From Halobacteriovorax sp. HLS (GTDB lineage Bacteria; Bdellovibrionota; Bacteriovoracia; Bacteriovoracales; Bacteriovoracaceae): a stretch of DNA of 64,000 bases. Positions 1 to 64,000 of the stretch are shown here, piece after piece; within the stretch, counting starts at the first letter, position 1, and the number at the start of each line of letters is the position of its first letter. The notes beneath the pieces were generated by a model. The model was not told the DNA's origin. It made no database searches and saw only the letters and a list, made by a program, of their open reading frames with translations. The DNA lies in NCBI RefSeq assembly GCF_004006665.1, contig NZ_QOCL01000013.1, positions 62,001 to 126,000 on the forward strand. The letters run 5' to 3'. A program made the position numbers and the translations under genes.

Positions 1-21
1 AACGGCCAGTGCTGGACTTTA

Positions 22-42
22 ATAGGGAGACAAAGTCTCCCT
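22..42 (-). terminator. Hairpin ending the hpd-paa operon
   Basis: A perfect 9-bp stem (TAGGGAGAC / GTCTCCCTA) with an AAA loop lies 14 bases beyond the thiolase stop codon. The following run on the minus strand (TTAAAG) is poor in T, so it may be a weak terminator or an RNA 3'-end stabiliser. It suggests that the operon ends here and that no further paa genes are co-transcribed to the left. Confidence 0.55.
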
Positions 43-55
43 AGTAAATATTTAT

Positions 56-1252
56 TTATACTCTTTTAACTGATAGGGCAATTCCTTGGCCGACACCAAT
101 ACACATCGTCGCAAGACCTTGTTTTAATTTAGGATTCTTCTTCATTTGATGGGCCAAAGTCGTAAGGATACGAGCTCCTGAACAGCCTAGCGGATGTCCT
201 AGAGCGATTGCTCCACCGTTTAGATTAACTACAGATTCATCTATTTCAAGCTCTCTCATACATGCCAGTGCTTGTGCTGCAAAAGCTTCATTCAGTTCAA
301 CAATATCAAAGTCTGAAACTTTTAGGTTGAAGTCCTTACAAAGTTTTTTTGTGGCCTCTATAGGTCCAAGCCCCATGACATTCGGGTGAACACCTCTAAC
401 GGCAGCACCAGTAATTTCTACTATTGGTGTCAGGTTATGTTTTTTTAAGAACTCTTCTGAAACAACAACCACTGCGCTTGCTCCATCATTCATTGTCGAA
501 GCGTTTCCAGCTGTCACTGTTCCATCTTTTCTAAATACTGCTCTTAATTTAGAAAGCTGTTCTAGATTAGTGGAAGCACGCGGCCCTTCGTCAGTAGTAA
601 CCATGTGAGAGCTCTTTCTTAGTTTTACTTCAACAGGAAGTATCTCATCATCAAAGGCTCCATTTTCCATGGCCGCACATGCTTTCTTGTGAGAGTTGAG
701 TGCAAAGTTATCCTGATCAACTCTTGAGATTTTATATTGTTCAGCAACTTCTTCTGCTGTTTCTCCCATTCCGTAAAGGGGAAATAGTTCAGTCATTGCA
801 GGGTTTGGAAAACGCCAACCAAATGTAGTGTCATACATTTTAGAGTCTCTTCCAAACGCAGTGGAACCTTTAGAGATAACTAGAGGAGCTCTGGTCATAC
901 TCTCTGCACCACCAATAATGAAACAATCGCCAAAGCCTGCACTAATTCTTCCAACAGCATCCATTACTGCATCTAGAGAAGAACCACACAATCTATTAAT
1001 TGTTGTAGCAGGAACTTCATATGGAAAACCTGCGAGAACTGCGGCCATTCTCCCTAGATTTCTATTATCTTCACCAGCTTGATTTGCACAGCCTACGATA
1101 ACATCATCAATTTCTTTGAGATCAAAATTTGCCCAAGATTTAATATCTTTGAAAAGTCCAGCTAGCATATCATCGACTCTGACTTGTGAAAGCGAGCCAC
1201 CTATTTTTCCCATCGGAGTTCTCTTGGCATATACAAGATATGTTTTTTTCAT
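56..1252 (-). CDS. paaJ: Thiolase, 3-oxoadipyl-CoA/acetyl-CoA acyltransferase (PaaJ/PcaF type)
   Basis: This enzyme cleaves a 3-oxoacyl-CoA with CoA, the last step of beta-oxidation-type aromatic breakdown (3-oxoadipyl-CoA to succinyl-CoA and acetyl-CoA). The 398 residues match a full-length type I thiolase. The nucleophile is Cys89 in NRLCGSS, with the GHP histidine at about 353 and the second catalytic Cys at about 384 in CIGVG. The stretch GGAESMTRAP is typical of the PaaJ/PcaF branch. It is the last gene of the hpd-paa operon, 9 bases after the preceding stop. Acetoacetyl-CoA or other 3-oxoacyl-CoA thiolysis is also possible, and it could serve the liu/SCOT route encoded further right. 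The thiolase family is certain; the exact substrate is inferred from neighbours. Confidence 0.9.
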   Translation of the reverse strand: MKKTYLVYAKRTPMGKIGGSLSQVRVDDMLAGLFKDIKSWANFDLKEIDDVIVGCANQAGEDNRNLGRMAAVLAGFPYEVPATTINRLCGSSLDAVMDAVGRISAGFGDCFIIGGAESMTRAPLVISKGSTAFGRDSKMYDTTFGWRFPNPAMTELFPLYGMGETAEEVAEQYKISRVDQDNFALNSHKKACAAMENGAFDDEILPVEVKLRKSSHMVTTDEGPRASTNLEQLSKLRAVFRKDGTVTAGNASTMNDGASAVVVVSEEFLKKHNLTPIVEITGAAVRGVHPNVMGLGPIEATKKLCKDFNLKVSDFDIVELNEAFAAQALACMRELEIDESVVNLNGGAIALGHPLGCSGARILTTLAHQMKKNPKLKQGLATMCIGVGQGIALSVKRV

Positions 1253-1261
1253 TTTTAATTC

Positions 1262-1942
1262 CTATATTTTTGAAGCGGCAAGCCTAAGCTTGCTAGACGC
1301 TCTATATCTTTGATCTCTTGTCACATCATAAAGAGTATCAAGAAGCATTAGTATATTCTTTGCACCAATTGATTTTGCCCATTGAAAAGGTCCAAGCGGA
1401 TAATTCACTCCAAACTTCATGGCCGTATCAATGTCTTTTTCTTCTGCTAGACCATCTTCAAGGGAAAAGTAGGCTTCATTGATAACCATAGAAATAACTC
1501 TAGGGTAGGTGAACCCTATTCCTGCACTTTTAACTCTAATTGAATTGAGCCCTAAAAGTGAGTGAAATTCCTCTATGGCACTATTTGTTTCTTCATCAGC
1601 TGCAAAGTACTCATGAGTGTTCTTTGGTGATGGAAAAGAAAGAGAAATAGCTCCTTTTAATGTTTTTACTGTTTCAAAGAGTTGCTCTCCCCAATAGCAA
1701 GCAAGGTCACTTACAATAGGGCAGTCTGATTGAACTCTTAAATTCTTAAGTAGCGAGACCTTCTTTTCAATAGGCGTTAGTGAGAAGTCCATGATGTAGT
1801 CATAGTCACTATAATGTGAACGCTTGTCTTCAAATGGAGACTTATCTTCAATATCATAGAAAGACACATCAAGAGCTTTAAGTTGTTCATACATAGGGTG
1901 ATTCTTGGTCGCTAGAACAAGAAAATTTCTATTCGTAGTCAT
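1262..1942 (-). CDS. C-terminal half of a PaaH-type 3-hydroxyacyl-CoA dehydrogenase, as a separate gene
   Basis: The 226 residues correspond to the part that follows the first catalytic module in PaaH of E. coli: a degenerate N-terminal segment, then a second HCDH C-terminal domain with INEAYFSLEDG and DIDTAMKFGVNYPLGPF. There is no NAD-binding Rossmann motif, so it cannot act alone and probably completes the dimer or active site of the protein encoded just upstream. Its ATG at 1942 lies inside the end of that gene (14-base overlap, different frame) and has a strong ribosome site, AGGGAGGA, 5 bases ahead, so translation looks coupled. This is best read as gene fission of a PaaH-like protein. 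A sequencing frameshift is the alternative, but the well-placed ribosome site argues against it. Confidence 0.75.
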   Translation of the reverse strand: MTTNRNFLVLATKNHPMYEQLKALDVSFYDIEDKSPFEDKRSHYSDYDYIMDFSLTPIEKKVSLLKNLRVQSDCPIVSDLACYWGEQLFETVKTLKGAISLSFPSPKNTHEYFAADEETNSAIEEFHSLLGLNSIRVKSAGIGFTYPRVISMVINEAYFSLEDGLAEEKDIDTAMKFGVNYPLGPFQWAKSIGAKNILMLLDTLYDVTRDQRYRASSKLRLAASKI

Positions 1943-2792
1943 AGAATCCTCCCTTTACTTTCTTACCAATTCGTCCACTATCGACCATCTGTTTCTGAAG
2001 AAGGTGAGGTGCGAATCTTGGATCATTGTAAAAACTATTCCAAACAGACTGTGTTACAGAGTAATTAATATCAATGCCAATTAAGTCCATCAGCTCGAAC
2101 GGTCCCATTCTAAAACCACCACACTCTTTAAGGATTGTATCTACTTCTGTGATCCTTTCTTTATCGTAGTGTGAAACTACGCGCATGGCCTCTCCGTAGA
2201 AATTTCTTGCAACTCTATTAACAATAAAGCCTGGAGAATCATTACAAATGGCAACTTCTTTGGAATGCTCTTTGAACCATTGTTCAAAAAAGGTAATTAT
2301 TTGTGGATTAGTCCAATGCCCCTTTATAACTTCAACCAATTTCATAATTGGCGCAGGGTTAAAGAAGTGTAGTCCTAAGAATTTCTCTTTTCTAGCAGAT
2401 GATAATTCCTTTGCAAGACTAGAAATTGGAATAGAACTAGTGTTGGAAGATAGAATTGTATCTTCATGGCACAAGTCATCTAGCTTTTTAAAAACGGAAG
2501 TTTTAATTTCTAGATTCTCTATAATCGCTTCGACTACAAGTGAGACGTCTTTATTAAAACTTTCCCAAGTCGAAGCGCTTAGATTTGATTTAAAGGATAA
2601 GACTTCTTCTTGAGAAAACTTTCCTTTTGCTTGAAGCTTTTCCCATGAAGAATTGACGCTTTTTATCGCATCATGAGTAACTTCTGAATTTCCATCTAAG
2701 AGTTCAACTTTAAGTCCTTGTTGAACGAACCATTGGGCGATTCCTCGCCCCATAGTTCCAGCCCCTATAACAAGAACTGACTTTATTTGCAT
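1929..2792 (-). CDS. paaH: 3-hydroxyacyl-CoA dehydrogenase, NAD-binding and first C-terminal domain (PaaH-like)
   Basis: It oxidises a 3-hydroxyacyl-CoA to the 3-oxoacyl-CoA with NAD (in the phenylacetate route, 3-hydroxyadipyl-CoA to 3-oxoadipyl-CoA). The 287 residues are the usual length of a stand-alone HAD. The Rossmann motif GAGTMGRGIA starts at residue 10, SSNTSS lies near 116, and the catalytic His142 sits in LHFFNP. The C-terminal domain contains GFIVNRVARNFYGEA and GPFELMDLIG. The final residues (GGFYDYE) match the point where PaaH continues into its second C-terminal domain, which here is the next gene. The stop codon of paaA is directly upstream of no gap: the two genes abut (2792/2793). 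Dehydrogenase function is clear; the PaaH assignment rests on operon context. Confidence 0.88.
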   Translation of the reverse strand: MQIKSVLVIGAGTMGRGIAQWFVQQGLKVELLDGNSEVTHDAIKSVNSSWEKLQAKGKFSQEEVLSFKSNLSASTWESFNKDVSLVVEAIIENLEIKTSVFKKLDDLCHEDTILSSNTSSIPISSLAKELSSARKEKFLGLHFFNPAPIMKLVEVIKGHWTNPQIITFFEQWFKEHSKEVAICNDSPGFIVNRVARNFYGEAMRVVSHYDKERITEVDTILKECGGFRMGPFELMDLIGIDINYSVTQSVWNSFYNDPRFAPHLLQKQMVDSGRIGKKVKGGFYDYE

Positions 2793-3617
2793 TTATGAGT
2801 CTCTTTTTGGCTGATCTTCTTCTTTATATTCTGGAACAACAAGACCAAATTTTGCACAAAGCTCGTGAATTTCTTTTACGAATACATCTCTAACCTCAGC
2901 GTTTGTTCTTGCCTTTAATCCAAGGTTTACATAAAGATCATTAGTTCTACCCTTAGTTGAACCAAAAACATTCATCACTCTTGGCCACCAGATATTTAAT
3001 CTTTCTTGTAAGAATGCCTTATCTTCTTCGCTTCTAAGAGCAAGAATTTTTACCCACTTATCACCGTGAGTTAAGTGCATAACTTCTTCTTTATAAATTC
3101 CTTCAATTCCCTTTTTCCAAGGAAGGTAGCTTGACTTAAGTGTATCTTCTAGTTGGTGACCTGCTGCTCTGTCCATTAGGAAGTTAAAGAGAATGAAGTC
3201 AGTCCAGTGCTTAATATTATAGTAGAAGATATTTACTCTATAATCGTCTTTGAGTCTTTTGAATCCAATATTGATATCGTCTTCTTCTAGCTTATAACCA
3301 AGATCAACTTTTTCAATGTGACTTGAAGGATCTTCTCCTAAGTCTTCTAGAAGCTTATAAATAACACTTGCGTGTCTCATTTCATCTTTTACAATTTGAG
3401 CAACAATTACTTTCTCTTGCAGAGTAGGGGCTTTTTCAATCCATGGTGCATAACCAAGAGAACCTGAATACTCAGAGTCTCCTTGCATCCATAGAAGGTT
3501 CTTTAGGTGCTTCTTGTAAAACTCTGGTAACTCTTCACCTTTGTCAAAAGTTTTCCCATTTTTAATGTCAGCAAATAATGCTTTTTGTTCTTCTGTGTAC
3601 TCTCTAGCTGTAGTCAT
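2793..3617 (-). CDS. PaaA-like di-iron oxygenase (phenylacetyl-CoA epoxidase catalytic subunit family)
   Basis: PaaA is the catalytic subunit of the ring 1,2-phenylacetyl-CoA epoxidase. All six di-iron ligands can be aligned with E. coli PaaA: Glu49, Glu79 and His82 (DEMRH), Asp140 (HWTD), Glu178 and His181 (KEEVMH). APTLQEKVI and WWPRVMNVFG also match family blocks. At 274 residues it is shorter than E. coli PaaA (309), losing C-terminal sequence. I start it at 3617 (MTTAREY) because AAGGAAAT lies just upstream, overlapping the stop of paaG; an in-frame ATG at 3662 would lie within paaG. The multicomponent partners PaaB, PaaC, PaaD and the reductase PaaE are missing from the operon and the window. 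The substrate may therefore be phenylacetyl-CoA or another aryl-CoA. Family placement is firm, reaction uncertain. Confidence 0.82.
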   Translation of the reverse strand: MTTAREYTEEQKALFADIKNGKTFDKGEELPEFYKKHLKNLLWMQGDSEYSGSLGYAPWIEKAPTLQEKVIVAQIVKDEMRHASVIYKLLEDLGEDPSSHIEKVDLGYKLEEDDINIGFKRLKDDYRVNIFYYNIKHWTDFILFNFLMDRAAGHQLEDTLKSSYLPWKKGIEGIYKEEVMHLTHGDKWVKILALRSEEDKAFLQERLNIWWPRVMNVFGSTKGRTNDLYVNLGLKARTNAEVRDVFVKEIHELCAKFGLVVPEYKEEDQPKRDS

Positions 3618-3618
3618 A

Positions 3619-4407
3619 TTAATTTCCTTTGAAGTTTGGTTTTCTTTTTTCAAAAAATGCATTTAGACCTTCTTTGTAATCATTTGAGTTACCAAGAAAT
3701 CTTTGCACGTATGTTTCATTATTTAAACTATCTATAAATGTATTATCAGCTGCATATTGTAAGTTGGTCTTGATCAGCTCAACGCACTTTGGGGCCATTT
3801 CATTTATTTTTTCACAGGCCTCTAGAGCTTCAATGAATGGGTCTTCGCAAACTTCGTTAACAAGTCCCACCTCTTTAAGCTGCTCGCTCGTAAGAGCTTC
3901 GTTAAAGAGAAAGAATTCCAGTGCTTTCTTTGCTCCTAGTGCCGCTAGGAAAGTATTAGAACTTCCTGCATCTGGAGCAAGTCCTAGTTTAGAAAATCCT
4001 GAAATAAATTTGGCGCCACTTTTAGCGTAAATTAAGTCACATGCTAAAGCCACTGATAGTCCTGCACCGGCACTTACGCCATTAATTGCACCAACAACAA
4101 TTTTCTTAGATGATCTAATACTTTGTACTAAAGGATTCCACTCGGTTTCAAGTGTATTTCCTAAATCAACAGGAGCTTCTCCCGCTTGTACACTTCTATC
4201 GTTGAGATCTTGACCTGTACAAAAGGCCTTGCCTTTAGCGGTGAGAACGATTGATTTTACTTCATCGTTCTTATTAGCTTCTCGAATGGCCTTAACAATT
4301 TCAAGTTTAGCTTGAGTGTTTAGAGCATTATAAACCTCTTCACGATTTATTGTGATTACTCTTGTTTGATCCTTCAAATCAATTTCAATATATTGATAAT
4401 CGCTCAT
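3619..4407 (-). CDS. paaG: Crotonase, 1,2-epoxyphenylacetyl-CoA isomerase (PaaG)
   Basis: PaaG isomerises the ring epoxide of phenylacetyl-CoA to the oxepin form, and also shifts double bonds in later intermediates. The 262-residue protein has the full crotonase fold. FCTGQDLNDR near residue 63 is a signature shared with E. coli PaaG (FCAGQDLNDR). FSKLGLAPDAGSS carries Asp146, matching the catalytic Asp of PaaG in place of the second Glu of true hydratases. SAGAGLSVALACD forms the oxyanion-hole region. The C-terminus (EGLNAFFEKRKPNFKGN) is typical of crotonases. It lies between paaF and paaA, 1-2 bases from each, which fits an epoxidase-isomerase pair. Confidence 0.88.
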   Translation of the reverse strand: MSDYQYIEIDLKDQTRVITINREEVYNALNTQAKLEIVKAIREANKNDEVKSIVLTAKGKAFCTGQDLNDRSVQAGEAPVDLGNTLETEWNPLVQSIRSSKKIVVGAINGVSAGAGLSVALACDLIYAKSGAKFISGFSKLGLAPDAGSSNTFLAALGAKKALEFFLFNEALTSEQLKEVGLVNEVCEDPFIEALEACEKINEMAPKCVELIKTNLQYAADNTFIDSLNNETYVQRFLGNSNDYKEGLNAFFEKRKPNFKGN

Positions 4408-4408
4408 C

Positions 4409-5188
4409 TTAGTTTCCTTTATACTCAGGAGATCTTTTTTCTAGAAATGCGTTCATTCCTTCTTTTTGATCATGCGAGGCAAATGTTAAATAGAAGTTTC
4501 TTCTCTCATATTCTAGAGCGTCCCATAGTCCCATATCCTGAGACTTATTAACTGAATCTTTTACAAGTCTAGAAGCGACAGGGGATTTGTCAGCAATTTT
4601 CTTGGCCAATTCAAATGTCTCTTGTAAAAGAGTCGTTGCAGGAACAACCTTTGCGACGATACCCCAGTCATAAGCTGTTTGAGCATCTATCATTTCGCCT
4701 GTGAGGGCCATGAGCATTGATTTACTTTTACCAGCTGCCTTAGTCAGCCTCGCTGTTCCCCCTGCTCCTGGAACTGTTCCAATATTTATTTCTGGCTGTC
4801 CAAATTTTGCTTTATGACCAGCAATTGTAATATCACAGGCCATCGCAAGCTCATGACCTGCTCCAAGAGCAAACCCATTAACTGCTGCGATTATTGGCTT
4901 ACTTATGAGCGAAAACCTTCGCCATAACTTCATTCTAGAGTCGTTGAGCTGGTCAATTGCACCGGCATCAACCATCTTTTGAATGTCGGCGCCCGCCGCA
5001 AAGGCCCTTTCATCACCAGTAATAATTATCACTCTTACTTCTGGTAGAGACTCTAGTCTTTCAAGTTCAGTAATCACTTGGCCTAAAAGCTCTGTTGTTA
5101 TGGCATTTAAAACCTTTGGTCTATTGAGTTGTAAAGTGGCAACTCTCATATCATTTTGAAAAGGGTGGGTGCAGATAAGTTCATTCAT
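4409..5188 (-). CDS. paaF: Enoyl-CoA hydratase (PaaF type)
   Basis: It adds water across a 2,3-enoyl-CoA; in phenylacetate breakdown PaaF hydrates 2,3-dehydroadipyl-CoA. The protein is 259 residues, normal for a crotonase. Both catalytic glutamates of a true hydratase are present: Glu113 in GAGHELAMACD and Glu133 in FGQPEINIG, followed by PGAGGTARL. AFAAGADIQKM forms the CoA-binding loop. It overlaps the stop of hpd by one base and precedes paaG by one base, so it is co-transcribed. A general short-chain hydratase role is equally possible; the PaaF name is based on context. Confidence 0.87.
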   Translation of the reverse strand: MNELICTHPFQNDMRVATLQLNRPKVLNAITTELLGQVITELERLESLPEVRVIIITGDERAFAAGADIQKMVDAGAIDQLNDSRMKLWRRFSLISKPIIAAVNGFALGAGHELAMACDITIAGHKAKFGQPEINIGTVPGAGGTARLTKAAGKSKSMLMALTGEMIDAQTAYDWGIVAKVVPATTLLQETFELAKKIADKSPVASRLVKDSVNKSQDMGLWDALEYERRNFYLTFASHDQKEGMNAFLEKRSPEYKGN

Positions 5189-6267
5189 TACTTTAAGTAT
5201 CCTCTTTTCACTTGATCTCTTTCAATTGAATCAAAAAGGGCCTGAAAGTTTCCTTCTCCGAAACCGTCGTTCTTCTTTCTTTGAATGAATTCAAAAAATA
5301 ACGGACCTACATAAGTTTGCGTGAAGTTTTGAATGAGATATCCATCAGCATCACCATCAACTAATAGTTTGGCCTTTTCTAACTCATCAATATTCTCTTC
5401 AACATTTATCCCGCGCTCAGGAATCATTTCATAATATGTGTGAGGTATATCCAAGAATTGAATTCCTCTTTCAATTAGCTCAGGAACAGTATCGAGAATT
5501 TTTCCACAAGTTAGAGCTATATGCTGTACTCCAGGACCTTTGTGGAGATCTAAGAATTCTTGAATTTGTGATTTACCATTTTCAATCTCAGGCTCATTAA
5601 TTGGAATAATAACAGCATTATTTTCTAGCTGAACTACTTTTGAGTTTAGTCCCGTTTTTTCACCCTTAATATCAAAGTATCTCGTTTCAGAAAAACCATA
5701 AACATCCTTATAGAATTTAACCCACTTTTCCATCTCGCCTTTAGGGACGTTATTTGTAAGGTGATCAATTCTTGCAACACGGCTATTAAGTGGCGTTGCT
5801 TCTGGATCATTCTCTAGTTTTGTATAACCTGGTCTAAAGTGTGGACGTGGTCTTTGAACAAATTCGTTTAGGACATCTCCAAAACCTTTTATGGCAGCAG
5901 TGAAGTATTCTCCTTGTTCACATACTTGTTTACTAAGAGGTCTAACGAGTTCGGCGCCTCTTTCAATTGCTGTATTGATTGCATGTTCACAGTCTTCAAC
6001 CAGAAAAGACATTGTTGAAACACCTTCTCCATGCGCTTTATAGTATTGAGCAGAGTGGGAGTCTTCATTCTTGTCAGCGACAAGTAGAAAGCGAACTTGA
6101 CCCTGAGAAAATAGCTCAGAGTTTAATTCTTTATTTTCGTATGTTCTTACAAAACCAAATTTTTTAAACAATTCTTTTGTAGGTGTATTAAGAGACTCAC
6201 AAGTGAACTCTAAATGATCCACGGCTATGATTCCAAGTGGGTTCTTATCGTTTATTACGCTAGACAC
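5188..6267 (-). CDS. hpd: 4-hydroxyphenylpyruvate dioxygenase
   Basis: This Fe(II) enzyme converts 4-hydroxyphenylpyruvate, from tyrosine, to homogentisate with loss of CO2. The 359 residues form two vicinal-oxygen-chelate domains. The iron ligands are His169 (RIDHLTN), His249 (GVQHIAL) and Glu326 (LFFEFIQRK), and the C-terminal GFGEGNFQALFDSIERDQ is diagnostic of HPPD. The start is GTG at 6267, preceded by GAGGTG four bases upstream; a nearby ATG at 6269 is out of frame. It is the first gene of the operon, divergent from the aryl-pyruvate oxidoreductase gene. Homogentisate dioxygenase, isomerase and fumarylacetoacetase are not in this window. Confidence 0.95.
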   Translation of the reverse strand: MSSVINDKNPLGIIAVDHLEFTCESLNTPTKELFKKFGFVRTYENKELNSELFSQGQVRFLLVADKNEDSHSAQYYKAHGEGVSTMSFLVEDCEHAINTAIERGAELVRPLSKQVCEQGEYFTAAIKGFGDVLNEFVQRPRPHFRPGYTKLENDPEATPLNSRVARIDHLTNNVPKGEMEKWVKFYKDVYGFSETRYFDIKGEKTGLNSKVVQLENNAVIIPINEPEIENGKSQIQEFLDLHKGPGVQHIALTCGKILDTVPELIERGIQFLDIPHTYYEMIPERGINVEENIDELEKAKLLVDGDADGYLIQNFTQTYVGPLFFEFIQRKKNDGFGEGNFQALFDSIERDQVKRGYLK

Positions 6268-6304
6268 ATTGCACCTCGTTAAATGGTAGATATTTTATTG
6301 AAGT

Positions 6305-6333
6305 ATTTTGGTATAGAAAGAGCAGAGTTTCAA
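6305..6333 (-). promoter_or_regulatory. Candidate promoter of the hpd-paa operon
   Basis: On the minus strand TTGAAA (6328-6333) and CAAAAT (6305-6310) are separated by 17 bases, a fair sigma-70-type pair about 40 bases ahead of the hpd start. It lies in the 291-base divergent region (6268-6558) shared with the oxidoreductase gene. I saw no strong operator palindrome there, only short ones (ACTTAAGT at about 6449). Confidence 0.35.
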
Positions 6334-6497
6334 GGCGCGATAGGGTAATGACGCAGATCTTTTTAATAATAATTAAGTATTTAACATAGCGAAAAACCTG
6401 TCATCTCCCTATGTATCTTTCTGTTTAATTTTGTGAAATATTTTTTTTACTTAAGTCATTGATATGGCCTAGTTTCTTATGATGTCGCAATAAATAC

Positions 6498-6527
6498 ATG
6501 ACAGAGCGAGTCCGTTTTTCGTATGAT
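6498..6527 (+). promoter_or_regulatory. Candidate promoter of the aryl-pyruvate oxidoreductase gene
   Basis: ATGACA (6498-6503) and TATGAT (6522-6527) are separated by 18 bases; each matches the sigma-70 consensus at five of six positions. The predicted transcript would start near 6534, giving a leader of about 25 bases with TTAGGAAT before the ATG. Confidence 0.45.
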
Positions 6528-6558
6528 ACCTAAAAAAATTAATGAGTTAGGAATATAA

Positions 6559-9500
6559 ATGAGCATTGAAATACTTAATGGAAATGAACTTATTGTTCAA
6601 GGTGGACTTGAGGCAGGTTTTAATCTTTATACAGGTTATCCTGGATCTCCTTTGGCCGATTACTTCAATATTCTTTATAAGAGAAAAGATGAATTTCAGG
6701 CCAAAGGAATTCGTGTTGCTATTGCAAACTCTGAGGCCAATGCCGCAGCTATGGCCTCTGGAGCTAAACAGGCCGGAAGAGATTGTCTTGTTGCTATGAA
6801 ATCCATGGGGCTACATGTTGCCTCTGATGCACTTTCTGTCGGAAATTTCGCTAACCCTGGCGCTACGACTATTGATGAACAAACTGGTGAAGAGATTTTT
6901 CCTGGAGTTGTTATCGCCGTTGGTGATGATCCTTGGTCTATGTCTACCTCGACACCTGCTGACTCTCGTTACTTATATAAGCACTTACATATTCCTTTTC
7001 TTGAACCTTCAACCCCTCAAGAGTTAAAAGACTGGATGGCACTTGCTCTACAAATCTCAAAGAGAACATCAGTTTATCAAGGCCTTCTGTTGACTACATA
7101 TATGGCAGAAGGTGGAGGTAGAGTAGAAGTTAAAGAACATAAAGTTGTTGATGGAAGTATCAAAACACTTGATCCATCTACTTTTGATTTATCGAAGAAT
7201 GTGATGGTTCCACCTAATTCACTTAAGGCCGATGTCTCTATGATTGAAGAGCGGTTTCCTAAAGTGGTAAAGGTTTTGAATGAATTAAAGCTAGACCAGA
7301 TTCTTGGAAATAGTGAATCGAAAATAGGTTTTATTTCAACTGGCGTTGTTTATGAAACTCTCAAGCAAGTCTTAGAGGAAGGATCACTCTTAGGTCATTT
7401 TAGTTTATATAAAATTGCCTGTTCTTATCCTTTGGCCGACGCTCAGCTTTTAGACTACCTAAAAGGGCTCGATACACTTGTTGTTGTTGAAGAAAAAAGA
7501 GGTTTTTTAGAGAATGAGTTAAAATCATTTTGTTCTACTCACGATATAAAGTTAAAATTCTTTGGAAAAGAGTTCTCTTCTGCTGAAGGATTTCCTTCTC
7601 ATGGGGGACTGAGTTATGAAATAGTTCTCTCAAAAGTAAAAGAACTTCTAGGTGTATTCAAGTTAGATCTATGTTCAGATTTAAAACACGAATTTTCAAA
7701 CCTTGATATGGACTTGCCAAGAAGACTTCCTACTTTCTGTCCAGGCTGTCCTCACAGGGAAACACTTTCTCTATTAAAAGATTTGAGAAGCGTTCTTAAA
7801 GATCAAGAAGGTTTAAACTTACTCTCTCATGGAGATGTGGGTTGTTACTCCCTATCTTTTCTTCCTCCTTTTAAAGAAATGCATAACCTCTCGGCCATGG
7901 GGCAAGGTGGTGCTCTAGGAGCTGGTGTAGATATATTCTCCGATAATCCATCTGTTGTATTAATGGGAGATTCAACATTCTTTCATTCGGGATTAACTGA
8001 TATCTCCAACTCTTTACAACTTGGTCATAATATAACGTATATACTTTTAGATAATGATAATACTGCAATGACCGGTCATCAAATGACTCCAGCATCAGGA
8101 ATTTCTGTTGAAGGAATTAAAAGACCACGTCAAAATATGTTATCTGTAGTTCAAGGTTTAGGTGTTACTCAATCATTTGAAGTTAATCCAAGTGATCGCT
8201 ACTTTTATAAAAATCTTCTCTTAGATATCGTTCATAGAGAAGGAGTTAAAGTTATAGTTTCTAATAAAGAATGTGGCCTGACCTTTCATGGAAGACAAAA
8301 GTCTATTGATAGAAAAACTTTTGCTTCTAATAAAACTGTTGCAAAAAAAGAGTTTTATCAAATAAATACTTCTGTCTGCGAAGACTGTAGAGAGTGTGTT
8401 GAAAATACTGGGTGTCCAGGACTGACTCAGATCCATGGGGCCTATGGAACAAAGGTTGCTATTGATCCTCAAATTTGTGTCGCCGATAGTTACTGTACTA
8501 AGATTAAAGCTTGTCCAAGCTTTGAGCTTGTTGAAGTTTCGGACTATCATCCTACAAAGTACAAAGATTCTAAGAAAATTAGTGTGAATCTTGATTCAAT
8601 TGAACTTCCAAAACCTTTAAAGTCTTTTGAAGATATAGCTAACGGTCGCGACTGGAGAATGGTTGTGACTGGAGTAGGTGGAAGTGGTGTGACTACAATC
8701 TCTAGAGTTGTATCCTATGCTGCTGTTGAGATGAATGGTCGCGATGATTTAGATTTTAAATTTATGGACCAAAAGGGATTGGCCCAACGTAACGGTAACG
8801 TCACTGGGCACTTAACAATTTTTAAGAAAGGACAGTCCCGTGGTGCAGTTACGCCACTTGGTACTGCAGATCTTCTCGTCTCTCCAGACTTACTAGATGC
8901 TAGTGGGCAACTCCAATTTTTAGGAGAGAACTCTTTAGCAATTATTGATAAGAATTTTCAAATACCTCTTTCAATTCTTTTAGATGACGGCGTAAATAAG
9001 CCAACTTTGACTGAGACACAGCTAAGAGCGGAGCTATCAAATACTCTGGGTGATAGAGTCACATTATCTGCTATGAAAAGCCTGTGTAATGATCTTCTAG
9101 GAAAGAGTGTGTATGCTTCGGCAATGATTCTTGGAGTGGCGTTTCAAAGTGGAGCTCTCCCGTTTACTTTTGAAAATATGAAAAAGGCCTTTAGCGAAAC
9201 AATTCGAAAAGAAGAGCTTGAGGCCAATTGGCAGGCATTCAATTTAGGTCGTAAAGTCTATCTTCATGGAGATCAATCTGTGAGAGATCAATACTTTAAG
9301 AAATCGGCCTCTATTAACGAAGTTGCTTTACTCAAAAAGAGTATTTTAGAATCTTTTTGTTCATGGCAAAAGAAAGACTTTTTTGTAGAGCTCTTTGAAA
9401 ATTCACATAAGAAATTGTCTACGTTATTTCCTAATATTAAGAATACGCACTTGGCCCACTATTTACATGATCAATATATTTATAATCGTGGTGTAAATAT

Positions 9501-9975
9501 TCAAGACTTCTTGATGGAGGCCAGAAAAATTACTGAATTTCTAGCTGAAGACCTTTGGCCTTTGGCCCTTAGAACTCTAGCGAAAACATACTGGGTTAAA
9601 GACGAGGTCTTTGTTTCGCATCAAATGATATCTCCGCTACAAAAAAGTCTTGATGATCTTGCTTATGGTAAATTAGGTAAGCGTTACAAGAAAACTTTTA
9701 TAAATAGACCTGGTTTTGATATTTTTGGGAAAACTATTGAATTTGATATTTCTCCTAAACCTTGGATGCTTAGAACCATGAGGCATTTTAGGCTTCTACG
9801 TTTTATTCTTCCGGCCTGGCATAGAAAAGAACGTAAGATCAATCAAGAGATTAGAGCTAAGTTAAATGAAATATATAATTTAGAACAATCACAGCAATAT
9901 AGTGCTCTGAAGAGATTAGAAAATATTAAAGGCTATAGAGAAGTACTTTACAAGAAAGCTGAGCTAGTTCTGTGA
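6559..9975 (+). CDS. Single-chain indolepyruvate:ferredoxin oxidoreductase (IorA-IorB fusion)
   Basis: The enzyme oxidatively decarboxylates aryl-pyruvates (indolepyruvate, phenylpyruvate, 4-hydroxyphenylpyruvate) to aryl-acetyl-CoA, passing electrons to ferredoxin. Domains in order: pyrimidine-binding domain with TGYPGSPLADY (about 20-30); thiamine diphosphate domain with CPGCPHRE near 395 and GDSTFFHSG at 470 followed by DNDNTAMTGHQ; an iron-sulfur segment with Cys607, 610, 613 and 619 and a second looser Cys group near 640-652; and the gamma domain from about 700 with GVGGSGVTT and GLAQRNGNVTGH. The 1138 residues agree with the single-chain proteobacterial form; the roughly 250 C-terminal residues are family-specific. 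The next gene overlaps by 4 bases (GTGA), indicating coupling. Divergence from hpd places two enzymes that compete for aryl-pyruvates on one control region. Confidence 0.93.
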   Translation: MSIEILNGNELIVQGGLEAGFNLYTGYPGSPLADYFNILYKRKDEFQAKGIRVAIANSEANAAAMASGAKQAGRDCLVAMKSMGLHVASDALSVGNFANPGATTIDEQTGEEIFPGVVIAVGDDPWSMSTSTPADSRYLYKHLHIPFLEPSTPQELKDWMALALQISKRTSVYQGLLLTTYMAEGGGRVEVKEHKVVDGSIKTLDPSTFDLSKNVMVPPNSLKADVSMIEERFPKVVKVLNELKLDQILGNSESKIGFISTGVVYETLKQVLEEGSLLGHFSLYKIACSYPLADAQLLDYLKGLDTLVVVEEKRGFLENELKSFCSTHDIKLKFFGKEFSSAEGFPSHGGLSYEIVLSKVKELLGVFKLDLCSDLKHEFSNLDMDLPRRLPTFCPGCPHRETLSLLKDLRSVLKDQEGLNLLSHGDVGCYSLSFLPPFKEMHNLSAMGQGGALGAGVDIFSDNPSVVLMGDSTFFHSGLTDISNSLQLGHNITYILLDNDNTAMTGHQMTPASGISVEGIKRPRQNMLSVVQGLGVTQSFEVNPSDRYFYKNLLLDIVHREGVKVIVSNKECGLTFHGRQKSIDRKTFASNKTVAKKEFYQINTSVCEDCRECVENTGCPGLTQIHGAYGTKVAIDPQICVADSYCTKIKACPSFELVEVSDYHPTKYKDSKKISVNLDSIELPKPLKSFEDIANGRDWRMVVTGVGGSGVTTISRVVSYAAVEMNGRDDLDFKFMDQKGLAQRNGNVTGHLTIFKKGQSRGAVTPLGTADLLVSPDLLDASGQLQFLGENSLAIIDKNFQIPLSILLDDGVNKPTLTETQLRAELSNTLGDRVTLSAMKSLCNDLLGKSVYASAMILGVAFQSGALPFTFENMKKAFSETIRKEELEANWQAFNLGRKVYLHGDQSVRDQYFKKSASINEVALLKKSILESFCSWQKKDFFVELFENSHKKLSTLFPNIKNTHLAHYLHDQYIYNRGVNIQDFLMEARKITEFLAEDLWPLALRTLAKTYWVKDEVFVSHQMISPLQKSLDDLAYGKLGKRYKKTFINRPGFDIFGKTIEFDISPKPWMLRTMRHFRLLRFILPAWHRKERKINQEIRAKLNEIYNLEQSQQYSALKRLENIKGYREVLYKKAELVL

Positions 9976-11300
9976 GAGAGTCGGTTAGTGCAATATTCGT
10001 CTTTGAAGATGAAGTCTTTTCAATTCAGAGACAGAATTACTTATCCGTATTCCCTGGATATTGTGCTTTTCCTGGGGGAAAGGTCGATAAAGAAGACTCT
10101 AATGTAGCATTAGTTTCCCATGATCTTTTTGCAGATAAAGAAAGTTATCAACTAAATGCTCTGTTTAGAGAAGTAAGTGAAGAGCTTAATTTTGATGTAC
10201 TAGCTAATTTAAATCGTATTGTTTCCATTGATATGATCGGTATTGCGATTACTCCTGAGTTTAATCCATATCGATTTAAAAACTTTTACTTTAGAATAAC
10301 TCTTAATGAGAAAGTATCATTTGTTGTTGATGAAGGAGAGGCAAAGAGTGCAAGGTGGTCAAAGGCACATGAACTTTTAGAGAGATATGAAAGAGCTGAG
10401 ATTTTGGCCGTACCTCCTGCCGTAAAGCTTTTTAAGGCCCTTGATAGAGATATACAATTTTCTCACTCTATTGATTTGTCCCTTGAACATGATCCAGCAA
10501 CTGAAACGCCTATGATTGAAAGTCTCTACGGTGTTAAGCAGTTCTTGCCATTGTCTCATACATTTCCACCTGCAAATAGAACGAATTGCTTTTTAATAGG
10601 GGATAAACACTCTGTCTTAATTGATCCGTCTCCAAAAGATGAAATTGAATTAGCTAAATTGAAGAATCACTTATCTAAGTTTCAGGTTAACGAGATTTTC
10701 CTAACTCATCATCATCCTGATCATCATGAACATAGTGTTGAATTAGCAAAGTTTTACGATGTTAAAATTGGTCTAAGCTTAGATACACATACTAGAATTC
10801 TCAGTAAACACGGCCAAGACTACTTTCAGAATTTAGAGCTTAACTACTATAAAGAAGGAGATATTCTTACTCAATCTCTCGGTCAAGATGTTCTAGTTTA
10901 TGAAGTTCCAGGACATGATGAAGGTCAACTTGCATTGGCACCAAGAAATCTGAACTGGTTTATAGTAGGAGATCTTATCCAATCAGTTGGTACTGTTGTT
11001 ATTGGTGCCCCTGAAGGTGATATGAGTAAGTACTTTAACAGTTTAGAAAAAGTTATTAAACTTGCTCCAAGATTTGTTATTCCTTCTCATGGTATAGCTT
11101 TAGGTGGAGTTCATAAATTAAAGATGACGTTAAAGCACCGAAAGATGCGCGAAGAAAAGATTCGCTCTTTACTAGAGCACTCACATACAAATGAAGAAAT
11201 TCTTGATATCATTTATGAAGGGCTAGATAAGAGACTAACACCATATGCTCTTAAAACTATTGAGGCCCATATAGTTAAAATTAAGTCAGAATTAACCTAA
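9972..11300 (+). CDS. Nudix hydrolase / metallo-beta-lactamase fusion protein
   Basis: The N-terminal half resembles the NUDT7/NUDT19-like Nudix group, many of which cleave CoA or acyl-CoA: FPGGKV at 33-38 and REVSEEL at 66-72, with a longer insert than the standard Nudix box. The C-terminal half is a metallo-beta-lactamase fold hydrolase of the LACTB2/glyoxalase II type: THHHPDHH at 245-252 supplies the HxHxDH metal ligands, then GHDEGQLAL near 317 and GDLIQSVG near 338, with IPSHG near 375. The start is GTG, overlapping the stop of the oxidoreductase gene as GTGA. The pairing of a possible CoA-pyrophosphatase with a possible thioesterase beside an aryl-acetyl-CoA producer suggests acyl-CoA housekeeping. 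This role is inference; the two domain families are clear. Confidence 0.85.
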   Translation: MRESVSAIFVFEDEVFSIQRQNYLSVFPGYCAFPGGKVDKEDSNVALVSHDLFADKESYQLNALFREVSEELNFDVLANLNRIVSIDMIGIAITPEFNPYRFKNFYFRITLNEKVSFVVDEGEAKSARWSKAHELLERYERAEILAVPPAVKLFKALDRDIQFSHSIDLSLEHDPATETPMIESLYGVKQFLPLSHTFPPANRTNCFLIGDKHSVLIDPSPKDEIELAKLKNHLSKFQVNEIFLTHHHPDHHEHSVELAKFYDVKIGLSLDTHTRILSKHGQDYFQNLELNYYKEGDILTQSLGQDVLVYEVPGHDEGQLALAPRNLNWFIVGDLIQSVGTVVIGAPEGDMSKYFNSLEKVIKLAPRFVIPSHGIALGGVHKLKMTLKHRKMREEKIRSLLEHSHTNEEILDIIYEGLDKRLTPYALKTIEAHIVKIKSELT

Positions 11301-11354
11301 TTTCAGTACGTTAGTAATGTAAAGTTTTAAAGAAATTTAACCGACAAGAAAGGT

Positions 11355-14210
11355 ATGAAAATGCTCTTTTGTCTAACATTACTCACAGTCTCCTTAAACT
11401 CTTTTGCGTTTAAGTTACCAAAACTCGATCAGCAAGAACTCAATATTCATCATATAAGGATGATTAAGAATGCGTTTATTGATTTTTCAAAAGATATTGA
11501 AAAAAATAATTCGTATGAAGAGTCTAGTTTTGTTCAAGTTCAGAATTTCTTTTTGACCGTGGCCTATGCTGAAGATGGAAAGTGTTTCTTTGGTGGATGG
11601 CCTAGTCGTATGCAAGGAGAGATTTGTAAAGCACCTTGGTCTCATGGAGATGATTCTTGGGCATCTAATATTCAATGTATTGATCCTCAAAGCTCCAAGA
11701 GCGCAAGCTGTAATGAAGTCGTGAACTATAGATACAGCACTTGTGGTTCAAGAGGGAAGTTTAGATGTAACCCTCTGCTCTTTGGCTCAGATGCAAACGG
11801 AGATGGAAAGTGTGTTGAAACTAATGGAACTTATAAAAAATTAACTCAGAAATGTGTTGATCAAACCAAAGGGTCGCCAGAGCTTAGAGAAGGAGAGAAA
11901 TTCCTTAAAGATAATCCTAAGCTCTTAGAGGAATACAAAAATAGTGTTGAAAGATTTTGTATCGAAACACATAGGGAAGATCCAGAGTATGATCATAATA
12001 AAACTTGTGACGCTCTAAGAGAGAGACTTTCAGATATTGTTGGAACTGCTAAGAAAGACTTGGCCGAAACAGTTGAAGGTGAAGAAGCTTCTGTTGTATA
12101 TGTCAACAAAGCACTCGGAATTTTAGATAAGTGTCAAAAAGATTATAGCGCTTCAAAAGATGGAGCAATTTCGAAGTTTTTCTCAAGCAGAAGAAACTCC
12201 TTAAGTCAGATGGTGGATTATGGTAAATGCTCTCTTGAGGAAGTTGATACTTCAATCACAACAGAGGAGTTAGATAGACTTGTGTCTGACTTTGATGATG
12301 TCTCAAAAGAAACTTTTCCAAAAGAAATTCTACAAGACTCTGTTAACACTGGAGTCGAGCTAACACTTAAGAACTTAATGTTTACAATGGATCAGTTTGG
12401 TGAAGATATAAACTTAGAAAAAGTTCTAAAGAAGTATCCATATCTTAACAAGAGTCCATATAAACAAAGAGTTAATTCTTCTATAGCAGATTTTAAAAAA
12501 GCAAAGAAGTCTGGTGCTCTTGATAAAACAAAGATTAATAAATCAGAGATTGTGAAAAATTTAAATCATTTCTCAGATAGGATAAACTCTCTTTGTCAGA
12601 GAATAAATACAGAGTACACAAAGCGTATAAAATCAAGAGATTCGAGTAAGAAAATAAAAAGTGGTATGTTCATGAATTCTGAGTCTGAGCAGAACTATTA
12701 TGACCAAACGCAAGTTGAAATGACTGCAATGTATCAAGATTTTCTAGACTCTGATCAAATGAATATATCCAGACTTATGGCAACAGACCATTTTAAAAGT
12801 GATATTTTTCCTTTTAGTAGTGGCCTATCTGAAAAATGTGCTGAGGGTGATATAGATAATATCGCCTTTACTCCAGTAGGAGAGGAAGATATCTCTGAAG
12901 CGATGGAAGATTATAAAGAGTTAATGTTAGATGAACTAGATGACTATGACTCGATGGCAAAAGTTAGAAAATATGGTGACGTTGAAGATGGTATTCATGA
13001 ATTGATTAAGTATAGACCATATTTACTTGGTAATACTTTAAAGAAGAATAGGAATAATCCAGATTTACAAAATATTTATGCAAGCTATCTTTGTAAAGAA
13101 TCTTTGGACGTCTATTCTAGTGACGAGCTTTGGAGAATTGGTGAAGTTACAGCTGGCGGTGTAGGACTTGTTGTCTCAGGGGCCTTGATGGCCACAGGAA
13201 TTGGTTCTCCTCTAGGAGTTGGTCTTGCTGCAGCTTCTGGTACCTTAGTTGCTGCTGAAGGGGCGATGGCCGTTTCAAGTTATGTTGATGCTGATCAAGC
13301 TGCTGATGCTTCTAGTGCGAGTTTTGCGACTGAATCTATATCTATGGATCAACATATTTCAAATAATGATTCTGCCGATAGAAAAAAGACTGAGGCCCTA
13401 GTTACTGGTGGAGTTGCACTGATACAGCCTCTTGCATTTCTTTCTAAATCAGCTAAAACGGCTCGAACCGGACTACAAGTTGCAAAGGTCTCAGATGAAG
13501 GTTCTACTACGGTTAAAGCAGCTGCATATGCTTCTGATGACGTACTACGTTTAACAGATGAAAGTCGCGCAGGGACTTCTGTAGTTAAGACCGCTTCTAG
13601 AGCTACAACTAAACCAAAGAAGTCAACACGACTAAGCAGACGTAAAGAACAAAAGGCCAGGGCCAAGGCAAGAGCACAAGAAAAGGCACAGGCTAAAGCT
13701 AAAGCAGATGCTGATATGAAGGCGAAAGCTCAAGCAAAGGCCAAAGCAGAAGCTGATATGAAGGCGAAGGCGCAAGCAAAGGCCAAAGCGGATGCTGATA
13801 TGAAGGCAAAGGCCCAAGCTAAAGCTAAAGCGGATGCAGATATGAAAGCTAAGGCAAAGGCCGATGCTAAGGCAAAAGCTCAGGCAAGATCAAGTGCTAG
13901 CTCTTCTGGAGAGTATAAAACAAAGAAAGATTTTGCGAACTTTATTCAAAAAGAGTTTGAGACGGTCAAAACTTTACCAAGTGAAGCTGTAAAGGGAAGA
14001 ACTTTTAGATCAATTGAAGGTGTTAAGAATGTTATGAAAGCAATTACTGGTAAAGATTATTCTAAATTTACAAAACAAGAGCTTAGAAAAGAAATTAAAA
14101 GACTTTCAACTATATTCCATCCTGATAAGTATCATGGGAAGAATGATTTCTTTGTTAACTCTGTTAAAGATGAGATGACTATAGTTAATGCTCTAAAAGA
14201 CGCACTTTAG
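11355..14210 (+). CDS. Large secreted protein with Lys/Ala repeat and C-terminal J-domain
   Basis: The 951-residue product begins with a signal peptide (MKMLFCLTLLTVSLNSFA). Residues 20-590 are Cys-containing and mostly polar, without a domain I recognise. A Gly/Ala-rich hydrophobic stretch at about 596-640 could enter a membrane. Residues about 756-846 are a Lys/Ala/Asp repeat, 14 residues per unit. The last 65 residues look like a J-domain: ELRKEIKRLSTIFHPDKYHG has the HPD motif at 922-924 placed after a basic helix, followed by a short third helix. J-domains stimulate Hsp70 proteins, so an exported one is odd: either it works on the periplasmic side, or it is delivered elsewhere. The next gene, also secreted, starts 8 bases later. 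J-domain call is fairly firm; overall role unknown. Confidence 0.8.
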   Translation: MKMLFCLTLLTVSLNSFAFKLPKLDQQELNIHHIRMIKNAFIDFSKDIEKNNSYEESSFVQVQNFFLTVAYAEDGKCFFGGWPSRMQGEICKAPWSHGDDSWASNIQCIDPQSSKSASCNEVVNYRYSTCGSRGKFRCNPLLFGSDANGDGKCVETNGTYKKLTQKCVDQTKGSPELREGEKFLKDNPKLLEEYKNSVERFCIETHREDPEYDHNKTCDALRERLSDIVGTAKKDLAETVEGEEASVVYVNKALGILDKCQKDYSASKDGAISKFFSSRRNSLSQMVDYGKCSLEEVDTSITTEELDRLVSDFDDVSKETFPKEILQDSVNTGVELTLKNLMFTMDQFGEDINLEKVLKKYPYLNKSPYKQRVNSSIADFKKAKKSGALDKTKINKSEIVKNLNHFSDRINSLCQRINTEYTKRIKSRDSSKKIKSGMFMNSESEQNYYDQTQVEMTAMYQDFLDSDQMNISRLMATDHFKSDIFPFSSGLSEKCAEGDIDNIAFTPVGEEDISEAMEDYKELMLDELDDYDSMAKVRKYGDVEDGIHELIKYRPYLLGNTLKKNRNNPDLQNIYASYLCKESLDVYSSDELWRIGEVTAGGVGLVVSGALMATGIGSPLGVGLAAASGTLVAAEGAMAVSSYVDADQAADASSASFATESISMDQHISNNDSADRKKTEALVTGGVALIQPLAFLSKSAKTARTGLQVAKVSDEGSTTVKAAAYASDDVLRLTDESRAGTSVVKTASRATTKPKKSTRLSRRKEQKARAKARAQEKAQAKAKADADMKAKAQAKAKAEADMKAKAQAKAKADADMKAKAQAKAKADADMKAKAKADAKAKAQARSSASSSGEYKTKKDFANFIQKEFETVKTLPSEAVKGRTFRSIEGVKNVMKAITGKDYSKFTKQELRKEIKRLSTIFHPDKYHGKNDFFVNSVKDEMTIVNALKDAL
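13704..13871 (+). repeat. 42-bp tandem repeat encoding a Lys/Ala/Asp 14-mer
   Basis: The sequence GATATGAA recurs with its ATG at 13716, 13758, 13800 and 13842, exactly 42 bases apart. The encoded unit reads roughly ADMKAKAQAKAKAD and should form a highly charged continuous helix. Copies differ mainly at third codon positions (GCT, GCA, GCG, GCC), so the array is not a very recent duplication. Confidence 0.85.
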
Positions 14211-14218
14211 GATATGAA

Positions 14219-15256
14219 ATGAATAATTTTACTTTGAAAGTATTACTTTTACTCTGCCTGTGCTTTTCAGTAAGTGCAAAGGAGAGATTTGTTAGTTATA
14301 CAGAAGCATTTGATGTCTTCGAGATTGTCGATCAAATATCTGCCTGGCATCCAAATACTCGAAGTCAGTATAGGCAGTACTTTGATAAGACTTTCACTCT
14401 ATCAATGAGTGATAAATTAATGCTTGATAAGTATGCAAAGGTTCGCTCTAAGTATCACACACTCTATCCTGATGCAGAAAACTCAATTTTTTCAGAAGAA
14501 GCAATTGCAAATGATTCCTTATCAAGTTCCTTTTCATCTCAGTCTACTGTGGATCGATCGATCGCATTTTTGCGTAAAAAGAATAAAATTAAAGACGGTG
14601 ATCTCAAGGAATTAGTCAGCGTCTATAAGCATTTTAAACCTCAGGTATCAAAAATTGTAAGAGAAAGTGCTCTATTGCACGATGAGGCCAAGCGACTAAA
14701 TAAGATTTTAAAAAAATCAAAAATTCTTAGTAATATAAAGAAACTAGATAAGTTCTTTGATCTACCAACTCATAGAATTAAAAATGGAAGAATTAAGCTC
14801 GTCTGGTTACCTGCGACGAGTGAACCTATGGTGGACTATAGAGGTGGTAGAGTCATTATAAGAATGAATCCTGTTAAACATTCAAAACTCATCGGTGAAG
14901 ATTTTGTTCTCTATTCTTTAGTTGACTCATTATTTGTTTCATTAAGTAAGAATAAGAAAGAGAACTTCTCTAAAATCTTCGTAGATGGATGCCCTAAAAT
15001 CAAAACGAAATCCATGCCAAAAGAGTTTTGGTTTCAGGCACCACTAGTAGAGGCCTTTAGTCGTTACTACTTAAAAGAGCTAAAGAATAAAAAAGCATTC
15101 AACCCTTACGAGATTAAATCTTCCTCCCCGTGGACGAGTAGTTTTTCGAGCTTTCTCTATGGACTAAGTAGTTATTCAATCAAGAGAAAGTCTAAGCTTG
15201 ATAGAGAATTTATGACAATATCTGCTAATTACTGCTCTCAATTGCTTAGTATTTAA
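14219..15256 (+). CDS. Secreted protein of unknown function
   Basis: The 345 residues start with a clear signal peptide (MNNFTLKVLLLLCLCFSVSA, cleavage before KERF). The remainder is basic and probably mostly helical, with no lipobox, transmembrane segment or known catalytic motif. There are two late cysteines (about 262 and 340). It follows the J-domain protein gene by 8 bases, so the two are likely co-expressed and may form an exported pair. I do not recognise the family. Confidence 0.7.
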   Translation: MNNFTLKVLLLLCLCFSVSAKERFVSYTEAFDVFEIVDQISAWHPNTRSQYRQYFDKTFTLSMSDKLMLDKYAKVRSKYHTLYPDAENSIFSEEAIANDSLSSSFSSQSTVDRSIAFLRKKNKIKDGDLKELVSVYKHFKPQVSKIVRESALLHDEAKRLNKILKKSKILSNIKKLDKFFDLPTHRIKNGRIKLVWLPATSEPMVDYRGGRVIIRMNPVKHSKLIGEDFVLYSLVDSLFVSLSKNKKENFSKIFVDGCPKIKTKSMPKEFWFQAPLVEAFSRYYLKELKNKKAFNPYEIKSSSPWTSSFSSFLYGLSSYSIKRKSKLDREFMTISANYCSQLLSI

Positions 15257-15317
15257 AGTAAATCTTTTTATTATTTTTATATTTGCTTTGCGTTAGTTTG
15301 AGTTGTCTTACTGTGTC

Positions 15318-15345
15318 TTGCCACATTCAGTCATTTCTTTATAAA
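15318..15345 (+). promoter_or_regulatory. Candidate promoter of the leucine-degradation operon
   Basis: TTGCCA (15318-15323) and TATAAA (15340-15345) with a 16-base spacer lie about 35 bases ahead of the first liu gene. The ribosome site CAGGATGA precedes the ATG at 15380. No gene for a LiuR-type regulator is visible nearby. Confidence 0.45.
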
Positions 15346-15379
15346 ATGTCATGATTTTACTAAGATACAGGATGATTTA

Positions 15380-17002
15380 ATGGATGTTTTAAACACTCGA
15401 ATTGATACTCACTCTAGTGAGTTTTCTGACAATAAAGAATTTCACTTATCACTACGATCTGAATTCTTAAAAAAAATTGATCATGTCAAATTAGGTGGAG
15501 GTCAAAAATATGTTGATCGTCATCACTCTAGGGAAAAACTCCTACCAAGAGAGAGAATTGAGAAGATCTTAGATGAAGGCTCTGCCTTTTTAGAACTGTC
15601 CTCTCTTGCTGCTCAAGATATGTACGGAACAGACGTTCCAAGTGCTGGGGTTGTGACTGGTATCGGAAGAGTACATGGTGTTGAGTGTATGTTCGTTGCC
15701 AATGATGCTACAGTTAAAGGTGGAACTTATTTTCCAATGACTGTTAAGAAACATCTTCGTGCTCAAGAGATAGCTCTTGAAAATAGACTTCCTTGTATCT
15801 ATCTTGTTGACTCAGGTGGGGCATTCTTACCAATGCAAGATGAAGTATTTCCCGATCGTGAACATTTTGGAAGAATTTTCTATAATCAAGCTCAAATGTC
15901 TTCCAAGGGCATTCCTCAAATTGCTGTTGTTCTAGGTTCATGTACTGCTGGAGGAGCTTATGTTCCAGCTATGGCAGACGAATCAGTTATTGTAAAAGGT
16001 AATGGAACTATTTTTCTTGGAGGACCTCCTTTAGTAAAAGCAGCTACAGGTGAAGAGGTAAGTGCAGAAGAGTTAGGTGGGGCCCATGTTCACACTCATG
16101 AGTCTGGTGTTGCTGATCACTTCGCTGAAAATGAAGAAGAAGCACTTATTATTACTCGTAATATTATTGAAAATTTAAACTACGTTTCAGCAGGTGTTCT
16201 TAGTGGACAAAAAGTTACTAAGAGCTATCTTGCTCCAAAATATCCCGTTGAAGAAATTTATGGAATTCTCCCTAAGGATACTAAGAAGCCATTTGATATT
16301 CGCGAAATCATTTCTCGCATAGTTGATGATTCACAGTTTCACGAGTTTAAAGAAAAGTATGGGACGACTCTTGTTACAGGTTTTGCAAATATTCATGGGC
16401 ATAAAGTTGGTATCGTGGCCAATAATGGTATCTTATTTAGTGAAAGTGCCCAAAAAGGTGCTCACTTTATTGAGCTGTGCGGACAAAGAAAAATTCCACT
16501 AGTATTTTTACAAAATATCACTGGCTTCATGATTGGGAAGAAGTACGAAAGTGAAGGTATCGCTAAGCATGGGGCCAAAATGGTTACCGCCGTTTCAACG
16601 GTTCAAGTTCCAAAATTTACAGTTATCATTGGTGGCTCATTTGGAGCTGGAAATTATGGTATGTGTGGAAGAGCTTATCAACCAAGATTTCTTTGGATGT
16701 GGCCAAATGCTAGAATTTCAGTGATGGGTGGAGAGCAAGCCGCAGGAGTTTTAACAACTGTTAGGCAAGATGGGTTAAGAATTTCTGGAAAGAAAGAAAT
16801 GACATCTGCTGAAGTTGAAAAATTTCAAGCACCGATCCTAGAAAAGTATGAGACAGAAGGTAGTGCCTATTATTCAACAGCTCGCCTATGGGATGATGGG
16901 ATTATTGACCCTGCTCATACGAGAGATATCTTAGGACTAGCAATTAGCTCTTCATTAAATGCGCCAATTGAAGAGAGTAAATTCGGCGTGTTTAGAATGT
17001 AG
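15380..17002 (+). CDS. liuB: Methylcrotonyl-CoA carboxylase, carboxyltransferase (beta) subunit
   Basis: This subunit moves CO2 from carboxybiotin to 3-methylcrotonyl-CoA in leucine breakdown. At 540 residues it matches the usual MCC beta length. The two crotonase-like lobes are visible: the N-lobe with [20 protein letters not shown], which is characteristic of MCC beta rather than propionyl- or acetyl-CoA carboxylase, and the C-lobe with [20 protein letters not shown] and [10 protein letters not shown]. It opens an operon containing hydratase, biotin carboxylase, biotin carrier and HMG-CoA lyase, which strongly supports the assignment. No isovaleryl-CoA dehydrogenase gene is in the operon, although that enzyme makes the substrate. 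Confidence 0.95.
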
Positions 17003-17009
17003 GTGTAGA

Positions 17010-17801
17010 ATGGATGAATTATTTTTATATGAATTAAATGAGCAAGGTGTCGCTACTATAACTTTAAATAGAGCACAGATTCACAATGCATTTAATGATC
17101 AACTTATATCTGAATTAACACAGAAATTTATTCAGATGGATGGCGATGAATCCATTCGAGTTGTCGTGCTAACTGGTGCTGGAAAATCTTTTTGCGCTGG
17201 GGCCGATCTTAATTGGATGAAATCAATGGTCAATTATAGTGAGCAGGAGAATTTTGATGATAGTAAACGTCTGTCAGATTTATTCGAAACGATTAACAAC
17301 TTCTCTAGGCCAGTCATCGGTAAAATTAATGGTGCAGCATTAGGTGGAGGAGTTGGACTAGTTGCTTGCTGTGATTATGTAATAGCAAGTGAAAAAGCTA
17401 TTTTTGGGTTAACTGAAGTTATGCTCGGATTAGTGCCTGCGGTCATCTCTCCATACGTAATAGCAAAAATGGGTGAGTCTAACGCTAGAGCAACTTTCTT
17501 AACGGCCGAGCGTTTTGATGCAAAAAAAGCTAAAGAGTATGGACTTGTTCACCAAGTCAGCTTAGAGAGACATTTTCATAAAGATGTAGATTCTCTTTGC
17601 GATTTATTTCTCAAGGCAGCTCCTAAAGCACAACAAGTTGCTAAATCCCTAATAAAGAATGTTCTTGAACTCGAAAAAGAGTCTTACGAAAAAATGTCAT
17701 CATATACATGTAAAACAATTGCAGCAAAGAGAATCAGTGAAGAAGGGCAAGAAGGAATGAATGCGCTTTTAGAAAAAAGAAAACCTAATTGGATTAAATA
17801 G
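17010..17801 (+). CDS. liuC: Methylglutaconyl-CoA hydratase (LiuC)
   Basis: LiuC hydrates 3-methylglutaconyl-CoA to HMG-CoA. The 263-residue crotonase contains FCAGADLNWMKSM and TEVMLGLVPAVISPYVIAKM; the ISPYV segment is typical of bacterial LiuC. The first canonical hydratase Glu is replaced by Gly (GGGVGLVACCD), as in other bacterial LiuC proteins, while the second (TEVMLG) remains. I start it at 17010, preceded by AGGTGTAGA; an upstream in-frame ATG at 16959 would overlap liuB by 44 bases. It lies 7 bases after liuB. Confidence 0.9.
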   Translation: MDELFLYELNEQGVATITLNRAQIHNAFNDQLISELTQKFIQMDGDESIRVVVLTGAGKSFCAGADLNWMKSMVNYSEQENFDDSKRLSDLFETINNFSRPVIGKINGAALGGGVGLVACCDYVIASEKAIFGLTEVMLGLVPAVISPYVIAKMGESNARATFLTAERFDAKKAKEYGLVHQVSLERHFHKDVDSLCDLFLKAAPKAQQVAKSLIKNVLELEKESYEKMSSYTCKTIAAKRISEEGQEGMNALLEKRKPNWIK

Positions 17802-17809
17802 GAATTTAG

Positions 17810-19303
17810 ATGAGCAATGAAGTATTAAAAATTATTGATAAAGTTCTTATTGCTAACAGAGGCGAAATTGCTCTTAGAGTAATCAAGACCTGTAAAGAAA
17901 TGGGAATAAAAACGGTTACTATCTTTACTGAAAAGGAAAGAGCATACCCTCACGCTTATCTTTCGGATGAGTCATTCTCTCTTGGTGAGGGGGCCCTAAG
18001 TGAAACTTATCTCAACCAAGATAAAATTATAGAGATAGCAAAACTTTCTGGTGCAAAGGCCATTCATCCTGGCTATGGATTTCTTTCTGAGAACTCTGGC
18101 TTTGCTGAAAAAGTTACTAAAGCTGGAATCAAGTTCATCGGTCCTCGTCCAGATAGTATGGAGATTATGGGAGACAAGAAAACGTCTAAGATTGAGATGG
18201 AAAAGATCTCTATTCCATTAATACCTGGCTATCATGGTGACAATCAAGATGAGAATTATCTCGCCGATCAAGCGAAGAAAATTGGCTTTCCTGTTCTTAT
18301 TAAGGCCTCTGCGGGTGGTGGAGGAAAAGGGATGCGTGTCGTTGAGAAATCTTCTGACTTTAGTGCAGCTTTAGCTTCTGCTAAAAGAGAGGCGATGAAT
18401 GCATTTGGTGATGATATCGTTCTCATTGAAAAATTTATTCAAAATCCGAGACATATTGAAGTTCAAGTCATGAGTGATACTCATGGAAACCATCTTCATT
18501 TCTTTGAAAGAGAGTGCTCTATTCAAAGAAGACATCAAAAAGTTGTTGAGGAGACACCGTCAACAGCTCTTGGTCAAGAACTAAGGGACAAGATTACTCA
18601 GACTGCAGTACAGATTTCATCAGGAATAAATTATGAAGGAGCTGGAACAGTTGAGTTTATAATGGATGCTAATGGAGAGTTCTTCTTTTTAGAAATGAAT
18701 ACTCGCTTGCAGGTTGAACATCCTATTACTGAGATGGTAACAGGATCAGATTTGGTTAGACTTCAAATTATTGCAGCAGCTGGACTTCCTATCAATTTAA
18801 AACAAAGTGATATTAAACAAAGTGGTCATGCAATAGAAGTTCGAATTTACTCTGAAGACCCAGATAATAACTTTATGCCAGCAATCGGTACTATTAGTCG
18901 AGTTGGGAACACTACGCTTAATGATGTAAGACTTGACAGTGGTTATGTAGATGGAAATGAAGTCACTATTAACTTCGATCCGATGCTTGCAAAACTCGTT
19001 TGTTGGGGCGTTGATAGAGAAGCTGCCATTAGTAAAACACTTTTTTCTCTAGATGAGGTCGTATTTCTTGGCGTTCAGACAAATCGTGATTACCTCAAAA
19101 GAATTGTCAATAGCGCACCTTTTAGAAGTGGAGATACATTTACACATTTTATTGAAACTTATAGTGAATTACTATTAAAGCAAGAAATGAGTGATGATCA
19201 GATCGCAAGTTGTATTGCTGCTTTTATTAATAGTAGTGTTTCGAAAAGTAATAATTCAAACGAAGGTTCTTGGAGCAATTTACAAGGTTTTAGAAATATA
19301 TGA
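17810..19303 (+). CDS. Biotin carboxylase subunit of methylcrotonyl-CoA carboxylase
   Basis: It carboxylates biotin with ATP and bicarbonate. The 497 residues contain the N-domain (VLIANRGEIALRVIKTCKEM), the ATP-grasp lid (KASAGGGGKGMRVV at about 165), the EKFIQNPRHIEVQV block, ERECSIQRRHQKV, and the EMNTRLQVEHPITEMVTG active-site block. MCC alpha is usually one chain of about 650-670 residues that ends in a biotin domain; here the chain stops early and the carrier is the next gene, overlapping by 4 bases (ATGA). Its place in the operon supports MCC rather than acetyl-CoA carboxylase. A ribosome site AGGAATTTAG precedes the ATG. Confidence 0.92.
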   Translation: MSNEVLKIIDKVLIANRGEIALRVIKTCKEMGIKTVTIFTEKERAYPHAYLSDESFSLGEGALSETYLNQDKIIEIAKLSGAKAIHPGYGFLSENSGFAEKVTKAGIKFIGPRPDSMEIMGDKKTSKIEMEKISIPLIPGYHGDNQDENYLADQAKKIGFPVLIKASAGGGGKGMRVVEKSSDFSAALASAKREAMNAFGDDIVLIEKFIQNPRHIEVQVMSDTHGNHLHFFERECSIQRRHQKVVEETPSTALGQELRDKITQTAVQISSGINYEGAGTVEFIMDANGEFFFLEMNTRLQVEHPITEMVTGSDLVRLQIIAAAGLPINLKQSDIKQSGHAIEVRIYSEDPDNNFMPAIGTISRVGNTTLNDVRLDSGYVDGNEVTINFDPMLAKLVCWGVDREAAISKTLFSLDEVVFLGVQTNRDYLKRIVNSAPFRSGDTFTHFIETYSELLLKQEMSDDQIASCIAAFINSSVSKSNNSNEGSWSNLQGFRNI

Positions 19304-19779
19304 AAAAGAATTTAATTATAAATGGTGAGAATGTTGAAATAGAACTTCTTGTTAATAGAGATTCATGTGTTGAATTTACTTTTAAAAATAAAGTTTATAA
19401 GTTTCAAGCAAATAGCGTGAATGATTTTGAAACCTTCTTGTCGGGAACTCATTGTACTAAAGTTATTCACGATACCGTTAATTTTGTTGTTGATGGTAAA
19501 TCTGTTTCTATAACGAATCCACTTAGAAGTAGGGCCAAGTCAAACTCTGATTCTGCTGGTTCAATGATTAGCCCAATGCCTGGTAAAATTTTAAAAGTCT
19601 TAGTTAAAACTAATGATAATGTTAAAAAGAACGATCCTCTTGTTGTTATGGAGGCCATGAAGATGGAACATACGATCAAAGCTAGTCACGATGGAAAAGT
19701 CATAGCGATCCATTGCTCGGACGACCAGCTCGTTGATGGTGGAGTTCAGTTAATTGAACTTGAGAGCGAGGAGTCTTAA
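19300..19779 (+). CDS. Biotin carboxyl carrier subunit of methylcrotonyl-CoA carboxylase
   Basis: The last 75 residues form a biotinyl domain with the attachment site Lys121 in VMEAMKMEHT, preceded by SPMPGKILKVLVK. The first 80 residues resemble the beta-rich linker/BT region that joins biotin carboxylase to carrier in one-chain alpha subunits. At 159 residues it is the missing C-terminal part of the preceding gene's product (497 + 159 = 656, about a normal alpha subunit). The start overlaps the biotin carboxylase stop by 4 bases, so the two are translated together. A separate biotin ligase is needed and is not in the window. Confidence 0.92.
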   Translation: MKKNLIINGENVEIELLVNRDSCVEFTFKNKVYKFQANSVNDFETFLSGTHCTKVIHDTVNFVVDGKSVSITNPLRSRAKSNSDSAGSMISPMPGKILKVLVKTNDNVKKNDPLVVMEAMKMEHTIKASHDGKVIAIHCSDDQLVDGGVQLIELESEES

Positions 19780-19780
19780 G

Positions 19781-20701
19781 ATGCTAAGCAATCTGCCAAA
19801 AAGTGCACGTATTATTGAGGTTGGTCCCCGTGACGGTCTCCAAAATGAAGCAACAATCCTATCGTGGAAAGAGAAGCTTCAGTTTATTGATATGTTAGTG
19901 GCAGCGGGTCTTAAGAGTATTGAAATAACAAGTTTTGTTAGATCTAGTAAAATTCCTCAAATGGGGGACGCAAAGGAATTATTTGAAGCAGTTTCGAAGA
20001 AAGACTATTTTTCTTCGATTTCTACACCTTGTCTTGTCCCTAATATGAAAGGTATGGAAAACGCTTTGGCCTTAGGAGTAAAAGAAATTGCTATTTTTAC
20101 TTCTACATCTAATACCTTTAATCAAAAGAATATAAATGCCACTATTGAAGAGTCTATTGAGAGATTTGAGCCTGTGGTAAAAGCTGCTACACAGAACGGA
20201 ATAAAGATAAGAGGGTATGTATCAACTGTTTTTGGTTGTCCTTATGAGGGTGAAACTTCGATTGAGACTCTAAAGTTTTTATTAAAAAAACTTCAAGAGT
20301 TTGGGTGCTATGAAGTTTCTCTGGGCGATACCATTGGAGTTGCCAATCCCCTTCAGACTAAGAAGATTCTTGAACAGATTCAAGATGAAATCGAATTCGA
20401 TAAAGTTGCGATGCACTTTCATGATACTCGAGGGATGGCCCTCGCAAATATTTTAAGCTCCCTTGAAATGGGTATAACGAATTTTGATTCTTCGGCCGGA
20501 GGATTAGGAGGTTGTCCATACGCAGTCGGTTCTTCCGGCAATGTTGCAACTGAAGATGTCGTTTATTTACTTCATAGCATGGGGATTGAAACAGGAATAG
20601 ATATGAAAAAGCTCTCCCAAGCTTCTGAGTTAATTTTAGGGAAGCTCAAAAAGCAAAGCCCTTCAAAGTTCTTAAATACTTACTTGGTTTCTGGAAAATA
20701 A
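19781..20701 (+). CDS. liuE: Hydroxymethylglutaryl-CoA lyase
   Basis: It splits HMG-CoA into acetoacetate and acetyl-CoA, the last step of leucine breakdown. The 306-residue TIM barrel shows EVGPRDGLQNE at residue 13, the metal-binding HFHDTRGMALAN, and the catalytic Cys245 in the loop GGLGGCPYAVGSSGNVATED. I start at 19781, with GAGGAG 8 bases upstream; the in-frame ATG at 19754 would overlap the carrier gene by 26 bases. The stop is followed one base later by the next gene. The acetoacetate formed can be taken by the CoA-transferase encoded at 26.3-27.7 kb. Confidence 0.94.
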   Translation: MLSNLPKSARIIEVGPRDGLQNEATILSWKEKLQFIDMLVAAGLKSIEITSFVRSSKIPQMGDAKELFEAVSKKDYFSSISTPCLVPNMKGMENALALGVKEIAIFTSTSNTFNQKNINATIEESIERFEPVVKAATQNGIKIRGYVSTVFGCPYEGETSIETLKFLLKKLQEFGCYEVSLGDTIGVANPLQTKKILEQIQDEIEFDKVAMHFHDTRGMALANILSSLEMGITNFDSSAGGLGGCPYAVGSSGNVATEDVVYLLHSMGIETGIDMKKLSQASELILGKLKKQSPSKFLNTYLVSGK

Positions 20702-20702
20702 T

Positions 20703-21512
20703 ATGTACTCAAAAAAATATGATCATTTACTTGTCTCTAAAGAAGAGCATACTTTAGTTTTGACTCTTAATAATCCTGACCAGGCCAATGCTATTTCAAT
20801 GGAGATGATTTCATCCTTGGTTGAAGTTCTTGAGTACGCTGATGAAGATGATAATATTCGCTGCATCTTACTCACTGGAGCAGGAAAGTGTTTCTGTGCT
20901 GGTGGAGATATTAAGGCGATGGAAACTAAGAGTGGTATGTTTGCTGGGCAACCAGATGAACTACGAAGAAGATATAGAAGAGGTATTCAGAAGATTCCTC
21001 GTGCTATTGAGGCCTTAAAAACTCCAATTGTCGCTTTCGTTAATGGAGCAGCTATTGGTGCTGGTTGTGACCTTGCAATGATGTGCGATATTAGGGTTGC
21101 AAGTGAGAAGGCCAAATTTGCTGAAACCTTTTCTAAGTTATCTCTTGTGCCTGGTGATGGCGGAACTTTCTTTTTGCAAAGAGTTGTTGGTTACACCAAT
21201 GCCATGGAGATGTTTCTAACCGGTGATCTCTATCAAGGCGCGGATATTCTAAATATGAGGCTCGCTAATTTTGTTCGGCCACATGAATCATCATATAAAT
21301 TTTCTATTGATTTATGTCATAAAATTTCCAGTAATTCGCCAATTGCACTTTCAATGACTAAGATCGCTTTAAAGTCTGGTAGAACCTCTTCTTTAAATGA
21401 TCAATTAGAATTACTTAGTACTTTTCAAGGAATAACTCAAAGGACAGACGATCATTTTGAGGCAATAGCAGCTTTCAAAGAAAAAAGAGATCCTAAGTTT
21501 AAAGGGAAGTAG
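20703..21512 (+). CDS. Crotonase-family enoyl-CoA hydratase/isomerase
   Basis: The 269 residues form a complete crotonase with FCAGGDIKAMETKSG, AAIGAGCDLAMMCD and SLVPGDGGTFFLQRVVG. The two glutamates of classical hydratases are not conserved: Asp stands at the first site (GCDLAM) and the second is replaced, with an Asp in PGDGG nearby. This pattern occurs in PaaG-like and other non-hydratase crotonases, so the reaction could be isomerisation or hydration of another enoyl-CoA. It is the last gene of the liu operon, one base after the lyase. The substrate cannot be read from sequence. Confidence 0.85.
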   Translation: MYSKKYDHLLVSKEEHTLVLTLNNPDQANAISMEMISSLVEVLEYADEDDNIRCILLTGAGKCFCAGGDIKAMETKSGMFAGQPDELRRRYRRGIQKIPRAIEALKTPIVAFVNGAAIGAGCDLAMMCDIRVASEKAKFAETFSKLSLVPGDGGTFFLQRVVGYTNAMEMFLTGDLYQGADILNMRLANFVRPHESSYKFSIDLCHKISSNSPIALSMTKIALKSGRTSSLNDQLELLSTFQGITQRTDDHFEAIAAFKEKRDPKFKGK

Positions 21513-21517
21513 TTTAC

Positions 21518-21546
21518 TTGACAGTAACTTTTTAAATCATCACAAT
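21518..21546 (+). promoter_or_regulatory. Candidate promoter of the lipoprotein pair
   Basis: A perfect TTGACA at 21518-21523 and a weak CACAAT at 21541-21546 are 17 bases apart. It sits directly after the liu operon and 27 bases before the Bor-like gene. The same DNA can fold imperfectly (AGTTTAC/GTAACT then TTTTT), so a weak liu terminator may overlap the promoter. Confidence 0.4.
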
Positions 21547-21572
21547 AAGAGTAAGTTTTTAAATTGGGTTTT

Positions 21573-21923
21573 ATGATTAAAAAGTGTCAACTATTTCTCT
21601 TTGTGATGTTGAGTTTCTTCTCTTCATGTTCGCAAATCCGTTACTCTTCGAGTAATTCTATTCCTACTTATATTTCAACTAAAGATGGTCACCACTCTAG
21701 AACTCATAAAGTTGGTCAGAAGAAATTCTATCTATGGGGTTTAGTTCCGCGTGAGCACACAGTCTATGTAGATCAAGAATTATCAGATGTTGGCGCGTTA
21801 TCCGCAAGTAGAGTAGAGGTTGAGGAATTTCAGACTGGTTTAGATATTTTTTATACTTATATTACACTTGGCCTTTATAAACCTGTTCATTATCGTGTTA
21901 GTGCTTGGGGGTATAGAGAGTGA
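21573..21923 (+). CDS. Bor/Iss-like outer-membrane lipoprotein
   Basis: The 116-residue product has a lipoprotein signal with FFSSC as lipobox. The mature part carries KFYLWGLVPREHTVYVDQEL and ITLGLYKPVHYRV, which match the pattern of the phage-lambda Bor/Iss family (FF-x-GI-x..., then ITLGIYTP-x-x-x-RVYC). Bor and Iss are surface lipoproteins linked to serum survival in E. coli; a role here is unknown. I use ATG 21573; a TTG three codons earlier is less likely. The next lipoprotein gene overlaps the stop as GTGA. Confidence 0.7.
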   Translation: MIKKCQLFLFVMLSFFSSCSQIRYSSSNSIPTYISTKDGHHSRTHKVGQKKFYLWGLVPREHTVYVDQELSDVGALSASRVEVEEFQTGLDIFYTYITLGLYKPVHYRVSAWGYRE

Positions 21924-22237
21924 AATTCTTTGCTATACTTCTTTCTTTGCTCCTTTTCAGTTGTACACATACTATTAAAGTAAATACTAAGGGTTGTAAT
22001 ACAACAGGACTCTATAGCGAAACTTCTGCCAATTATCTTGTCCTTAAAAAGACTATAACTACATATGGTCTTTCACAGGACCTTTCTTTAGAAAAATTAC
22101 TAGAATCTAGAAAGTTAAGTTGTAGGAAGATTAAATATATTAATTACACTTGGAAGCAAGGACCTATAGACTCTCTTGTAAGTATTCTTCCATTTGTTAA
22201 TCAAAAAACGTTAGTATTAAATTATGTTTATGAATAA
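21920..22237 (+). CDS. Small lipoprotein of unknown function
   Basis: The 105 residues start at GTG, overlapping the preceding stop by 4 bases. The signal is short (MKFFAILLSLLLFSC) with LLFSC as lipobox, so the mature N-terminal Cys is residue 15. Three other cysteines could make disulfides. No family was recognised. Coupling to the Bor-like gene suggests that the two lipoproteins act together. A terminator follows. Confidence 0.7.
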   Translation: MKFFAILLSLLLFSCTHTIKVNTKGCNTTGLYSETSANYLVLKKTITTYGLSQDLSLEKLLESRKLSCRKIKYINYTWKQGPIDSLVSILPFVNQKTLVLNYVYE

Positions 22238-22275
22238 AGTATCCAAGGATGGAATATACTATATCTCACGATAGA

Positions 22276-22301
22276 AATGGCCAAGGATGGCCATTTTTTT
22301 T
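22276..22301 (+). terminator. Rho-independent terminator after the lipoprotein pair
   Basis: AATGGCC (22276-22282) pairs with GGCCATT (22289-22295) across AAGGAT, followed by a run of eight T. It also overlaps the stop of the convergent helicase gene. Confidence 0.85.
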
Positions 22302-24357
22302 AGAACATCGAATCGTCATCGAGGCTGTCATGCAAGCTTGAGAAGAAATCTCTTTTGTAGTCATCAGCTTCTTCCTCTGTCATATGACCAAATGTTGTTC
22401 TATCTTGAAGGACACAGAAACCTTCTTTATCTAGCTCATTGATAAATCTTGAGATGTGTCGAGGGGCTTGCTTACCATACTGTTTTCTTTCTTTACAGTA
22501 AGTCATAACAAGCTTTTGTTGTGCTCTTGTAATACCTACATAACAGAGTCTTCTTTCTTCTGAGATATCTTCGCCATTTTTTATCGTATTCTTGTGGGGG
22601 AGTGATTCTTCTTCTACTCCAACCATATAAACTGTATGAAACTCGAGTCCTTTAGATGAGTGAAAAGTCATCATTGTGACTTCATTCTTTCTCACATCAT
22701 CATCTTCTTCATCATCGTCTTTGCTATCTTGATTGTCCTGTAGGAGGAGCTTTTCTACAAAATTTTTCAATGTAGCATGGGCACCATTATATTTTACAAA
22801 CCTTTCTGCGGACTCTACAAAGAAGTGCACATCGTTCTTTCTTCTTTCTACTTGCTTCGCACTATCATATTGTTTCTCAATAAATTTATAAAAATCTATA
22901 TCTTCTATGAGGGTACTAATTGCCTGAGGAAGTGGAGTTGTATCGAATACTTCTTTGTACTTATTTATGATTGCTGTAAATTTCCTTATATGCTCTTCTC
23001 GATTTGGGTCTAGTGCTGGAAATTCAAAAAGGGCCTGATAGAGTGAAATACCCTCGGATTCAGATTTTTCAAGATATTTTTCGAGAGTTCTTGATCCAAT
23101 TCCTCTATTTGGGATATTTAGTATTCTTCGTAATTGTAACTGGTCTCTTGGATTTAAAATTACAGTCAAGTAGGCCATGATATCTTTTACTTCTTTTTTT
23201 TCATAGAATTTCTGTCCCCCAATTATTGTATAGGGAATTTGATTCATTCTAAAAATATCTTCAAAAGGTTGAGCTTGGAGGTTAGATCTGTAAAGAATAG
23301 AAATGTCTCCTAAGTGGCCACCATTTGATTGGTATTTAGATATTTCATCTGCAATAACTTCTGCCTCATGATCGGTATCGGCCATAAGCCAAAGCAGAGG
23401 TTTAGTATTACTCTTTCTTTGAGACCAAAGGGTTTTATCTCTTCTGTTTATATTTTCTTTAATGACTTTATTTGCAAGCTCTAGAATTGGGCTGACTGAT
23501 CTGTAATTTTCTTCGAGTTTAACAACGACAGCTCCAGGGTAGTTTCTTTCAAAGCTAAGAATATTGGTAATGTCAGCACCCCTGAAAGAATAGATTGCTT
23601 GATCATCATCGCCAACAACACAGAGATTATTATGTGTAGTCGTTAAGGCCATTATTAGTGAAAACTGAAGAGTGTTAGTATCTTGGTATTCATCAACCAT
23701 GATATATCTAAATTGTCTTGAGTACTCTTTTGCAACCTCAGGAAACTCTTCAAAAAGCTTCACAGTTAAAAAGAGAATGTCATCAAAATCAATCGCGTTA
23801 TAAAACTTCAATTTGTCTTCATAGTATTCATAGACAAATTGAATTGCATGATCGTACGGATCCTCATCATCAAAGAATTCTGAGTTAGCGAAATCATCTG
23901 CAGATATGGCCATATTTTTAAGTTTGCCAATCTTTCCCATAATAATTTTTTGGTCAAACTGTTTTCCGGCCTTAAAATTCTTCAAGGCCTCTCTTACTAT
24001 AGCAATTTGATCTGAAGAGTCATAAATACTAAAATTCTTATGGTAGCCGAGTTTAGTAATTTCCTTCTTAAGGATTTTAACACCTAGCGAATGAAAGGTG
24101 GCCATGGTTAGGCCTCTTGATTTTTTCTTACCTAATAGACCAATAATACGCTCACGCATTTCTTTGGCGGCCTTATTGGTGAAACTCACTGCAAGTATTG
24201 ATTTTTGGTCAATGTGTAGATTATCGACCATATGTGCGATTCTGTAAGTGATGGTTCGTGTTTTACCACTACCAGCGCCGGCCAGAATTAGAACTGGTCC
24301 TTCAATTATTTCGGCCGCTTGTCTTTGTGCAGCATTTAATCCACTTAATGAAATCAT
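22300..24357 (-). CDS. UvrD/Rep/PcrA-family ATP-dependent DNA helicase
   Basis: A superfamily 1A 3'-5' helicase used in repair and replication restart. From the ATG at 24357 it is 685 residues, close to Rep/PcrA. Visible motifs are the Q motif LNAAQRQA (7-14), Walker A AGAGSGKT (26-33), motif Ia SFTNKAAKEM, motif II VDEYQDTN, motif III VVGDDDQAIYSFRGA, motif IV LEENYRS, motif V MMTFHSSKGLEF and motif VI RRLCYVGITRAQQKL. A TTG 14 codons upstream (24399) would lengthen it, but homologues begin at LN-x-x-Q and neither start has a clear ribosome site. The Rep versus PcrA/UvrD split is not decided from sequence alone. Confidence 0.94.
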   Translation of the reverse strand: MISLSGLNAAQRQAAEIIEGPVLILAGAGSGKTRTITYRIAHMVDNLHIDQKSILAVSFTNKAAKEMRERIIGLLGKKKSRGLTMATFHSLGVKILKKEITKLGYHKNFSIYDSSDQIAIVREALKNFKAGKQFDQKIIMGKIGKLKNMAISADDFANSEFFDDEDPYDHAIQFVYEYYEDKLKFYNAIDFDDILFLTVKLFEEFPEVAKEYSRQFRYIMVDEYQDTNTLQFSLIMALTTTHNNLCVVGDDDQAIYSFRGADITNILSFERNYPGAVVVKLEENYRSVSPILELANKVIKENINRRDKTLWSQRKSNTKPLLWLMADTDHEAEVIADEISKYQSNGGHLGDISILYRSNLQAQPFEDIFRMNQIPYTIIGGQKFYEKKEVKDIMAYLTVILNPRDQLQLRRILNIPNRGIGSRTLEKYLEKSESEGISLYQALFEFPALDPNREEHIRKFTAIINKYKEVFDTTPLPQAISTLIEDIDFYKFIEKQYDSAKQVERRKNDVHFFVESAERFVKYNGAHATLKNFVEKLLLQDNQDSKDDDEEDDDVRKNEVTMMTFHSSKGLEFHTVYMVGVEEESLPHKNTIKNGEDISEERRLCYVGITRAQQKLVMTYCKERKQYGKQAPRHISRFINELDKEGFCVLQDRTTFGHMTEEEADDYKRDFFSSLHDSLDDDSMF

Positions 24358-24414
24358 ATTCGCTACAATAACGGATGAGTAGGGTATTGGCGAGGACAAA
24401 AATCAGAATATAAC

Positions 24415-24443
24415 TAGGCATTATAATTGGTGATTGTTATAAT
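24415..24443 (+). promoter_or_regulatory. Candidate promoter of the fumarase/CoA-transferase genes
   Basis: TAGGCA (24415-24420) and a perfect TATAAT (24438-24443) are 17 bases apart; another TATAAT lies at 24422-24427. Transcription would begin near 24450, leaving a leader of about 60 bases before the ATG at 24510. Confidence 0.5.
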
Positions 24444-24509
24444 TTCGAGCAAATATACATGAAAGAAAAAAGATATAAATCAATAATTATTAGGGATGAG
24501 GAGTCTGTT

Positions 24510-25724
24510 ATGGCAAAGAAGAAGGCCAAGAAAACTGCAAAGAAAGCGACTAAGAAAGTAGCTAAGAAAACAGCTAAGAAAGCGACTAAGAAAGTAGCTA
24601 AGAAAACAGCTAAGAAAGCAACTAAGAAAGTGGCAAAGAAAACAGCTAAGAAAGCAACTAAGAAAGTGGCAAAGAAAACAGCTAAGAAAGCAACTAAGAA
24701 AGTGGCAAAGAAAACAGCTAAGAAAGCGACTAAGAAAGTGGCAAAGAAAACAGCTAAGAAAGCAACTAAGAAAGTGGCAAAGAAAACAGCTAAGAAAGCA
24801 ACTAAGAAAGTAGTAAAGAAAGCAGTTAAAAAAGCTCCGAATACCGATAAGGTTCTCTTTGATTCTATTCTTGAATTAATAAGAATGACTTCTACTGAAA
24901 TTCCAGGAGATGTTCAAAAAGTTGTTTTAGAAGCTCTTGCTCGCGAAGAGAAAAATACAACTGCTGAATATGCAATGAATATTATTAAAGCAAATATCGA
25001 ACTTGCTAAAAAGAAGTCTCAACCAATTTGCCAGGATACAGGAACAATTCTATTCTTTGTTTCTCACCCTGTAGGATTCAATCAAACTAAATTTACTAAA
25101 GTTGTTAAAAATGCCGTCGTTAAGGCGACTGAGATTGGTTACCTTAGACAAAACTCTGTTGATTCTTTAACAGGTAAGAATGATTCAATGAATATTGGTC
25201 CAGGTCATCCTGATATTCACTTTCATGAACATTCAAAGAGTACTGTCGAAGTGAAGTTAATGCTAAAGGGTGGTGGATGTGAAAATGTTGGCGCACAATA
25301 CTCGCTTCCAAATACTGCTCTTGAGGCCGGACGAGATCTTAATGGTGTAAGAAAAGTAATTCTTGATGCTATTGTTAAGGCACAAGGAAAAGGATGTGGG
25401 CCAGGTGTTCTTGGTGTCACTATTGGTGGTGATAGAGGAGCTGGATTTGTAAATTCTAAAGAACAGCTTCTAAGAAAATTGGACGATACAAACTCAAATG
25501 AATCTCTTGCTACTCTTGAAGCAGATATTGTGGAAACTGCTAATAAACTTGGTATTGGTCCAATGGGCTTTGGCGGAAAGACAACACTACTTGGCTGTAA
25601 AGTAGGCGCTTTAAATAGACTACCTGCGAGTTTCTTTGTTTCTGTATCCTACATGTGTTGGGCCTACAGAAGACAAGGTGTTATACTCGATAAGGCCTGT
25701 AAAATTAAATCTTGGTTGTATTAG
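24510..25724 (+). CDS. Class I fumarate hydratase, alpha subunit, with histone-H1-like N-terminal tail
   Basis: Iron-sulfur fumarase alpha (TtdA/FumA N-terminal type) that works with the next gene's product on fumarate/malate. Residues from about 112 to 404 are the catalytic part: QPICQDTGT, GPGHPDIHFHEH, LKGGGCENVG, KGCGPGVLGVTIGG and GPMGFGGKTTLLGCKVG, with Cys residues suited to a 4Fe-4S cluster. Residues 1-110 are nearly pure Lys/Ala/Thr/Val: seven exact copies of KKVAKKTAKKAT plus partial copies at each end, as in H1-like bacterial DNA-binding tails. I start at 24510 because GATGAGGAG lies 8 bases upstream; an earlier ATG at 24459 lacks this. The frame is continuous through tail and enzyme. 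The tail has no place in known fumarases and may bind nucleic acid or other polyanions; that is inference. Confidence 0.9.
   Translation: MAKKKAKKTAKKATKKVAKKTAKKATKKVAKKTAKKATKKVAKKTAKKATKKVAKKTAKKATKKVAKKTAKKATKKVAKKTAKKATKKVAKKTAKKATKKVVKKAVKKAPNTDKVLFDSILELIRMTSTEIPGDVQKVVLEALAREEKNTTAEYAMNIIKANIELAKKKSQPICQDTGTILFFVSHPVGFNQTKFTKVVKNAVVKATEIGYLRQNSVDSLTGKNDSMNIGPGHPDIHFHEHSKSTVEVKLMLKGGGCENVGAQYSLPNTALEAGRDLNGVRKVILDAIVKAQGKGCGPGVLGVTIGGDRGAGFVNSKEQLLRKLDDTNSNESLATLEADIVETANKLGIGPMGFGGKTTLLGCKVGALNRLPASFFVSVSYMCWAYRRQGVILDKACKIKSWLY
24552..24803 (+). repeat. Seven-copy 36-bp tandem repeat (KKVAKKTAKKAT)
   Basis: Seven head-to-tail 36-base units encode the identical 12-residue peptide; degenerate copies flank them at 24516-24551 and 24804-24839. 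Copies 3, 4, 6 and 7 appear identical in DNA. The others differ only at silent sites (GTAGCT or GTGGCA; GCG or GCA). This indicates recent expansion by slippage or unequal exchange under selection for the peptide. Copy number may vary between strains. Confidence 0.95.
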
Positions 25725-25738
25725 ATAAGGAATTAAAT

Positions 25739-26308
25739 ATGAAAAAATTGCAATACCCATTTAATAAAGAAGAAATAAGAGAACTTAGAGTAGGTGATAT
25801 GGTTTTAATCTCAGGTAAGATTTTTACTGGAAGAGATGCTGTTCATAAGAGAATTCATGATGGAACTAAACCTCCTGTAAGTTTTGAAAATCAAATTATT
25901 TATCACTGCGGTCCTGTTGTTATTAAAGATAAAGAAACTGGAAAGTTTATTGTTAAAGCAGCTGGGCCAACAACTTCTATTCGTGAGGAACCTTACCAAT
26001 GGGAAGTTATGCGTGATTACGGAATTGTAGGAGTTATTGGAAAAGGTGGAATGGGTCCAAAGACTTTAAAAGGTTGTTCTGACTATGGATGTGTTTACTT
26101 TCATGCAATTGGTGGAGCTGCACAAGTACTAGCAGAGAAGATTGACTCTGTTGACAATGTTTATTGGGAAGATCTTGGATCTCCAGAAGCAGTTTGGGAG
26201 TTATCTGTAACTGATTTTCCAGTTGTTGTGACAATGGATTCTCATGGTGGTTCTCTGCACGAAAAGGTTGAACAAAGTAGTAGCGATATTCTAAAAGGTC
26301 TTCTTTAA
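25739..26308 (+). CDS. Class I fumarate hydratase, beta subunit
   Basis: The 189-residue protein matches the TtdB/FumA C-terminal domain: [49 protein letters not shown] and [16 protein letters not shown]. It completes the active site and binds the dicarboxylate. I start at ATG 25739 with AAGGAAT upstream, 14 bases after the alpha stop. The pair is followed by the CoA-transferase genes, so fumarate and acetoacetate, the two end products of tyrosine breakdown, are handled by one gene group. L-tartrate dehydratase is an alternative for the family, but the neighbourhood favours fumarase. Confidence 0.92.
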
Positions 26309-26324
26309 AAAAAAAGGATTACTA

Positions 26325-27026
26325 GTGAAAGGTTTAAATAAAGTTGTAACAAGTTATGATGAGGCCCTAAAAGGGCTTTCCAATGATCAACTTTTGATGG
26401 TTGGAGGATTTGGATTATGTGGTATTCCGGAAGGTCTTATTGATAAAGTTTATCAAGAAGGAGTAACTGGTCTTACTTGTATTTCTAATAATGCTGGCGT
26501 CGATGGATTTGGTCTTGGTAAGTTACTTGAGAAAAGACAGATCAAAACAATGATTGGTTCTTACGTGGGTGAGAATAAACTCTTTGAAGAACTCTACCTT
26601 AGTGGTCAGATGGAAGTTATTTTAACTCCTCAGGGAACTTTAGCAGAGAAAATTAGAGCTACTGGAGCAGGAATTCCTGGTTTCTACACAGCTACTGGTT
26701 ACGGAACTCAAGTTGCTGAAGGCAAAGAGACCAAAGAGTTTAATGGTAGAATGTATGTTCTTGAAGAAGCTTATCCAAAAGCTGACTTTGCATTAGTTAA
26801 AGCATGGAAGGCCGATAGATTTGGTAATCTTATTTTTAGAAAGACTGCTCGAAACTTCAATTCTATGATCGCAACTGCAGGGAAGATTACTGTGGTTGAA
26901 GTGGAAGAAATTGTAGAAGCAGGTGAGCTTAATCCTGATGAAATTCAAGTTCCTGGAATTTACGTTGATCGCGTAATAAAAGGAAGCTTTGAAAAGAGAA
27001 TTGAGCAAAGAACTATAAAACAATAA
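26325..27026 (+). CDS. scoA: 3-oxoacid CoA-transferase, subunit A
   Basis: Transfers CoA from succinyl-CoA to acetoacetate together with subunit B. The 233 residues show [13 protein letters not shown] near 25, [15 protein letters not shown] and [12 protein letters not shown], typical of SCOT alpha. The start is GTG at 26325, preceded by AAAGGATTAC. It lies 16 bases after the fumarase beta stop and 16 before subunit B. HMG-CoA lyase in the liu operon supplies acetoacetate, and the thiolase at the left end can cleave the acetoacetyl-CoA formed. Acetate or butyrate CoA-transferase activity cannot be ruled out. Confidence 0.92.
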
Positions 27027-27042
27027 TAGAGTAGGTAAAGAT

Positions 27043-27702
27043 ATGGCACTTAATAAAGATCAAATTGCTCAAAGGATAGCTCAGGAATTAAAAGATGGTT
27101 ACTACGTTAATTTAGGGATTGGTATTCCTACTTTAGTAGCAAACTACGTTCCTAAGGATATAGAAATAATGCTTCAATCTGAAAATGGTCTTCTTGGTAT
27201 GGGAGAGTTTCCGACAGAAGAGGAAGTTGATGCTGACCTAATAAATGCTGGTAAGCAAACAGTTACTTGCGCTAAAGGCGCTGCCTTCTTCGATTCCGCA
27301 GAGAGTTTTGCCATGATTCGTGGAGGACATGTTGACCTAACTGTTCTTGGTGCTTTCGAAGTGGATCAAAGTGGAAATATTGCTTCTTGGATGATCCCTG
27401 GAAAGCTTGTTAAAGGAATGGGCGGAGCTATGGATTTAGTTGCTGGGGCCGAAAATATTATCGTAGCGATGACCCATGCAAATAAACATGGAGTTTCTAA
27501 AATTCTTAAAAAGTGTACACTTCCTTTAACTGGTGTTCAGTGCATAAAGAAAATTGTTTCTGATCTTGCTGTTTTGGAGTTAAGAGACGGGAAGTTTCAT
27601 TTACTAGAAAGAGCTCCTGGAGTAAGTGTAGAAGAAATTCAGCAAAAAACTGAAGCTGATTTAGTTGTTGAAGGTGATATACCTGAGATGACTTTTCAAT
27701 AG
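27043..27702 (+). CDS. scoB: 3-oxoacid CoA-transferase, subunit B
   Basis: The 219-residue beta subunit carries the catalytic glutamate in LQSENGLLGMGEFP (about residue 47), where the enzyme-CoA thioester forms, with LGIGIPTLVANYVP ahead of it and GAFEVDQSGNIASWMIPGK later. Length and motifs match SCOT beta. It begins 16 bases after subunit A and ends the gene group; a terminator follows. Confidence 0.93.
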   Translation: MALNKDQIAQRIAQELKDGYYVNLGIGIPTLVANYVPKDIEIMLQSENGLLGMGEFPTEEEVDADLINAGKQTVTCAKGAAFFDSAESFAMIRGGHVDLTVLGAFEVDQSGNIASWMIPGKLVKGMGGAMDLVAGAENIIVAMTHANKHGVSKILKKCTLPLTGVQCIKKIVSDLAVLELRDGKFHLLERAPGVSVEEIQQKTEADLVVEGDIPEMTFQ

Positions 27703-27710
27703 ATAAGTAG

Positions 27711-27750
27711 TGCTTTTTCTATCTAGTTAATAGGTAGAAAAAGCAACTTT
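27711..27750. terminator. Bidirectional terminator between convergent genes
   Basis: TGCTTTTTCTATC (27711-27723) pairs with GGTAGAAAAAGCA (27733-27745) with one G-T pair and a nine-base loop. It lies between scoB and the convergent secreted-protein gene that ends at 27755. The A/T stretches inside the stem could serve as the U-run for both strands. Confidence 0.65.
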
Positions 27751-27754
27751 ATTT

Positions 27755-28225
27755 CTAATTACAATATTGTGGAAATGGATTAACTTCTAAGAGGTGAGTT
27801 GGCTCACACTGTCCTACCCATTGGTGCTCACCTGTTTGTGGATCTCCAATATATGTCGAGTAACCCATAAACCAATTTATTTCGCTCTCATTACCGTTTA
27901 GCTTAACTTCATTCATTAGTAGCTCTGGAACCTCGCCATCAACGCTGTAACACCATCCATGTGCTCTCATGACTGTATCACTGAGAATTTCCATTGAATC
28001 TATGCCTATAGGTGAGTTCATAAGCTGAGATACGCCATAGTCACTTGATAAGTGCTGTATTTGATTTTCATCGAAAACCCTTACAGAAAGCTCTCCAACA
28101 TTAGTATTGACCGTATTTACTTGAGTTTTGAACACGGGCTTTTTTGAGCAAGGGCCTGTGATTGAAAATTGTGTTGCTTGTACACTACTTAGCAATAAAA
28201 ATAGTGTAGTTATCTTATAGAACAT
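27755..28225 (-). CDS. Secreted protein, possible DUF4430-like domain
   Basis: The 156 residues start with a signal peptide (MFYKITTLFLLLSSVQA). The mature part has five cysteines. The segment HGWCYSVDGEVPELLMNEV followed by INWFMGYST resembles the DUF4430/transcobalamin-C-like pattern (GW-x-Y-x-V-N/D-G then W-x-Y). The match is short and by eye only. It is a single-gene unit with AAGGAAGG upstream of the ATG. Function unknown. Confidence 0.65.
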   Translation of the reverse strand: MFYKITTLFLLLSSVQATQFSITGPCSKKPVFKTQVNTVNTNVGELSVRVFDENQIQHLSSDYGVSQLMNSPIGIDSMEILSDTVMRAHGWCYSVDGEVPELLMNEVKLNGNESEINWFMGYSTYIGDPQTGEHQWVGQCEPTHLLEVNPFPQYCN

Positions 28226-28350
28226 TTTTTCCTTCCTTTTTACATTAGAAACAGTAACTTATACTATATGTAACGAATTTAATCGGTATGTGAATTTTTT
28301 TCAAAACTGTACTCTCAAGTACTGATTTTTGTCAAAATAGTTAGAGTCGA

Positions 28351-28370
28351 CCCCCTGGATGGGGTTATCC
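28351..28370 (+). promoter_or_regulatory. Leader hairpin ahead of the beta-barrel gene
   Basis: CCCC (28352-28355) can pair with GGGG (28361-28364). The overlapping GGAT (28357-28360) can instead pair with ATCC (28367-28370). The two foldings exclude each other and end 8 bases before the ribosome site AAGGAGG, so translation could be influenced. Evidence is only base-pairing potential. Confidence 0.3.
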
Positions 28371-28386
28371 AAATTAAGGAGGATAT

Positions 28387-28992
28387 ATGAGACTTTTTAA
28401 ATCTGCAGGACTATTCTTAGTTCTTTTACTTTCAACACAATCTCACGCAGGGTTTTTAGTTGAGCCTTTAATTGGCTATGGCTTTGGTTCAGGTGAGTAT
28501 GCTAGATCAGGTATTACGACAAGAGAATCTTCAGAAAATGGTGTTCAATTCGGAGCAAGATTAGGTTATCAAATGCTTGGACTAATGGGTGGCCTTGAAT
28601 TTAGAAAATCAAGTGGTAGTTATTCTTTTGATGGACCTACTTCATTAAACTTGGCCAATCAAACAGATGCTGATTATAGCGGAACAGAGTTTGGTGCTTT
28701 TGTTGGTTATAATCTTCCAATTCTTTTAAGGGCCTATATCGGATATACATTTAGTACTAAGTGGGAATTAGACGGTAACTCTTGGAGAGGTGGAAATGGA
28801 GACGAGCTTTCAGGAAATACTACAACTCTAGGCGTAGGTTTTACTGGACTGCCTTTTGTAAGTTTAAATCTTGAATATAGAATGACTTCTTTTGATAAGT
28901 GGACTGATGTTTCAGATAATAACAATAAGATAACTGTTGATGAAACAAATAATCAAATTGTTCTTGGAGCTTCGATTCCTTTTGATTTATAA
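28387..28992 (+). CDS. Outer-membrane beta-barrel protein (OmpW/OmpA-like small porin fold)
   Basis: The 201 residues have a signal peptide (MRLFKSAGLFLVLLLSTQSHA) and a mature part made of alternating hydrophobic/polar strands: EPLIGYGFGSG, VQFGARLGYQ, GLMGGLEFRKS, TEFGAFVGYNL, RAYIGYTFS, TLGVGFTGL, SLNLEYRM and QIVLGASIPFDL. That is about eight strands, with a final strand ending in FDL. Such proteins sit in the outer membrane as small barrels. An excellent ribosome site (AAGGAGGATAT) suggests strong expression. Precise role unknown. Confidence 0.8.
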   Translation: MRLFKSAGLFLVLLLSTQSHAGFLVEPLIGYGFGSGEYARSGITTRESSENGVQFGARLGYQMLGLMGGLEFRKSSGSYSFDGPTSLNLANQTDADYSGTEFGAFVGYNLPILLRAYIGYTFSTKWELDGNSWRGGNGDELSGNTTTLGVGFTGLPFVSLNLEYRMTSFDKWTDVSDNNNKITVDETNNQIVLGASIPFDL

Positions 28993-29001
28993 CACATATT
29001 T

Positions 29002-29027
29002 AAGGCCAAAGAAATTTGGCCTTTTAT
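29002..29027. terminator. Terminator between convergent genes
   Basis: AAGGCCAAA (29002-29010) pairs perfectly with TTTGGCCTT (29015-29023) around a GAAA tetraloop, followed by TTATAATTT. It ends the barrel gene and also lies at the 3' end of the convergent gene that stops at 29024. Confidence 0.8.
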
Positions 29028-29590
29028 AATTTCTTGATAAATAGTGTCTTATTTACATTCTCATGATGAGTTCTATTCCACGCCTTAATTTGCTCACCTG
29101 TCTGTGAGTCAACAAAAGCTTCAAAGCTTGTAGGTGGGTGACCTTCTTTAATAACATTAACAACAATTTTTTCAAGATGACGTGCACCTTTTTTCGATAT
29201 ATCGAGAAGTGATAGCTTGTGTTTTATAAGTAGTTTAGTTCCTTCTGGGTAGAACTGAAGTTTGGACTCAGCATATTTATCTTTCCATTCTTTTGAAGGT
29301 GTATTCATGATTGAATACGCTTTTTGATCCTTGTGAGTTCCTGAAACAATACGCTTGATCTCTTTTTTCTTTGCTGCTTTAGTCGCCGCTGGTGCACGTT
29401 TAACTTCTGGAAGAACCCTTGCAAGCTTTAGTTCGCTCTTTGTTGAGTTATGTTTTTCAACTTTGTTGTTCTTTTGCTCATAAGTTTGCCATGTCGTTTG
29501 AATATTCTTCATTCGAAATTGATACTTATAAGAGAAGATTAAAGCAGTTAGTGTAATCGTAAATATAGTGAAGTATTTAAATTTTTTCAT
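29024..29590 (-). CDS. Membrane-anchored protein with a PepSY/FTP-like C-terminal segment
   Basis: The 188-residue protein has one N-terminal transmembrane helix (about residues 6-21, FTIFTITLTALIFSY) with the rest presumably outside the inner membrane. A Lys/Ala-rich linker (about 50-80) precedes a folded part ending in FEAFVDSQTGEQIKAWNRTH, which resembles the VD-x-x-TG-x-x-x strand pair of PepSY/FTP propeptide modules. Such modules inhibit or help fold thermolysin-like proteases, and the gene immediately upstream encodes a HELGH metalloprotease-like lipoprotein whose stop overlaps this start (TAATG). The module match is by eye and tentative. Confidence 0.7.
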   Translation of the reverse strand: MKKFKYFTIFTITLTALIFSYKYQFRMKNIQTTWQTYEQKNNKVEKHNSTKSELKLARVLPEVKRAPAATKAAKKKEIKRIVSGTHKDQKAYSIMNTPSKEWKDKYAESKLQFYPEGTKLLIKHKLSLLDISKKGARHLEKIVVNVIKEGHPPTSFEAFVDSQTGEQIKAWNRTHHENVNKTLFIKKL

Positions 29591-31989
29591 TAGTCTATTA
29601 TTGTAAAAGTATAGTTAATAATTACAAATGGATCAGCACCGGAGTACTTATAATCTTTTAATTCATCATCAGTAAATTCCAGTCCAGAATTTACATGAGG
29701 AGTATAAGTGTTTCCAGTTGCAGTCGTAGAAGTATTAAAGCAATCATCACAATTGGTGAAGTTTGCTCTTAATCTACAGTTAACTGTTGTTCCTGGTGGA
29801 ATAGAAGGGGATACTTCTAAAAAGAAGATATTTGAAAAATTGAATTTAGTTTTTCCATTTGCATCTGTAAAGCTCTCTAACCATGTTTGTTTAGCATTGA
29901 TTTTAGAATACCAAGCAACATCGGCTCCTTTTGGTGATCTGATAAGACAGTCTTTTGTGCTGCTAGCACCTCCAAGACACTCTGTTGCTTCAATCGCTCT
30001 ACTTGTCATGTACTCTTCTTGTCCTACCCATACAGTTGCATCATCCTTTGTGTCTTGAAAAAAGCACACAGGCGCAGTTGTAGAGTTGTCTTGAGTCTCA
30101 ACGCCACATGGAGGGTTTGTTGTAACACTTACACCACCTTGTGTTGAGCTCGGAAAATTATCTGAAAAGTTATTACATGGGGCCGTGCCATCCATATGAT
30201 CCCAATCATTTGCAAGAATCCTAACTCCGGCCATTTCACTATTAGAGTTATTGTAGAGATTAATAAGAACTCCAACTAGCTCACCCGGGCTGATTAAAGA
30301 GTTACCATTATTATATTTTAGGTTATTATTTTCAAATATGGTTGGACTTAGTGTACCTTCAATTGTTCCTGACGATAAGCTTGCCGCAGCACTGTTCATA
30401 TCATCAAAGCCATCAAAGATATAGGCCTTAGGCTTATTCTCTCTATTTTCAAGAAAGAGTTGATTTTTCTTAATAAGAACTGTTTTCTGTCTGTTGAGTT
30501 CATTTACTTTTTGAACTGCTTCGGCAACAAACTTACTACCATTTAGATCATAGTTTTTAAATAGTAGGAGTCCATAACTATCCAATAGGGATTCAAGATT
30601 TTGAATATTATAAGAGAGTCCGTTACAAAGTGCAGGTGTGCTACCAATAGAAGTTTTTACAAAGCGGGCAAATGTCTGAGCGAATCTTCTATAAGTAATT
30701 GGTTTATTCTTCTTTATCCATTCAAGTGAATTTGCAGCACTGTGATTAACAAAACCTGGTGCGCCCGAGTGAGTAGCGTCTAAACCTTCTGAGGATATAT
30801 CTCCTAAATAGGCGAGGGTTTGAACTATCAAGTTAAACGTAAGTGATCTTGCCGCATCATTTGTATAGCTACAGCTCGATTCTACATCCTTTGTAAATGC
30901 TACTAGAAAGTGAGAGATTATTTGTCCAGCATAGTGAACATCTTCATGAATTGCGGTTGGGTTATTTGCATCGTAACCAAGAAAGGTCGGATATGATAGT
31001 CTACCTTCACTTGTTTCACTTATTCCTGGAGCATGAATTGAGTCAGACTCACTCATTGGCCTTCCTAGTTCTAGAAAACGTCCAAATGCCCATTCTCCTA
31101 AGAAAGGACGGCCATTCATATAGTAGCTAAAGTAGTCGGCAAGACCTTCATTAATAGATCTCGCTTCATCATAAGAAAAATAACCCAAGTAGGATTCTTC
31201 GAATGTACCCGCTGCATACTTTGCTCTATTTCTAAGGTTCATTGCATTAAGTACAAGAGCATGCCCAAGTTCGTGATAGAGAACTGTTGGATCATGAACA
31301 AATTTTACTTGTGTATAGATGCTATCAAAGCCAAGACAGATGATTTTATCAGCAGGGCTAAAATATGCATTATCTGGAGCATCATCACAGTGAGCATAAC
31401 CAACTAGTTTTTGACTAAACCACTGATTATTATTAATGATCATATTTGAAGGAAATGAATTCTCGAAGTTTAGAAATGCAGCTGTTTCTGAAAAGTTCGT
31501 AAGGTCAGTATTATACTTCTCAAACATTGAGCGCATGTCTGAAAACATTTGTACCTGCATGAATTCATCTGAACTTGGAGTAAAGGCCCACTTTCCATCT
31601 GTTGCTTGAAACTTTGTGACAAGCTTATCCTTTGTTACCTCGAAGCATGTTGAATTTGTAAGGCCTGCACAATTGTTATATTCAAGATACTGAAGGTCTG
31701 TAATATGGTCTTGTTGAGTTCTTAAGAGAGTACTTAAGTTTACATTTTCTGATAGGGCAGTGTTGCCTGATAAAATGATAGGGTTGTCTTGTAGAACTCT
31801 ACCATATCCTACATTTACACTTGCAGCAGTGTTAACTATTCCCGAGCTTCCACCACGCGTCTTCTTCCCACCACTTTGGCTTGGAACACAAGAGCTTAGA
31901 GCTATTGTTAAAACTACAAGAGCAGACTTAATAAAAGTCTGCTTAAGTATTGAAGAATGTAGAGAGTCTTTTCTCTTTATTTCATCCAT
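29590..31989 (-). CDS. Large lipoprotein with a thermolysin-like metalloprotease domain
   Basis: The 799-residue product has a basic N-terminus, a hydrophobic stretch and ALSSC as lipobox at about residue 34. A gluzincin zinc site is visible: His239-Glu-x-x-His in YHELGHALVL, with the third ligand Glu281 in INEGLADYFSYY, as in M4/M36-type peptidases. Further on, AIHEDVHYAGQIISHFLVAF fits the C-terminal helical lobe. Residues about 540-799 are beta-rich and Cys-containing (CNNF, CGVE, CFFQ, CRLRANFTNCDDC), perhaps a surface-binding domain. It is the middle gene of three, 14 bases after the 1105-residue secreted protein. Protease activity is predicted from the zinc motif and is not certain. Confidence 0.8.
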   Translation of the reverse strand: MDEIKRKDSLHSSILKQTFIKSALVVLTIALSSCVPSQSGGKKTRGGSSGIVNTAASVNVGYGRVLQDNPIILSGNTALSENVNLSTLLRTQQDHITDLQYLEYNNCAGLTNSTCFEVTKDKLVTKFQATDGKWAFTPSSDEFMQVQMFSDMRSMFEKYNTDLTNFSETAAFLNFENSFPSNMIINNNQWFSQKLVGYAHCDDAPDNAYFSPADKIICLGFDSIYTQVKFVHDPTVLYHELGHALVLNAMNLRNRAKYAAGTFEESYLGYFSYDEARSINEGLADYFSYYMNGRPFLGEWAFGRFLELGRPMSESDSIHAPGISETSEGRLSYPTFLGYDANNPTAIHEDVHYAGQIISHFLVAFTKDVESSCSYTNDAARSLTFNLIVQTLAYLGDISSEGLDATHSGAPGFVNHSAANSLEWIKKNKPITYRRFAQTFARFVKTSIGSTPALCNGLSYNIQNLESLLDSYGLLLFKNYDLNGSKFVAEAVQKVNELNRQKTVLIKKNQLFLENRENKPKAYIFDGFDDMNSAAASLSSGTIEGTLSPTIFENNNLKYNNGNSLISPGELVGVLINLYNNSNSEMAGVRILANDWDHMDGTAPCNNFSDNFPSSTQGGVSVTTNPPCGVETQDNSTTAPVCFFQDTKDDATVWVGQEEYMTSRAIEATECLGGASSTKDCLIRSPKGADVAWYSKINAKQTWLESFTDANGKTKFNFSNIFFLEVSPSIPPGTTVNCRLRANFTNCDDCFNTSTTATGNTYTPHVNSGLEFTDDELKDYKYSGADPFVIINYTFTIID

Positions 31990-32003
31990 GTTGCACTCAC
32001 GTC

Positions 32004-35000
32004 CTACAGGCCAAAACCTCTTTGGCCACTAAAGTCGGCACCGCCGATTTGTTGCATTTGCTTTAAGTAATCTTCTACGCCTCTTTCACTTTCACTTGAT
32101 GCTTGGCAATTAACATTCTTTGTTCTTTCACCGATTCTTTGCCATTTCGCATCGAAGCTATTGTCTTGGATACTTGCTATTGCTCTATCGATATCTCTTG
32201 TGACATCAGACTCTAGCTTTTGTTTTTTCTTCCACTCACTTTCCCAACAAGTAGAACTATCCTTTTCTAAACATTTCTCTACTGCAGCTACAAGAGCTTC
32301 GTTTTTATGGGCAGCGCAGAAGTTATCTCCGTCTTTAAACTTATCTTGTATTTCATCTAGTTCAGCTGCCATTTTAGTTGATGCCTTACTAGAAACTTCA
32401 ATTTTACTAGGTTTATAGACTGCTTCTGATCCACCTTGACTAATAAAATCATTAATTGCATCAGCTTTTTCTTTCAAAGTACTCGCAGAGCTTGCGAAAG
32501 ACTTACAAAAGGCCTTTACTTTATTTTCATCTGAGCTACAGGCAGTAGTGATCCCTGTGAAAGACTTATTAATTTCTTTTTCAGGGTATTTCCCTTCAAT
32601 AATTTCCTTTACACGTTCTTTGTAATCATCTGCTTTCATATTGTCGTATTCGTCATTTCTGTAGGCTGCAGAGATATTCTCAATACGCTCTTTAAAATCC
32701 TCATCCATTCCTTTTATATCTTCTAGATGGTCTTCGTCTCCAGACTTGATATATTTGGAAATCTTTGTCTTATGCTTTGTAAGGTTTTCTGGTAACCCTT
32801 CTAGACCCATTTTTAATAGAGCCTTTTGAATTCCTGCTTTTGACTTGGCCTTCTTACAAACTGAAGCAATTGCTGATGGACGGGCCTTATCTTCATCATC
32901 ATCGTCATCTTCTGTTCCTTTCTCACTCTCATTATTAAATTGAGCACAAGCATTTCTATACTCTGATAGGGCCATTTCGTGTTCAGCAGATATTCCACTT
33001 ACAACGCCAGACATATCTTCGTATAGCGATTGAGCAGAGTAGTCTGAGCTATCGTCACAACCAGCTAGTGGGTTTGAGTTTCCTAGTTGTCCATACTTAT
33101 TACAGAAGTCTCCAATGCCTTGTTGATACTTGGCCTGTTCTTCTTGCATCTTTGCATTTCCAGCAGCAACATCAGCTCTGAATTTCTGTGCAGCTGCATA
33201 ACATTCATTAGATAGTTGATCCCACTTTTGTTTTTGGGTCTCCATCGCTGCTCTTTGTTCATTAATATAGTCAGTGATAACACCTTCTATTTTTCCAGAT
33301 TGTTCTTCTAGGTTTAATTTCAGTTTTCCAATCTGCTCAGGTAGGTCTTTCATGAAGTCTAAGCTTCCACCTCCAGCTAACTCAACACCAAAGTCACTTG
33401 CTGACTTTTCAGGCATTTTAATAAACATTCCTTCTGGTAGGTTATAGTTAGCACCTGGAAAGTACTTTGCTAGATATTCTGAATCTGCAAGTACTTGCGC
33501 TTTTACTTGAGCAAGGTAAGCTTCTTCTCTAGCTACAAGTGCAGCAACATTCTTATTATAAGTAGCTTGTTTGGATTTTATATCCATTTTCTTCTTAGTT
33601 ACTAGAGCATCTGCTTTTTGAAAACATTGTTGAACTTTTGCAGAACAACTTGTTGCATGCTTCATACAAAATGCATCAGAATCTTGATTGAATACATCAG
33701 TAGTAGAACATGTTGCTGGCTTTTCTGATCTTCCTGAACAACTTACAACTGCATCATAGATTTTATTTCCAATTTGTGAAGCAAATGTTGATTCAAGTGT
33801 CTTTAGGTCATTTAAGTATTGCTTTGCTCTTTTAATTTTCTTTTGTTGTGAAACACCCTTTGCTCCAGATGTTGAGAATGTGTCATCTTGTGTGTACTTT
33901 TGACCACAAGATGCAACAGTGTTCTTATAAAGTTCATAAGTTGAACTTCTAACAGTTTCAGAACCACTATTCTTGTAAGTAATAGTAATATCACTTCCTT
34001 TAAATCTTTCGTCCAGTTGTTGAATCTGTGCCATCTTATCTTCAATAAAAGCATCAGAGTTAAGGATGTTTTGTAGAGCTGCTTTATAATTTTTTAAAGC
34101 TATATTTCCACCACCTCTTGTTCCTGATGTTAAAGAAGATAGAATTTGATCAGTAGAAATCGCTACTCCTTGATCGGCCATTGTTACACAATCATTGATA
34201 TACTTCTTTTTAAAGAAGTCATCAGCTCCTTTAGTAAACTCAGCAAAATCAACACCAAAGTTCTTATCCATTGGAGGGATTTCATAGCTTGGATCAATTT
34301 TCTTTAATTCAGATTGAATAGTCTTTAGCTTTGAATCAAATCTGTTAATCTCTGTTGTTACTATGCTGATTGCTGGCTTATTTACACCCATTCTCGCTAG
34401 GTCTTGTCCATTGATAGAACCATCACCTTTACCAACATCTGCTAACCATTGCTGTATACCTTGAGACTTAATTTGACTCTTTACTTTTTGGATCTGCTTA
34501 TTAAGATCACCTTCGATAGTACTTTGATTAAGTGAATAGTTTACTGCAGTTTTATTCTTAGTATTTAAACCAATCTTTATTCCATTTAGACCTACAGTTG
34601 CTGCTTTACTTATATTGTCCTGACCAATGATATTTTGGCAATTTGTATCAAAGTACTTCGAGAAGTCTCTAGTTATTGCATCCATATCATTAGTAGCGTT
34701 TTGACCTGAGTTACCAAATAATTCAACATGATCATTTTTCATATCTGTTAGTAACTTCTTATTCTTCTCTTTAAATAATTGGGCCTCTTTTTCAATTTTA
34801 TCTTTTAAACCTTGTAGAGAATTCATTCTATCTTGAAGACTCTTAACCATTCCTTTCTTAGCGTTATCTAAACACTGAAGTCCAACAGGGTAGGCAGAGT
34901 TTTGTGCAGGAGATAGGAGTTGCTCATACATGTCTGCATAACCTGCCCCTAAATTTGACATTTGTTCAATACCTGAAAGTGCAGCTGGAGAAGAAACTCC

Positions 35001-35321
35001 TGTGCTACAAGCTCTTTTAGGAAATGCTCCACGCGCTTGTGAAATTTTACAGTGCGGGAAGAACTTTGAAGGGATTGTTTGTGGTTGCAGTGCTGACATC
35101 ATAGCAGCTTGTTGAGCTTGCATTTGAGATTGTTGCATTGATTGTTGCATCATTTGCATTGTTGTATCGAAAACTTTATCTATGCTGTCTACAACAGATC
35201 CTTTTTCAACGGCGATCGCAGAAGTCGAATAGACTAAACTTAATATAGAAACTGAAGCAGAAATTCTTCTTATAAGACTTTTCTCACTCTTTTTTAATTT
35301 TGTTTCTTTACTCGTTTTCAT
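32004..35321 (-). CDS. 1105-residue secreted coiled-coil protein of unknown function
   Basis: A basic N-terminus and hydrophobic core with an AIA cleavage-type site (SLVYSTSAIA, about residue 37) mark a signal peptide. The mature protein opens with a Gln/Met-rich helix (QMMQQSMQQSQMQAQQAAMM), then long polar helices rich in Lys, Glu and Gln likely to form coiled coils. It has about 20 scattered cysteines and an acidic run EDDDDDED near 800. No transmembrane segment or enzyme motif was found. It is the first gene of a three-gene unit with the protease-like lipoprotein and PepSY-like protein, with AAGGGAAAG before its ATG. It may be a periplasmic or surface structural component. Confidence 0.75.
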   Translation of the reverse strand: MKTSKETKLKKSEKSLIRRISASVSILSLVYSTSAIAVEKGSVVDSIDKVFDTTMQMMQQSMQQSQMQAQQAAMMSALQPQTIPSKFFPHCKISQARGAFPKRACSTGVSSPAALSGIEQMSNLGAGYADMYEQLLSPAQNSAYPVGLQCLDNAKKGMVKSLQDRMNSLQGLKDKIEKEAQLFKEKNKKLLTDMKNDHVELFGNSGQNATNDMDAITRDFSKYFDTNCQNIIGQDNISKAATVGLNGIKIGLNTKNKTAVNYSLNQSTIEGDLNKQIQKVKSQIKSQGIQQWLADVGKGDGSINGQDLARMGVNKPAISIVTTEINRFDSKLKTIQSELKKIDPSYEIPPMDKNFGVDFAEFTKGADDFFKKKYINDCVTMADQGVAISTDQILSSLTSGTRGGGNIALKNYKAALQNILNSDAFIEDKMAQIQQLDERFKGSDITITYKNSGSETVRSSTYELYKNTVASCGQKYTQDDTFSTSGAKGVSQQKKIKRAKQYLNDLKTLESTFASQIGNKIYDAVVSCSGRSEKPATCSTTDVFNQDSDAFCMKHATSCSAKVQQCFQKADALVTKKKMDIKSKQATYNKNVAALVAREEAYLAQVKAQVLADSEYLAKYFPGANYNLPEGMFIKMPEKSASDFGVELAGGGSLDFMKDLPEQIGKLKLNLEEQSGKIEGVITDYINEQRAAMETQKQKWDQLSNECYAAAQKFRADVAAGNAKMQEEQAKYQQGIGDFCNKYGQLGNSNPLAGCDDSSDYSAQSLYEDMSGVVSGISAEHEMALSEYRNACAQFNNESEKGTEDDDDDEDKARPSAIASVCKKAKSKAGIQKALLKMGLEGLPENLTKHKTKISKYIKSGDEDHLEDIKGMDEDFKERIENISAAYRNDEYDNMKADDYKERVKEIIEGKYPEKEINKSFTGITTACSSDENKVKAFCKSFASSASTLKEKADAINDFISQGGSEAVYKPSKIEVSSKASTKMAAELDEIQDKFKDGDNFCAAHKNEALVAAVEKCLEKDSSTCWESEWKKKQKLESDVTRDIDRAIASIQDNSFDAKWQRIGERTKNVNCQASSESERGVEDYLKQMQQIGGADFSGQRGFGL

Positions 35322-35651
35322 TTACTTTCCCTTTTCAAATATCTGATATTCAAACAATCCATCAGTTACTTATCGTCCAATTGAGTGAAATAATTAAGTT
35401 TACATTTACTATTTTAAGCCTCTTTGATGCTGTGCCCAAGATATAATATTATATGAGCATAAAACTTGGCTTTATGGCCAAAACCTGTAGAATTATACTC
35501 GTAATATTAATAACTTCGAATGCCCTCAAGAAATGTTAGTGATTAAAGATGGTTTTTAGAAATTGCCAATTTTTAGTGTAATTTTAATCATTTTTAAATA
35601 ATTTTAACAACTTAGAGTATTTTATATTATATAAGGTAAGTATTTGATTCT
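35322..35651. other. 330-base AT-rich divergent intergenic region
   Basis: The region lies between the secreted-protein operon (minus) and the RDD/UppP genes (plus), so it should contain both promoters. I see AT-rich -10-like sequences (TATAATATTATA at about 35443 and 35622-35632), a small hairpin TTGGC/GCCAA at about 35467-35482, and no open frame. A small RNA is possible but not supported by a clear terminator. Confidence 0.4.
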
Positions 35652-37277
35652 ATGAGAGTCTTGATAATTCGCTTGATTACATGGTTTTGTGATTTCTTAA
35701 TCGCCCTTGTGGCCTTTAATTATCTGCTGTCGTTCTCTATATTCTCTCATGAATTTGACTCTCTTTCTTTCAAACTCAATGGATTTGGACTCTCAGAGCT
35801 GGCTTCCAACCACATAAGCAGCTTCATTTTTACTTTTTGTATAAATATAATTCTTAGATTTCACTGGACGGTCATTTTTGGGAGATCACTTTCTCAAATG
35901 ATTTTTCAGTTCAAAAATGATTCTTCCTTTTTGTGGGCAAGACTTGGAGGAGGGCTCAGGTGCCTTTTAGAGTTTCTCGTTCCACTTAGTTTAACGGATC
36001 CATTTCTTCTCATTAAAACAAAGTACACTTTTAAAGAAAAGTTTAGTGCAACTAAATTAGTATTAAGAGATAATTTTCTTCAGGTATTTGGATTTTTCGT
36101 CTTTCTTCCAAGTTGTTTAGTTCTTGCAATGAGTTCACCTTTATTTCAACATCTAACATTTATTGATGGAATTAAATTAAGCTTTTCTAGCGAGAAACTT
36201 GAAGTTCTTGATAACCGCTCGGACTTTTCAAGTTTTAAGCACTATTCAAGTGAGTCGTTCAAGATGAGCTCTTTTAGCTCAATAAACTCTTCTAAGTTAA
36301 AGTTGATTCCTTCTTTTGAAATAACCAGAGAAATGAGTAAGAAGAGAATAAGACCATACTTGATAGTTCATGATTCAGAAAGACAAGTATTTGGAGAAAT
36401 TAAGCTAAAGAGAAGATTTTCAATCAGAAAGTTGATTGAGATCATGGCAAAACACGATCCGCTTTTTAGTATTTTCTACCCTGAACTTTATAAAGTTCTA
36501 AAAAGGCCTACTGATCATTATTCAATTAAAAAATATAAAGATAAGTTTGGAGATAAGAAACTATTGAACCCTTTAGCTCGAAATGAGCTACAAGACTTAA
36601 TCCAATCTTCTTATGAGCTCTCTTATAAGAATCTCTTTTCTCATCTCTTTAGTAAAGGTCCATTCTTATCAGGACATGTTAGAGTTAGAAATTATCTCTC
36701 CAAGCTAGTGGATAGTGATGTTGAATCTGTAGTCGATTTAGTAAAGTTAGGAAATTATACATTTCTACGTTTTAAACAGAGCTTTAAATCTCTTGAAAGG
36801 GGAGTTAGTGAAACCTATATCCCTATTGAGACTTTAAATAGTGCAGTTATTCAAATGAGTTGGGGTTCAACGAGAAAGGATGCTTTTGCAAGAAACGACT
36901 TTAAAGAAAAGTTCCTAAACTCTACTAAGTGGTTCTTTGATTATAAAGGGGTGTTTACTCAGCCTAGCGAGTTTTCAGACTTCAATGCTTTCACAATCAT
37001 GGACTTCTTCACACTAAATAATCAAAGTGATAATTTTGTACTCTCTCTTCAAAAGTATAGCTTTGGTCATTTCTTTGATCTAGGAAAACTAGCTCTCAAG
37101 AATAATGATGAGAATCTAAAAAACTCTGTTATTGCAAGCTGTAATAGAATCTTATTATTAATGTCTTATAAGAAGCATTCAGCGTCTCTTAAAGAAAGTA
37201 ATGCTAAGTTTATTAGAATGATTAGTGATTTAAAAAGTGCGATAATTAATAATAATAGAGAATTTTTCGAGAACTAA
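35652..37277 (+). CDS. RDD-family membrane protein with a long C-terminal extension
   Basis: The first 180 residues resemble an RDD domain: RLITWFCDFLIALVAFNYLL, a helix near 55-75, FGRSLSQMIFQFK (the usual GQ-x-LGK-x-x-x-x position) and ARLGGGLRCLLEFLVPL with the conserved Arg, then a helix at about 140-160. Residues 180-541 are soluble, basic and rich in Ser, Phe and Lys, and I do not recognise them. At 541 residues it is much longer than common RDD proteins (150-300). uppP follows one base after the stop, so the two share a transcript. Transported or bound substrate unknown. Confidence 0.65.
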   Translation: MRVLIIRLITWFCDFLIALVAFNYLLSFSIFSHEFDSLSFKLNGFGLSELASNHISSFIFTFCINIILRFHWTVIFGRSLSQMIFQFKNDSSFLWARLGGGLRCLLEFLVPLSLTDPFLLIKTKYTFKEKFSATKLVLRDNFLQVFGFFVFLPSCLVLAMSSPLFQHLTFIDGIKLSFSSEKLEVLDNRSDFSSFKHYSSESFKMSSFSSINSSKLKLIPSFEITREMSKKRIRPYLIVHDSERQVFGEIKLKRRFSIRKLIEIMAKHDPLFSIFYPELYKVLKRPTDHYSIKKYKDKFGDKKLLNPLARNELQDLIQSSYELSYKNLFSHLFSKGPFLSGHVRVRNYLSKLVDSDVESVVDLVKLGNYTFLRFKQSFKSLERGVSETYIPIETLNSAVIQMSWGSTRKDAFARNDFKEKFLNSTKWFFDYKGVFTQPSEFSDFNAFTIMDFFTLNNQSDNFVLSLQKYSFGHFFDLGKLALKNNDENLKNSVIASCNRILLLMSYKKHSASLKESNAKFIRMISDLKSAIINNNREFFEN

Positions 37278-37278
37278 T

Positions 37279-38085
37279 ATGAATTTCTTTGATGCAACAA
37301 TTTACGGAATTATTCAAGGTTTAACTGAGTTTTTACCTGTATCTAGTAGTGGTCATCTGGCCTTGTTGCCTCATCTTTTAACTATTGAAGATCCAGGAGT
37401 TGCCTTTGATCTGGCGATGCACTTAGGAACAGCTCTGGCGATTATATTATACTTCTATAGAGACATTATCATTTTGCTAAGAGATAGCTTTCAGTTATTG
37501 AATTTCAAGCGTCAACTAACTGATGGTCATCGTAGTGCTTTCTACATGATTTTGGCAACAATAGCGACTGGGGTAGTTGCAATAACTTTAAAAGACTTTG
37601 CCCAAGACTATGGTAGAAATAGCACATTTATCGCAATTAATTTATTTCTCTTTGGCGCTTTAATGTGGGCATCTGATTCACTATGCAAGCAATCTCAAGA
37701 GGTAGTATTAAAGCAAAAAGGACAGGCAAAGAAGGCAATTCTAATAGGTCTTTTACAGTCGGTGGCCTTATTCCCTGGAGTCTCAAGATCTGGGATCACT
37801 TTAACAACTGCTCGTTTTATGGGAATCTCTAGAGAGGAAGCCTCTAAATTTTCTTTTCTATTGTCACTTCCTCTAATTATTGGAGGAGCAATTTTAAAAT
37901 TGCCTAAAGCATTTTCTGAGCAAGCTAGTTTCGATGTAGGGACATGTCTTTTTGGTGTGTTTGTTAGCTTTATTGTTGGACTATTAACAATTCATTTTTT
38001 CTTAAAATTTATAAAGAGAATTGGTCTTGTGCCTTTTGCCCTTTATAGGTTTGCTATTGCAATTATCATTTTACTAGTTCTTTAG
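37279..38085 (+). CDS. uppP: Undecaprenyl-diphosphatase
   Basis: UppP (BacA) removes phosphate from undecaprenyl pyrophosphate so that the carrier lipid can be reused for peptidoglycan and other envelope polymers. The 268-residue protein has about eight membrane helices and both signature loops: GLTEFLPVSSSGHLALL near residue 13 and PGVSRSGITLT near 168. It starts one base after the RDD gene and ends 4 bases inside the end of the convergent Cys-rich lipoprotein gene. Confidence 0.96.
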   Translation: MNFFDATIYGIIQGLTEFLPVSSSGHLALLPHLLTIEDPGVAFDLAMHLGTALAIILYFYRDIIILLRDSFQLLNFKRQLTDGHRSAFYMILATIATGVVAITLKDFAQDYGRNSTFIAINLFLFGALMWASDSLCKQSQEVVLKQKGQAKKAILIGLLQSVALFPGVSRSGITLTTARFMGISREEASKFSFLLSLPLIIGGAILKLPKAFSEQASFDVGTCLFGVFVSFIVGLLTIHFFLKFIKRIGLVPFALYRFAIAIIILLVL

Positions 38086-41000
38086 TTTTGTCCACAATCG
38101 AAAACTTGTAGAACATCACCACTTGCCTGAGCAAGCTCTGGTGGAATACAGTAAACCTGAGTATTCCAATGAAGGCCTTCATTGAATATATCTACTTTAC
38201 CATTAAAGTTGTTAGATTGATCATTACCATCAATGAACCTTTTCACTTGCATATCATTAGCCTCATGTCCTGGAACCTTTAAGTCAGTATGCGCTATCCC
38301 GTAACCTACGTATCCTGAGGCACACGCTCTCTTAGTACAAGCAAGCTGTTGAACAGTAACTCTACTTTTAATATAACCTGTTTCTTCATCAATGAGTGCA
38401 GGAGCTAAGTCTTTAGCTTCAGAAGATACATAACGGTTAAAGTAAACTGATAGGTTAGTGTAGTTCTTCAGTGCACATTGGTTGTTATCAGGGTTGATGT
38501 AACCTGAACAGCACATAGTAGGATCATCAGTTGCAAGCATCTGTGTTCCCACTGGCTGACAACAAGTAAATTCATCTTCAGAGAAGACTTTCTTCTTTAG
38601 TATGTCGGCGCCAGCGATTTCAACATCAGCAGCAGAGAAGTAATCTACAGCAGCTTTATTGTACTCTGGATTAGCAGCTGGATTAAAGTATCCTGCTATA
38701 TCAATTGCCGATCCGTCTTGGCTTCTATTTGTAGGGTTAACCATACACTTTCTTGCTTCTTCAATTGCGACTTGTGGAATTCCTGTCAATTCAAACTTAG
38801 ATAACCATTCCAGTGTTAAATTAGCTTCAGATTCAGGAATTGATCTCATAAAACAATCTGGGTGATCAGGTCCTTCTCCGTCTGCATTAGGGCAAGTAAA
38901 AGTCGTAGTACTTCCACCTGGTACCCAGTTGAGGCATTGAAATTTTGTGACATCAACAGATTGGAGTTTCGTAGGGTCCCAATTATTAGTTCCGTCATTA
39001 AAGTTTCTTACCCAGTTCTTTGAGCAACAGGTATTTTCAGCGATCGTATTGATCGTATTATATTGCTTAAGTAGAGTGCTTATTGGGTCGGCAGCAGCAT
39101 TGATTTCATTAACTACAATTGCCGGATATGTCGTACTATCTTTATACATTTTATAATGTGCAGGTGCGATTGCTGTGTATCTTCTGGAGTCACTTATTCC
39201 AATGTCGACACCAGGAATTGAAGAATTATCTGGAGTAGTGTTGTCACCCTTAACTTCATTCTTAATACTAATGACATTTCCTAGCTCTCTACAGCAGCGA
39301 TTATTTCTTGGATCATATTCTGGGTCAGATTTTGAAACTTCTTGTGAACAAACAAGTGGTCTTTGCCAGAACTCCATTTCAAAATTTTGAATAGAGCCTA
39401 TTGAAGAAATTGATCTTGCTTTTGATGCGATATAAGGATTTGCCGCACATTCAAAATTAGAAAAACAGCTTGCACCTGGCGCTCTTAAGCATCTATTTGC
39501 TTGTAGTTTCTTTGTGGACACATATTCAAACTCAAAGTCCGCTAGAATATCTATCTGAGAATCCATAACCTGTAAAAGGTTCGTTGAAACATTCTGAGTC
39601 GCTGCTAGGTGATAGGTCTCAGCATCAGTTGTAGACACACCATTTGTTATAGACGTTTGAGTATTGTGAATATAATTACCAGACTCATCCATCACTGGAC
39701 AGGAACTTAAGTAATAAAGACTTGGGCCAACTCCCGAATCTGTCACACCTATACCATTCACTTTATCAGCATTAGGTGCTCCAGGGTCTCTAGCATTAAG
39801 TGTCGTGTAGCTTGCACCTGTTGCCTCTTTACCAGGAATACAAATCGCATCAACTTTCATATCCGAAACCGAAGTGCTGAATGCTGTTAGTACATCATTT
39901 GGTATCTCATCAGTTCCATCGTAGTTATATGGTCTGCCTAGGCTTTTTGCGGAGTAACCAAAAGTATCTTCATCATCTTCAGTTAATGTTCCATTTGCAA
40001 TGAGAGTCTTAATAGACTTAGCATATCTTGAGATTTTAGTGTTGAACTTAGCTGGTTTAGTTATCTCATTAAACGGCTGACAATAAGTATTAGCAGAACA
40101 TGTGAAGAGCTTTTTATCATTTGTCTTATTGTAGCTATCTGTAGCAGAGAAGTCTGAGCTAATATCAGGAAGACATGCAGCACCTCTTCCTCTGTAGACA
40201 CATCTTTTGCTTGGTCCACTTGTTGTTCCATTCATTGATATAAGTCTTAAGAATGTATTTTGACCAGGAATCTCTTTTGCATTTTGATCAAAAACTGGCC
40301 ATGCAGATTGAAGACTAGCGACACTTGTACAAGTGTACTCCCAGCCTAAAGTCGCAGCGCAATCATTATCTGTATCACAAGCATGATATTTCTGGCATTC
40401 TGCTCCATCACTTTCATAGTCTGTCGTAACAAAGGCCCCTGAGTTAGGAGTTGTCGAAGACTCATTAACGTCTATTGAAAATGTACTATCAATTGATTGG
40501 TCAGCATAGTAGGCGTTTACGGCCAAGAATAGTCTTGTCGTCGTTGCTGTAATTCTTCTTTGATTACCGATTGAAAACCACTTAACACCATCAAAAGAGC
40601 CAATAACTGATCCGTAGTCAAAGCCAAACCAATCTCTTTGATAACCATTTGCAAAGTAGAAGTGTTGAGCAGCTTGTCTGTTCATTCTCTGAACTTGTCT
40701 ATCAGCATCTACAGTATGAGAGTTAGGAATCATTGTTGCTGGAACAAAGCACGCTCTACCGTATAGTAAGTCGTGAGACCTCATTTCTGAAGTTGTTTCA
40801 TCAGTTTGTGAAGGATGAGGGAAGTAGCCTCCTCCTTTAAAAATAAAGTTACTTGGGAATATCTTAGCAAGGTTGCTAAAGTAGTCAGTTCCACAATAGA
40901 AACAACTTGAAAATGTTCCAGAGTTAACAAAGATATCGTATGACTTTCCTTTTTTTACGATTACTTGTTTTGCGGCAGAAGCTCCAATTGCACTTCCGCT

Positions 41001-42941
41001 TATACTTCCATAGATTTCGTTAAATCCAACGTGAGATGACACATTATTAGGTTTAGAGAAATCGTTATTAGTATATGAAAATGGAAGACCCTCTTGCGTT
41101 GGAGTATCTAGACTTACATCAGTGTGTTCAAGTCCTGCATCCTGATCAAAGTATCTAACAGGAACGGTTTTTGAATCGAGAAGAACATTCTGTTGAAGAG
41201 GCGCTTCTGGCACATCTGGTTGAGGATAACTACAAACATAGTCTTTAATATACGTTTTAGCATCATCATAAACAGGAGATAGTGAACAGCTTAAGTCTGC
41301 GCATTCACACATGGTCGCAATTTCTTGTTGAGCAACTAGCTTTGTTTGAAGAACTGGAACTGAGTCTAGATCAACATAGAAAGTAATTTTAATTTTTTGA
41401 GTATCAAATATTTGAAAGTTATTTGAAAAAGTTATAAATGATGGACTTGAACTAGTTAAGCTCCAGTCACTTCCGTTTAGAACTATTGCATCATCAACAG
41501 TAACACTAACTGTTCTATTTGCGTCTGAATAGTAAGGTAGATTAAATACCTGTGAGGCAGGGTAGTGGTCAGTTGCTTTTCCAAGGTTTTGACCTTGTAC
41601 GTAGTACTTATCACATTTGGCCAAGCTTGTTCCTACCTTTACACAAGAGCCGTCAATTTTATACTTAATTTTAAGTGTGTCTATAACTGAAGCCGCTCCA
41701 ACATTTAAATTCACCTGTTGTGGATCGGTTAAAGTATCGTTACCTGATAAGTCGCCTGATGGACCGATTGTAATATCGTTCTTTATAAAAGCACCATCTT
41801 TATAGTAGTACTGATCATTATAAACAATTTCATGGATTGAGTGATTTGGGATTGAAGCTGTTCCTGCATAGAATGTATTAAAGTTTCTATCATCTACTTC
41901 TGTATAAAAAGTTGGTCCTTGAGAAAAAGCATTCTCAATAGTTTTAGTACAGTAACTTACTTCACCATCTTGTGGTGTTGTACATTCATATAGCTGAGTA
42001 AGTCTCTCTAGCCTTTGAGCAGCAGTTAAGTTTGGATCAGTTATAACTGGAACTGTTGGCTCTGGAGATATATCAATTGGGCAGAGATTAAAAAATTGCG
42101 GGTATGAGCTGTATAGACTTGGATCTAGTCCTACAGCAATTAAGGCCGCTTGAAATTCAGATGAAGTTGTATCAATCCCTTGAATCTGAGATTTATCATT
42201 AACACATTGGCCTTGAACACAGCAGTCGAAACCTTGAGGTGCACACTCTGCAGAGCTAGTGCAAAGCAGGTTCGGGTTAGATGGATTACTGACAGTGTTT
42301 GAAAGATTTAATTTTAACTGACCGACGCCAACATCACTAATTATGTTTCCAGAATCAGAGAATAGGTCAGTGTTGGCACTTTGAAATAGGCCTGAACTAC
42401 AAGTTGGACAGGTTTCTGCAAGTGAGTAGACTACATTGTATAAAGGATTAATCGTTGAATGAGTCGCTAGAACACCTGGAGTTTGACAAAAAGTTTGGTT
42501 CTTTGTCTTATCACCTGGAGATATGAGGTAATAGTACTCTTGCGTGTTAGTTGCGAAGTTATAAAAGAATTGTGGAATTGCAGCAGCAACTAAGTAAGTA
42601 TTTACGCCCGAATCAAATCTAAAGCTAATACATTTGTTAGAGGTTTTATTTGAGCTCTTAATATAGTAGTCAACTTGCTCTCCTCTTAGGTAGAACTTAT
42701 CGTTAAAAGATACAGGAAGAGTTAGGCCAGTTGTCGATTGCGTAGAGCCTTCTTGGAAAAAGTTATTTGAAGTTGAAAAATCAGGAGTCGTTGGTTCGTT
42801 AGATGAACCACCACTAGTAGAGCTTGAAGAGTTTGATTGCCTCTTATTGCTACTTCCTTGTTCAACGCAAGAACTCACAAGAGCTAAGATACTCATGATG
42901 ATTACTGCATTAATAAATTTCCAAATTCCGTTTTGTTTCAT
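38082..42941 (-). CDS. Giant Cys-rich lipoprotein of unknown function
   Basis: The 1619-residue product has a signal peptide with ALVSSC as lipobox (Cys at about 25), then a Ser/Asn/Gly linker (residues 32-50), so it is likely a tethered surface protein. It is strongly Cys-rich, with adjacent-cysteine motifs: FDCCVQGQC, NRCCREL, NTCCSKNW, FTCCQPVG and TMCCSGY, and CxxxxC clusters such as CTSSAEC and CDTDNDC. These suggest multiple small disulfide-stabilised modules. The rest is beta-rich with Thr/Asn/Asp content typical of bacterial surface proteins. No protease or carbohydrate motif was recognised. It is transcribed alone, with TAGGAT about 12 bases before the ATG. Confidence 0.8.
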   Translation of the reverse strand: MKQNGIWKFINAVIIMSILALVSSCVEQGSSNKRQSNSSSSTSGGSSNEPTTPDFSTSNNFFQEGSTQSTTGLTLPVSFNDKFYLRGEQVDYYIKSSNKTSNKCISFRFDSGVNTYLVAAAIPQFFYNFATNTQEYYYLISPGDKTKNQTFCQTPGVLATHSTINPLYNVVYSLAETCPTCSSGLFQSANTDLFSDSGNIISDVGVGQLKLNLSNTVSNPSNPNLLCTSSAECAPQGFDCCVQGQCVNDKSQIQGIDTTSSEFQAALIAVGLDPSLYSSYPQFFNLCPIDISPEPTVPVITDPNLTAAQRLERLTQLYECTTPQDGEVSYCTKTIENAFSQGPTFYTEVDDRNFNTFYAGTASIPNHSIHEIVYNDQYYYKDGAFIKNDITIGPSGDLSGNDTLTDPQQVNLNVGAASVIDTLKIKYKIDGSCVKVGTSLAKCDKYYVQGQNLGKATDHYPASQVFNLPYYSDANRTVSVTVDDAIVLNGSDWSLTSSSPSFITFSNNFQIFDTQKIKITFYVDLDSVPVLQTKLVAQQEIATMCECADLSCSLSPVYDDAKTYIKDYVCSYPQPDVPEAPLQQNVLLDSKTVPVRYFDQDAGLEHTDVSLDTPTQEGLPFSYTNNDFSKPNNVSSHVGFNEIYGSISGSAIGASAAKQVIVKKGKSYDIFVNSGTFSSCFYCGTDYFSNLAKIFPSNFIFKGGGYFPHPSQTDETTSEMRSHDLLYGRACFVPATMIPNSHTVDADRQVQRMNRQAAQHFYFANGYQRDWFGFDYGSVIGSFDGVKWFSIGNQRRITATTTRLFLAVNAYYADQSIDSTFSIDVNESSTTPNSGAFVTTDYESDGAECQKYHACDTDNDCAATLGWEYTCTSVASLQSAWPVFDQNAKEIPGQNTFLRLISMNGTTSGPSKRCVYRGRGAACLPDISSDFSATDSYNKTNDKKLFTCSANTYCQPFNEITKPAKFNTKISRYAKSIKTLIANGTLTEDDEDTFGYSAKSLGRPYNYDGTDEIPNDVLTAFSTSVSDMKVDAICIPGKEATGASYTTLNARDPGAPNADKVNGIGVTDSGVGPSLYYLSSCPVMDESGNYIHNTQTSITNGVSTTDAETYHLAATQNVSTNLLQVMDSQIDILADFEFEYVSTKKLQANRCLRAPGASCFSNFECAANPYIASKARSISSIGSIQNFEMEFWQRPLVCSQEVSKSDPEYDPRNNRCCRELGNVISIKNEVKGDNTTPDNSSIPGVDIGISDSRRYTAIAPAHYKMYKDSTTYPAIVVNEINAAADPISTLLKQYNTINTIAENTCCSKNWVRNFNDGTNNWDPTKLQSVDVTKFQCLNWVPGGSTTTFTCPNADGEGPDHPDCFMRSIPESEANLTLEWLSKFELTGIPQVAIEEARKCMVNPTNRSQDGSAIDIAGYFNPAANPEYNKAAVDYFSAADVEIAGADILKKKVFSEDEFTCCQPVGTQMLATDDPTMCCSGYINPDNNQCALKNYTNLSVYFNRYVSSEAKDLAPALIDEETGYIKSRVTVQQLACTKRACASGYVGYGIAHTDLKVPGHEANDMQVKRFIDGNDQSNNFNGKVDIFNEGLHWNTQVYCIPPELAQASGDVLQVFDCGQN

Positions 42942-42961
42942 TTTTTAATTAATCCTACGAC

Positions 42962-43007
42962 TTAGCTTATCGGCATTTTTGAGACAAGCTGAAGGTATTG
43001 CCGCTAA
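42962..43007 (-). promoter_or_regulatory. Possible stem-loop in the leader of the giant lipoprotein gene
   Basis: TTAG (42962-42965) plus CGGCA (42971-42975) can pair with TGCCGCTAA (42999-43007), nine base pairs with a five-base bulge. It lies 21 bases ahead of the lipoprotein ATG in the presumed 5' leader. No known riboswitch class was recognised. Confidence 0.25.
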
Positions 43008-43174
43008 ATCTATCCTTATAGGCAAGTTTTTTACTTATTTTAAATGAAGTTCGAGTAACGAAAGAATATGAATTTTAAGATCGAATTATTAGCGACTTAG
43101 AAGCGTTGAGCAATGTCCTTATGCCCTAGAATCTGGGCGAAAATATAAACAAATTCAAGTAAAATGCTCGGGTA

Positions 43175-44422
43175 CTAGTGTTTCATTATGAGTTCAAGAA
43201 GCTTGAATAATCCAGCTCTAGAAAATCTCTCTTTAAGCGAAGTGCGATTTCCCCTAAAATTTAACACTTCTGATGAAGACTCTTTTTCACAACTCCAACC
43301 AATTCCGACTGTACCAACTGGTTTTTGTTCACTTCCACCGGTTGGGCCGGCGATACCTGTAAAAGAAATCGCTAAGTCTGTTGCTAAGGCCTTACGCGCG
43401 CCAATTGCCATTTCTAAGGCGCACTGTTCACTCACAGCACCATGATCAATAAGAGTTTGTCTCTTGACCCCTAGAATATTTTCTTTAACTTCATTGGCAT
43501 AACTTACAATTGCACCATTAAATATTGAAGAGCTTCCGCTAATATCAGTTATTTTTGATGAAGTGAGACCACCGGTACAAGACTCTGCAAATCCTACTGT
43601 TAAGTTCTTCTCTCTACAAAGGGTTACTATATATTCAGCAAGTTCTAGATTTCCATACTGCCATACATATTGAGCAAGTGCAGATTCTTCAATCAGTTTT
43701 TTAGCATCACTTGATTTCTTTTCAAACTTTGATTGCTCAATATAGAGAACAATATCTACCCCTAGTAGATGAGGAAGAGAGCTGACTTTGGCGATAGAGC
43801 TTAGCTGATCCCACAAGTTAGGACAAACTTCTTTAAATATTCTTTCCTCAGGTATTCCCTTTGTTCGTATAGCGAAGAGTTGAGTCGGATGGAAGTCATC
43901 ACTAGAGAAGTGATCCTTAATCATTGGTAAGAAAATATTTTCTACCATTGATTGAAATTCTCTCGGAACACCTGGTGCACTAAATAATGCCTTTCCATTT
44001 TGAAAGAAACTTAGCCCTGGGGCAAAGCCATTTAAGTTATCTGTGAGTTTAAAGTCTTTTGGATAGTAGTGATAATCATTTAGTTCTGGTGTCCACTGTC
44101 TATCGAATTTTTCATATAGCTTAGTAATTAAATTCGTTGATTCTTGATCACTGATAAGTTCTTTATCAAAGAATTTGGCGAGTACATTCTTAGTAATATC
44201 GTCCCTTGTTGGTCCAAGTCCACCACTGGTAAAGACAATGTCACAGCTTTGCATACAGCTTGAAAGAGCATGATGAATTTCCTTCTCACTATCATGGACG
44301 ATGATAATTTTATTGAGCTCAATTCCTACTTTTGTAAGATAATCGGCCAACCAATATCCATTTAAGTCTTGTGTTCGGCCTGTAAGGATCTCGTCGCCGA
44401 TTATAATGAGTGCTGCTAACAT
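43175..44422 (-). CDS. cinA: CinA-family protein (nicotinamide-nucleotide amidase / MoCF-like)
   Basis: Full-length 415-residue CinA. The N-terminal MoCF-type domain has IIGDEILTGRTQDLNG (about 6-21) and TSGGLGPTRDD, associated with pyrophosphatase activity on ADP-ribose or NAD-related compounds. The C-terminal domain has FAESCTGGLTSSKITD, NGAIVSYANEVKENILGV and SFTGIAGPTGG, the deamidase domain that converts NMN to nicotinate mononucleotide. The start at 44422 is supported by domain alignment. It is divergent from the FAD oxidoreductase gene with only 85 bases between. Confidence 0.94.
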   Translation of the reverse strand: MLAALIIIGDEILTGRTQDLNGYWLADYLTKVGIELNKIIIVHDSEKEIHHALSSCMQSCDIVFTSGGLGPTRDDITKNVLAKFFDKELISDQESTNLITKLYEKFDRQWTPELNDYHYYPKDFKLTDNLNGFAPGLSFFQNGKALFSAPGVPREFQSMVENIFLPMIKDHFSSDDFHPTQLFAIRTKGIPEERIFKEVCPNLWDQLSSIAKVSSLPHLLGVDIVLYIEQSKFEKKSSDAKKLIEESALAQYVWQYGNLELAEYIVTLCREKNLTVGFAESCTGGLTSSKITDISGSSSIFNGAIVSYANEVKENILGVKRQTLIDHGAVSEQCALEMAIGARKALATDLAISFTGIAGPTGGSEQKPVGTVGIGWSCEKESSSEVLNFRGNRTSLKERFSRAGLFKLLELIMKH

Positions 44423-44507
44423 AGTTAAACCTTCATAAATGAGTAAAATTCACTATAAATTATACCCTTAGGCCGACATTGTGAAAAGAATTTGCTAACT
44501 TATTATC

Positions 44508-46064
44508 ATGTCTCAAATTGTACAATTTGTTCTCGACTTTGAAGAGGACGTCGAAAAATACCTAAATTCTACTTATCCTAAAATGGATGATTATAGAATT
44601 CTCAATAAGGCCCTTGATGCTAGAGGGTCTAATCGTGGGAAAAGACCTCGTATAACCTACAGAGTTGAGATTATTGCTCTTGGTGAGAAATTCTCTGGTG
44701 AAAAGGAGAGTTTTAAAGAACTAGGACAACTTAAGGCCAAACCTATTATTATAGGAGCTGGACCTGGTGGACTATTCTGTGCTCTTAGGCTTGCTGAATA
44801 TGGTGTTGCTTCAATAGTTATTGAAAGAGGCGAAAGAGCTCATAAGAGAATGAAACATATCGCAAGGTTTTGGAGATATGGAGAGTTTAATACTGAAAAT
44901 AATGTCTGTTACGGAGAAGGTGGGGCAGGTCTTTTTAGTGATGGAAAATTAATCACAAGGGTTAAGTCTGCGTACGTTCAATATGTCATGAATAGGCTTG
45001 TTGATTTTGGCGCACCGGCCGAGACGGCCTATGTCTCAAATCCTCACTTAGGATCAAATAAGATTAGAATGTTGATCAATAAAATAAGTGACTTTCTCTT
45101 AGAGAAGAATTGTGAAATTCTCTACAACACTAGGGTAGAAGAGCTTATTTACAAAGAAAGAAATGTTGTTGGGGTCAGGCTAAGTGACGGAAGAGAAATC
45201 TATTCGGATCATATTATATTAGCAACAGGTCACTCTGCTAAAGAGATCTATTCTCACTTAAATGATAATGAAGTCGCCATGAAAGCAAAAGACTTTGCTG
45301 TAGGTGTACGAATTGAACACCCAAGAGAGCTTATCGATCAAATTCAATATGGTAAATTTGCAGGGAGCTACCTTGGAGCTGCTAGATATAGATTAAGCTA
45401 CGAAAATAAATCCACTCAAAAGGGTACTTATAGTTTTTGTATGTGTCCTGGTGGATACGTTCTATCTTCTGGAACAGAGGCCGAGGGGATCGTCGTAAAT
45501 GGTATGAGTAATTATGCTAGAAACTCTAGATGGTCTAATTCCGCTCTTGTCGTTTCAGTTAAAGCATCTGTGGACTTTTCAACTGATGACGTGCTCAATG
45601 GATTAAAGTTTCAACACAAAATAGAGAATAAGGCCTACGAAGTTTCTAAAACATTGGCATCGGGAAAAGAGCTACCTTCTCAAACGTTGAAAGACTTTTT
45701 AGATGGAACAGTCGGCAAGTCAGTGATGCCTAAAACTTCAACTCCTTCTGGAATTGTTGAGGCCCAGTTAACAGATATTCTTCCAGAGTTTATTTCTAAT
45801 CATCTTAAGGATGCTCTTGTGCAGTTTGACCGCAGAATGGATGGCTTTGTTTCTAAGAAAGCTCTATTGCTAGCTCCTGAGACCAGAACCTCTGCTCCTA
45901 TAACGATCCTAAGAGATCGCGAGACTCTGGAGTCTACATCTCATAAAGGGCTGTATCCATGCGGCGAAGGTGCTGGCCATGCTGGTGGAATTACTTCCGC
46001 GGCAGTAGATGGTGTTAAGATCGCTATGTCGATTCTTAAACAAGAAAAAGGCCTCGAAAGCTAG
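44508..46064 (+). CDS. FAD-dependent oxidoreductase (COG2509-like)
   Basis: The 518-residue protein has a short N-terminal domain (about 75 residues, with the basic GSNRGKRPRITYRVE) and then an FAD-binding Rossmann fold, IIIGAGPGGLFCALRLAE, near residue 80. YGEGGAGLFSDGKLITR, CMCPGGYVLSSGTEAEG and PCGEGAGHAGGITSAAVDG are hallmarks of the uncharacterised FAD dehydrogenase group COG2509. The reaction is unknown; members are assumed to be soluble reductases or dehydrogenases. It is a single-gene unit. Confidence 0.88.
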   Translation: MSQIVQFVLDFEEDVEKYLNSTYPKMDDYRILNKALDARGSNRGKRPRITYRVEIIALGEKFSGEKESFKELGQLKAKPIIIGAGPGGLFCALRLAEYGVASIVIERGERAHKRMKHIARFWRYGEFNTENNVCYGEGGAGLFSDGKLITRVKSAYVQYVMNRLVDFGAPAETAYVSNPHLGSNKIRMLINKISDFLLEKNCEILYNTRVEELIYKERNVVGVRLSDGREIYSDHIILATGHSAKEIYSHLNDNEVAMKAKDFAVGVRIEHPRELIDQIQYGKFAGSYLGAARYRLSYENKSTQKGTYSFCMCPGGYVLSSGTEAEGIVVNGMSNYARNSRWSNSALVVSVKASVDFSTDDVLNGLKFQHKIENKAYEVSKTLASGKELPSQTLKDFLDGTVGKSVMPKTSTPSGIVEAQLTDILPEFISNHLKDALVQFDRRMDGFVSKKALLLAPETRTSAPITILRDRETLESTSHKGLYPCGEGAGHAGGITSAAVDGVKIAMSILKQEKGLES

Positions 46065-46144
46065 TATTTTACAGTGTAAATTCTCTATTCTTTATTGTCG
46101 CACCTTGCGTCATTTGCTACTTTGACCCTTCCTAGGGGGATTAA

Positions 46145-49100
46145 GTGAAGAAAATCGTACAATATTTTGTAGATAATAGCTTTTTGGTTAATACGATAAG
46201 TTTGGCCATGGTTATCATTGGACTCATTTCAGTGACTTCAATGAAACGAGACCTGATTCCACAATTTGGAAATAAGCAGATTACAATCACTGCAAACCTA
46301 AGCGGCGCAAGTCCTTATCAAGTAGAACAATTTCTCACTATTCCCATAGAAGATTCTATTAATTCATTTGCTGGAATTGATCATATCTACTCATCATCAC
46401 AGTCTGGAAGAATGAGTATTAGTTTAAATGTAAAAGATTCTTATAAAGACATTGAAGACCTTTTCGAGAAAGTGAAGAGCTCTCTTTCTTCTATTTCACA
46501 TACTCTTCCTAGCGAAGTTGAAAATCTTGAAGTTATCAATAGAAAAATGACTACGTTTTGGTTTTCATCACTCGCTGCTCTAAATTATGATGATAATAAT
46601 AGAGTTCATCAAAATTGGATTAAAGAAACAAGTAAAGAACTTAGAAAAATCCCTGGTGTGGTTGAAGTAAACCACGGGGCACCACTACCAAATGTGTATA
46701 TAAAATTTGATGCTAAGAAATTAGCAAGATATCAGTTCGATATAAATGAACTGACACGTACTCTTATTAGAAGATTTGATTTTCTTCCTCTAGGGAGTAT
46801 TTCTAAAAATGGTAATACAGTAAACGTTGAAATTAACAATGACATCAACAGTGTTACAGAGTTAGAAGACCTCATTGTAAGAGGTAATTTGAGTGGAAAG
46901 ATCATTAGATTGAAAGACGTTGCCAGTGTAGAGTATAAGATTCACGAAAGTGATACTATGAGTTTTACAAATGGTGCTCCTTCGAGAGGAATTGTTCTTT
47001 TTAAAGATCTTGATACAGATATTATTGAAATGAAACAATCTTTAGAAAAGAAGTTAGAGAAGTTAAAAAGTACAACTCCTGAAGGGATAGAACTTATTGT
47101 CACAGGTGACGGTCCTGCCTTTATAGAGAGACAATTAAATGTTTTAAATATAAATGGTCTAATGGGTGCTGGTTTAGTTGTTTTTATTCTCTTTGCTTTC
47201 TTTGGCCTTAAAGCATCTCTTATGACGAGTTTTGGTCTCCCTCTGGCCTACCTTGCGACTTTCACAGTACTGATGGCCTTAGATATAAAAATTGATCTTA
47301 TCTCTGTTGCTGGGATGTTGCTCATTGTTGGAATCCTTGTTGATGATGCCATCATTGTTTCCGAATTATATGTACAAAACCTTGAAAAAGGATTTTCTCC
47401 AAGAGAGTCTGCTATTAAAGCGGCCACTGATACAATGATTCCAATCACAGGAACAGTATTAACAACGGTAATAGCTTTTGCTCCCATTCTTATTACAGAG
47501 TCTGGTTTGTCGGCCTTTTTAAGAGCTATTCCGTGGGTCGTTATAGCAGCATTATCAATGAGTTTATTTGAGTGTTTCTTTCTGTTACCAAATCATCTCT
47601 CTCACTTTGTTAAAACACCTCCAAAACATAACGAGTCCAGTGTGTTTAATAGGCTCTCAAGAGGTTACGGATTTCTATTAAGTAAGTGTTTAAAGTGGAG
47701 GTATCCAGTTCTAGTCGGAATGGTTGCTCTACTTGTTGGAACATTTATTCTTAATAAGGAGAAGGTTCCGTTTAAGGCAAATTTAAATATTGGAAGTGAA
47801 ACTATTAAAATAGACTTCTTATTGAAAGCATCAAATGACCTTGAAAACACAAGACAAAAAGTTCAGCCTATTTGGGATCTCCTAAATACTGTTGATAAAT
47901 CTAAGTACACTTACATGACTTCTGATTTAGGTCGAAACTGGTACAATGGCGAGAGAAAGGAAGGGTATAAATACGGTGGATTTAATATTCGTTTTTCGCA
48001 AACCCATCCAAATATTGATAAAGATAGAGAATTTATTCTCTCTTTTTTAGAAAAGAAGCTTGAATTATTAAAGACTGATGACTTTGAAATTCTCTCAATT
48101 AAGAAAGTCAAAGATGGTCATGATGATAAGAAAGAAAATACTTTTAAATTAAGTGCTTTTATAGAAGGGCAACATAGAGACGAATTTATTATAGAGCAAG
48201 TGAAGCAGGTCTTTTCTAGTGTAAAAGGTGTTAAGGATGTCTACATTGACCCTGATTTAATTTCTGATACTTGGATGTTTGAGCCAAATAAGGTTCTATT
48301 GCACTCTTATGGTCTTAGCCCAATCGATCTAAGCTCTAATATTCAAGGATATATTAGAAAGAGTAAAATTAAAGAATTCAGAAATAATGGATCCATTGTT
48401 AATGTATATGGTTACTTTAAAGATGGTAAGGATCTAAACTTTGAAGACTTATCTAAATTAACTATTAATGTTGATAATGGGAAATCTATTGCTCTTGGGA
48501 AACTTGGTAGTTGGAAAAAAATTAAATCGCTAAAGACGATTTCCCATACAGACCTTAAGAAATCGTTAAACTTTGATATTAGTTATGATGAATCGATTCT
48601 TAAAAAAGAAAAGATAGGTGAAATCTTAAAAGAACAATTTCCAATCATTAAAAAGAAAGTTCCTGGTCTAAAATTTAAGCTTGAAGATGGTGATGAACAA
48701 GAGGCAAAGAACTCTAAAGCAATCTTTAAAATGATGATTTCATGTATTTTCTTAATCCTCTTTGTTCTTGCATTGATTCTTAGATCATTCTCGCAACCTC
48801 TAATGATTGGAATGGCAATACCTTTTGGTATGATTGGTGTTATCTGGGCCTTCTATTTTCATGGGCAGTCCATTGATATCATGGCCATGGTCGGGATTAT
48901 GGGAATGGCCGGAGTGGTTGTGAATGACTCACTTATTATGGTTGATACCATAAATAAGAAGAAGGCCAAGATATGGCATTTAACGAGAGAAGACATTCAC
49001 TCGGGTGCTGTGAGTAGATTAAGAGCAATTATTATTACATCAATAACTACATTGGGTGGTGTTTTCCCAATGGCCTACGGAATAGGAGGAGACTCTGGAT

Positions 49101-49354
49101 TTACTAAGTCTCTCGCTCTTTCTATGGGCTGGGGGCTTCTCTTTGCGACTGCTTTAACTCTGTTAGTTTTACCAACTCTTTTAGAAGTTCAACGTGATTT
49201 CTGGAGAGTTCTTAATAAAGTGCCTCTTTTTAAAAATAAGTTTTCTCCTCTCATTGAAACAATTGAAAAAGAGCAGATCGAAGATTCTACTGTTTCTATT
49301 GACGTCTTGATTGGTAATGAAAAATCGAATTCTAATGAACATACAATACAATAA
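46145..49354 (+). CDS. RND-family efflux transporter, inner-membrane pump
   Basis: A 1069-residue proton-driven RND pump with twelve predicted membrane helices in the usual 1+5+1+5 layout and two large periplasmic loops. TM4 keeps the proton-relay Asp pair (ILVDDAIIVSE). In TM10 the position of the AcrB lysine reads VVVNDSLIMVDTIN, a pattern known from a less-studied RND branch. The start is GTG at 46145, preceded by AGGGGGA. No periplasmic adaptor or TolC-like gene lies beside it, so partners must be encoded elsewhere, or it may move lipids or other envelope molecules. A strong terminator follows. Confidence 0.92.
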   Translation: MKKIVQYFVDNSFLVNTISLAMVIIGLISVTSMKRDLIPQFGNKQITITANLSGASPYQVEQFLTIPIEDSINSFAGIDHIYSSSQSGRMSISLNVKDSYKDIEDLFEKVKSSLSSISHTLPSEVENLEVINRKMTTFWFSSLAALNYDDNNRVHQNWIKETSKELRKIPGVVEVNHGAPLPNVYIKFDAKKLARYQFDINELTRTLIRRFDFLPLGSISKNGNTVNVEINNDINSVTELEDLIVRGNLSGKIIRLKDVASVEYKIHESDTMSFTNGAPSRGIVLFKDLDTDIIEMKQSLEKKLEKLKSTTPEGIELIVTGDGPAFIERQLNVLNINGLMGAGLVVFILFAFFGLKASLMTSFGLPLAYLATFTVLMALDIKIDLISVAGMLLIVGILVDDAIIVSELYVQNLEKGFSPRESAIKAATDTMIPITGTVLTTVIAFAPILITESGLSAFLRAIPWVVIAALSMSLFECFFLLPNHLSHFVKTPPKHNESSVFNRLSRGYGFLLSKCLKWRYPVLVGMVALLVGTFILNKEKVPFKANLNIGSETIKIDFLLKASNDLENTRQKVQPIWDLLNTVDKSKYTYMTSDLGRNWYNGERKEGYKYGGFNIRFSQTHPNIDKDREFILSFLEKKLELLKTDDFEILSIKKVKDGHDDKKENTFKLSAFIEGQHRDEFIIEQVKQVFSSVKGVKDVYIDPDLISDTWMFEPNKVLLHSYGLSPIDLSSNIQGYIRKSKIKEFRNNGSIVNVYGYFKDGKDLNFEDLSKLTINVDNGKSIALGKLGSWKKIKSLKTISHTDLKKSLNFDISYDESILKKEKIGEILKEQFPIIKKKVPGLKFKLEDGDEQEAKNSKAIFKMMISCIFLILFVLALILRSFSQPLMIGMAIPFGMIGVIWAFYFHGQSIDIMAMVGIMGMAGVVVNDSLIMVDTINKKKAKIWHLTREDIHSGAVSRLRAIIITSITTLGGVFPMAYGIGGDSGFTKSLALSMGWGLLFATALTLLVLPTLLEVQRDFWRVLNKVPLFKNKFSPLIETIEKEQIEDSTVSIDVLIGNEKSNSNEHTIQ

Positions 49355-49355
49355 A

Positions 49356-49385
49356 AAAAAGGCCCTAAATAATAGGGCCTTTTTA
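49356..49385. terminator. Strong terminator after the RND gene
   Basis: AAAAAGGCCCTA (49356-49367) pairs perfectly with TAGGGCCTTTTT (49373-49384) around AATAA. The A-run and T-run make it usable from both directions, serving the convergent gene that ends at 49418 as well. Confidence 0.9.
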
Positions 49386-49417
49386 TTCATCTCTTTAAGT
49401 TGGGTTTCTTAAAGATT

Positions 49418-49774
49418 TTAATTTGAATCACTATCTTGTGGTGCTTTCTCATCTTCTTTAGGTGCTTTAAACTTACTTGGAACTAATCCACCTTTTACTG
49501 AGTAAACAAATTCGATCTCTTCTGGGTAGTAGATCTCTCCATCTTTCATTTCTATAAAATCAGTCTTGATAACCTTTTCAGCTTGAATGATTCTATGGTT
49601 ACTTATTTGAAGATCTCCAGCTCTAAGTAGTTTTCCGTTAAATGTCTTAAATCCAGCTGCTTTAGTAGCTGCATTTACTTGAGAAACACTAATTTTCTCT
49701 ATTTTTGCAAAGGCCATATCCATTGTAACGAATAAAGCTGCTGTAACTAGTAGTAGTGTTCTTATCTTTTCCAT
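49418..49774 (-). CDS. Small secreted protein of unknown function
   Basis: The 118-residue product starts with a signal peptide (MEKIRTLLLVTAALFVTMDMAFA). The mature part is mixed in structure and ends in an acidic tail (KEDEKAPQDSDSN). I place the start at 49774 because AGGAGA lies 6 bases upstream; a longer frame to 49840 would put the signal in the middle. The segment GDLQISNHRIIQAEKV followed by EIYYPEEIEFV has no known family match that I can name. It is a single-gene unit. Confidence 0.7.
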   Translation of the reverse strand: MEKIRTLLLVTAALFVTMDMAFAKIEKISVSQVNAATKAAGFKTFNGKLLRAGDLQISNHRIIQAEKVIKTDFIEMKDGEIYYPEEIEFVYSVKGGLVPSKFKAPKEDEKAPQDSDSN

Positions 49775-50081
49775 AGCGTTCTCCTGCGGTCTCACTCTTT
49801 GAGATTTCCACGCGAATATCCTTTTCGCTATTTCAGTCAAATCCTTATGACCTTGTTTGGTTTACTATATACATGAGTCGTGCCAAGTTTTTACTTACCT
49901 AAGTAGCTAATTTATCGTATTTGAGCTAGTAGCACTGTGATCTGGGGCCAATATAACACTGCGTTAATATCCTTTTTGCCACCATCTATCTGTTGAGGAA
50001 GATGTAATATTTTCAAAATTTGTGCGCGGCGCGTCTTTTTGGTGTATTTTTGCGTCTCTTATAGAATTTAAGGAGATTTTT

Positions 50082-50669
50082 ATGAATAAGCTATCTTTAA
50101 TAGCACTTTCTCTGTTTTCAATATCATTTTCTTACGCACTAGAAACCGTAAAGGTTTTCGATGGTACAGAAAGGACATGTGAAAGTGAGAAGGACATTTT
50201 TCTAAATAGAAATGGTGCTTATAGAGCTAAAGCATTAAAGAGTGAGATGAATGATCAGCAGGTTGAGCTGACTGTTAAATTTGAGTTTTTAACTTGTGCT
50301 AAAACAGATGAAGGGTACAAATTTGTTCAAATCGATCCATACTCGAATACAGAATATAAAATTCATGCCCTTGATGGAGAAATCCAGACTGTTAATGTTC
50401 TGCCAATAAATGGTTACTTAAAAGCATATCAAGATGGTGTTTTTAAACTAATCGATAGAAAAGAACTTGCCTTTAAAGCAGTTCAAAATCATGTGGTTCA
50501 GATAGATTTAAAAGATCTAAAACAAAAACCAAGTATTGATTTGGCCGTTAGTAAAGAAGTGATACTAGACTCAGTAGATACTCAAATTATAGATACAATT
50601 AGATATGGTGCATTTAGAGTTCACTTTGATGTGAAAGAAACTGGTGCATCTTTAAAGGAAGTTAAATAA
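50082..50669 (+). CDS. Secreted protein of unknown function
   Basis: The 195-residue product has a signal peptide (MNKLSLIALSLFSISFSYA) and a beta-rich mature part with two cysteines (about 32 and 72). The start at 50082 is fixed by AAGGAGA 5-6 bases upstream; the frame is open to 50022 but without a ribosome site. The next gene begins on the last base of its stop codon (TAATG), so the two are coupled. No family was recognised. Confidence 0.7.
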   Translation: MNKLSLIALSLFSISFSYALETVKVFDGTERTCESEKDIFLNRNGAYRAKALKSEMNDQQVELTVKFEFLTCAKTDEGYKFVQIDPYSNTEYKIHALDGEIQTVNVLPINGYLKAYQDGVFKLIDRKELAFKAVQNHVVQIDLKDLKQKPSIDLAVSKEVILDSVDTQIIDTIRYGAFRVHFDVKETGASLKEVK

Positions 50670-50980
50670 TGAAAATACTATCAATCGCACTATGTACAAT
50701 TTTAATGCTCTTTAGTTTCAATTCTTCTTCATGCGAAAGTGTTGACGACACTTTGATGAAGTATGATGTAGGGCTTGTTTCTCATCTTGACGTCCTAGAG
50801 GCCGTGCAATGTAATTTTAAAAAATTCCATGTCTCTAATGGGGTTTGTGGAACGCGTGTTGGAATCAAAGAAGATGTCGTTTCTTTTAGACTTAAGCAAT
50901 ATGATGTTGGTTTGATAACTAAGGCCGAAGTTGAAAAAGCAAAAGATGATTTAAAAAGAGAAATTCAGAAATGTAATTAA
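50669..50980 (+). CDS. Small secreted protein with an internal duplicated motif
   Basis: The 103 residues begin with a signal peptide (MKILSIALCTILMLFSFNSSS). The mature part has an internal repeat: LMKYDVGLVSHLDVLEAVQC near 30 and RLKQYDVGLITKAEVEKAKDD near 76, so two copies of a roughly 17-residue helix-type unit (KYDVGLV/I-x-x-x-E/DV-x-x-A) flank a central Cys pair. The repeat resembles the hinge of TolC-like or coiled-coil hairpins only loosely. Coupled to the preceding secreted-protein gene. Function unknown. Confidence 0.65.
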   Translation: MKILSIALCTILMLFSFNSSSCESVDDTLMKYDVGLVSHLDVLEAVQCNFKKFHVSNGVCGTRVGIKEDVVSFRLKQYDVGLITKAEVEKAKDDLKREIQKCN

Positions 50981-50986
50981 AAAAAA

Positions 50987-51013
50987 AGGCCTCTTAACGA
51001 GGCCATTTTTTTT
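50987..51013. terminator. Bidirectional terminator between convergent genes
   Basis: GGCCTC (50988-50993) pairs with GAGGCC (50999-51004) around TTAAC. There is an A-run on the left and a run of eight T (51006-51013) on the right, so it can end both the secreted-protein pair and the phosphonate transporter operon. Confidence 0.85.
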
Positions 51014-52088
51014 ATTTAATTGCTTCTCTAATTTTCGAAGAAAGGTAATCCATAATCCAAACAATAGCAGCAATGATGATCACTAGAAGACCAACTTCAT
51101 TCCACTTTGCTAGACCTTGATACTGCATAAGCATAGTACCAATACCACCTCCACCAACTAGACCAATCACTGTCGCCATACGAACATTGATATCCCATCT
51201 ATAGATAGTGAATGAAAGGTAAGGAAGAACGATCTGAGGAACAACTCCATACCAAATTACTTGGATAGGGTGAGCTCCTGTGGCTGTCATAGCTTCAATC
51301 GGACCATTGGAGATATTCTCGATTTGCTCTGAGTAAAGTTTTGATAGTGAAGAGATTGAATGTAGACTTAATGCAAGCATACCTGCAAATGGTCCAATTC
51401 CAACCCATACTGAAAAGATAATCGCCCAAACAAGTGGCTCGATTGATCTAGAAACGTTTAAGAAGAATCTTACGACACTGTATATCGCTAAAGTAAACTT
51501 TGAATTCTTCATTAAGTTTCTTGCAGCAAAGAAAGCGAGTAAGAAAGCTACTGGCAGAGCAACTGCTGTTGCGATAAATGCCATGTAAATTGTTTCAACT
51601 GCTGCAAATAATGCATCTTCAATTATTGCGAAGTTAGGTCTAAATAGGGCCGTAAAAATTCTTCTTGCTCCATGTAGACCACTTTCAGAAAGAAACTCTC
51701 TGATACTTACTTGAGAGATATGTAGTCCTGAAATGAAAGTTACAATTAGGATCACATATCCAAGCATTGTAAATGGCTCAGATAGAACTGTTTTTTCTGG
51801 ATTAGTTTCGTAAAGACCTTGAGTTGCTTTACCAATTGATAATCTTGTAAAAGTCAGGGCCGCTGCTACTACGGCACCAATTCCTATCGCAAGAAGTGGT
51901 TGATCCCAAGAAAATTGAGCATATCTATCTCCAATAATCAGCTTCTCGTAAACAATTTTCCAAGAAGTAAGTATTAGATAAGACCATAGAAAGAAATCTA
52001 TAGCATATGCAATAACTTGCTTTTTAACTTTTTTTAGGGCCTTGCCCTTATTTTCACCAGGTAGTGCTTCATGTGTTGTTGTATTCAT
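51012..52088 (-). CDS. phnE: Phosphonate-type ABC transporter permease
   Basis: The 358-residue membrane protein forms the channel for phosphonate (or phosphite/phosphate-ester) import. The BPD-transporter domain occupies about 165-355, with the EAA loop AMTATGAHPIQVIWYGVVPQIVLPYL and VGLVGGGGIGTMLMQYQGLAKW typical of PhnE. The N-terminal 150 residues add two or three membrane helices not found in the common 260-residue PhnE. It is the third gene of a phnD-phnC-phnE operon, 11 bases after phnC. Confidence 0.9.
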   Translation of the reverse strand: MNTTTHEALPGENKGKALKKVKKQVIAYAIDFFLWSYLILTSWKIVYEKLIIGDRYAQFSWDQPLLAIGIGAVVAAALTFTRLSIGKATQGLYETNPEKTVLSEPFTMLGYVILIVTFISGLHISQVSIREFLSESGLHGARRIFTALFRPNFAIIEDALFAAVETIYMAFIATAVALPVAFLLAFFAARNLMKNSKFTLAIYSVVRFFLNVSRSIEPLVWAIIFSVWVGIGPFAGMLALSLHSISSLSKLYSEQIENISNGPIEAMTATGAHPIQVIWYGVVPQIVLPYLSFTIYRWDINVRMATVIGLVGGGGIGTMLMQYQGLAKWNEVGLLVIIIAAIVWIMDYLSSKIREAIK

Positions 52089-52099
52089 AATTCCCTCAA

Positions 52100-52858
52100 C
52101 TAATCGATTGTCACTTCTACAGCTTCTTCACCATAGATTGTTTTAAACCAATCCTCATCAATATCCAAAGGCATACCTTCGTAAATTAGTTTTCCACCTT
52201 TAAGAGCGATAACTCTAGAAGCGTACTGTCTAACTAGTGATAAGAAGTGGAGGTTACAGATTACTGTTACACCCAGTTCATCATTAACTTTTTTCAGATA
52301 CTGCATAACTGAATGTGAAGTCGCAGGGTCAAGTGAAGCAACAGGCTCATCCGCAAGTAAAACTTTTGGGTTTTGCATTAGCGCTCTAGCAATAGCAACT
52401 CTTTGTTGCTGACCACCTGAAAGATTATCAGCTCTTTGGTTTTCTTTACCAGAAAGTCCAACAATCTTAATGAAGTTCTTCGCTTTTTCTTTATCTTCTT
52501 CAGAGTAGATTCCAAATATAGAATTTAGAATACCAGTTCTTGAAAGAGATCCTGAAAGAACATTTGTAAGAACAGTTTTTCTTGGGATTAGATTAAAGTG
52601 TTGGAAAATCATTCCAATCTTAGATCTAAGAGTTCTAAGTGGCTGTCCTTTTATGTAAGTAATATCTTGACCTTCAAAGTTGATCGATCCGTGGCTTGGT
52701 TCATGTAGTCTATTTAGACATCTAAGTAGAGTAGATTTACCAGAACCAGAAAGCCCGATAACAACTAGAAATTCACCCTCTTTTACATCAAATGAAACAC
52801 CCTTAAGCGCGTGTGTTCCATTTGGGTATTTCTTGTGTAAGTCTTTAACTGTAAGCAT
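52100..52858 (-). CDS. phnC: Phosphonate-type ABC transporter ATP-binding protein
   Basis: A 252-residue ABC ATPase with Walker A GLSGSGKST (35-43), Q-loop IGMIFQHFNLIPRKTVLTNVLSG typical of PhnC, signature LSGGQQQRVAIARAL, Walker B VLLADEPVASLDP and the switch His in ICNLHFLSL. It powers the PhnE permease. It lies between phnD (20 bases) and phnE. No C-P lyase, phosphonatase or phosphite dehydrogenase gene is near, so the imported compound is uncertain. Confidence 0.93.
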   Translation of the reverse strand: MLTVKDLHKKYPNGTHALKGVSFDVKEGEFLVVIGLSGSGKSTLLRCLNRLHEPSHGSINFEGQDITYIKGQPLRTLRSKIGMIFQHFNLIPRKTVLTNVLSGSLSRTGILNSIFGIYSEEDKEKAKNFIKIVGLSGKENQRADNLSGGQQQRVAIARALMQNPKVLLADEPVASLDPATSHSVMQYLKKVNDELGVTVICNLHFLSLVRQYASRVIALKGGKLIYEGMPLDIDEDWFKTIYGEEAVEVTID

Positions 52859-52878
52859 TTTTTATCACCCGTTAGTAA

Positions 52879-53805
52879 TTATTTAAGGTTTTCTTCAATA
52901 TTAATTCCAACAGACTTGATCATTGTTCTAAGTCCATCGTAATCACTGTCAGTTGTATCAACGATACCTTCAACACTGTAGATATTTTTAAATGACTGCT
53001 TACCTTCTTCAGTAGAAAGGTACTTCTTTACAGCAGCAATAAACTTATTAGTGATAGCAGCATCTAAATCTTTTCTAAAAACAAATGGATCATTTGGAAT
53101 TTTTTCAGTTATTTCAATGATCTTTACTTTATCTTCTACGTCTGGAAATTGAGTCTTAACTCTAGATCTTGCATCTCTAATTTTGATAATTTCACCAGCA
53201 TCATTTAACTTAGGTGCAGAGTAGTAAGTTGCTCCTGCATCAACTTGCTTTTGGTAAACCATAGTAACAACATTGTCGTGCTTGATTCCAAAAGTCTTAT
53301 TAGAAACTTCTACATTATTATCTTTAAGAATTTTAAGTGGAAACATATATCCTGAAGTTGAAGATGGATCAGTGAAAGCAAATTTCTTTCCTTGAATATC
53401 TTTAACTGAATTAATTCCTGAATCAACGTGAGCAATAATTTGACCTTGGTAGTAGTCATGACCGTAACGAAGAACTCTTAGTTTTGCAGTTGCTCCGTAC
53501 TTACTATTAGCTAGTAGGTAACCAAATGAGTTCATCACTCCAATATCAGCTCTCTTAGATCCGAAGGCCTCAACTACTGCGATGTAGTTTGTTGGAATTC
53601 CTGTCTTGAAGAATAGTCCTGTTTCTTTTTCAAGAAACTTGATGAAGTCTTGAGAGTTAGATGCAATCGTGTCGGCATCAACTGAAGGCGTAAAGTACAA
53701 CTTAACAGGGTTGTTAGTCGTTCCAAGCTTGTCTTCGTTTTGGCAGCTGACAAAAAGTGTGGCCAACATAGCAAGAAGAAGTGTTGTTTTCTTCATCATG
53801 AACAT
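52879..53805 (-). CDS. phnD: Phosphonate-type ABC transporter substrate-binding lipoprotein
   Basis: The 308-residue PhnD/SsuA-type binding protein has a lipoprotein signal with LFVSC as lipobox, so it is anchored rather than free. Family blocks include VKLYFTPSVDADTIASNSQDF, the AYFGP-like site replaced by IGVMNSFGYLLA, and FTDPSSTSGYMFPLKILKD, the anion-binding loop shared by PhnD proteins, then VDAGATYYSAPKL. It is first in the operon, with AGGAGA before the ATG. Ligand unknown; the binding-loop residues fit a phosphonate or phosphite. Confidence 0.9.
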   Translation of the reverse strand: MFMMKKTTLLLAMLATLFVSCQNEDKLGTTNNPVKLYFTPSVDADTIASNSQDFIKFLEKETGLFFKTGIPTNYIAVVEAFGSKRADIGVMNSFGYLLANSKYGATAKLRVLRYGHDYYQGQIIAHVDSGINSVKDIQGKKFAFTDPSSTSGYMFPLKILKDNNVEVSNKTFGIKHDNVVTMVYQKQVDAGATYYSAPKLNDAGEIIKIRDARSRVKTQFPDVEDKVKIIEITEKIPNDPFVFRKDLDAAITNKFIAAVKKYLSTEEGKQSFKNIYSVEGIVDTTDSDYDGLRTMIKSVGINIEENLK

Positions 53806-54093
53806 GTGTGTCTCCTAGTTTTATAAAAAACTCAATAAGTTATAGAATTTTGTGTTAGGCCTATTTACCATAGCGAACTTAGGAATGTCAGTTAGGATTT
53901 CCTAAAAAAGGCCATAAAATGAAAGAAAATGTAATATTTTCTATAAGAATCTCTTTTATGATGCACCGCTTTCGTTGGGTATTTCACAAATAGGGAATTT
54001 TCTACCTGTCATCTTCACAAACTCTTTCTCTCTAATCCAACTAATTTACTTTGACGATAGAAAACTATCATTCAACTTTTCGAAGGAAAATCT

Positions 54094-55710
54094 ATGACAC
54101 AACTTTTGTGGCTGGTTAGTTTTATATTGTTACAAAGTACATTTGCTCAAAATGACATTAAAATTGATCAAATCTCTAACTTCCATACTAAAGCACAATG
54201 GAAAATATCTAATAAGGATCTAAAAATCTCTAAAAGTAGCGCTCAAGGACCGATGGTCTTTAGTGATATTAAACTAGAGGGCTGGAGCCTAACCAAAACT
54301 GTAGGTAGTCCCTCTGTGCCGTTTAAGTCTATTCTATTAGAAGGAATTCCAACAGACTTTAATGTTGAAGTTAATGCAGTAAAGGTTTTCAATATTAATG
54401 ATGTGGCCCCAGTTCCAGCTCAGCAAATGCCTTGTCGATGCGATATTATTCCATGGAAATTTAATGTAGATTTTGATGAAAAATCTTATAACTCTAAAAG
54501 CCGTGAGCATATCTTTGTAGAGTATATGGGGAAATTTCGCGGAAAAGATATATCTAGAGTTCGCTTTTCGCCTGTGGCCTATAATCATAAATCTGGGATG
54601 AGATTTATCAGTGAAGGATCAGTTGAGATTAAATCGAATCAGAAAATCAATGTTGCTAGCATGAGTGCTGAAGACAGGAGATTAGTGATCTTTACTGCAG
54701 ATAAGTTTAAAAGTTCACTGGATAGACTCGTAGATTACAGAACTGCTGAAGGGTATGAAGTTAAAGTCATTACTTTAAGTGAAATAGGACAGAGCTTTGA
54801 AGAGGTTAGAGCTTATATAAAAGATCTTTATAAGAAACAGTCTTTTTCATACTCAATGATTATTGGGCATGAAGAAATATTTCCAACTGAGTATGTATCG
54901 ACTCGTTTTGATGAAAATACGCCAAGTGATATGAACTACTATACTTTAGATGGAGATACTGATGGGCAAAGGGATGTCATTCCAGACATTCTTTATTCTA
55001 GAATATCTGTAGATACAATAGATGAGCTCAATCGTTTTATTGATAAGTCTTTAGAGTTTGAAGCGCGTAGTTGGAAAGACGGATTAGGTAAGAATATGAT
55101 GATTGCGATAGCTTCGGATGAGGGAAGTGCTCCAAGTGATGTTGAATATGTAAGACAGATGCAAAATCCTCTTAAAAAGAAGTTTAATTGGAAATCTAGA
55201 GAGTTCTTCCAGGCAAATTCAGACTCGATTCCTAGTAATGTTCAAGATAGAATTTCTGACGGCTCCATTTGGCTAAACTATATTGGTCATGGTTCAGGTT
55301 ACGCATGGCCTTCATTATTTGGAGAAGATTTTAGCACTGCTCATATAAACTCTCTTAGAGCAAATGGTGTAAAACCAATAATTATAGATGTTGCCTGTCA
55401 AAATGGAAGGTTTAGTAATGAAGCACGAATGGGTGAGAGCTTTATTCGAGCAACGGATGGTAGGTCTCCTGCTGGTGCTGTGGCCTACTATGGCGGTAGT
55501 GTTGATATAAGTTGGGACCCTCCTGCTGTTATGGCCATTGGCGCGGGAGTTGCGTTAAGTGAGAATAATAATAGGCGCTTAATTGACGTATTATGGGCTG
55601 GGCAGCGCTATCTACTTGAAAATTATGATGATAGGCAAGGGGCCTTAGAAAACTTTGTTTGGTATCACCTACAAGGTGACCCACTATTAAATTTAAATAA
55701 TCTACAGTAA
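54094..55710 (+). CDS. Gingipain-like secreted cysteine protease (peptidase family C25)
   Basis: The 538-residue product has a signal peptide (MTQLLWLVSFILLQSTFA). Residues about 25-190 correspond to the C25 propeptide-type region (SPSVPFKSILLEGIP, VRFSPVAYNHKSG). The catalytic domain has LVIFTADKFKSSLDRLVDYRTAEGY (opening strand), IIGHEEIFPTEY, DILYSRISVDT, then His399 in YIGHGSGYAWP and Cys435 in DVACQNGRF, the catalytic pair of C25. The C-terminus ends soon after GDPLLNL without the type IX secretion domain found in gingipains. A secreted protease fits a prey-digesting or polymer-feeding lifestyle. Confidence 0.88.
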   Translation: MTQLLWLVSFILLQSTFAQNDIKIDQISNFHTKAQWKISNKDLKISKSSAQGPMVFSDIKLEGWSLTKTVGSPSVPFKSILLEGIPTDFNVEVNAVKVFNINDVAPVPAQQMPCRCDIIPWKFNVDFDEKSYNSKSREHIFVEYMGKFRGKDISRVRFSPVAYNHKSGMRFISEGSVEIKSNQKINVASMSAEDRRLVIFTADKFKSSLDRLVDYRTAEGYEVKVITLSEIGQSFEEVRAYIKDLYKKQSFSYSMIIGHEEIFPTEYVSTRFDENTPSDMNYYTLDGDTDGQRDVIPDILYSRISVDTIDELNRFIDKSLEFEARSWKDGLGKNMMIAIASDEGSAPSDVEYVRQMQNPLKKKFNWKSREFFQANSDSIPSNVQDRISDGSIWLNYIGHGSGYAWPSLFGEDFSTAHINSLRANGVKPIIIDVACQNGRFSNEARMGESFIRATDGRSPAGAVAYYGGSVDISWDPPAVMAIGAGVALSENNNRRLIDVLWAGQRYLLENYDDRQGALENFVWYHLQGDPLLNLNNLQ

Positions 55711-55778
55711 CTATCTAATTCTATAGGGACCATACAATAATCGAGTATTTTGACTAGAAAGCTCGGTTATAATGGTCT

Positions 55779-55994
55779 ATGGCCTTAAATATAAAACCTC
55801 TATTCGCGCTCGATCATCCCCCCGTGAGCTTTCCAGAAAAACCTGTGGAGTTGAATACTTCTAGTGGTGAGCTGGATATGAATAAGGAAAATCTCCATAA
55901 GGACCATCTTCGTGAAAAAGAAGAAGATGATGTTTATCACAATGAAGAGGCCTTGAAGAAAAAGCTAAATTTGAGGAGACTTAATAGTATTTAA
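55779..55994 (+). CDS. Small acidic/basic hypothetical protein
   Basis: A 71-residue frame without signal peptide or membrane segment; the second half is highly charged (EKEEDDVYHNEEALKKKLNLRRL), suggesting a helix. There is no ribosome site before the ATG, but a TATAAT at 55768-55773 would start the transcript almost at the ATG, so it could be leaderless. Codon use resembles neighbouring genes, and the next gene begins 10 bases later. Existence as a gene is probable but not certain. Confidence 0.5.
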   Translation: MALNIKPLFALDHPPVSFPEKPVELNTSSGELDMNKENLHKDHLREKEEDDVYHNEEALKKKLNLRRLNSI

Positions 55995-56004
55995 CGGGGG
56001 CGTT

Positions 56005-56559
56005 ATGAATTCTTTCTATGTCTTTTTACTCTCTTTTACCATCATTTCAAACACTGTGGCATTTGAATGGGAATCTGTCGCTGGTTGCTATTCAACAATA
56101 CAGTATAATTCTAGACCGATAAGTGACACAGCTGAGAATTACTCTGTTATTAATCTAAATGAAAACCCTCTCTACTTTATTAGCGCTGAAAACAACGAGC
56201 TTAATGTACATTCGCTCATTATTTTTAAAGCTCCTAGACAAGGGCATTTTTACCAAGATGTATTCTTTGAGGATGGTCAAAATATAAATAAAGAGGGCAA
56301 GCTCTATAATTCTTTTACTAGCGAAGTTAGAAGTAGATTTGATGAACAGAAAATTTATTCTATAGACTCTAAAACAAGTGTCAGTGCTTTGAGTAATGAG
56401 CGCATTCAAGTTATTGTAAAGTTATCGATTAAAGGATTCTTAGGGGACTACAAAGAGAGTGGTCATTTTATTCTTAAAAGAAAACGTTGCCTTAGTGATG
56501 AAGATTCTGAGGAGCACTACCTAAAGGGGTTAAAAATTCCCTATGAGCTAAGCTTATAA
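56005..56559 (+). CDS. Secreted protein of unknown function
   Basis: The 184-residue product begins with a signal peptide (MNSFYVFLLSFTIISNTVA). The mature part is beta-rich with two cysteines (WESVAGCYST near 28, KRKRCLSDED near 167), which could close a disulfide around the domain. GGGGGCG lies before the ATG as a ribosome site. The same-strand neighbours are the small charged protein upstream and a coiled-coil secreted protein 28 bases downstream. No family recognised. Confidence 0.65.
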   Translation: MNSFYVFLLSFTIISNTVAFEWESVAGCYSTIQYNSRPISDTAENYSVINLNENPLYFISAENNELNVHSLIIFKAPRQGHFYQDVFFEDGQNINKEGKLYNSFTSEVRSRFDEQKIYSIDSKTSVSALSNERIQVIVKLSIKGFLGDYKESGHFILKRKRCLSDEDSEEHYLKGLKIPYELSL

Positions 56560-56587
56560 ATTGGATTGAGAGGATGTAAAATAAGTT

Positions 56588-57037
56588 ATGAAGAAATTTT
56601 TTATATCCCTATGCTTAATTGTTAACACATTTGCCTTTGAAGTCCCACCTCCCTATGAGTCTGGTGCCAACTCTGGTGAGAATAAACTTGACCGTTTAGA
56701 TAGAGTGGAGAGCTACTTAAATTCCATGAGTTCTATTTTGGGTGAAATTAAGACTAAATTAAATGATAAAGAAAGTGGTGGCAAGCTGATGGAGAAGCTT
56801 AAGGAAGTTGAAGAAGGTCAGAAGCAACTGGCCGATGAATTCAAGAGTTTTAAGCAAGACGAGTTTAAAAAATTAGAATTACGAGTTGATTTTATAGACA
56901 AAGATAAGGTGGAGAAGATAATTGATAGATTCAATCTTTATAAGAGTGACACCGATAGAAAGATATCCGTTTTAAAAGAGTCTATTAAAGAATTAGAGGC
57001 CCTTGTTAGGACGGTTGATTCACCCTATAAGAAATAG
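56588..57037 (+). CDS. Secreted coiled-coil protein
   Basis: The 149 residues have a short signal peptide (MKKFFISLCLIVNTFA), then a Pro-rich start of the mature chain (FEVPPPYESGANSGENK) and a long heptad-type coiled coil (about 35-145: LDRLDRVESYLNSMSSILGEI, KLMEKLKEVEEGQKQLADEF and so on). It probably oligomerises in the periplasm. The following gene starts 11 bases later and shares the transcript. Function unknown. Confidence 0.68.
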   Translation: MKKFFISLCLIVNTFAFEVPPPYESGANSGENKLDRLDRVESYLNSMSSILGEIKTKLNDKESGGKLMEKLKEVEEGQKQLADEFKSFKQDEFKKLELRVDFIDKDKVEKIIDRFNLYKSDTDRKISVLKESIKELEALVRTVDSPYKK

Positions 57038-57048
57038 TCGGAGAGGTT

Positions 57049-57921
57049 TTGTCCAAATTAAATAAAGTCCTTATAGCTTCAAAGAATTCTTTGTGGTCAA
57101 GAGAGCTCAAGCATAAGCTTGTTGCCTCTAAGAAAGTTCTTTGTGATATCTCATCAGATAGAACTGATGCAATTGAGAGAGTCTCTGCAAATGAGTATGC
57201 TCTTATTGTATTTGAGGATAGTTTTGAATTAAAAAATATTGAGCTCCTTCTTAGAGCACTTGATAACTCAAATGGAAAAGTTCCAAACTCAATTATTTTC
57301 TCAATCGTTAAGTTTGAAGATCTCCAGCAATTAGATATTCCTAAAAGTATTGTAGCTTCATGTTGTGCTTACTCTGTTCCTCTACCAGATGATATTTTTT
57401 GCGATATTATCTTAAATAAATCTCTTCCTATTAAGGCGATGAACAAGTCTTCATCTAATTTAGATAAAGACTTCGTGGCCCTCATTGTTCAATCGGCAAA
57501 TGAAGTGCTGAAAGACTTTACTATGTTAGAGTTTAAAGGTTTGAAGCCACTACTTTTAAAGAATATTGAAAAGTATCCTGAAATTGGAATTCGCGGTAAG
57601 GTCGAGATCTCATCAAAGTTTTTTACTGGCTCTCTCTATGTCTCTTTTCCATTAGATAGTTTTAAGAAAATCTATGAACAAGTCGTTGGAGAGTCCATTG
57701 AAGCTATAACTGATGAGGAAGCGGATTTTGCAACTTCTATAACTAATATGATCTATGGAAAAATTAAAAAGTTTCTTTCAGAAAAAGGTGTGGAGCTTGA
57801 AATGATTATTCCAACTCTAGATAGTACTGAGATGCTTGATTGTGAAAATAATCAAATCTTTGTTTTTCCTTTTGAAAGTGAACTTGGTCTCGTTTATTTA
57901 AAAATCTCAAAAGAAAATTAA
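57049..57921 (+). CDS. CheX-like protein with an N-terminal pseudo-receiver domain
   Basis: The 290-residue protein starts at TTG (57049) with GGAGAGG upstream. Residues 1-110 have a receiver-like alternation (KVLIASKNSLWSRELKHKL, YALIVFEDSF), but the acidic pocket after strand 1 is SK instead of DD, so phosphorylation is unlikely. Residues 140-290 resemble CheX/CheC phosphatases: FVALIVQSANEVLKDF, GKVEISSKFFTGSLYVSFP, then DEEADFATSITNMIYGKIKKFL. In active CheX this last helix reads E-x-x-N; here Glu is replaced by Ser while Asn is kept. The protein may bind a signalling partner rather than dephosphorylate CheY. No other chemotaxis gene is near. Confidence 0.78.
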   Translation: MSKLNKVLIASKNSLWSRELKHKLVASKKVLCDISSDRTDAIERVSANEYALIVFEDSFELKNIELLLRALDNSNGKVPNSIIFSIVKFEDLQQLDIPKSIVASCCAYSVPLPDDIFCDIILNKSLPIKAMNKSSSNLDKDFVALIVQSANEVLKDFTMLEFKGLKPLLLKNIEKYPEIGIRGKVEISSKFFTGSLYVSFPLDSFKKIYEQVVGESIEAITDEEADFATSITNMIYGKIKKFLSEKGVELEMIIPTLDSTEMLDCENNQIFVFPFESELGLVYLKISKEN

Positions 57922-59534
57922 ACGAGTGGATAGATCACATCCAGTAGGTCAAGTCTTGGCGACATCAGTAGTGTCGTCGTTCTATGTAGAATCAAACCAG
58001 GTATTTTTTGTTCAACCCTAAAAACATTTTTCAAAGTAGTATTCTTAATGTCGTTTTCAGTTATTTTACTGGACTTGTATAGAATTCTCTCAAGTCTCCA
58101 AATAAAGAGTACACAGTGATCTTGTAGTAACTCGGGTAATTTATCATGTATATCTTTAAAGTCTTCCAAAATACTAGATCTTACTTTCTTATGCTTCTCT
58201 TTCATAAACTGAAATACTAGAAAGTAGAAGAAGCTAATATGTTCCCACTTGGTACCTTTAAGCTCGTCGTGTGCCATTTGAATATGGTGATAAGCATGGA
58301 TCAAGTCTTTATGGTCAAACGAAACTTGAGCAAGGGCGTAGTGCCTTAGACCCGACTTCAATTGAGGGGGATACTTTTGAGCTCTCGATTGTTTAAGCTT
58401 AAAGTTTGGTTTGTCCCACAGTTCAGTATGTTCTAAGTATTGGCCACTATATAGCTTAGGCGCGATACCATTTATAGATAGGGCCCGGGCCTTCATAGGT
58501 GACATGGTGACAATGTGAACAGAGGTAGGAGTAAGTGTTCCTAGTTTCCAGTCTAGAGTGTCTTCGTAACTAATTTTCTGAGGTGTTCCCAGCGATTTTA
58601 AAATGTCTAGATCACTAATCTTTTTCTTTTTTGAGAGATCTGATACCTTTTTATTTCCACAATCACTACGCATAGAATTGTGGTTCTTCATGCCAATTGG
58701 AAAAAATGATCGCTTATGAAGTTCTTCATCGATCAGTTCATTATTAAAGTATTTGATTTCACCTTTAGTAATCTTGCCAGTTTCATATACAAGCTTATCA
58801 CCCATTAGATCAGCACTTAGCCAAGTACCATCTGCAAAGGTCATATTAAAACACCAAGCAGTAAATGAATTGGCCTTTTTCAATATTTCTAATGCTGAAG
58901 ATAAGTCTTTTGCATGAAAGATCAGCTCATTTCCTATGTCAAAAACTGAGCGACCGTTTATATCTAAAATATCTGTAAATTTTTGGTGAAGAGCAAGCGT
59001 TACTCCATATTCATTCATGGAAGTAATACTTGGAAAAGGAAAGCCCACAGAACCGAAGCTATAAACTTTTGGTAAATTAGGAAAGTCGTAAAGTATTGTT
59101 CTCTCAGCTTTATCAAAGCTACCTATGAGAGGAAAGTCGAGAATTCTTCCATGGGCCGGACAATCTTCATTTTCATCCCAAAAGAACATAGTCGAGCAGC
59201 CCAGTAGTGAGCTTCCTAAGCTAGGTAACCATTTACTAAGACACGAGCTCAATTCAGGTAGTAATAATGCAAAAATGAGTTCCTTATCACTTATTCCAAG
59301 TCCTTGAGCATATTGCTTAGACCATTGTTTAAAAACTCTATTATGCTCCATTTGAGAATCGAAGAATACGGCCGCTAAATCTTGAATAATTTTGTCTACT
59401 TTAGGGATTCCAAGAGTCAAGACCACTTTCATATGGTCAAGCAGTAAAGAATGCCCCTTTTGATCTTTTAAACCTAGTTGGTAAAAGCTCTCTAAAGGAT
59501 CGCCGATGAGTTGTGTGAACTGATTTTGTTCCAT
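57918..59534 (-). CDS. Ntn-hydrolase of the C45/acyl-CoA:6-APA acyltransferase-like family
   Basis: The 538-residue protein contains LGCSTMFFWDENEDCPAHGR, in which Cys113 follows Gly and matches the self-cleaving Gly-Cys nucleophile of C45 enzymes; HGRILDFP (128-135) gives the conserved Arg and Asp. SMNEYGVTLALHQKF and WCFNMTFADGTWLSADL fit the beta-sandwich. Such enzymes hydrolyse amide bonds of N-acyl compounds. The C-terminal 160 residues are helical and unlike the standard family. No signal peptide is visible, so it is probably cytoplasmic. It overlaps the CheX-like gene by 4 bases at its 3' end. Confidence 0.75.
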   Translation of the reverse strand: MEQNQFTQLIGDPLESFYQLGLKDQKGHSLLLDHMKVVLTLGIPKVDKIIQDLAAVFFDSQMEHNRVFKQWSKQYAQGLGISDKELIFALLLPELSSCLSKWLPSLGSSLLGCSTMFFWDENEDCPAHGRILDFPLIGSFDKAERTILYDFPNLPKVYSFGSVGFPFPSITSMNEYGVTLALHQKFTDILDINGRSVFDIGNELIFHAKDLSSALEILKKANSFTAWCFNMTFADGTWLSADLMGDKLVYETGKITKGEIKYFNNELIDEELHKRSFFPIGMKNHNSMRSDCGNKKVSDLSKKKKISDLDILKSLGTPQKISYEDTLDWKLGTLTPTSVHIVTMSPMKARALSINGIAPKLYSGQYLEHTELWDKPNFKLKQSRAQKYPPQLKSGLRHYALAQVSFDHKDLIHAYHHIQMAHDELKGTKWEHISFFYFLVFQFMKEKHKKVRSSILEDFKDIHDKLPELLQDHCVLFIWRLERILYKSSKITENDIKNTTLKNVFRVEQKIPGLILHRTTTLLMSPRLDLLDVIYPLV

Positions 59535-59554
59535 TAATAACCTTGGAGTAGTAA

Positions 59555-59776
59555 ATGGATATTTTAACTTTATTTAACGATCCTAGCAATCAACTCTTAC
59601 AAATTGTATTTTTATGCCTGGCCGTATTTCGTCTTTATTTAGAAATTATGGGCTTCAAATTTGAAAACCTTCCAATCACTTCTAAAATGAGTAACGGAAA
59701 AAACTTTCATAGAACTGGATTATACTTTAGCATTGGTTATATCCTCTTTACTGCTCCGGCCTTTCTTCTGGCATAG
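59555..59776 (+). CDS. Small two-helix membrane protein
   Basis: A 73-residue frame with two hydrophobic helices (about 13-32 and 57-72) joined by a basic loop; MDILTLF begins the N-terminus and the chain ends APAFLLA. It is divergent from the Ntn-hydrolase gene (20 bases between starts) and its 3' end overlaps the convergent phosphatase gene by 29 bases. Ribosome site AACCTTGGAGTAG lies upstream (GGAG). Likely real but unrecognised. Confidence 0.6.
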   Translation: MDILTLFNDPSNQLLQIVFLCLAVFRLYLEIMGFKFENLPITSKMSNGKNFHRTGLYFSIGYILFTAPAFLLA

Positions 59777-60857
59777 GTAGTAATTGAGTACGTCCTTCAT
59801 ATAATTCAATTGTATTAGTCGGAAAAGGAATTTGAGTTTTTAAATTAATCTCACTTTCATCAGTCTTCTTTCTAATATAAATTTTAACATTGCACTTATG
59901 AGCTCTATTATTAATCATTGATCCGAGTTGATAGAACTTCGCAAGAACTTTGCTATTTTGCTTTCTATTAAATTGAAATGCTTCTTCTTTTTTTAATTGC
60001 GACCACATCTTCCAAGGATCGATTTCCTTAGATAGAACTTTCGCAAGAGTTAAGTAGATGACTGGATCTGATTCAAAATTATCTCCCATCAAAACTAGCT
60101 CATCAGGAATCCCCGTCATCGTCAAAATATCTAAGAGATGATTGAGCTTATAAAGACCCTGCGTCTTTAAATCCTTTGTCGTTAACTCGCCCTCTAATAG
60201 AGAGAATATATGCCTATAGTCTTTTAGGAAAATTCCAGCAGTATAAATTTTATTTTGGTAGAGCCAGTCTCTCATTGCCTCTTCATAGAAATGAGGAGAA
60301 GCGGAGAGTATGAAAGGATGAAATCCTTTTTCTATATGAGAAGTTAAAATTGCAACACTATTTTCTACTGTAGGAAACGATGATATTGGCTTAGTGAGTG
60401 AATTATAAACTTCCTTGGTATTGGAATATTTTGTATCAACTAAAGTCTTATCAAAATCACAGATGATTAATTTCTTGTCTTCGCTAGGGATGGTAAGAGG
60501 CATGAATGTCCCCATATGAAGTTCAAGACCTTTTTTCTTCTTGGTTTCATAGGTTTGAATCACCTTAATATTCTTTCGCTGCTCAGTCATTGGGATCTTA
60601 AAAGAGAAATTGCCAAAGCTATCCGAGTCGTAAGTTTTCTTAAAGATAACGTTGTGCTCATTATCGAAACAGACTATTTTCATTTGGAATTGGCTAGACT
60701 TTAACAACCTAAATTCTTGAATAGGGAATTTAGGGGCCATTTGGGCCAATTCAGTTGGAATAGGGGATTGCCACTCTTTCATTGTACAAGATGCTCGTAT
60801 GGCCACATAGTCATCAGTCTTAATTGCTAAAAAATGAACGAGGTTTGGTCTTTTCAT
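59748..60857 (-). CDS. APP1-like (DUF2183) phosphatase
   Basis: The 369-residue product resembles bacterial homologues of yeast APP1, a phosphatidate phosphatase with a HAD fold. The HAD nucleophile motif is ICDFDKTLVDT with Asp134 and Asp136; ILSASPHFYEEAM gives the Ser of motif II, and VLMGDNFESDPVIY is the acidic motif typical of DUF2183. An N-terminal beta domain (1-120) precedes it, as in APP1 proteins. I start at 60857 (MKRPNLVHF); earlier in-frame ATGs at 60893 and 60932 would run across the divergent mgtC start. Lipid phosphatase activity is inferred from the family. Confidence 0.78.
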   Translation of the reverse strand: MKRPNLVHFLAIKTDDYVAIRASCTMKEWQSPIPTELAQMAPKFPIQEFRLLKSSQFQMKIVCFDNEHNVIFKKTYDSDSFGNFSFKIPMTEQRKNIKVIQTYETKKKKGLELHMGTFMPLTIPSEDKKLIICDFDKTLVDTKYSNTKEVYNSLTKPISSFPTVENSVAILTSHIEKGFHPFILSASPHFYEEAMRDWLYQNKIYTAGIFLKDYRHIFSLLEGELTTKDLKTQGLYKLNHLLDILTMTGIPDELVLMGDNFESDPVIYLTLAKVLSKEIDPWKMWSQLKKEEAFQFNRKQNSKVLAKFYQLGSMINNRAHKCNVKIYIRKKTDESEINLKTQIPFPTNTIELYEGRTQLLPMPEERPEQ

Positions 60858-60913
60858 AGTATAAATTCTCAGTAATAATAAATCCTTAATCATTTTAAAG
60901 AAAAGAGTGTCAT

Positions 60914-61642
60914 ATGAAAACGCCTGATCCAATAATTCTTGAACTTTTAGGGCCTGTTAACTTTTATCTAGGTATGGGGATTCAAATCGTCACGGCCCTC
61001 TTTCTAGGTGGACTAGTCGGTTTAGATCGTGAGCGTAAGATGAAGTCAGCAGGGATTAAAACAAATATCCTAATTTGTCTCGGTGCATGCTTATACACTT
61101 CTGTCTCTCTTTTAAATATACCTGAAGGCTCTATGGCCGATCCTAATAGGATAGCTGCGCAGATTGTTAGTGGTATTGGTTTCTTAGGTGCTGGGGCAAT
61201 TATCCAATCAAGAGGACATGTAATAGGTCTTACAACGGCCGCAACAATTTGGGTTGTTGCTGCAATAGGTCTAACCATTGGGTCTGGTTATCCATTTGTG
61301 GCCATTCTTTTTACAGTAACAATTTTAGTTGTCCTAAAACTACTTAACCCAATTTATAATCTTATTCTTCTTCAAAAAGACTTCAGAACTTATCACGTTG
61401 AAATTCTCTCTCATGGTCGTGTTAAGAATCAGGTAAAACAAATGATTCTAGCAGAAGTAAATGACATTAATGAAATGAGTGAAGAAGTTCTTAATACGAG
61501 TAATGACGAAAGAATCTTAAATGTCTATATTACAATTCATCCAAGAAGAATGAAGTTCCTAGCAAAGGAATTAAAAAGTGTTTTAAAAGTTGAGAAGATT
61601 AATTATCACACTAGTGAGTATGAAACTCATGAAGATGATTAA
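60914..61642 (+). CDS. MgtC/SapB-family membrane protein
   Basis: A 242-residue inner-membrane protein with about five helices in the first 150 residues and a soluble C-terminal domain. The family signature is LVGLDRERKMKSAGIKTNIL, then AAQIVSGIGFLGAGAII, GHVIGLTTAATIWVVAAIGL and a final membrane helix. MgtC proteins support growth in low magnesium and inside host cells, possibly by acting on the F-ATPase. It is divergent from the APP1-like gene and overlaps the next, convergent gene by 4 bases. No Mg2+ transporter gene accompanies it. Confidence 0.88.
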   Translation: MKTPDPIILELLGPVNFYLGMGIQIVTALFLGGLVGLDRERKMKSAGIKTNILICLGACLYTSVSLLNIPEGSMADPNRIAAQIVSGIGFLGAGAIIQSRGHVIGLTTAATIWVVAAIGLTIGSGYPFVAILFTVTILVVLKLLNPIYNLILLQKDFRTYHVEILSHGRVKNQVKQMILAEVNDINEMSEEVLNTSNDERILNVYITIHPRRMKFLAKELKSVLKVEKINYHTSEYETHEDD

Positions 61643-62811
61643 AGCTTAGCTATCTTAAAAGTTAGAACGCCTTCATTATAGGACTGAGAGATATCTTTAG
61701 AGTTTAGAATTTCAGAAGTTTTAAACTTCTTAGTAAAGACTTCACTTCTGCGAGATCTATTTATTTCACCGTTTTCTTCTTTTACTTCATCTGTAAACTT
61801 TCTTGTAAGGGCCAGTGTTACATCTCGTCCTTGAGCAGTAAGTCTAATATTTTCTTTCTCATGTACTGGAACTTGAATTGAGACTTCATAATCTTTAAGG
61901 CCTTCTTTTACAGTAGGGTTAAGGGAGCTAACCTTGTAGAAGTCATCCTTGGCCTTATCAGTTATATTGGACTTGTAGAGCATTTGGTCTTTAACAATTG
62001 AGTTCACTTGATTATTAAATCTATTTGTAACTCTATCTAAGATATCTTGATGTGTTTTTACAATAGTATCGTACTTTTGTTTGAAGCTTTGGTCTTCTTG
62101 CTTTAACAATTCTTTGTGATGTGTTTCTTTATTGAGCATCTCTAAATTATGGAACTTCTCTCTTTCTTTTCTTTCAACCAGCAGTCTGTGATTTTGGTCT
62201 GAAAGTTTGTTCTCATGTTCAGATACTGCCATTGCCATTTTTCTTTCATAATTACTCTTCGCAGTTTTTTGCTGAATACCATGATTTACTTCCTGTTGCT
62301 TAAGACCTTGAGTATTCTCTCTTGTCTTAGCATCAGCGCGCAATTTAGATTCAAAATCAATACCTTCGATAGTAGCGTCAGATTTCAATTGTAGATCTTT
62401 AATAAGTACGGAAGTGTCAGTGTTAATCTTTTGGGCCTTGAGATTGGCCTCATCAAAAGAGTCTTGATACTTATAATCATACACTGTATTTAAATCACTG
62501 ATTTTCTCTTGGTGAGCAGTGATAAGGTTAGCTTTTTCTTTTTCTAATTTTGTTTGGTTTTCGACAAAGTTAGTCTTTATTGCTCCAAGCCTTTCTTCTT
62601 TTTGCTGTAATTTTTCTGCGATTTGGGCCTGATTTCTATCTTGAATATCTAAGAGCTCCATTTCTCCAACAAGTCTTTCATTACTTTTTTTAGCTTCATA
62701 GACTTTATCAATATTTTTCAACTCTTGTTCTTTAGCTACAACTAAATCTCTTTGACCTTCTGCCAACTTATCTAAATAGTTCTTTGCTGTAGATTCTTGA
62801 GTAACTTTCAT
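61639..62811 (-). CDS. Coiled-coil protein with C-terminal Hsp20/alpha-crystallin-like domain
   Basis: The 390-residue protein is one long coiled coil over about 1-310, rich in Lys, Glu and Gln (for example RLLVERKEREKFHNLEML). The last 80 residues resemble an alpha-crystallin domain: YEVSIQVPVHEKENIRLTAQ, GRDVTLALTRKF, VFTKKFKTSEILNSKDISQSY, NEGVLTFKIAK, in the usual strand order ending in the G-V-L motif. Small heat-shock proteins normally have a short N-terminal arm, so a 300-residue rod is unusual. The start overlaps the preceding stop (ATGA). No signal peptide is seen, so it is likely cytoplasmic. Possible roles are scaffold or client-capture filament; this is inference. Confidence 0.72.
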   Translation of the reverse strand: MKVTQESTAKNYLDKLAEGQRDLVVAKEQELKNIDKVYEAKKSNERLVGEMELLDIQDRNQAQIAEKLQQKEERLGAIKTNFVENQTKLEKEKANLITAHQEKISDLNTVYDYKYQDSFDEANLKAQKINTDTSVLIKDLQLKSDATIEGIDFESKLRADAKTRENTQGLKQQEVNHGIQQKTAKSNYERKMAMAVSEHENKLSDQNHRLLVERKEREKFHNLEMLNKETHHKELLKQEDQSFKQKYDTIVKTHQDILDRVTNRFNNQVNSIVKDQMLYKSNITDKAKDDFYKVSSLNPTVKEGLKDYEVSIQVPVHEKENIRLTAQGRDVTLALTRKFTDEVKEENGEINRSRRSEVFTKKFKTSEILNSKDISQSYNEGVLTFKIAKL

Positions 62812-63116
62812 TGTCTAATTATAGCTCCAGAGTTTTCTTCAGGTCCATTACAAGGCGTTTGAAAATTTCCAGTGTGACCTTTACACATCCATGATCGTAG
62901 CATGTCTACTCTTATAGATGAGTTACCTCCATGATAACTTAAATAGCTAACTGGGTCTAATGTAGAAGTTACGAGGTAACCTTTATTATCAACAGGAAGT
63001 TGAATTCTAGATTTTACATAATATTGATACACTCTGTATTCAGCATTAATAGCAAGACAAGAGAGTATAGCGCTAAGACTTACTAAAATTTTAATGTAGT
63101 TGAGGCATCTCATCAA
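62808..63116 (-). CDS. Small secreted protein of unknown function
   Basis: The 102 residues start with a signal peptide (MMRCLNYIKILVSLSAILSCLAINA); a lipoprotein reading with LSC as lipobox is possible but the position is poor. The mature part holds two cysteines (SWMCKGHTGNFQTPCNGP). Two adjacent ATGs (63116 and 63113) are both possible; AAGGAAG lies 7-10 bases upstream. Its start overlaps the previous gene by 26 bases and its stop overlaps the next start, so the three genes form one operon. Confidence 0.65.
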   Translation of the reverse strand: MMRCLNYIKILVSLSAILSCLAINAEYRVYQYYVKSRIQLPVDNKGYLVTSTLDPVSYLSYHGGNSSIRVDMLRSWMCKGHTGNFQTPCNGPEENSGAIIRQ

Positions 63117-63396
63117 GTATTCTTCCTTCTACTAAATTCATGAAAGCTTTTATAAAGAGTGTTCTTTCAGCATTATTCATAGAGAATATAACAGTTTTCT
63201 GTCTCTCAAGAGATCTGTGCTCTGAAACTCTTTTTAGTATTTTCTGTGCTTTCTTTCTCTCGGCATCGCTCAGGTTATTCTTTTCAGTAAAAATCGAGTT
63301 AATCCACTCATTTTCTAGGATTGGAAAGTGTCCGTTAGTGGCCATTTCAATCAATGAGTTCATAGAAGGTGATTTTCTCTGGGTTAAACTGTTCAA
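63091..63396 (-). CDS. Small helical protein of unknown function
   Basis: The product (101 residues from TTG at 63396) is mostly helical and basic, with SDAERKKAQKILKRVSEHRSLERQ in the middle. I choose TTG 63396 because AAGGAG sits 7 bases upstream; an upstream TTG at 63417 has no ribosome site. No signal peptide, membrane helix or known motif. It is the first gene of the operon with the secreted protein and the Hsp20-like coiled-coil protein, perhaps a cytoplasmic partner or regulator of the latter. Confidence 0.55.
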   Translation of the reverse strand: MNSLTQRKSPSMNSLIEMATNGHFPILENEWINSIFTEKNNLSDAERKKAQKILKRVSEHRSLERQKTVIFSMNNAERTLFIKAFMNLVEGRILDEMPQLH

Positions 63397-63555
63397 TGCG
63401 CTCTCCTTGGCTAACAATTCTTATATAATCTTATATAAAACTTGTGGGGGAGATTAGCGGGTAAGTTTTGCTTTGAAATCAATTACTCATAATTACAGCT
63501 ATTTAGTAGAAAAATAAATATTATCCGCAAATTATAGTCAATTTTTTACAAAAAG

Positions 63556-63611
63556 TTGAACTGGGCCCTCTTTTATGTGTAAAATAATAGGGACTCATGA
63601 TGAGTCCTATA
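63556..63611 (+). promoter_or_regulatory. Candidate promoter with hairpin at the start of the leader
   Basis: TTGAAC (63556-63561) and TAAAAT (63580-63585) are 18 bases apart. Immediately after, ATAGGGACTCAT and ATGAGTCCTAT (about 63587-63609) can pair with one bulged G, followed by AGTTTTTAT. The hairpin would begin near the transcript start, so it could stabilise the 5' end or act as an early terminator ahead of the gene at 63633. Confidence 0.4.
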
Positions 63612-63632
63612 GTTTTTATCAAGGAACCGATA

Positions 63633-64000
63633 ATGAATAAGACGATTTCGACTCTCATCGCAATCTTTATATCTCAGAACTCATTCGCATTAGTTGATTA
63701 CTCTCAAATTGAAGGCAGCTCTCCAGCCCCGAGCACTCCAAATGTAAAGAGATCAGCACCTCCTATAGTTAAAAGAAATGCTCCGGCCGCAGCTAGTTCA
63801 TCGAGATCTGCAAATAACGGCCCAACTTCATTTGAGTTACTAACTTCTTATGAACAGCAAAAAGTTGCAGGACAAACGACTTCTGGTGAGTTGAATAAGC
63901 TTTCATTAATGGCCCATTTCCAAACTCAATATAACCTCTATTTGGATGTTAATTACTGGGCCGCAAGTAATGAACTATCAACTAACAAGCAAGAGGGGGC
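63633..64000 (+). CDS. Secreted protein, N-terminal part (runs off the window)
   Basis: A frame open from ATG 63633 to the window end codes for at least 122 residues. It has a signal peptide (MNKTISTLIAIFISQNSFA), a Pro/Ala/Ser-rich linker (SSPAPSTPNVKRSAPP), then the start of a domain, FELLTSYEQQKVAGQTTSGE, and NLYLDVNYWAASN. The ribosome site AAGGAACC lies upstream. Linker plus later beta-strand-like sequence would fit a surface or outer-membrane protein, but the domain is incomplete and no family can be named. Confidence 0.7.
   Translation, partial: MNKTISTLIAIFISQNSFALVDYSQIEGSSPAPSTPNVKRSAPPIVKRNAPAAASSSRSANNGPTSFELLTSYEQQKVAGQTTSGELNKLSLMAHFQTQYNLYLDVNYWAASNELSTNKQEG

Follow-up and report, generated by a model that had tools for sequence, protein, structure and literature searches.

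A PaaA-like di-iron protein encoded without PaaB, PaaC and PaaE in a Paa-type operon of Halobacteriovorax

Results

A Paa-type operon with a single PaaA-like gene

The window analysed here is a stretch of 64,000 nucleotides from Halobacteriovorax sp. HLS (contig NZ_QOCL01000013.1, positions 62,001 to 126,000). A minus-strand operon at positions 56-6267 encodes, in order, a 4-hydroxyphenylpyruvate dioxygenase (HPPD; 5188..6267, GTG start), a PaaF-type enoyl-CoA hydratase (4409..5188), a PaaG-type crotonase (3619..4407), a PaaA-like di-iron protein (2793..3617), the N-terminal part of the 3-hydroxyacyl-CoA dehydrogenase PaaH (1929..2792, 287 aa), a 226-aa protein corresponding to the second half of PaaH (1262..1942) and a PaaJ/PcaF-type thiolase (56..1252). 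HPPD scored 367 bits with TIGR01263 (cut-off 277). The best models for the others were the 2,3-dehydroadipyl-CoA hydratase model for PaaF (296 bits, cut-off 371), TIGR02280 for PaaG (203 bits, cut-off 345) and the 3-oxoadipyl-CoA thiolase models for the thiolase (528 bits, cut-off 605). The 226-aa protein matches the C-terminal part of long PaaH models (PRK08268 388-495), and together with the N-terminal part it apparently represents a split PaaH. PaaH is thus made of two overlapping genes at 1262-2792, and loci L055 and L142 instead have one 486-aa ORF there.

The PaaA-like ORF encodes 274 aa from an ATG at 3617; an alternative longer ORF of 289 aa starts at 3662 and overlaps paaG. The preliminary description had placed the gene between paaG and paaH, and the order PaaF-PaaG-PaaA-like-PaaH-HAD2-thiolase agrees with this. 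No PaaK (phenylacetate-CoA ligase) was found within the operon. Divergent from it lies a fused indolepyruvate:ferredoxin-oxidoreductase-type enzyme (IOR; 6559..9975, plus strand, 1138 aa), a candidate source of arylacetyl-CoA, whose divergent placement is kept in most of the relatives' loci fetched. Further along the window, a NUDIX domain fused to a metallo-beta-lactamase fold domain (9972-11300) follows the IOR gene in many relatives as well. A predicted secreted protein of 951 aa with a repetitive KAKAQAKADADM-type tract is encoded at 11355-14210, and its C-terminal HPDK motif looks J domain-like by eye.

The PaaA-like protein keeps the di-iron ligands and forms its own clade

The PaaA-like protein matched PF05138 with 133.5 bits (cut-off 28.5). 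It scored 116.4 bits with the PaaA model TIGR02156, where the NCBIfam equivalog cut-off of 280 was not reached, 65 bits with the PaaC model (cut-off 133) and 29.8 bits with the BoxB model TIGR03225, again short of the cut-off (499). All six carboxylate and histidine ligands of the di-iron centre, claimed in the preliminary description, were borne out by alignment: E49, E79, H82, D140, E178 and H181 correspond to E120, E150, H153, D211, E240 and H243 of BoxB, whose ligand and substrate-binding Gln116 positions were taken from the available text of PMC5489048. The first five are invariant in 34/34 rows, and H181 is kept in 33/34. The exception is L105 of the G030 lineage, in which R replaces H181; in L105 and in L038 (G030) an extra ORF between the PaaA-like gene and PaaH breaks the operon, and the gene of this lineage is perhaps a decaying copy.

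The AlphaFold model (pLDDT 91.9, pTM 0.88) was closest to PaaA among solved folds (Z 27.1, rmsd 2.5, 249 aligned), followed by SSO1313 (Z 25.2), PaaC (Z 23.0) and BoxB (Z 22.1). Positions around the active site differ between the PaaA-like protein and PaaA in the alignment. Position 45, which matches BoxB Gln116, is Q in 32 of the 34 rows, where E. coli PaaA has H, and the protein lacks PaaA's C-terminal ~55 residues. We also compared the lysine bridge (K68/E49/E72/D126 in E. coli PaaA numbering), which the review PMC4498308, in the part available, describes as proposed for electron transfer. K68 is replaced by I or M and E49 by Y in 34/34 rows, indicating by alignment that the bridge of E. 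coli PaaA is lost in this family.

A tree was built from 65 rows of PaaA, PaaC and PaaA-like proteins, in which the Thermus row L080_10586 was counted as PaaC by gene order and the Thermus row L080_8989 was left ungrouped. The 24 PaaA-like rows grouped in one clade (100/99) that excludes canonical PaaA and PaaC and lies on the PaaA side of the split between them, although branches were long and the deep joins are unsure. The PaaC rows were long branches, that of Thermus the longest. The gene therefore lies outside canonical PaaA, and judged by its sequence the family is a variant of the PaaA/BoxB kind beyond the PaaA of PaaABCE. Against three congeners its dN/dS was 0.06-0.08, a rough value as dS exceeded 1, which puts the gene under purifying selection.

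No partner subunits are encoded in the genome

The absence of PaaB, PaaC and PaaE, stated earlier for the operon and the window, was then examined in the whole genome (G000; 3.84 Mb in 16 contigs, 99.98% complete), and it holds there too. PF05138 matched one single place, the PaaA-like gene itself, and G000 therefore has no PaaC; no PaaB was found, and no PaaE over the cut-off. The best PaaE matches below it were a 413-aa protein (29 bits) and a 123-aa protein (G000:C16:114971; 23 bits), the latter matching the ferredoxin part of the model. No BoxB was found in G000 besides the weak match to the PaaA-like gene. The genes of the operon are tightly packed, and in the window genus no additional conserved ORF adjoins this one. 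The search for paaZ was successful: a full-length, bifunctional PaaZ of 679 aa is encoded outside the window, at C3:188108-190135 (L192 7900-9939), and scored 954 bits with TIGR02278, above the cut-off of 562.8. The surrounding stretch that was fetched gave no match to any other Paa gene.

The partner-free gene is a trait of one bacterial family

Among 368 genomes of the phylum, PF05138 matched in 74, all within the window's family. The divergent PaaA-like copy accounts for 68 of these, with 107-141 bits and all in one family. Of the remaining six, one has a 19.5-bit fragment and five belong to genus g43, where four genomes have canonical PaaA+PaaC and the fifth is cut by a contig end. PaaB was found in 4/75 genomes searched, namely those g43 genomes with canonical PaaA+PaaC, so that canonical PaaA+PaaC+PaaB is confined to this one genus among the 368; PaaE exceeded its cut-off in 1/37 genomes. 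These results showed that a divergent PaaA-like copy without canonical partners is a lineage trait, and the first observation of a partner-less gene thus holds and reaches beyond the window, to the entire genome and to a bacterial family.

Homologues in a named collection likewise came mostly from Bacteriovoracaceae/Halobacteriovorax (Bdellovibrionota), and a second collection supplied 61 Bacteriovoracales loci, largely from the same organisms and so not independent of the 368-genome set. Where the flank is long enough, the PaaA-like gene has PaaG immediately upstream in 58/59 loci and PaaH immediately downstream in 51/56. The thiolase was present in 37/40 loci and HPPD in 38 of the 45 that extend 7.5 kb or more upstream, while an EthD-family gene was found in 29/45 and an aldehyde dehydrogenase (ALDH) in 28/40.

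Homologues also occur elsewhere. Bacillota/Actinomycetota MAGs have them with 45-51% identity (L141 3160-3921, L143 8001-8774, L144 8001-8774, L174 and L175); these stand apart from paa genes, and their genomes also carry canonical PaaA+PaaC; the one in L141, the sole one whose neighbours were checked by HMM, adjoins 2-oxoacid dehydrogenase E2, LipA and LipB. The homologue in L110 lies away from paa genes too. G050 and G107 carry, in addition, a second, deeper PaaA-like type (L043 9589-10371 and L049 9458-10330) with 26-28% identity to the window protein, which in G107 directly follows an HPPD gene.

Some relatives keep the operon and lack the gene

PF05138 matched nowhere in four genomes, namely G044 of the window's genus, G037, G038 and G001. 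Their loci (L183-L186) keep IOR, PaaG, PaaH, the 226-aa protein and the thiolase in place, with PaaG adjoining PaaH; PaaF is kept in the operons of G044, G037 and G038 and not in that of G001. Because these genomes retain the operon, and G044 also PaaZ, the operon can persist without a PaaA-like epoxidase. Either ring epoxidation was lost in them, or an unrelated oxygenase takes part, or the operon has another substrate. BoxB was considered as a hidden oxygenase of such operons and rejected, since none exceeded the cut-off in 16 genomes. G115 likewise has the operon without the PaaA-like gene, but its genome encodes canonical PaaABC.

PaaZ alternates with EthD and an aldehyde dehydrogenase

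In other genera the operon carries the EthD-family gene upstream of PaaF and the ALDH gene after the thiolase (for example L041 7601-7912 and 13060-14550). The two co-occur: among 39 loci with enough flank, 26 have both, 10 neither and 3 only one. PaaZ and the operonic pair were mutually exclusive in 10/10 genomes tested, a small sample that is not independent, as five of the seven PaaZ genomes belong to one genus. PaaZ without the pair was found in G000, G043, G044, G045, G046, G050 and G115, and the pair without PaaZ in G004, G047 and G107; the congeners G047 and G050 show opposite states.

These results suggested that EthD and ALDH would take over both PaaZ activities, with EthD as the candidate ring-opening enzyme. 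Such a replacement fits with the paa cluster of Exiguobacterium RIT 594, for which the available text of PMC9416434 gives EthD and a separate ALDH. However, a simple replacement of PaaZ's hydrolase by EthD is weakened by a Gordonia rubripertincta plasmid, in which the EthD gene directly follows an intact paaZ, and by the annotated plasmid EthD matches of Deinococcus, Cupriavidus basilensis and Rhodococcus opacus, which sit outside paa clusters (contexts examined in 5/40 records with an EthD match; one Cupriavidus record was unannotated). According to the text available from PMC9007349, other bacteria are already known to combine an alternative oxepin-CoA hydrolase of the crotonase type with a separate ALDH. 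Among solved structures, BH0200 (2ftr, 4e-25) is closest to the EthD protein in sequence. EthD was also considered as a stand-in for PaaB and rejected, because the window genus has no EthD and because EthD tracks ALDH rather than the epoxidase.

HPPD is common and dissociates from the PaaA-like gene

HPPD is present in most relatives and is not tied to the PaaA-like gene. The PaaA-like operon occurs without any HPPD over the cut-off in G004, G005, G007, G010, G024 and G104, while HPPD occurs without a PaaA-like gene in G001, G002, G003, G018 and others. Since the two dissociate both ways, HPPD was rejected as an obligatory functional partner. A search for HgmA in 37 genomes gave one clear match (G120) and 11 weak HgmA_C matches of 20-26 bits; the latter, in G086, G097, G078 and others (L075-L077), are ORFs of 366-399 aa that are possibly divergent homogentisate dioxygenases.

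Discussion

The most likely role of the PaaA-like protein is that of a ring epoxidase, though the protein failed several tests for the PaaA of PaaABCE. We lean, with modest confidence, towards the di-iron catalytic subunit of a ring 1,2-epoxidase for arylacetyl-CoA that does without PaaB and PaaC, in a BoxB-like organisation; its substrate, the epoxidation and its oligomeric state are what we infer from the gene, its relatives and its neighbours. 2-oxoacid:ferredoxin oxidoreductases of the IOR type can form arylacetyl-CoA directly. In the proposed pathway phenylalanine would be converted to phenylpyruvate, and the divergent oxidoreductase would turn this directly into phenylacetyl-CoA, probably the substrate of the PaaA-like protein, so that no PaaK would be needed; because HPPD is not required, this enzyme is the best candidate for the thioester source. 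The PaaA-like protein would then epoxidise the ring of phenylacetyl-CoA with O2 and electrons from the product of an unlinked gene. PaaG would convert the ring epoxide to oxepin-CoA, PaaZ, encoded elsewhere in the genome, would open and oxidise it, and the thiolase, PaaF and the split PaaH would finish the route to acetyl-CoA and succinyl-CoA. Ferredoxin reduced by the divergent oxidoreductase, the donor suggested at first, is compatible with the data, though unsupported by them.

Several results bear on this reading. The PaaZ gene in G000 supports an epoxide/oxepin route, and G115, where canonical PaaABC accompanies the operon minus the PaaA-like gene, favours a partner-free epoxidase. The complete ligand set, the confidently modelled fold, the conserved place by PaaG and PaaH, the rarity of PaaB and PaaE in the genomes searched, the alternation of PaaZ with EthD+ALDH, the lost lysine bridge and the Gln116 equivalent also speak for it. 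The Bacillota/Actinomycetota homologues weaken it, because they sit outside paa loci in genomes with canonical PaaA+PaaC, and the lack of a dedicated reductase over the cut-off in the PaaE search of G000 counts against it, as does the dependence of canonical PaaA on PaaB, PaaC and PaaE (PMC4498308, in the part available). The preliminary description held that the local pathway expects an epoxide: the genomic PaaZ fits such a route, but the four operons in genomes without any PF05138 gene weaken this view. Neither of the findings that it named as refuting, a partner set elsewhere in the genome or a place within canonical PaaA, was obtained for PaaB, PaaC and PaaE and for the tree. Its interpretation as a minimal or differently partnered aryl-CoA epoxidase is thus partly supported. 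A wider scheme for Bacteriovoracaceae remains tentative, namely a ligase-free route in which a thioester made by IOR from arylpyruvate, a one-protein epoxidase in place of PaaABCE and, in part of the family, EthD with a stand-alone ALDH in place of PaaZ come together, with EthD as candidate oxepin-CoA hydrolase.

The protein might also be a one-protein oxygenase whose substrate is a different CoA ester formed by the operon, such as 4-hydroxyphenylacetyl-CoA, indoleacetyl-CoA or a homogentisate-derived thioester. The HPPD gene in this operon and in most loci with sufficient upstream sequence would suit it, as would the second PaaA-like type beside HPPD in G107, the altered positions near the active site, and homogentisate that has no obvious exit, since canonical homogentisate dioxygenase occurs in 1/37 genomes and not in G000. 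We regard this as unlikely, given that HPPD and the PaaA-like gene occur without each other and that PaaZ, PaaG and the PaaJ-type thiolase fit a plain phenylacetyl-CoA route. Nor do we think it probable that the operon's beta-oxidation steps act on other acyl-CoAs while the PaaA-like protein, a dispensable accessory, carries out an oxidation of its own. The operons left intact without it, and homologues away from paa genes in L110 and in the MAGs, one of them beside 2-oxoacid dehydrogenase E2, LipA and LipB in L141, point in that direction; its position directly downstream of PaaG in nearly all loci, the canonical PaaABC of G115 and the presence of PaaZ or EthD+ALDH in 10/10 genomes tested point away from it.

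That a normal multi-subunit epoxidase is present, with PaaB- and PaaC-like partners too diverged for the models, appears very improbable. Canonical PaaA requires PaaB, PaaC and PaaE for activity, as stated in the available part of PMC4498308, and PaaC is poorly conserved, as its long branches in the tree show. However, PF05138 detects PaaC over the cut-off in a distant phylum, yet finds one place in G000; no further ORF is conserved next to the gene in the window genus; and in other genera the neighbour of ~102 aa is an EthD protein rather than a PaaB and has no counterpart in the window genome.

In the available text of two surveys, paaA lay in a paaABCDE operon in 25/25 cases (PMC2653477), and each of 825 proteomes with a phenylacetate-CoA ligase kept both PaaA and PaaC, which were put forward as markers (PMC13186573); as far as that text goes, both treat the two subunits as inseparable. 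A partner-free PaaA clade would break this marker rule and expose a pathway missed by ligase-based surveys. It would suggest a simpler way of breaking aromatic rings, and the protein would offer a minimal scaffold for examining the roles of PaaB, PaaC and the lysine bridge. The switch between PaaZ and EthD+ALDH makes the function of EthD directly testable. The protein family was not described in the literature covered on partnerless PaaA, on EthD with Paa and on Bacteriovorax with these pathways, with most subscription journals and preprints outside that coverage.

Among known systems, two haloarchaeal and one Thermus plasmid PaaA seemed partnerless by name and were rejected, as each has a PaaC-type neighbour; the haloarchaeal ones also have a PaaB-family gene nearby. 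SSO1313 of Sulfolobus (PDB 4mud) likewise has a compact fold of the PaaA type (Z 25.2, rmsd 1.9) but only 22% identity. The Exiguobacterium RIT 594 cluster resembles the relatives' operons in its EthD and separate aldehyde dehydrogenase genes, but it has PaaA, PaaB and further oxygenase subunits (PMC9416434, available text). BoxB, the benzoyl-CoA 2,3-epoxidase, is a catalytic subunit without a structural subunit and so a precedent for this fold (PMC4498308, in the part available). The PaaA-like protein is like it in the QGDSE/QGDTE motif, in the Gln116 equivalent and, judging from genes alone, in having no PaaB or PaaC encoded in G000, and it differs in length (274 against ~475 aa), in its 30 bits against a cut-off of 499 and in its Paa-type neighbours. 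With the PaaA of PaaABCE it shares the fold, the six ligands, a place by PaaG, PaaF, PaaH and PaaJ and a PaaZ in the genome; it differs in the genome's lack of PaaB, PaaC and PaaE, in its score of 116 bits against a cut-off of 280, in the missing lysine bridge and C-terminal ~55 residues, and in its separate clade. Where E. coli attacks the phenylacetate ring with the four-protein PaaABCE, Bacteriovoracaceae have a single PaaA-like iron protein in that place.

Follow-up and report, generated by a model that had tools for sequence, protein, structure and literature searches.

An exported carrier protein ending in a divergent J-domain in Halobacteriovorax, and the putative carrier and cargo units of predatory Bdellovibrionota

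It is in the window, a stretch of 64,000 nucleotides from Halobacteriovorax sp. HLS, where we found an exported 951-residue protein that, judging from its sequence and those of its relatives, is very probably the one-chain version of a unit of predatory Bdellovibrionota made of an exported carrier and a swappable cargo. This carrier and cargo relationship is the main result, and it goes beyond the view of the first-pass annotation of this DNA, which had described an exported protein ending in a J-domain. The explanation that best fits the whole of the observations is a carrier and cargo in one chain, whose J-domain would be delivered to the DnaK of the prey, and we give it a probability of about 0.6. 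Little is understood of the means by which intraperiplasmic predators influence the cytoplasm of their prey from beyond its inner membrane. A carrier that is conserved and exported and whose exchangeable cargo acts in the cytoplasm would, if true, be a concrete candidate for such a delivery. These units are also present in Bdellovibrio-like genomes, for which laboratory strains and genetics are available, and a J-domain aimed at prey DnaK would, if true, allow chaperone takeover in the prey to be tested directly. To our knowledge, it would be the first J-domain that one bacterium directs against the DnaK of another.

Architecture and J-domain of the window protein

The open reading frame (11355..14210, as all features of this protein on the forward strand) starts with an ATG at a position that fits the N-terminal alignment with two orthologues of the same genus, G003 (60% identity) and G004 (59%), both found at the same site with the same flanking genes. 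Its putative signal peptide (residues 1-19, 11355..11411; MKMLFCLTLLTVSLNSFA followed by F), read by sequence and hydropathy only, belongs to a hydrophobic N-terminus kept in the orthologues. A profile search delimited a Cys-rich N-terminal ectodomain with 10 Cys (residues 30-235, 11442..12059), and an alignment of relatives, A4, together with searches, delimited the carrier module (residues 480-700, 12792..13454). Inside the latter, hydropathy and the pN/pS values by segment mark a Gly/Ala-rich hydrophobic hairpin (residues 596-640, 13140..13274) made of two segments, one spanning about residues 596-616 and the other about 616-640; a third and weaker hydrophobic segment follows at residues 679-697 (13389..13445). 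All 15 Cys that follow the signal peptide lie before the hairpin, within residues 20-595, and the whole family of the window protein has none beyond residue 595. After the hairpin comes a linker (residues 701-853) that is strongly basic, with a net charge of +23 over 157 residues, and holds Lys/Ala/Asp-rich 14-residue repeats, recovered by TRF as a 42-nt unit in 4.1 copies with 84% match (13683..13856). The chain ends in a divergent J-domain (residues 881-951, 13995..14207) with the HPD tripeptide at 14118-14126. The first-pass annotation was therefore correct in placing a signal peptide, an ectodomain, a hairpin-like segment, a 14-mer repeat and an HPD-bearing J-domain in one chain. Other Pfam matches of the protein (SidC lipid-binding, holin) were all under the cutoff, and membership of TolA was rejected, given that its 47.2 bits stay below the equivalog cutoff of 59.45 and that the match, limited to the Lys/Ala repeat at 752-863, reflects composition.

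The C-terminal 70 residues or so are a divergent J-domain, well supported by profile comparison of sequences, and Pfam alone misses it (PF00226, E=0.05, 14.1 bits against a cutoff of 27.8). When a profile of the three orthologues was searched against PDB sequences, all 11 matches at E<10 were J-domain proteins (best E=0.012). With hhalign, the domain scored 32.0 against DnaJ J-domains, where none of 200 column shuffles exceeded 18.3, and better still, 37.9, against the exported J proteins of its relatives described below (shuffle maximum 17.7). Helix-II residues of the window family agree with those of DnaJ, and the structure prediction of residues 880-951, by single-sequence AlphaFold, gave three helices, with HPD on the loop that joins the second to the third, at a mean pLDDT of 78, in line with the J-fold that the first-pass annotation expected there. 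It is very improbable that HPD arose by chance in an unrelated helical tail without any J-domain; the weak Pfam value would suit such a chance motif, and Foldseek on single-sequence models found no confident match, with J-domains only among the weak ones, but the profile comparisons lie far beyond their shuffled controls, and every match to a solved structure was a J-domain protein. By the same procedure, a J-like tail seen by eye in another protein, L080, was rejected with an hhalign score of 14.0, inside the shuffled range.

The complete fusion is rare, since the search for this architecture in other predators found it in only 3 of the 129 genomes of the class, although the hairpin module occurs in 53 of them. 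The gene is absent from two further genomes of the genus, and one named relative among the searched genome contigs is an uncultured Halobacteriovorax contig. Conservation among the orthologues peaks in the hairpin (84-91% identity) and is lowest in the fast-evolving linker. Purifying selection acts on the J-domain, as the C-terminal domain shows a pN of 0.21-0.24 against a pS of 0.64-0.85. The window protein and G004 retain HPD, which reads HGD in G003, whose Gly codon GGA is two nucleotide changes away from CCT. The invariant Asp is retained in this HGD, and a simulation study presents that Asp as the mechanistic residue of the tripeptide (PMC7289447).

Carriers and cargoes among predatory Bdellovibrionota

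The relatives of the hairpin module, collected with profile A4, are exported proteins, and besides the genomes of the class, further families of the phylum have them too. The carrier gene overlaps, start to stop, the gene of an exported J protein in eight Bdellovibrio-like genomes and in two from Bacteriovoracaceae. The clearest layout is that of G017, where a 567-residue carrier is followed, at an ATGA overlap with its stop and with AAGGAG upstream, by a 221-residue J protein that has a signal peptide, a canonical J-domain (PF00226, E=9e-25) with intact HPD, a Lys/Ala/Glu/Pro-rich tail and a single Cys near the C-terminus. In genus g83, all 8 recovered carriers are coupled to an exported J protein that matches the J-domain HMM and has HPD; the Pfam scan of 5 of these 8 gave E=2e-15 to 6e-20, and the coupled J protein of G300 was scanned too. 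The signal peptide of the g83 proteins looks cleavable, ending in most of them in AxA before QT, and no other membrane segment follows it; their tails are of low complexity and Lys/Ala-rich, with a C-terminal C-G-x-x-F motif. The coupled exported J protein of G099 carries a degenerate HEA.

Several related proteins were also observed. G005 encodes an exported 274-residue protein with a canonical J-domain at its end (L209:5385-6209, forward strand; E=3.9e-18) and no adjacent carrier. The window's own genome holds a second carrier on contig C3 (L180:1995-4028, reverse strand), with a C-terminal Cys and no overlapping cargo gene. In G039, from another family of the phylum, a large protein (L208:1-4158, forward strand) combines a hydrophobic region with a J-domain located a long way from the N-terminus.

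One of the g83 genomes, G189, is a single contig of 3,782,950 bp that we take to be the chromosome of Bdellovibrio bacteriovorus HD100, with its dnaJ at 1,227 kb presumably being Bd1296. The coupled pair lies at about 626.3-628.7 kb. Its J gene is the sole DnaJ-like reading frame at 610-650 kb, and linear interpolation from that dnaJ places it near tag 663; because of this position, the coupled exported J protein is probably Bd0677. Expression of Bd0677, annotated as a dnaJ homologue, falls 6-fold from attack phase to host-independent growth, in a study that treats it as an ordinary DnaJ homologue (PMC2797640), whereas here it is read as a coupled exported J protein.

The J-domain is not the only cargo. 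An EndoU RNase is fused to the carrier in L034 of G021 (PF14436, E=6e-11) and appears as a coupled exported gene, with a GMHT-H motif, in L268 of G081 (E=4e-8). A domain that we call kinase-like from our own motif reading, with no Pfam match, forms the tail of L082 in G117 and a coupled gene in L199 of G106, the two being related at E=7e-25. In G029, an exported Fic protein with the motif HPFLDGNGR (L195:643-1728, reverse strand; E=8e-6) overlaps a carrier gene. The J, EndoU and kinase-like cargo types are thus all found both fused and separate, and one carrier module bears all three, so that a conserved N-terminal part is combined with variable C-terminal domains, as in polymorphic toxins. 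The Cys-rich N-terminal domain recurs before other domains as well, as in G111, where it precedes an L,D-transpeptidase domain (L083:414-1955, forward strand; YkuD_2, E=1.2e-15).

Two further features of this set deserve mention. Three coupled exported proteins of 680-830 residues (L272:2845-5325, L273:2717-4771 and L305:1-2499) have one Cys directly after the signal peptide and share the motif C-x2-L-x2-F/Y-x-D-L-A. The long fused carriers L031 and L034 show HEARH and HEATH before the C-terminal domain, possibly from metallopeptidase domains.

The position of Cys separates the two forms. Among complete carriers, 32 of the 35 with a short tail have a Cys in their last 8 residues, against 5 of the 31 with a long or fused tail (Fisher p=3e-10), a value that overstates the case because the boundary of the short tail, at most 225 residues after the module, was drawn after the data had been seen, and the sequences are related. 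Exactly one Cys follows the signal peptide in 16 of the 19 coupled cargos. A terminal Cys on separate carriers, a single Cys on the cargo and mostly none in the fused forms together suggest a pair held by a disulfide, for which, on these sequence patterns, we see even odds; fusion would make such a bridge needless, which may be why the terminal Cys is mostly absent from fused forms.

Where the J-domain may act

In the mechanism that we propose, the fused protein would leave the predator cytoplasm by Sec, as read from its signal peptide, the hairpin would insert into the prey inner membrane, and the cargo would pass on into the cytoplasm of the prey. Where carrier and cargo come from two genes, the terminal Cys of the carrier and the single Cys of the cargo would be joined by a disulfide and released in the reducing prey cytoplasm, while in the fused form the linker would stand in for this bridge. 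In the prey, the J-domain would dock on prey DnaK and stimulate its ATPase, so capturing or redirecting the chaperone. AB-type toxins consist of two parts linked by a disulfide, and the likeness to them, with a membrane-inserting carrier, a cytoplasm-acting cargo and one disulfide, would be one of concept only, with no sequence relation.

Because the cargo activities depend on Hsp70, ATP or RNA and the periplasm is not expected to offer any of these, the prey cytoplasm is the most likely site, and action there seems to us rather probable; that the target is prey DnaK we favour by a smaller measure. The first-pass annotation held that DnaK is cytoplasmic, and this agrees with the window's genome, where the one canonical DnaK has no signal peptide and no exported Hsp70 was found. 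Its suggestion that the J-domain could enter the cytoplasm of the prey and enlist the Hsp70 there gains from the coupled exported J proteins and from the EndoU, Fic and kinase-like cargoes and loses from the HGD of one orthologue, with delivery and Hsp70 binding being the inferred parts. Also against the proposed mechanism count the moderate hydrophobicity and high Gly content of the hairpin, the basic linker, which would equally suit a cytoplasmic C-terminus of a membrane protein, and the rarity of the fused J form in the class.

Its other suggestion, a protein spanning the membrane with the J-domain inside, is disfavoured. Such a Sec63/DjlA-like topology would have a periplasmic ectodomain and an odd number of membrane segments, so that the basic linker and the J-domain would come to lie in the predator's cytoplasm and tether its DnaK to the inner membrane. 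Hydropathy permits it, given the three possible hydrophobic segments and the strongly basic stretch that follows them, and the cytoplasmic location of the canonical DnaK and the DjlA-like membrane-anchored C-terminal J proteins of the same genome (L003) would suit it. The third segment is weak, however, an EndoU RNase placed as the J-domain is would attack RNA of the predator itself, and, above all, the separate J proteins carry cleavable-looking signal peptides and no other membrane segment, and for this last reason we regard the topology as unlikely. Slightly less probable still is that a degenerate J-fold serves outside the cell as a structural adaptor or binding module, without any Hsp70. 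The HGD of G003, the HEA of the G099 coupled protein and the weak Pfam score would fit such an adaptor, and from the first two it does follow that strict Hsp70 activation is not kept in every member, but HPD is intact in the window protein, in G004, in G017 and in all eight g83 proteins, and the agreement of helix II with DnaJ and the purifying selection on the domain also speak against an adaptor.

Extending delivery to prey DnaK to the whole set, we tentatively propose, with somewhat more doubt than trust, that predatory Bdellovibrionota may possess a general export device made of two parts. A hairpin carrier with a terminal Cys, exported by Sec, and a translationally coupled single-Cys cargo would form their disulfide in the predator periplasm and separate in the prey cytoplasm; the effectors would be interchangeable, the most conserved being the J protein that takes over prey DnaK, and the window gene would be a natural fusion of the two parts.

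Known systems and neighbouring genes

By its way of working, the window protein would be most like HopI1, and by its modular design like polymorphic toxins, both by analogy. HopI1, a type III effector of Pseudomonas syringae, binds the Hsp70 of its host, whose ATPase it stimulates (PMC4617103); compared by architecture and J-domain, both are exported proteins with disordered repeats before a C-terminal J-domain, but HopI1 uses type III secretion and acts in plant cells, whereas the window protein has a Sec-type signal peptide, a large Cys-rich ectodomain, a hairpin carrier and a likely bacterial target. Polymorphic toxins have a conserved exported N-terminal part and swappable C-terminal domains, EndoU included, and immunity separates them from toxins aimed at distant organisms (PMC3482391); the window protein differs in using a Sec signal peptide and in lacking a linked immunity gene, and the accessible text of that source nowhere uses the term DnaJ. 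Plasmodium is reported to export J-domain proteins into its host cell (PMC8544838, PMC13327048), but it is a eukaryote with another export route and other domains. The phage Rb43-type protein 057w is described as a J-domain protein of foreign origin that acts on the DnaK of bacteria (PMC3486835), and it differs in being phage-encoded, made inside the infected cell and not exported. In the open-access literature that was searched, no account of predatory bacteria exporting J-domain proteins came to light.

The downstream gene at 14219-15256 was considered as an immunity partner and rejected, because it is conserved beside the carboxylase operon in genomes without the J protein (G001, G002 and other genera). 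It encodes a 345-residue exported protein and lies beside an acyl-CoA carboxylase operon in several genera, with or without the J protein. In other genera, a different large exported protein is often found upstream of it, and these were discarded as relatives since they look unrelated to the window protein. On the other side, the gene at 9972-11300 appears by eye to join a Nudix-like domain to a metallo-beta-lactamase-like one.
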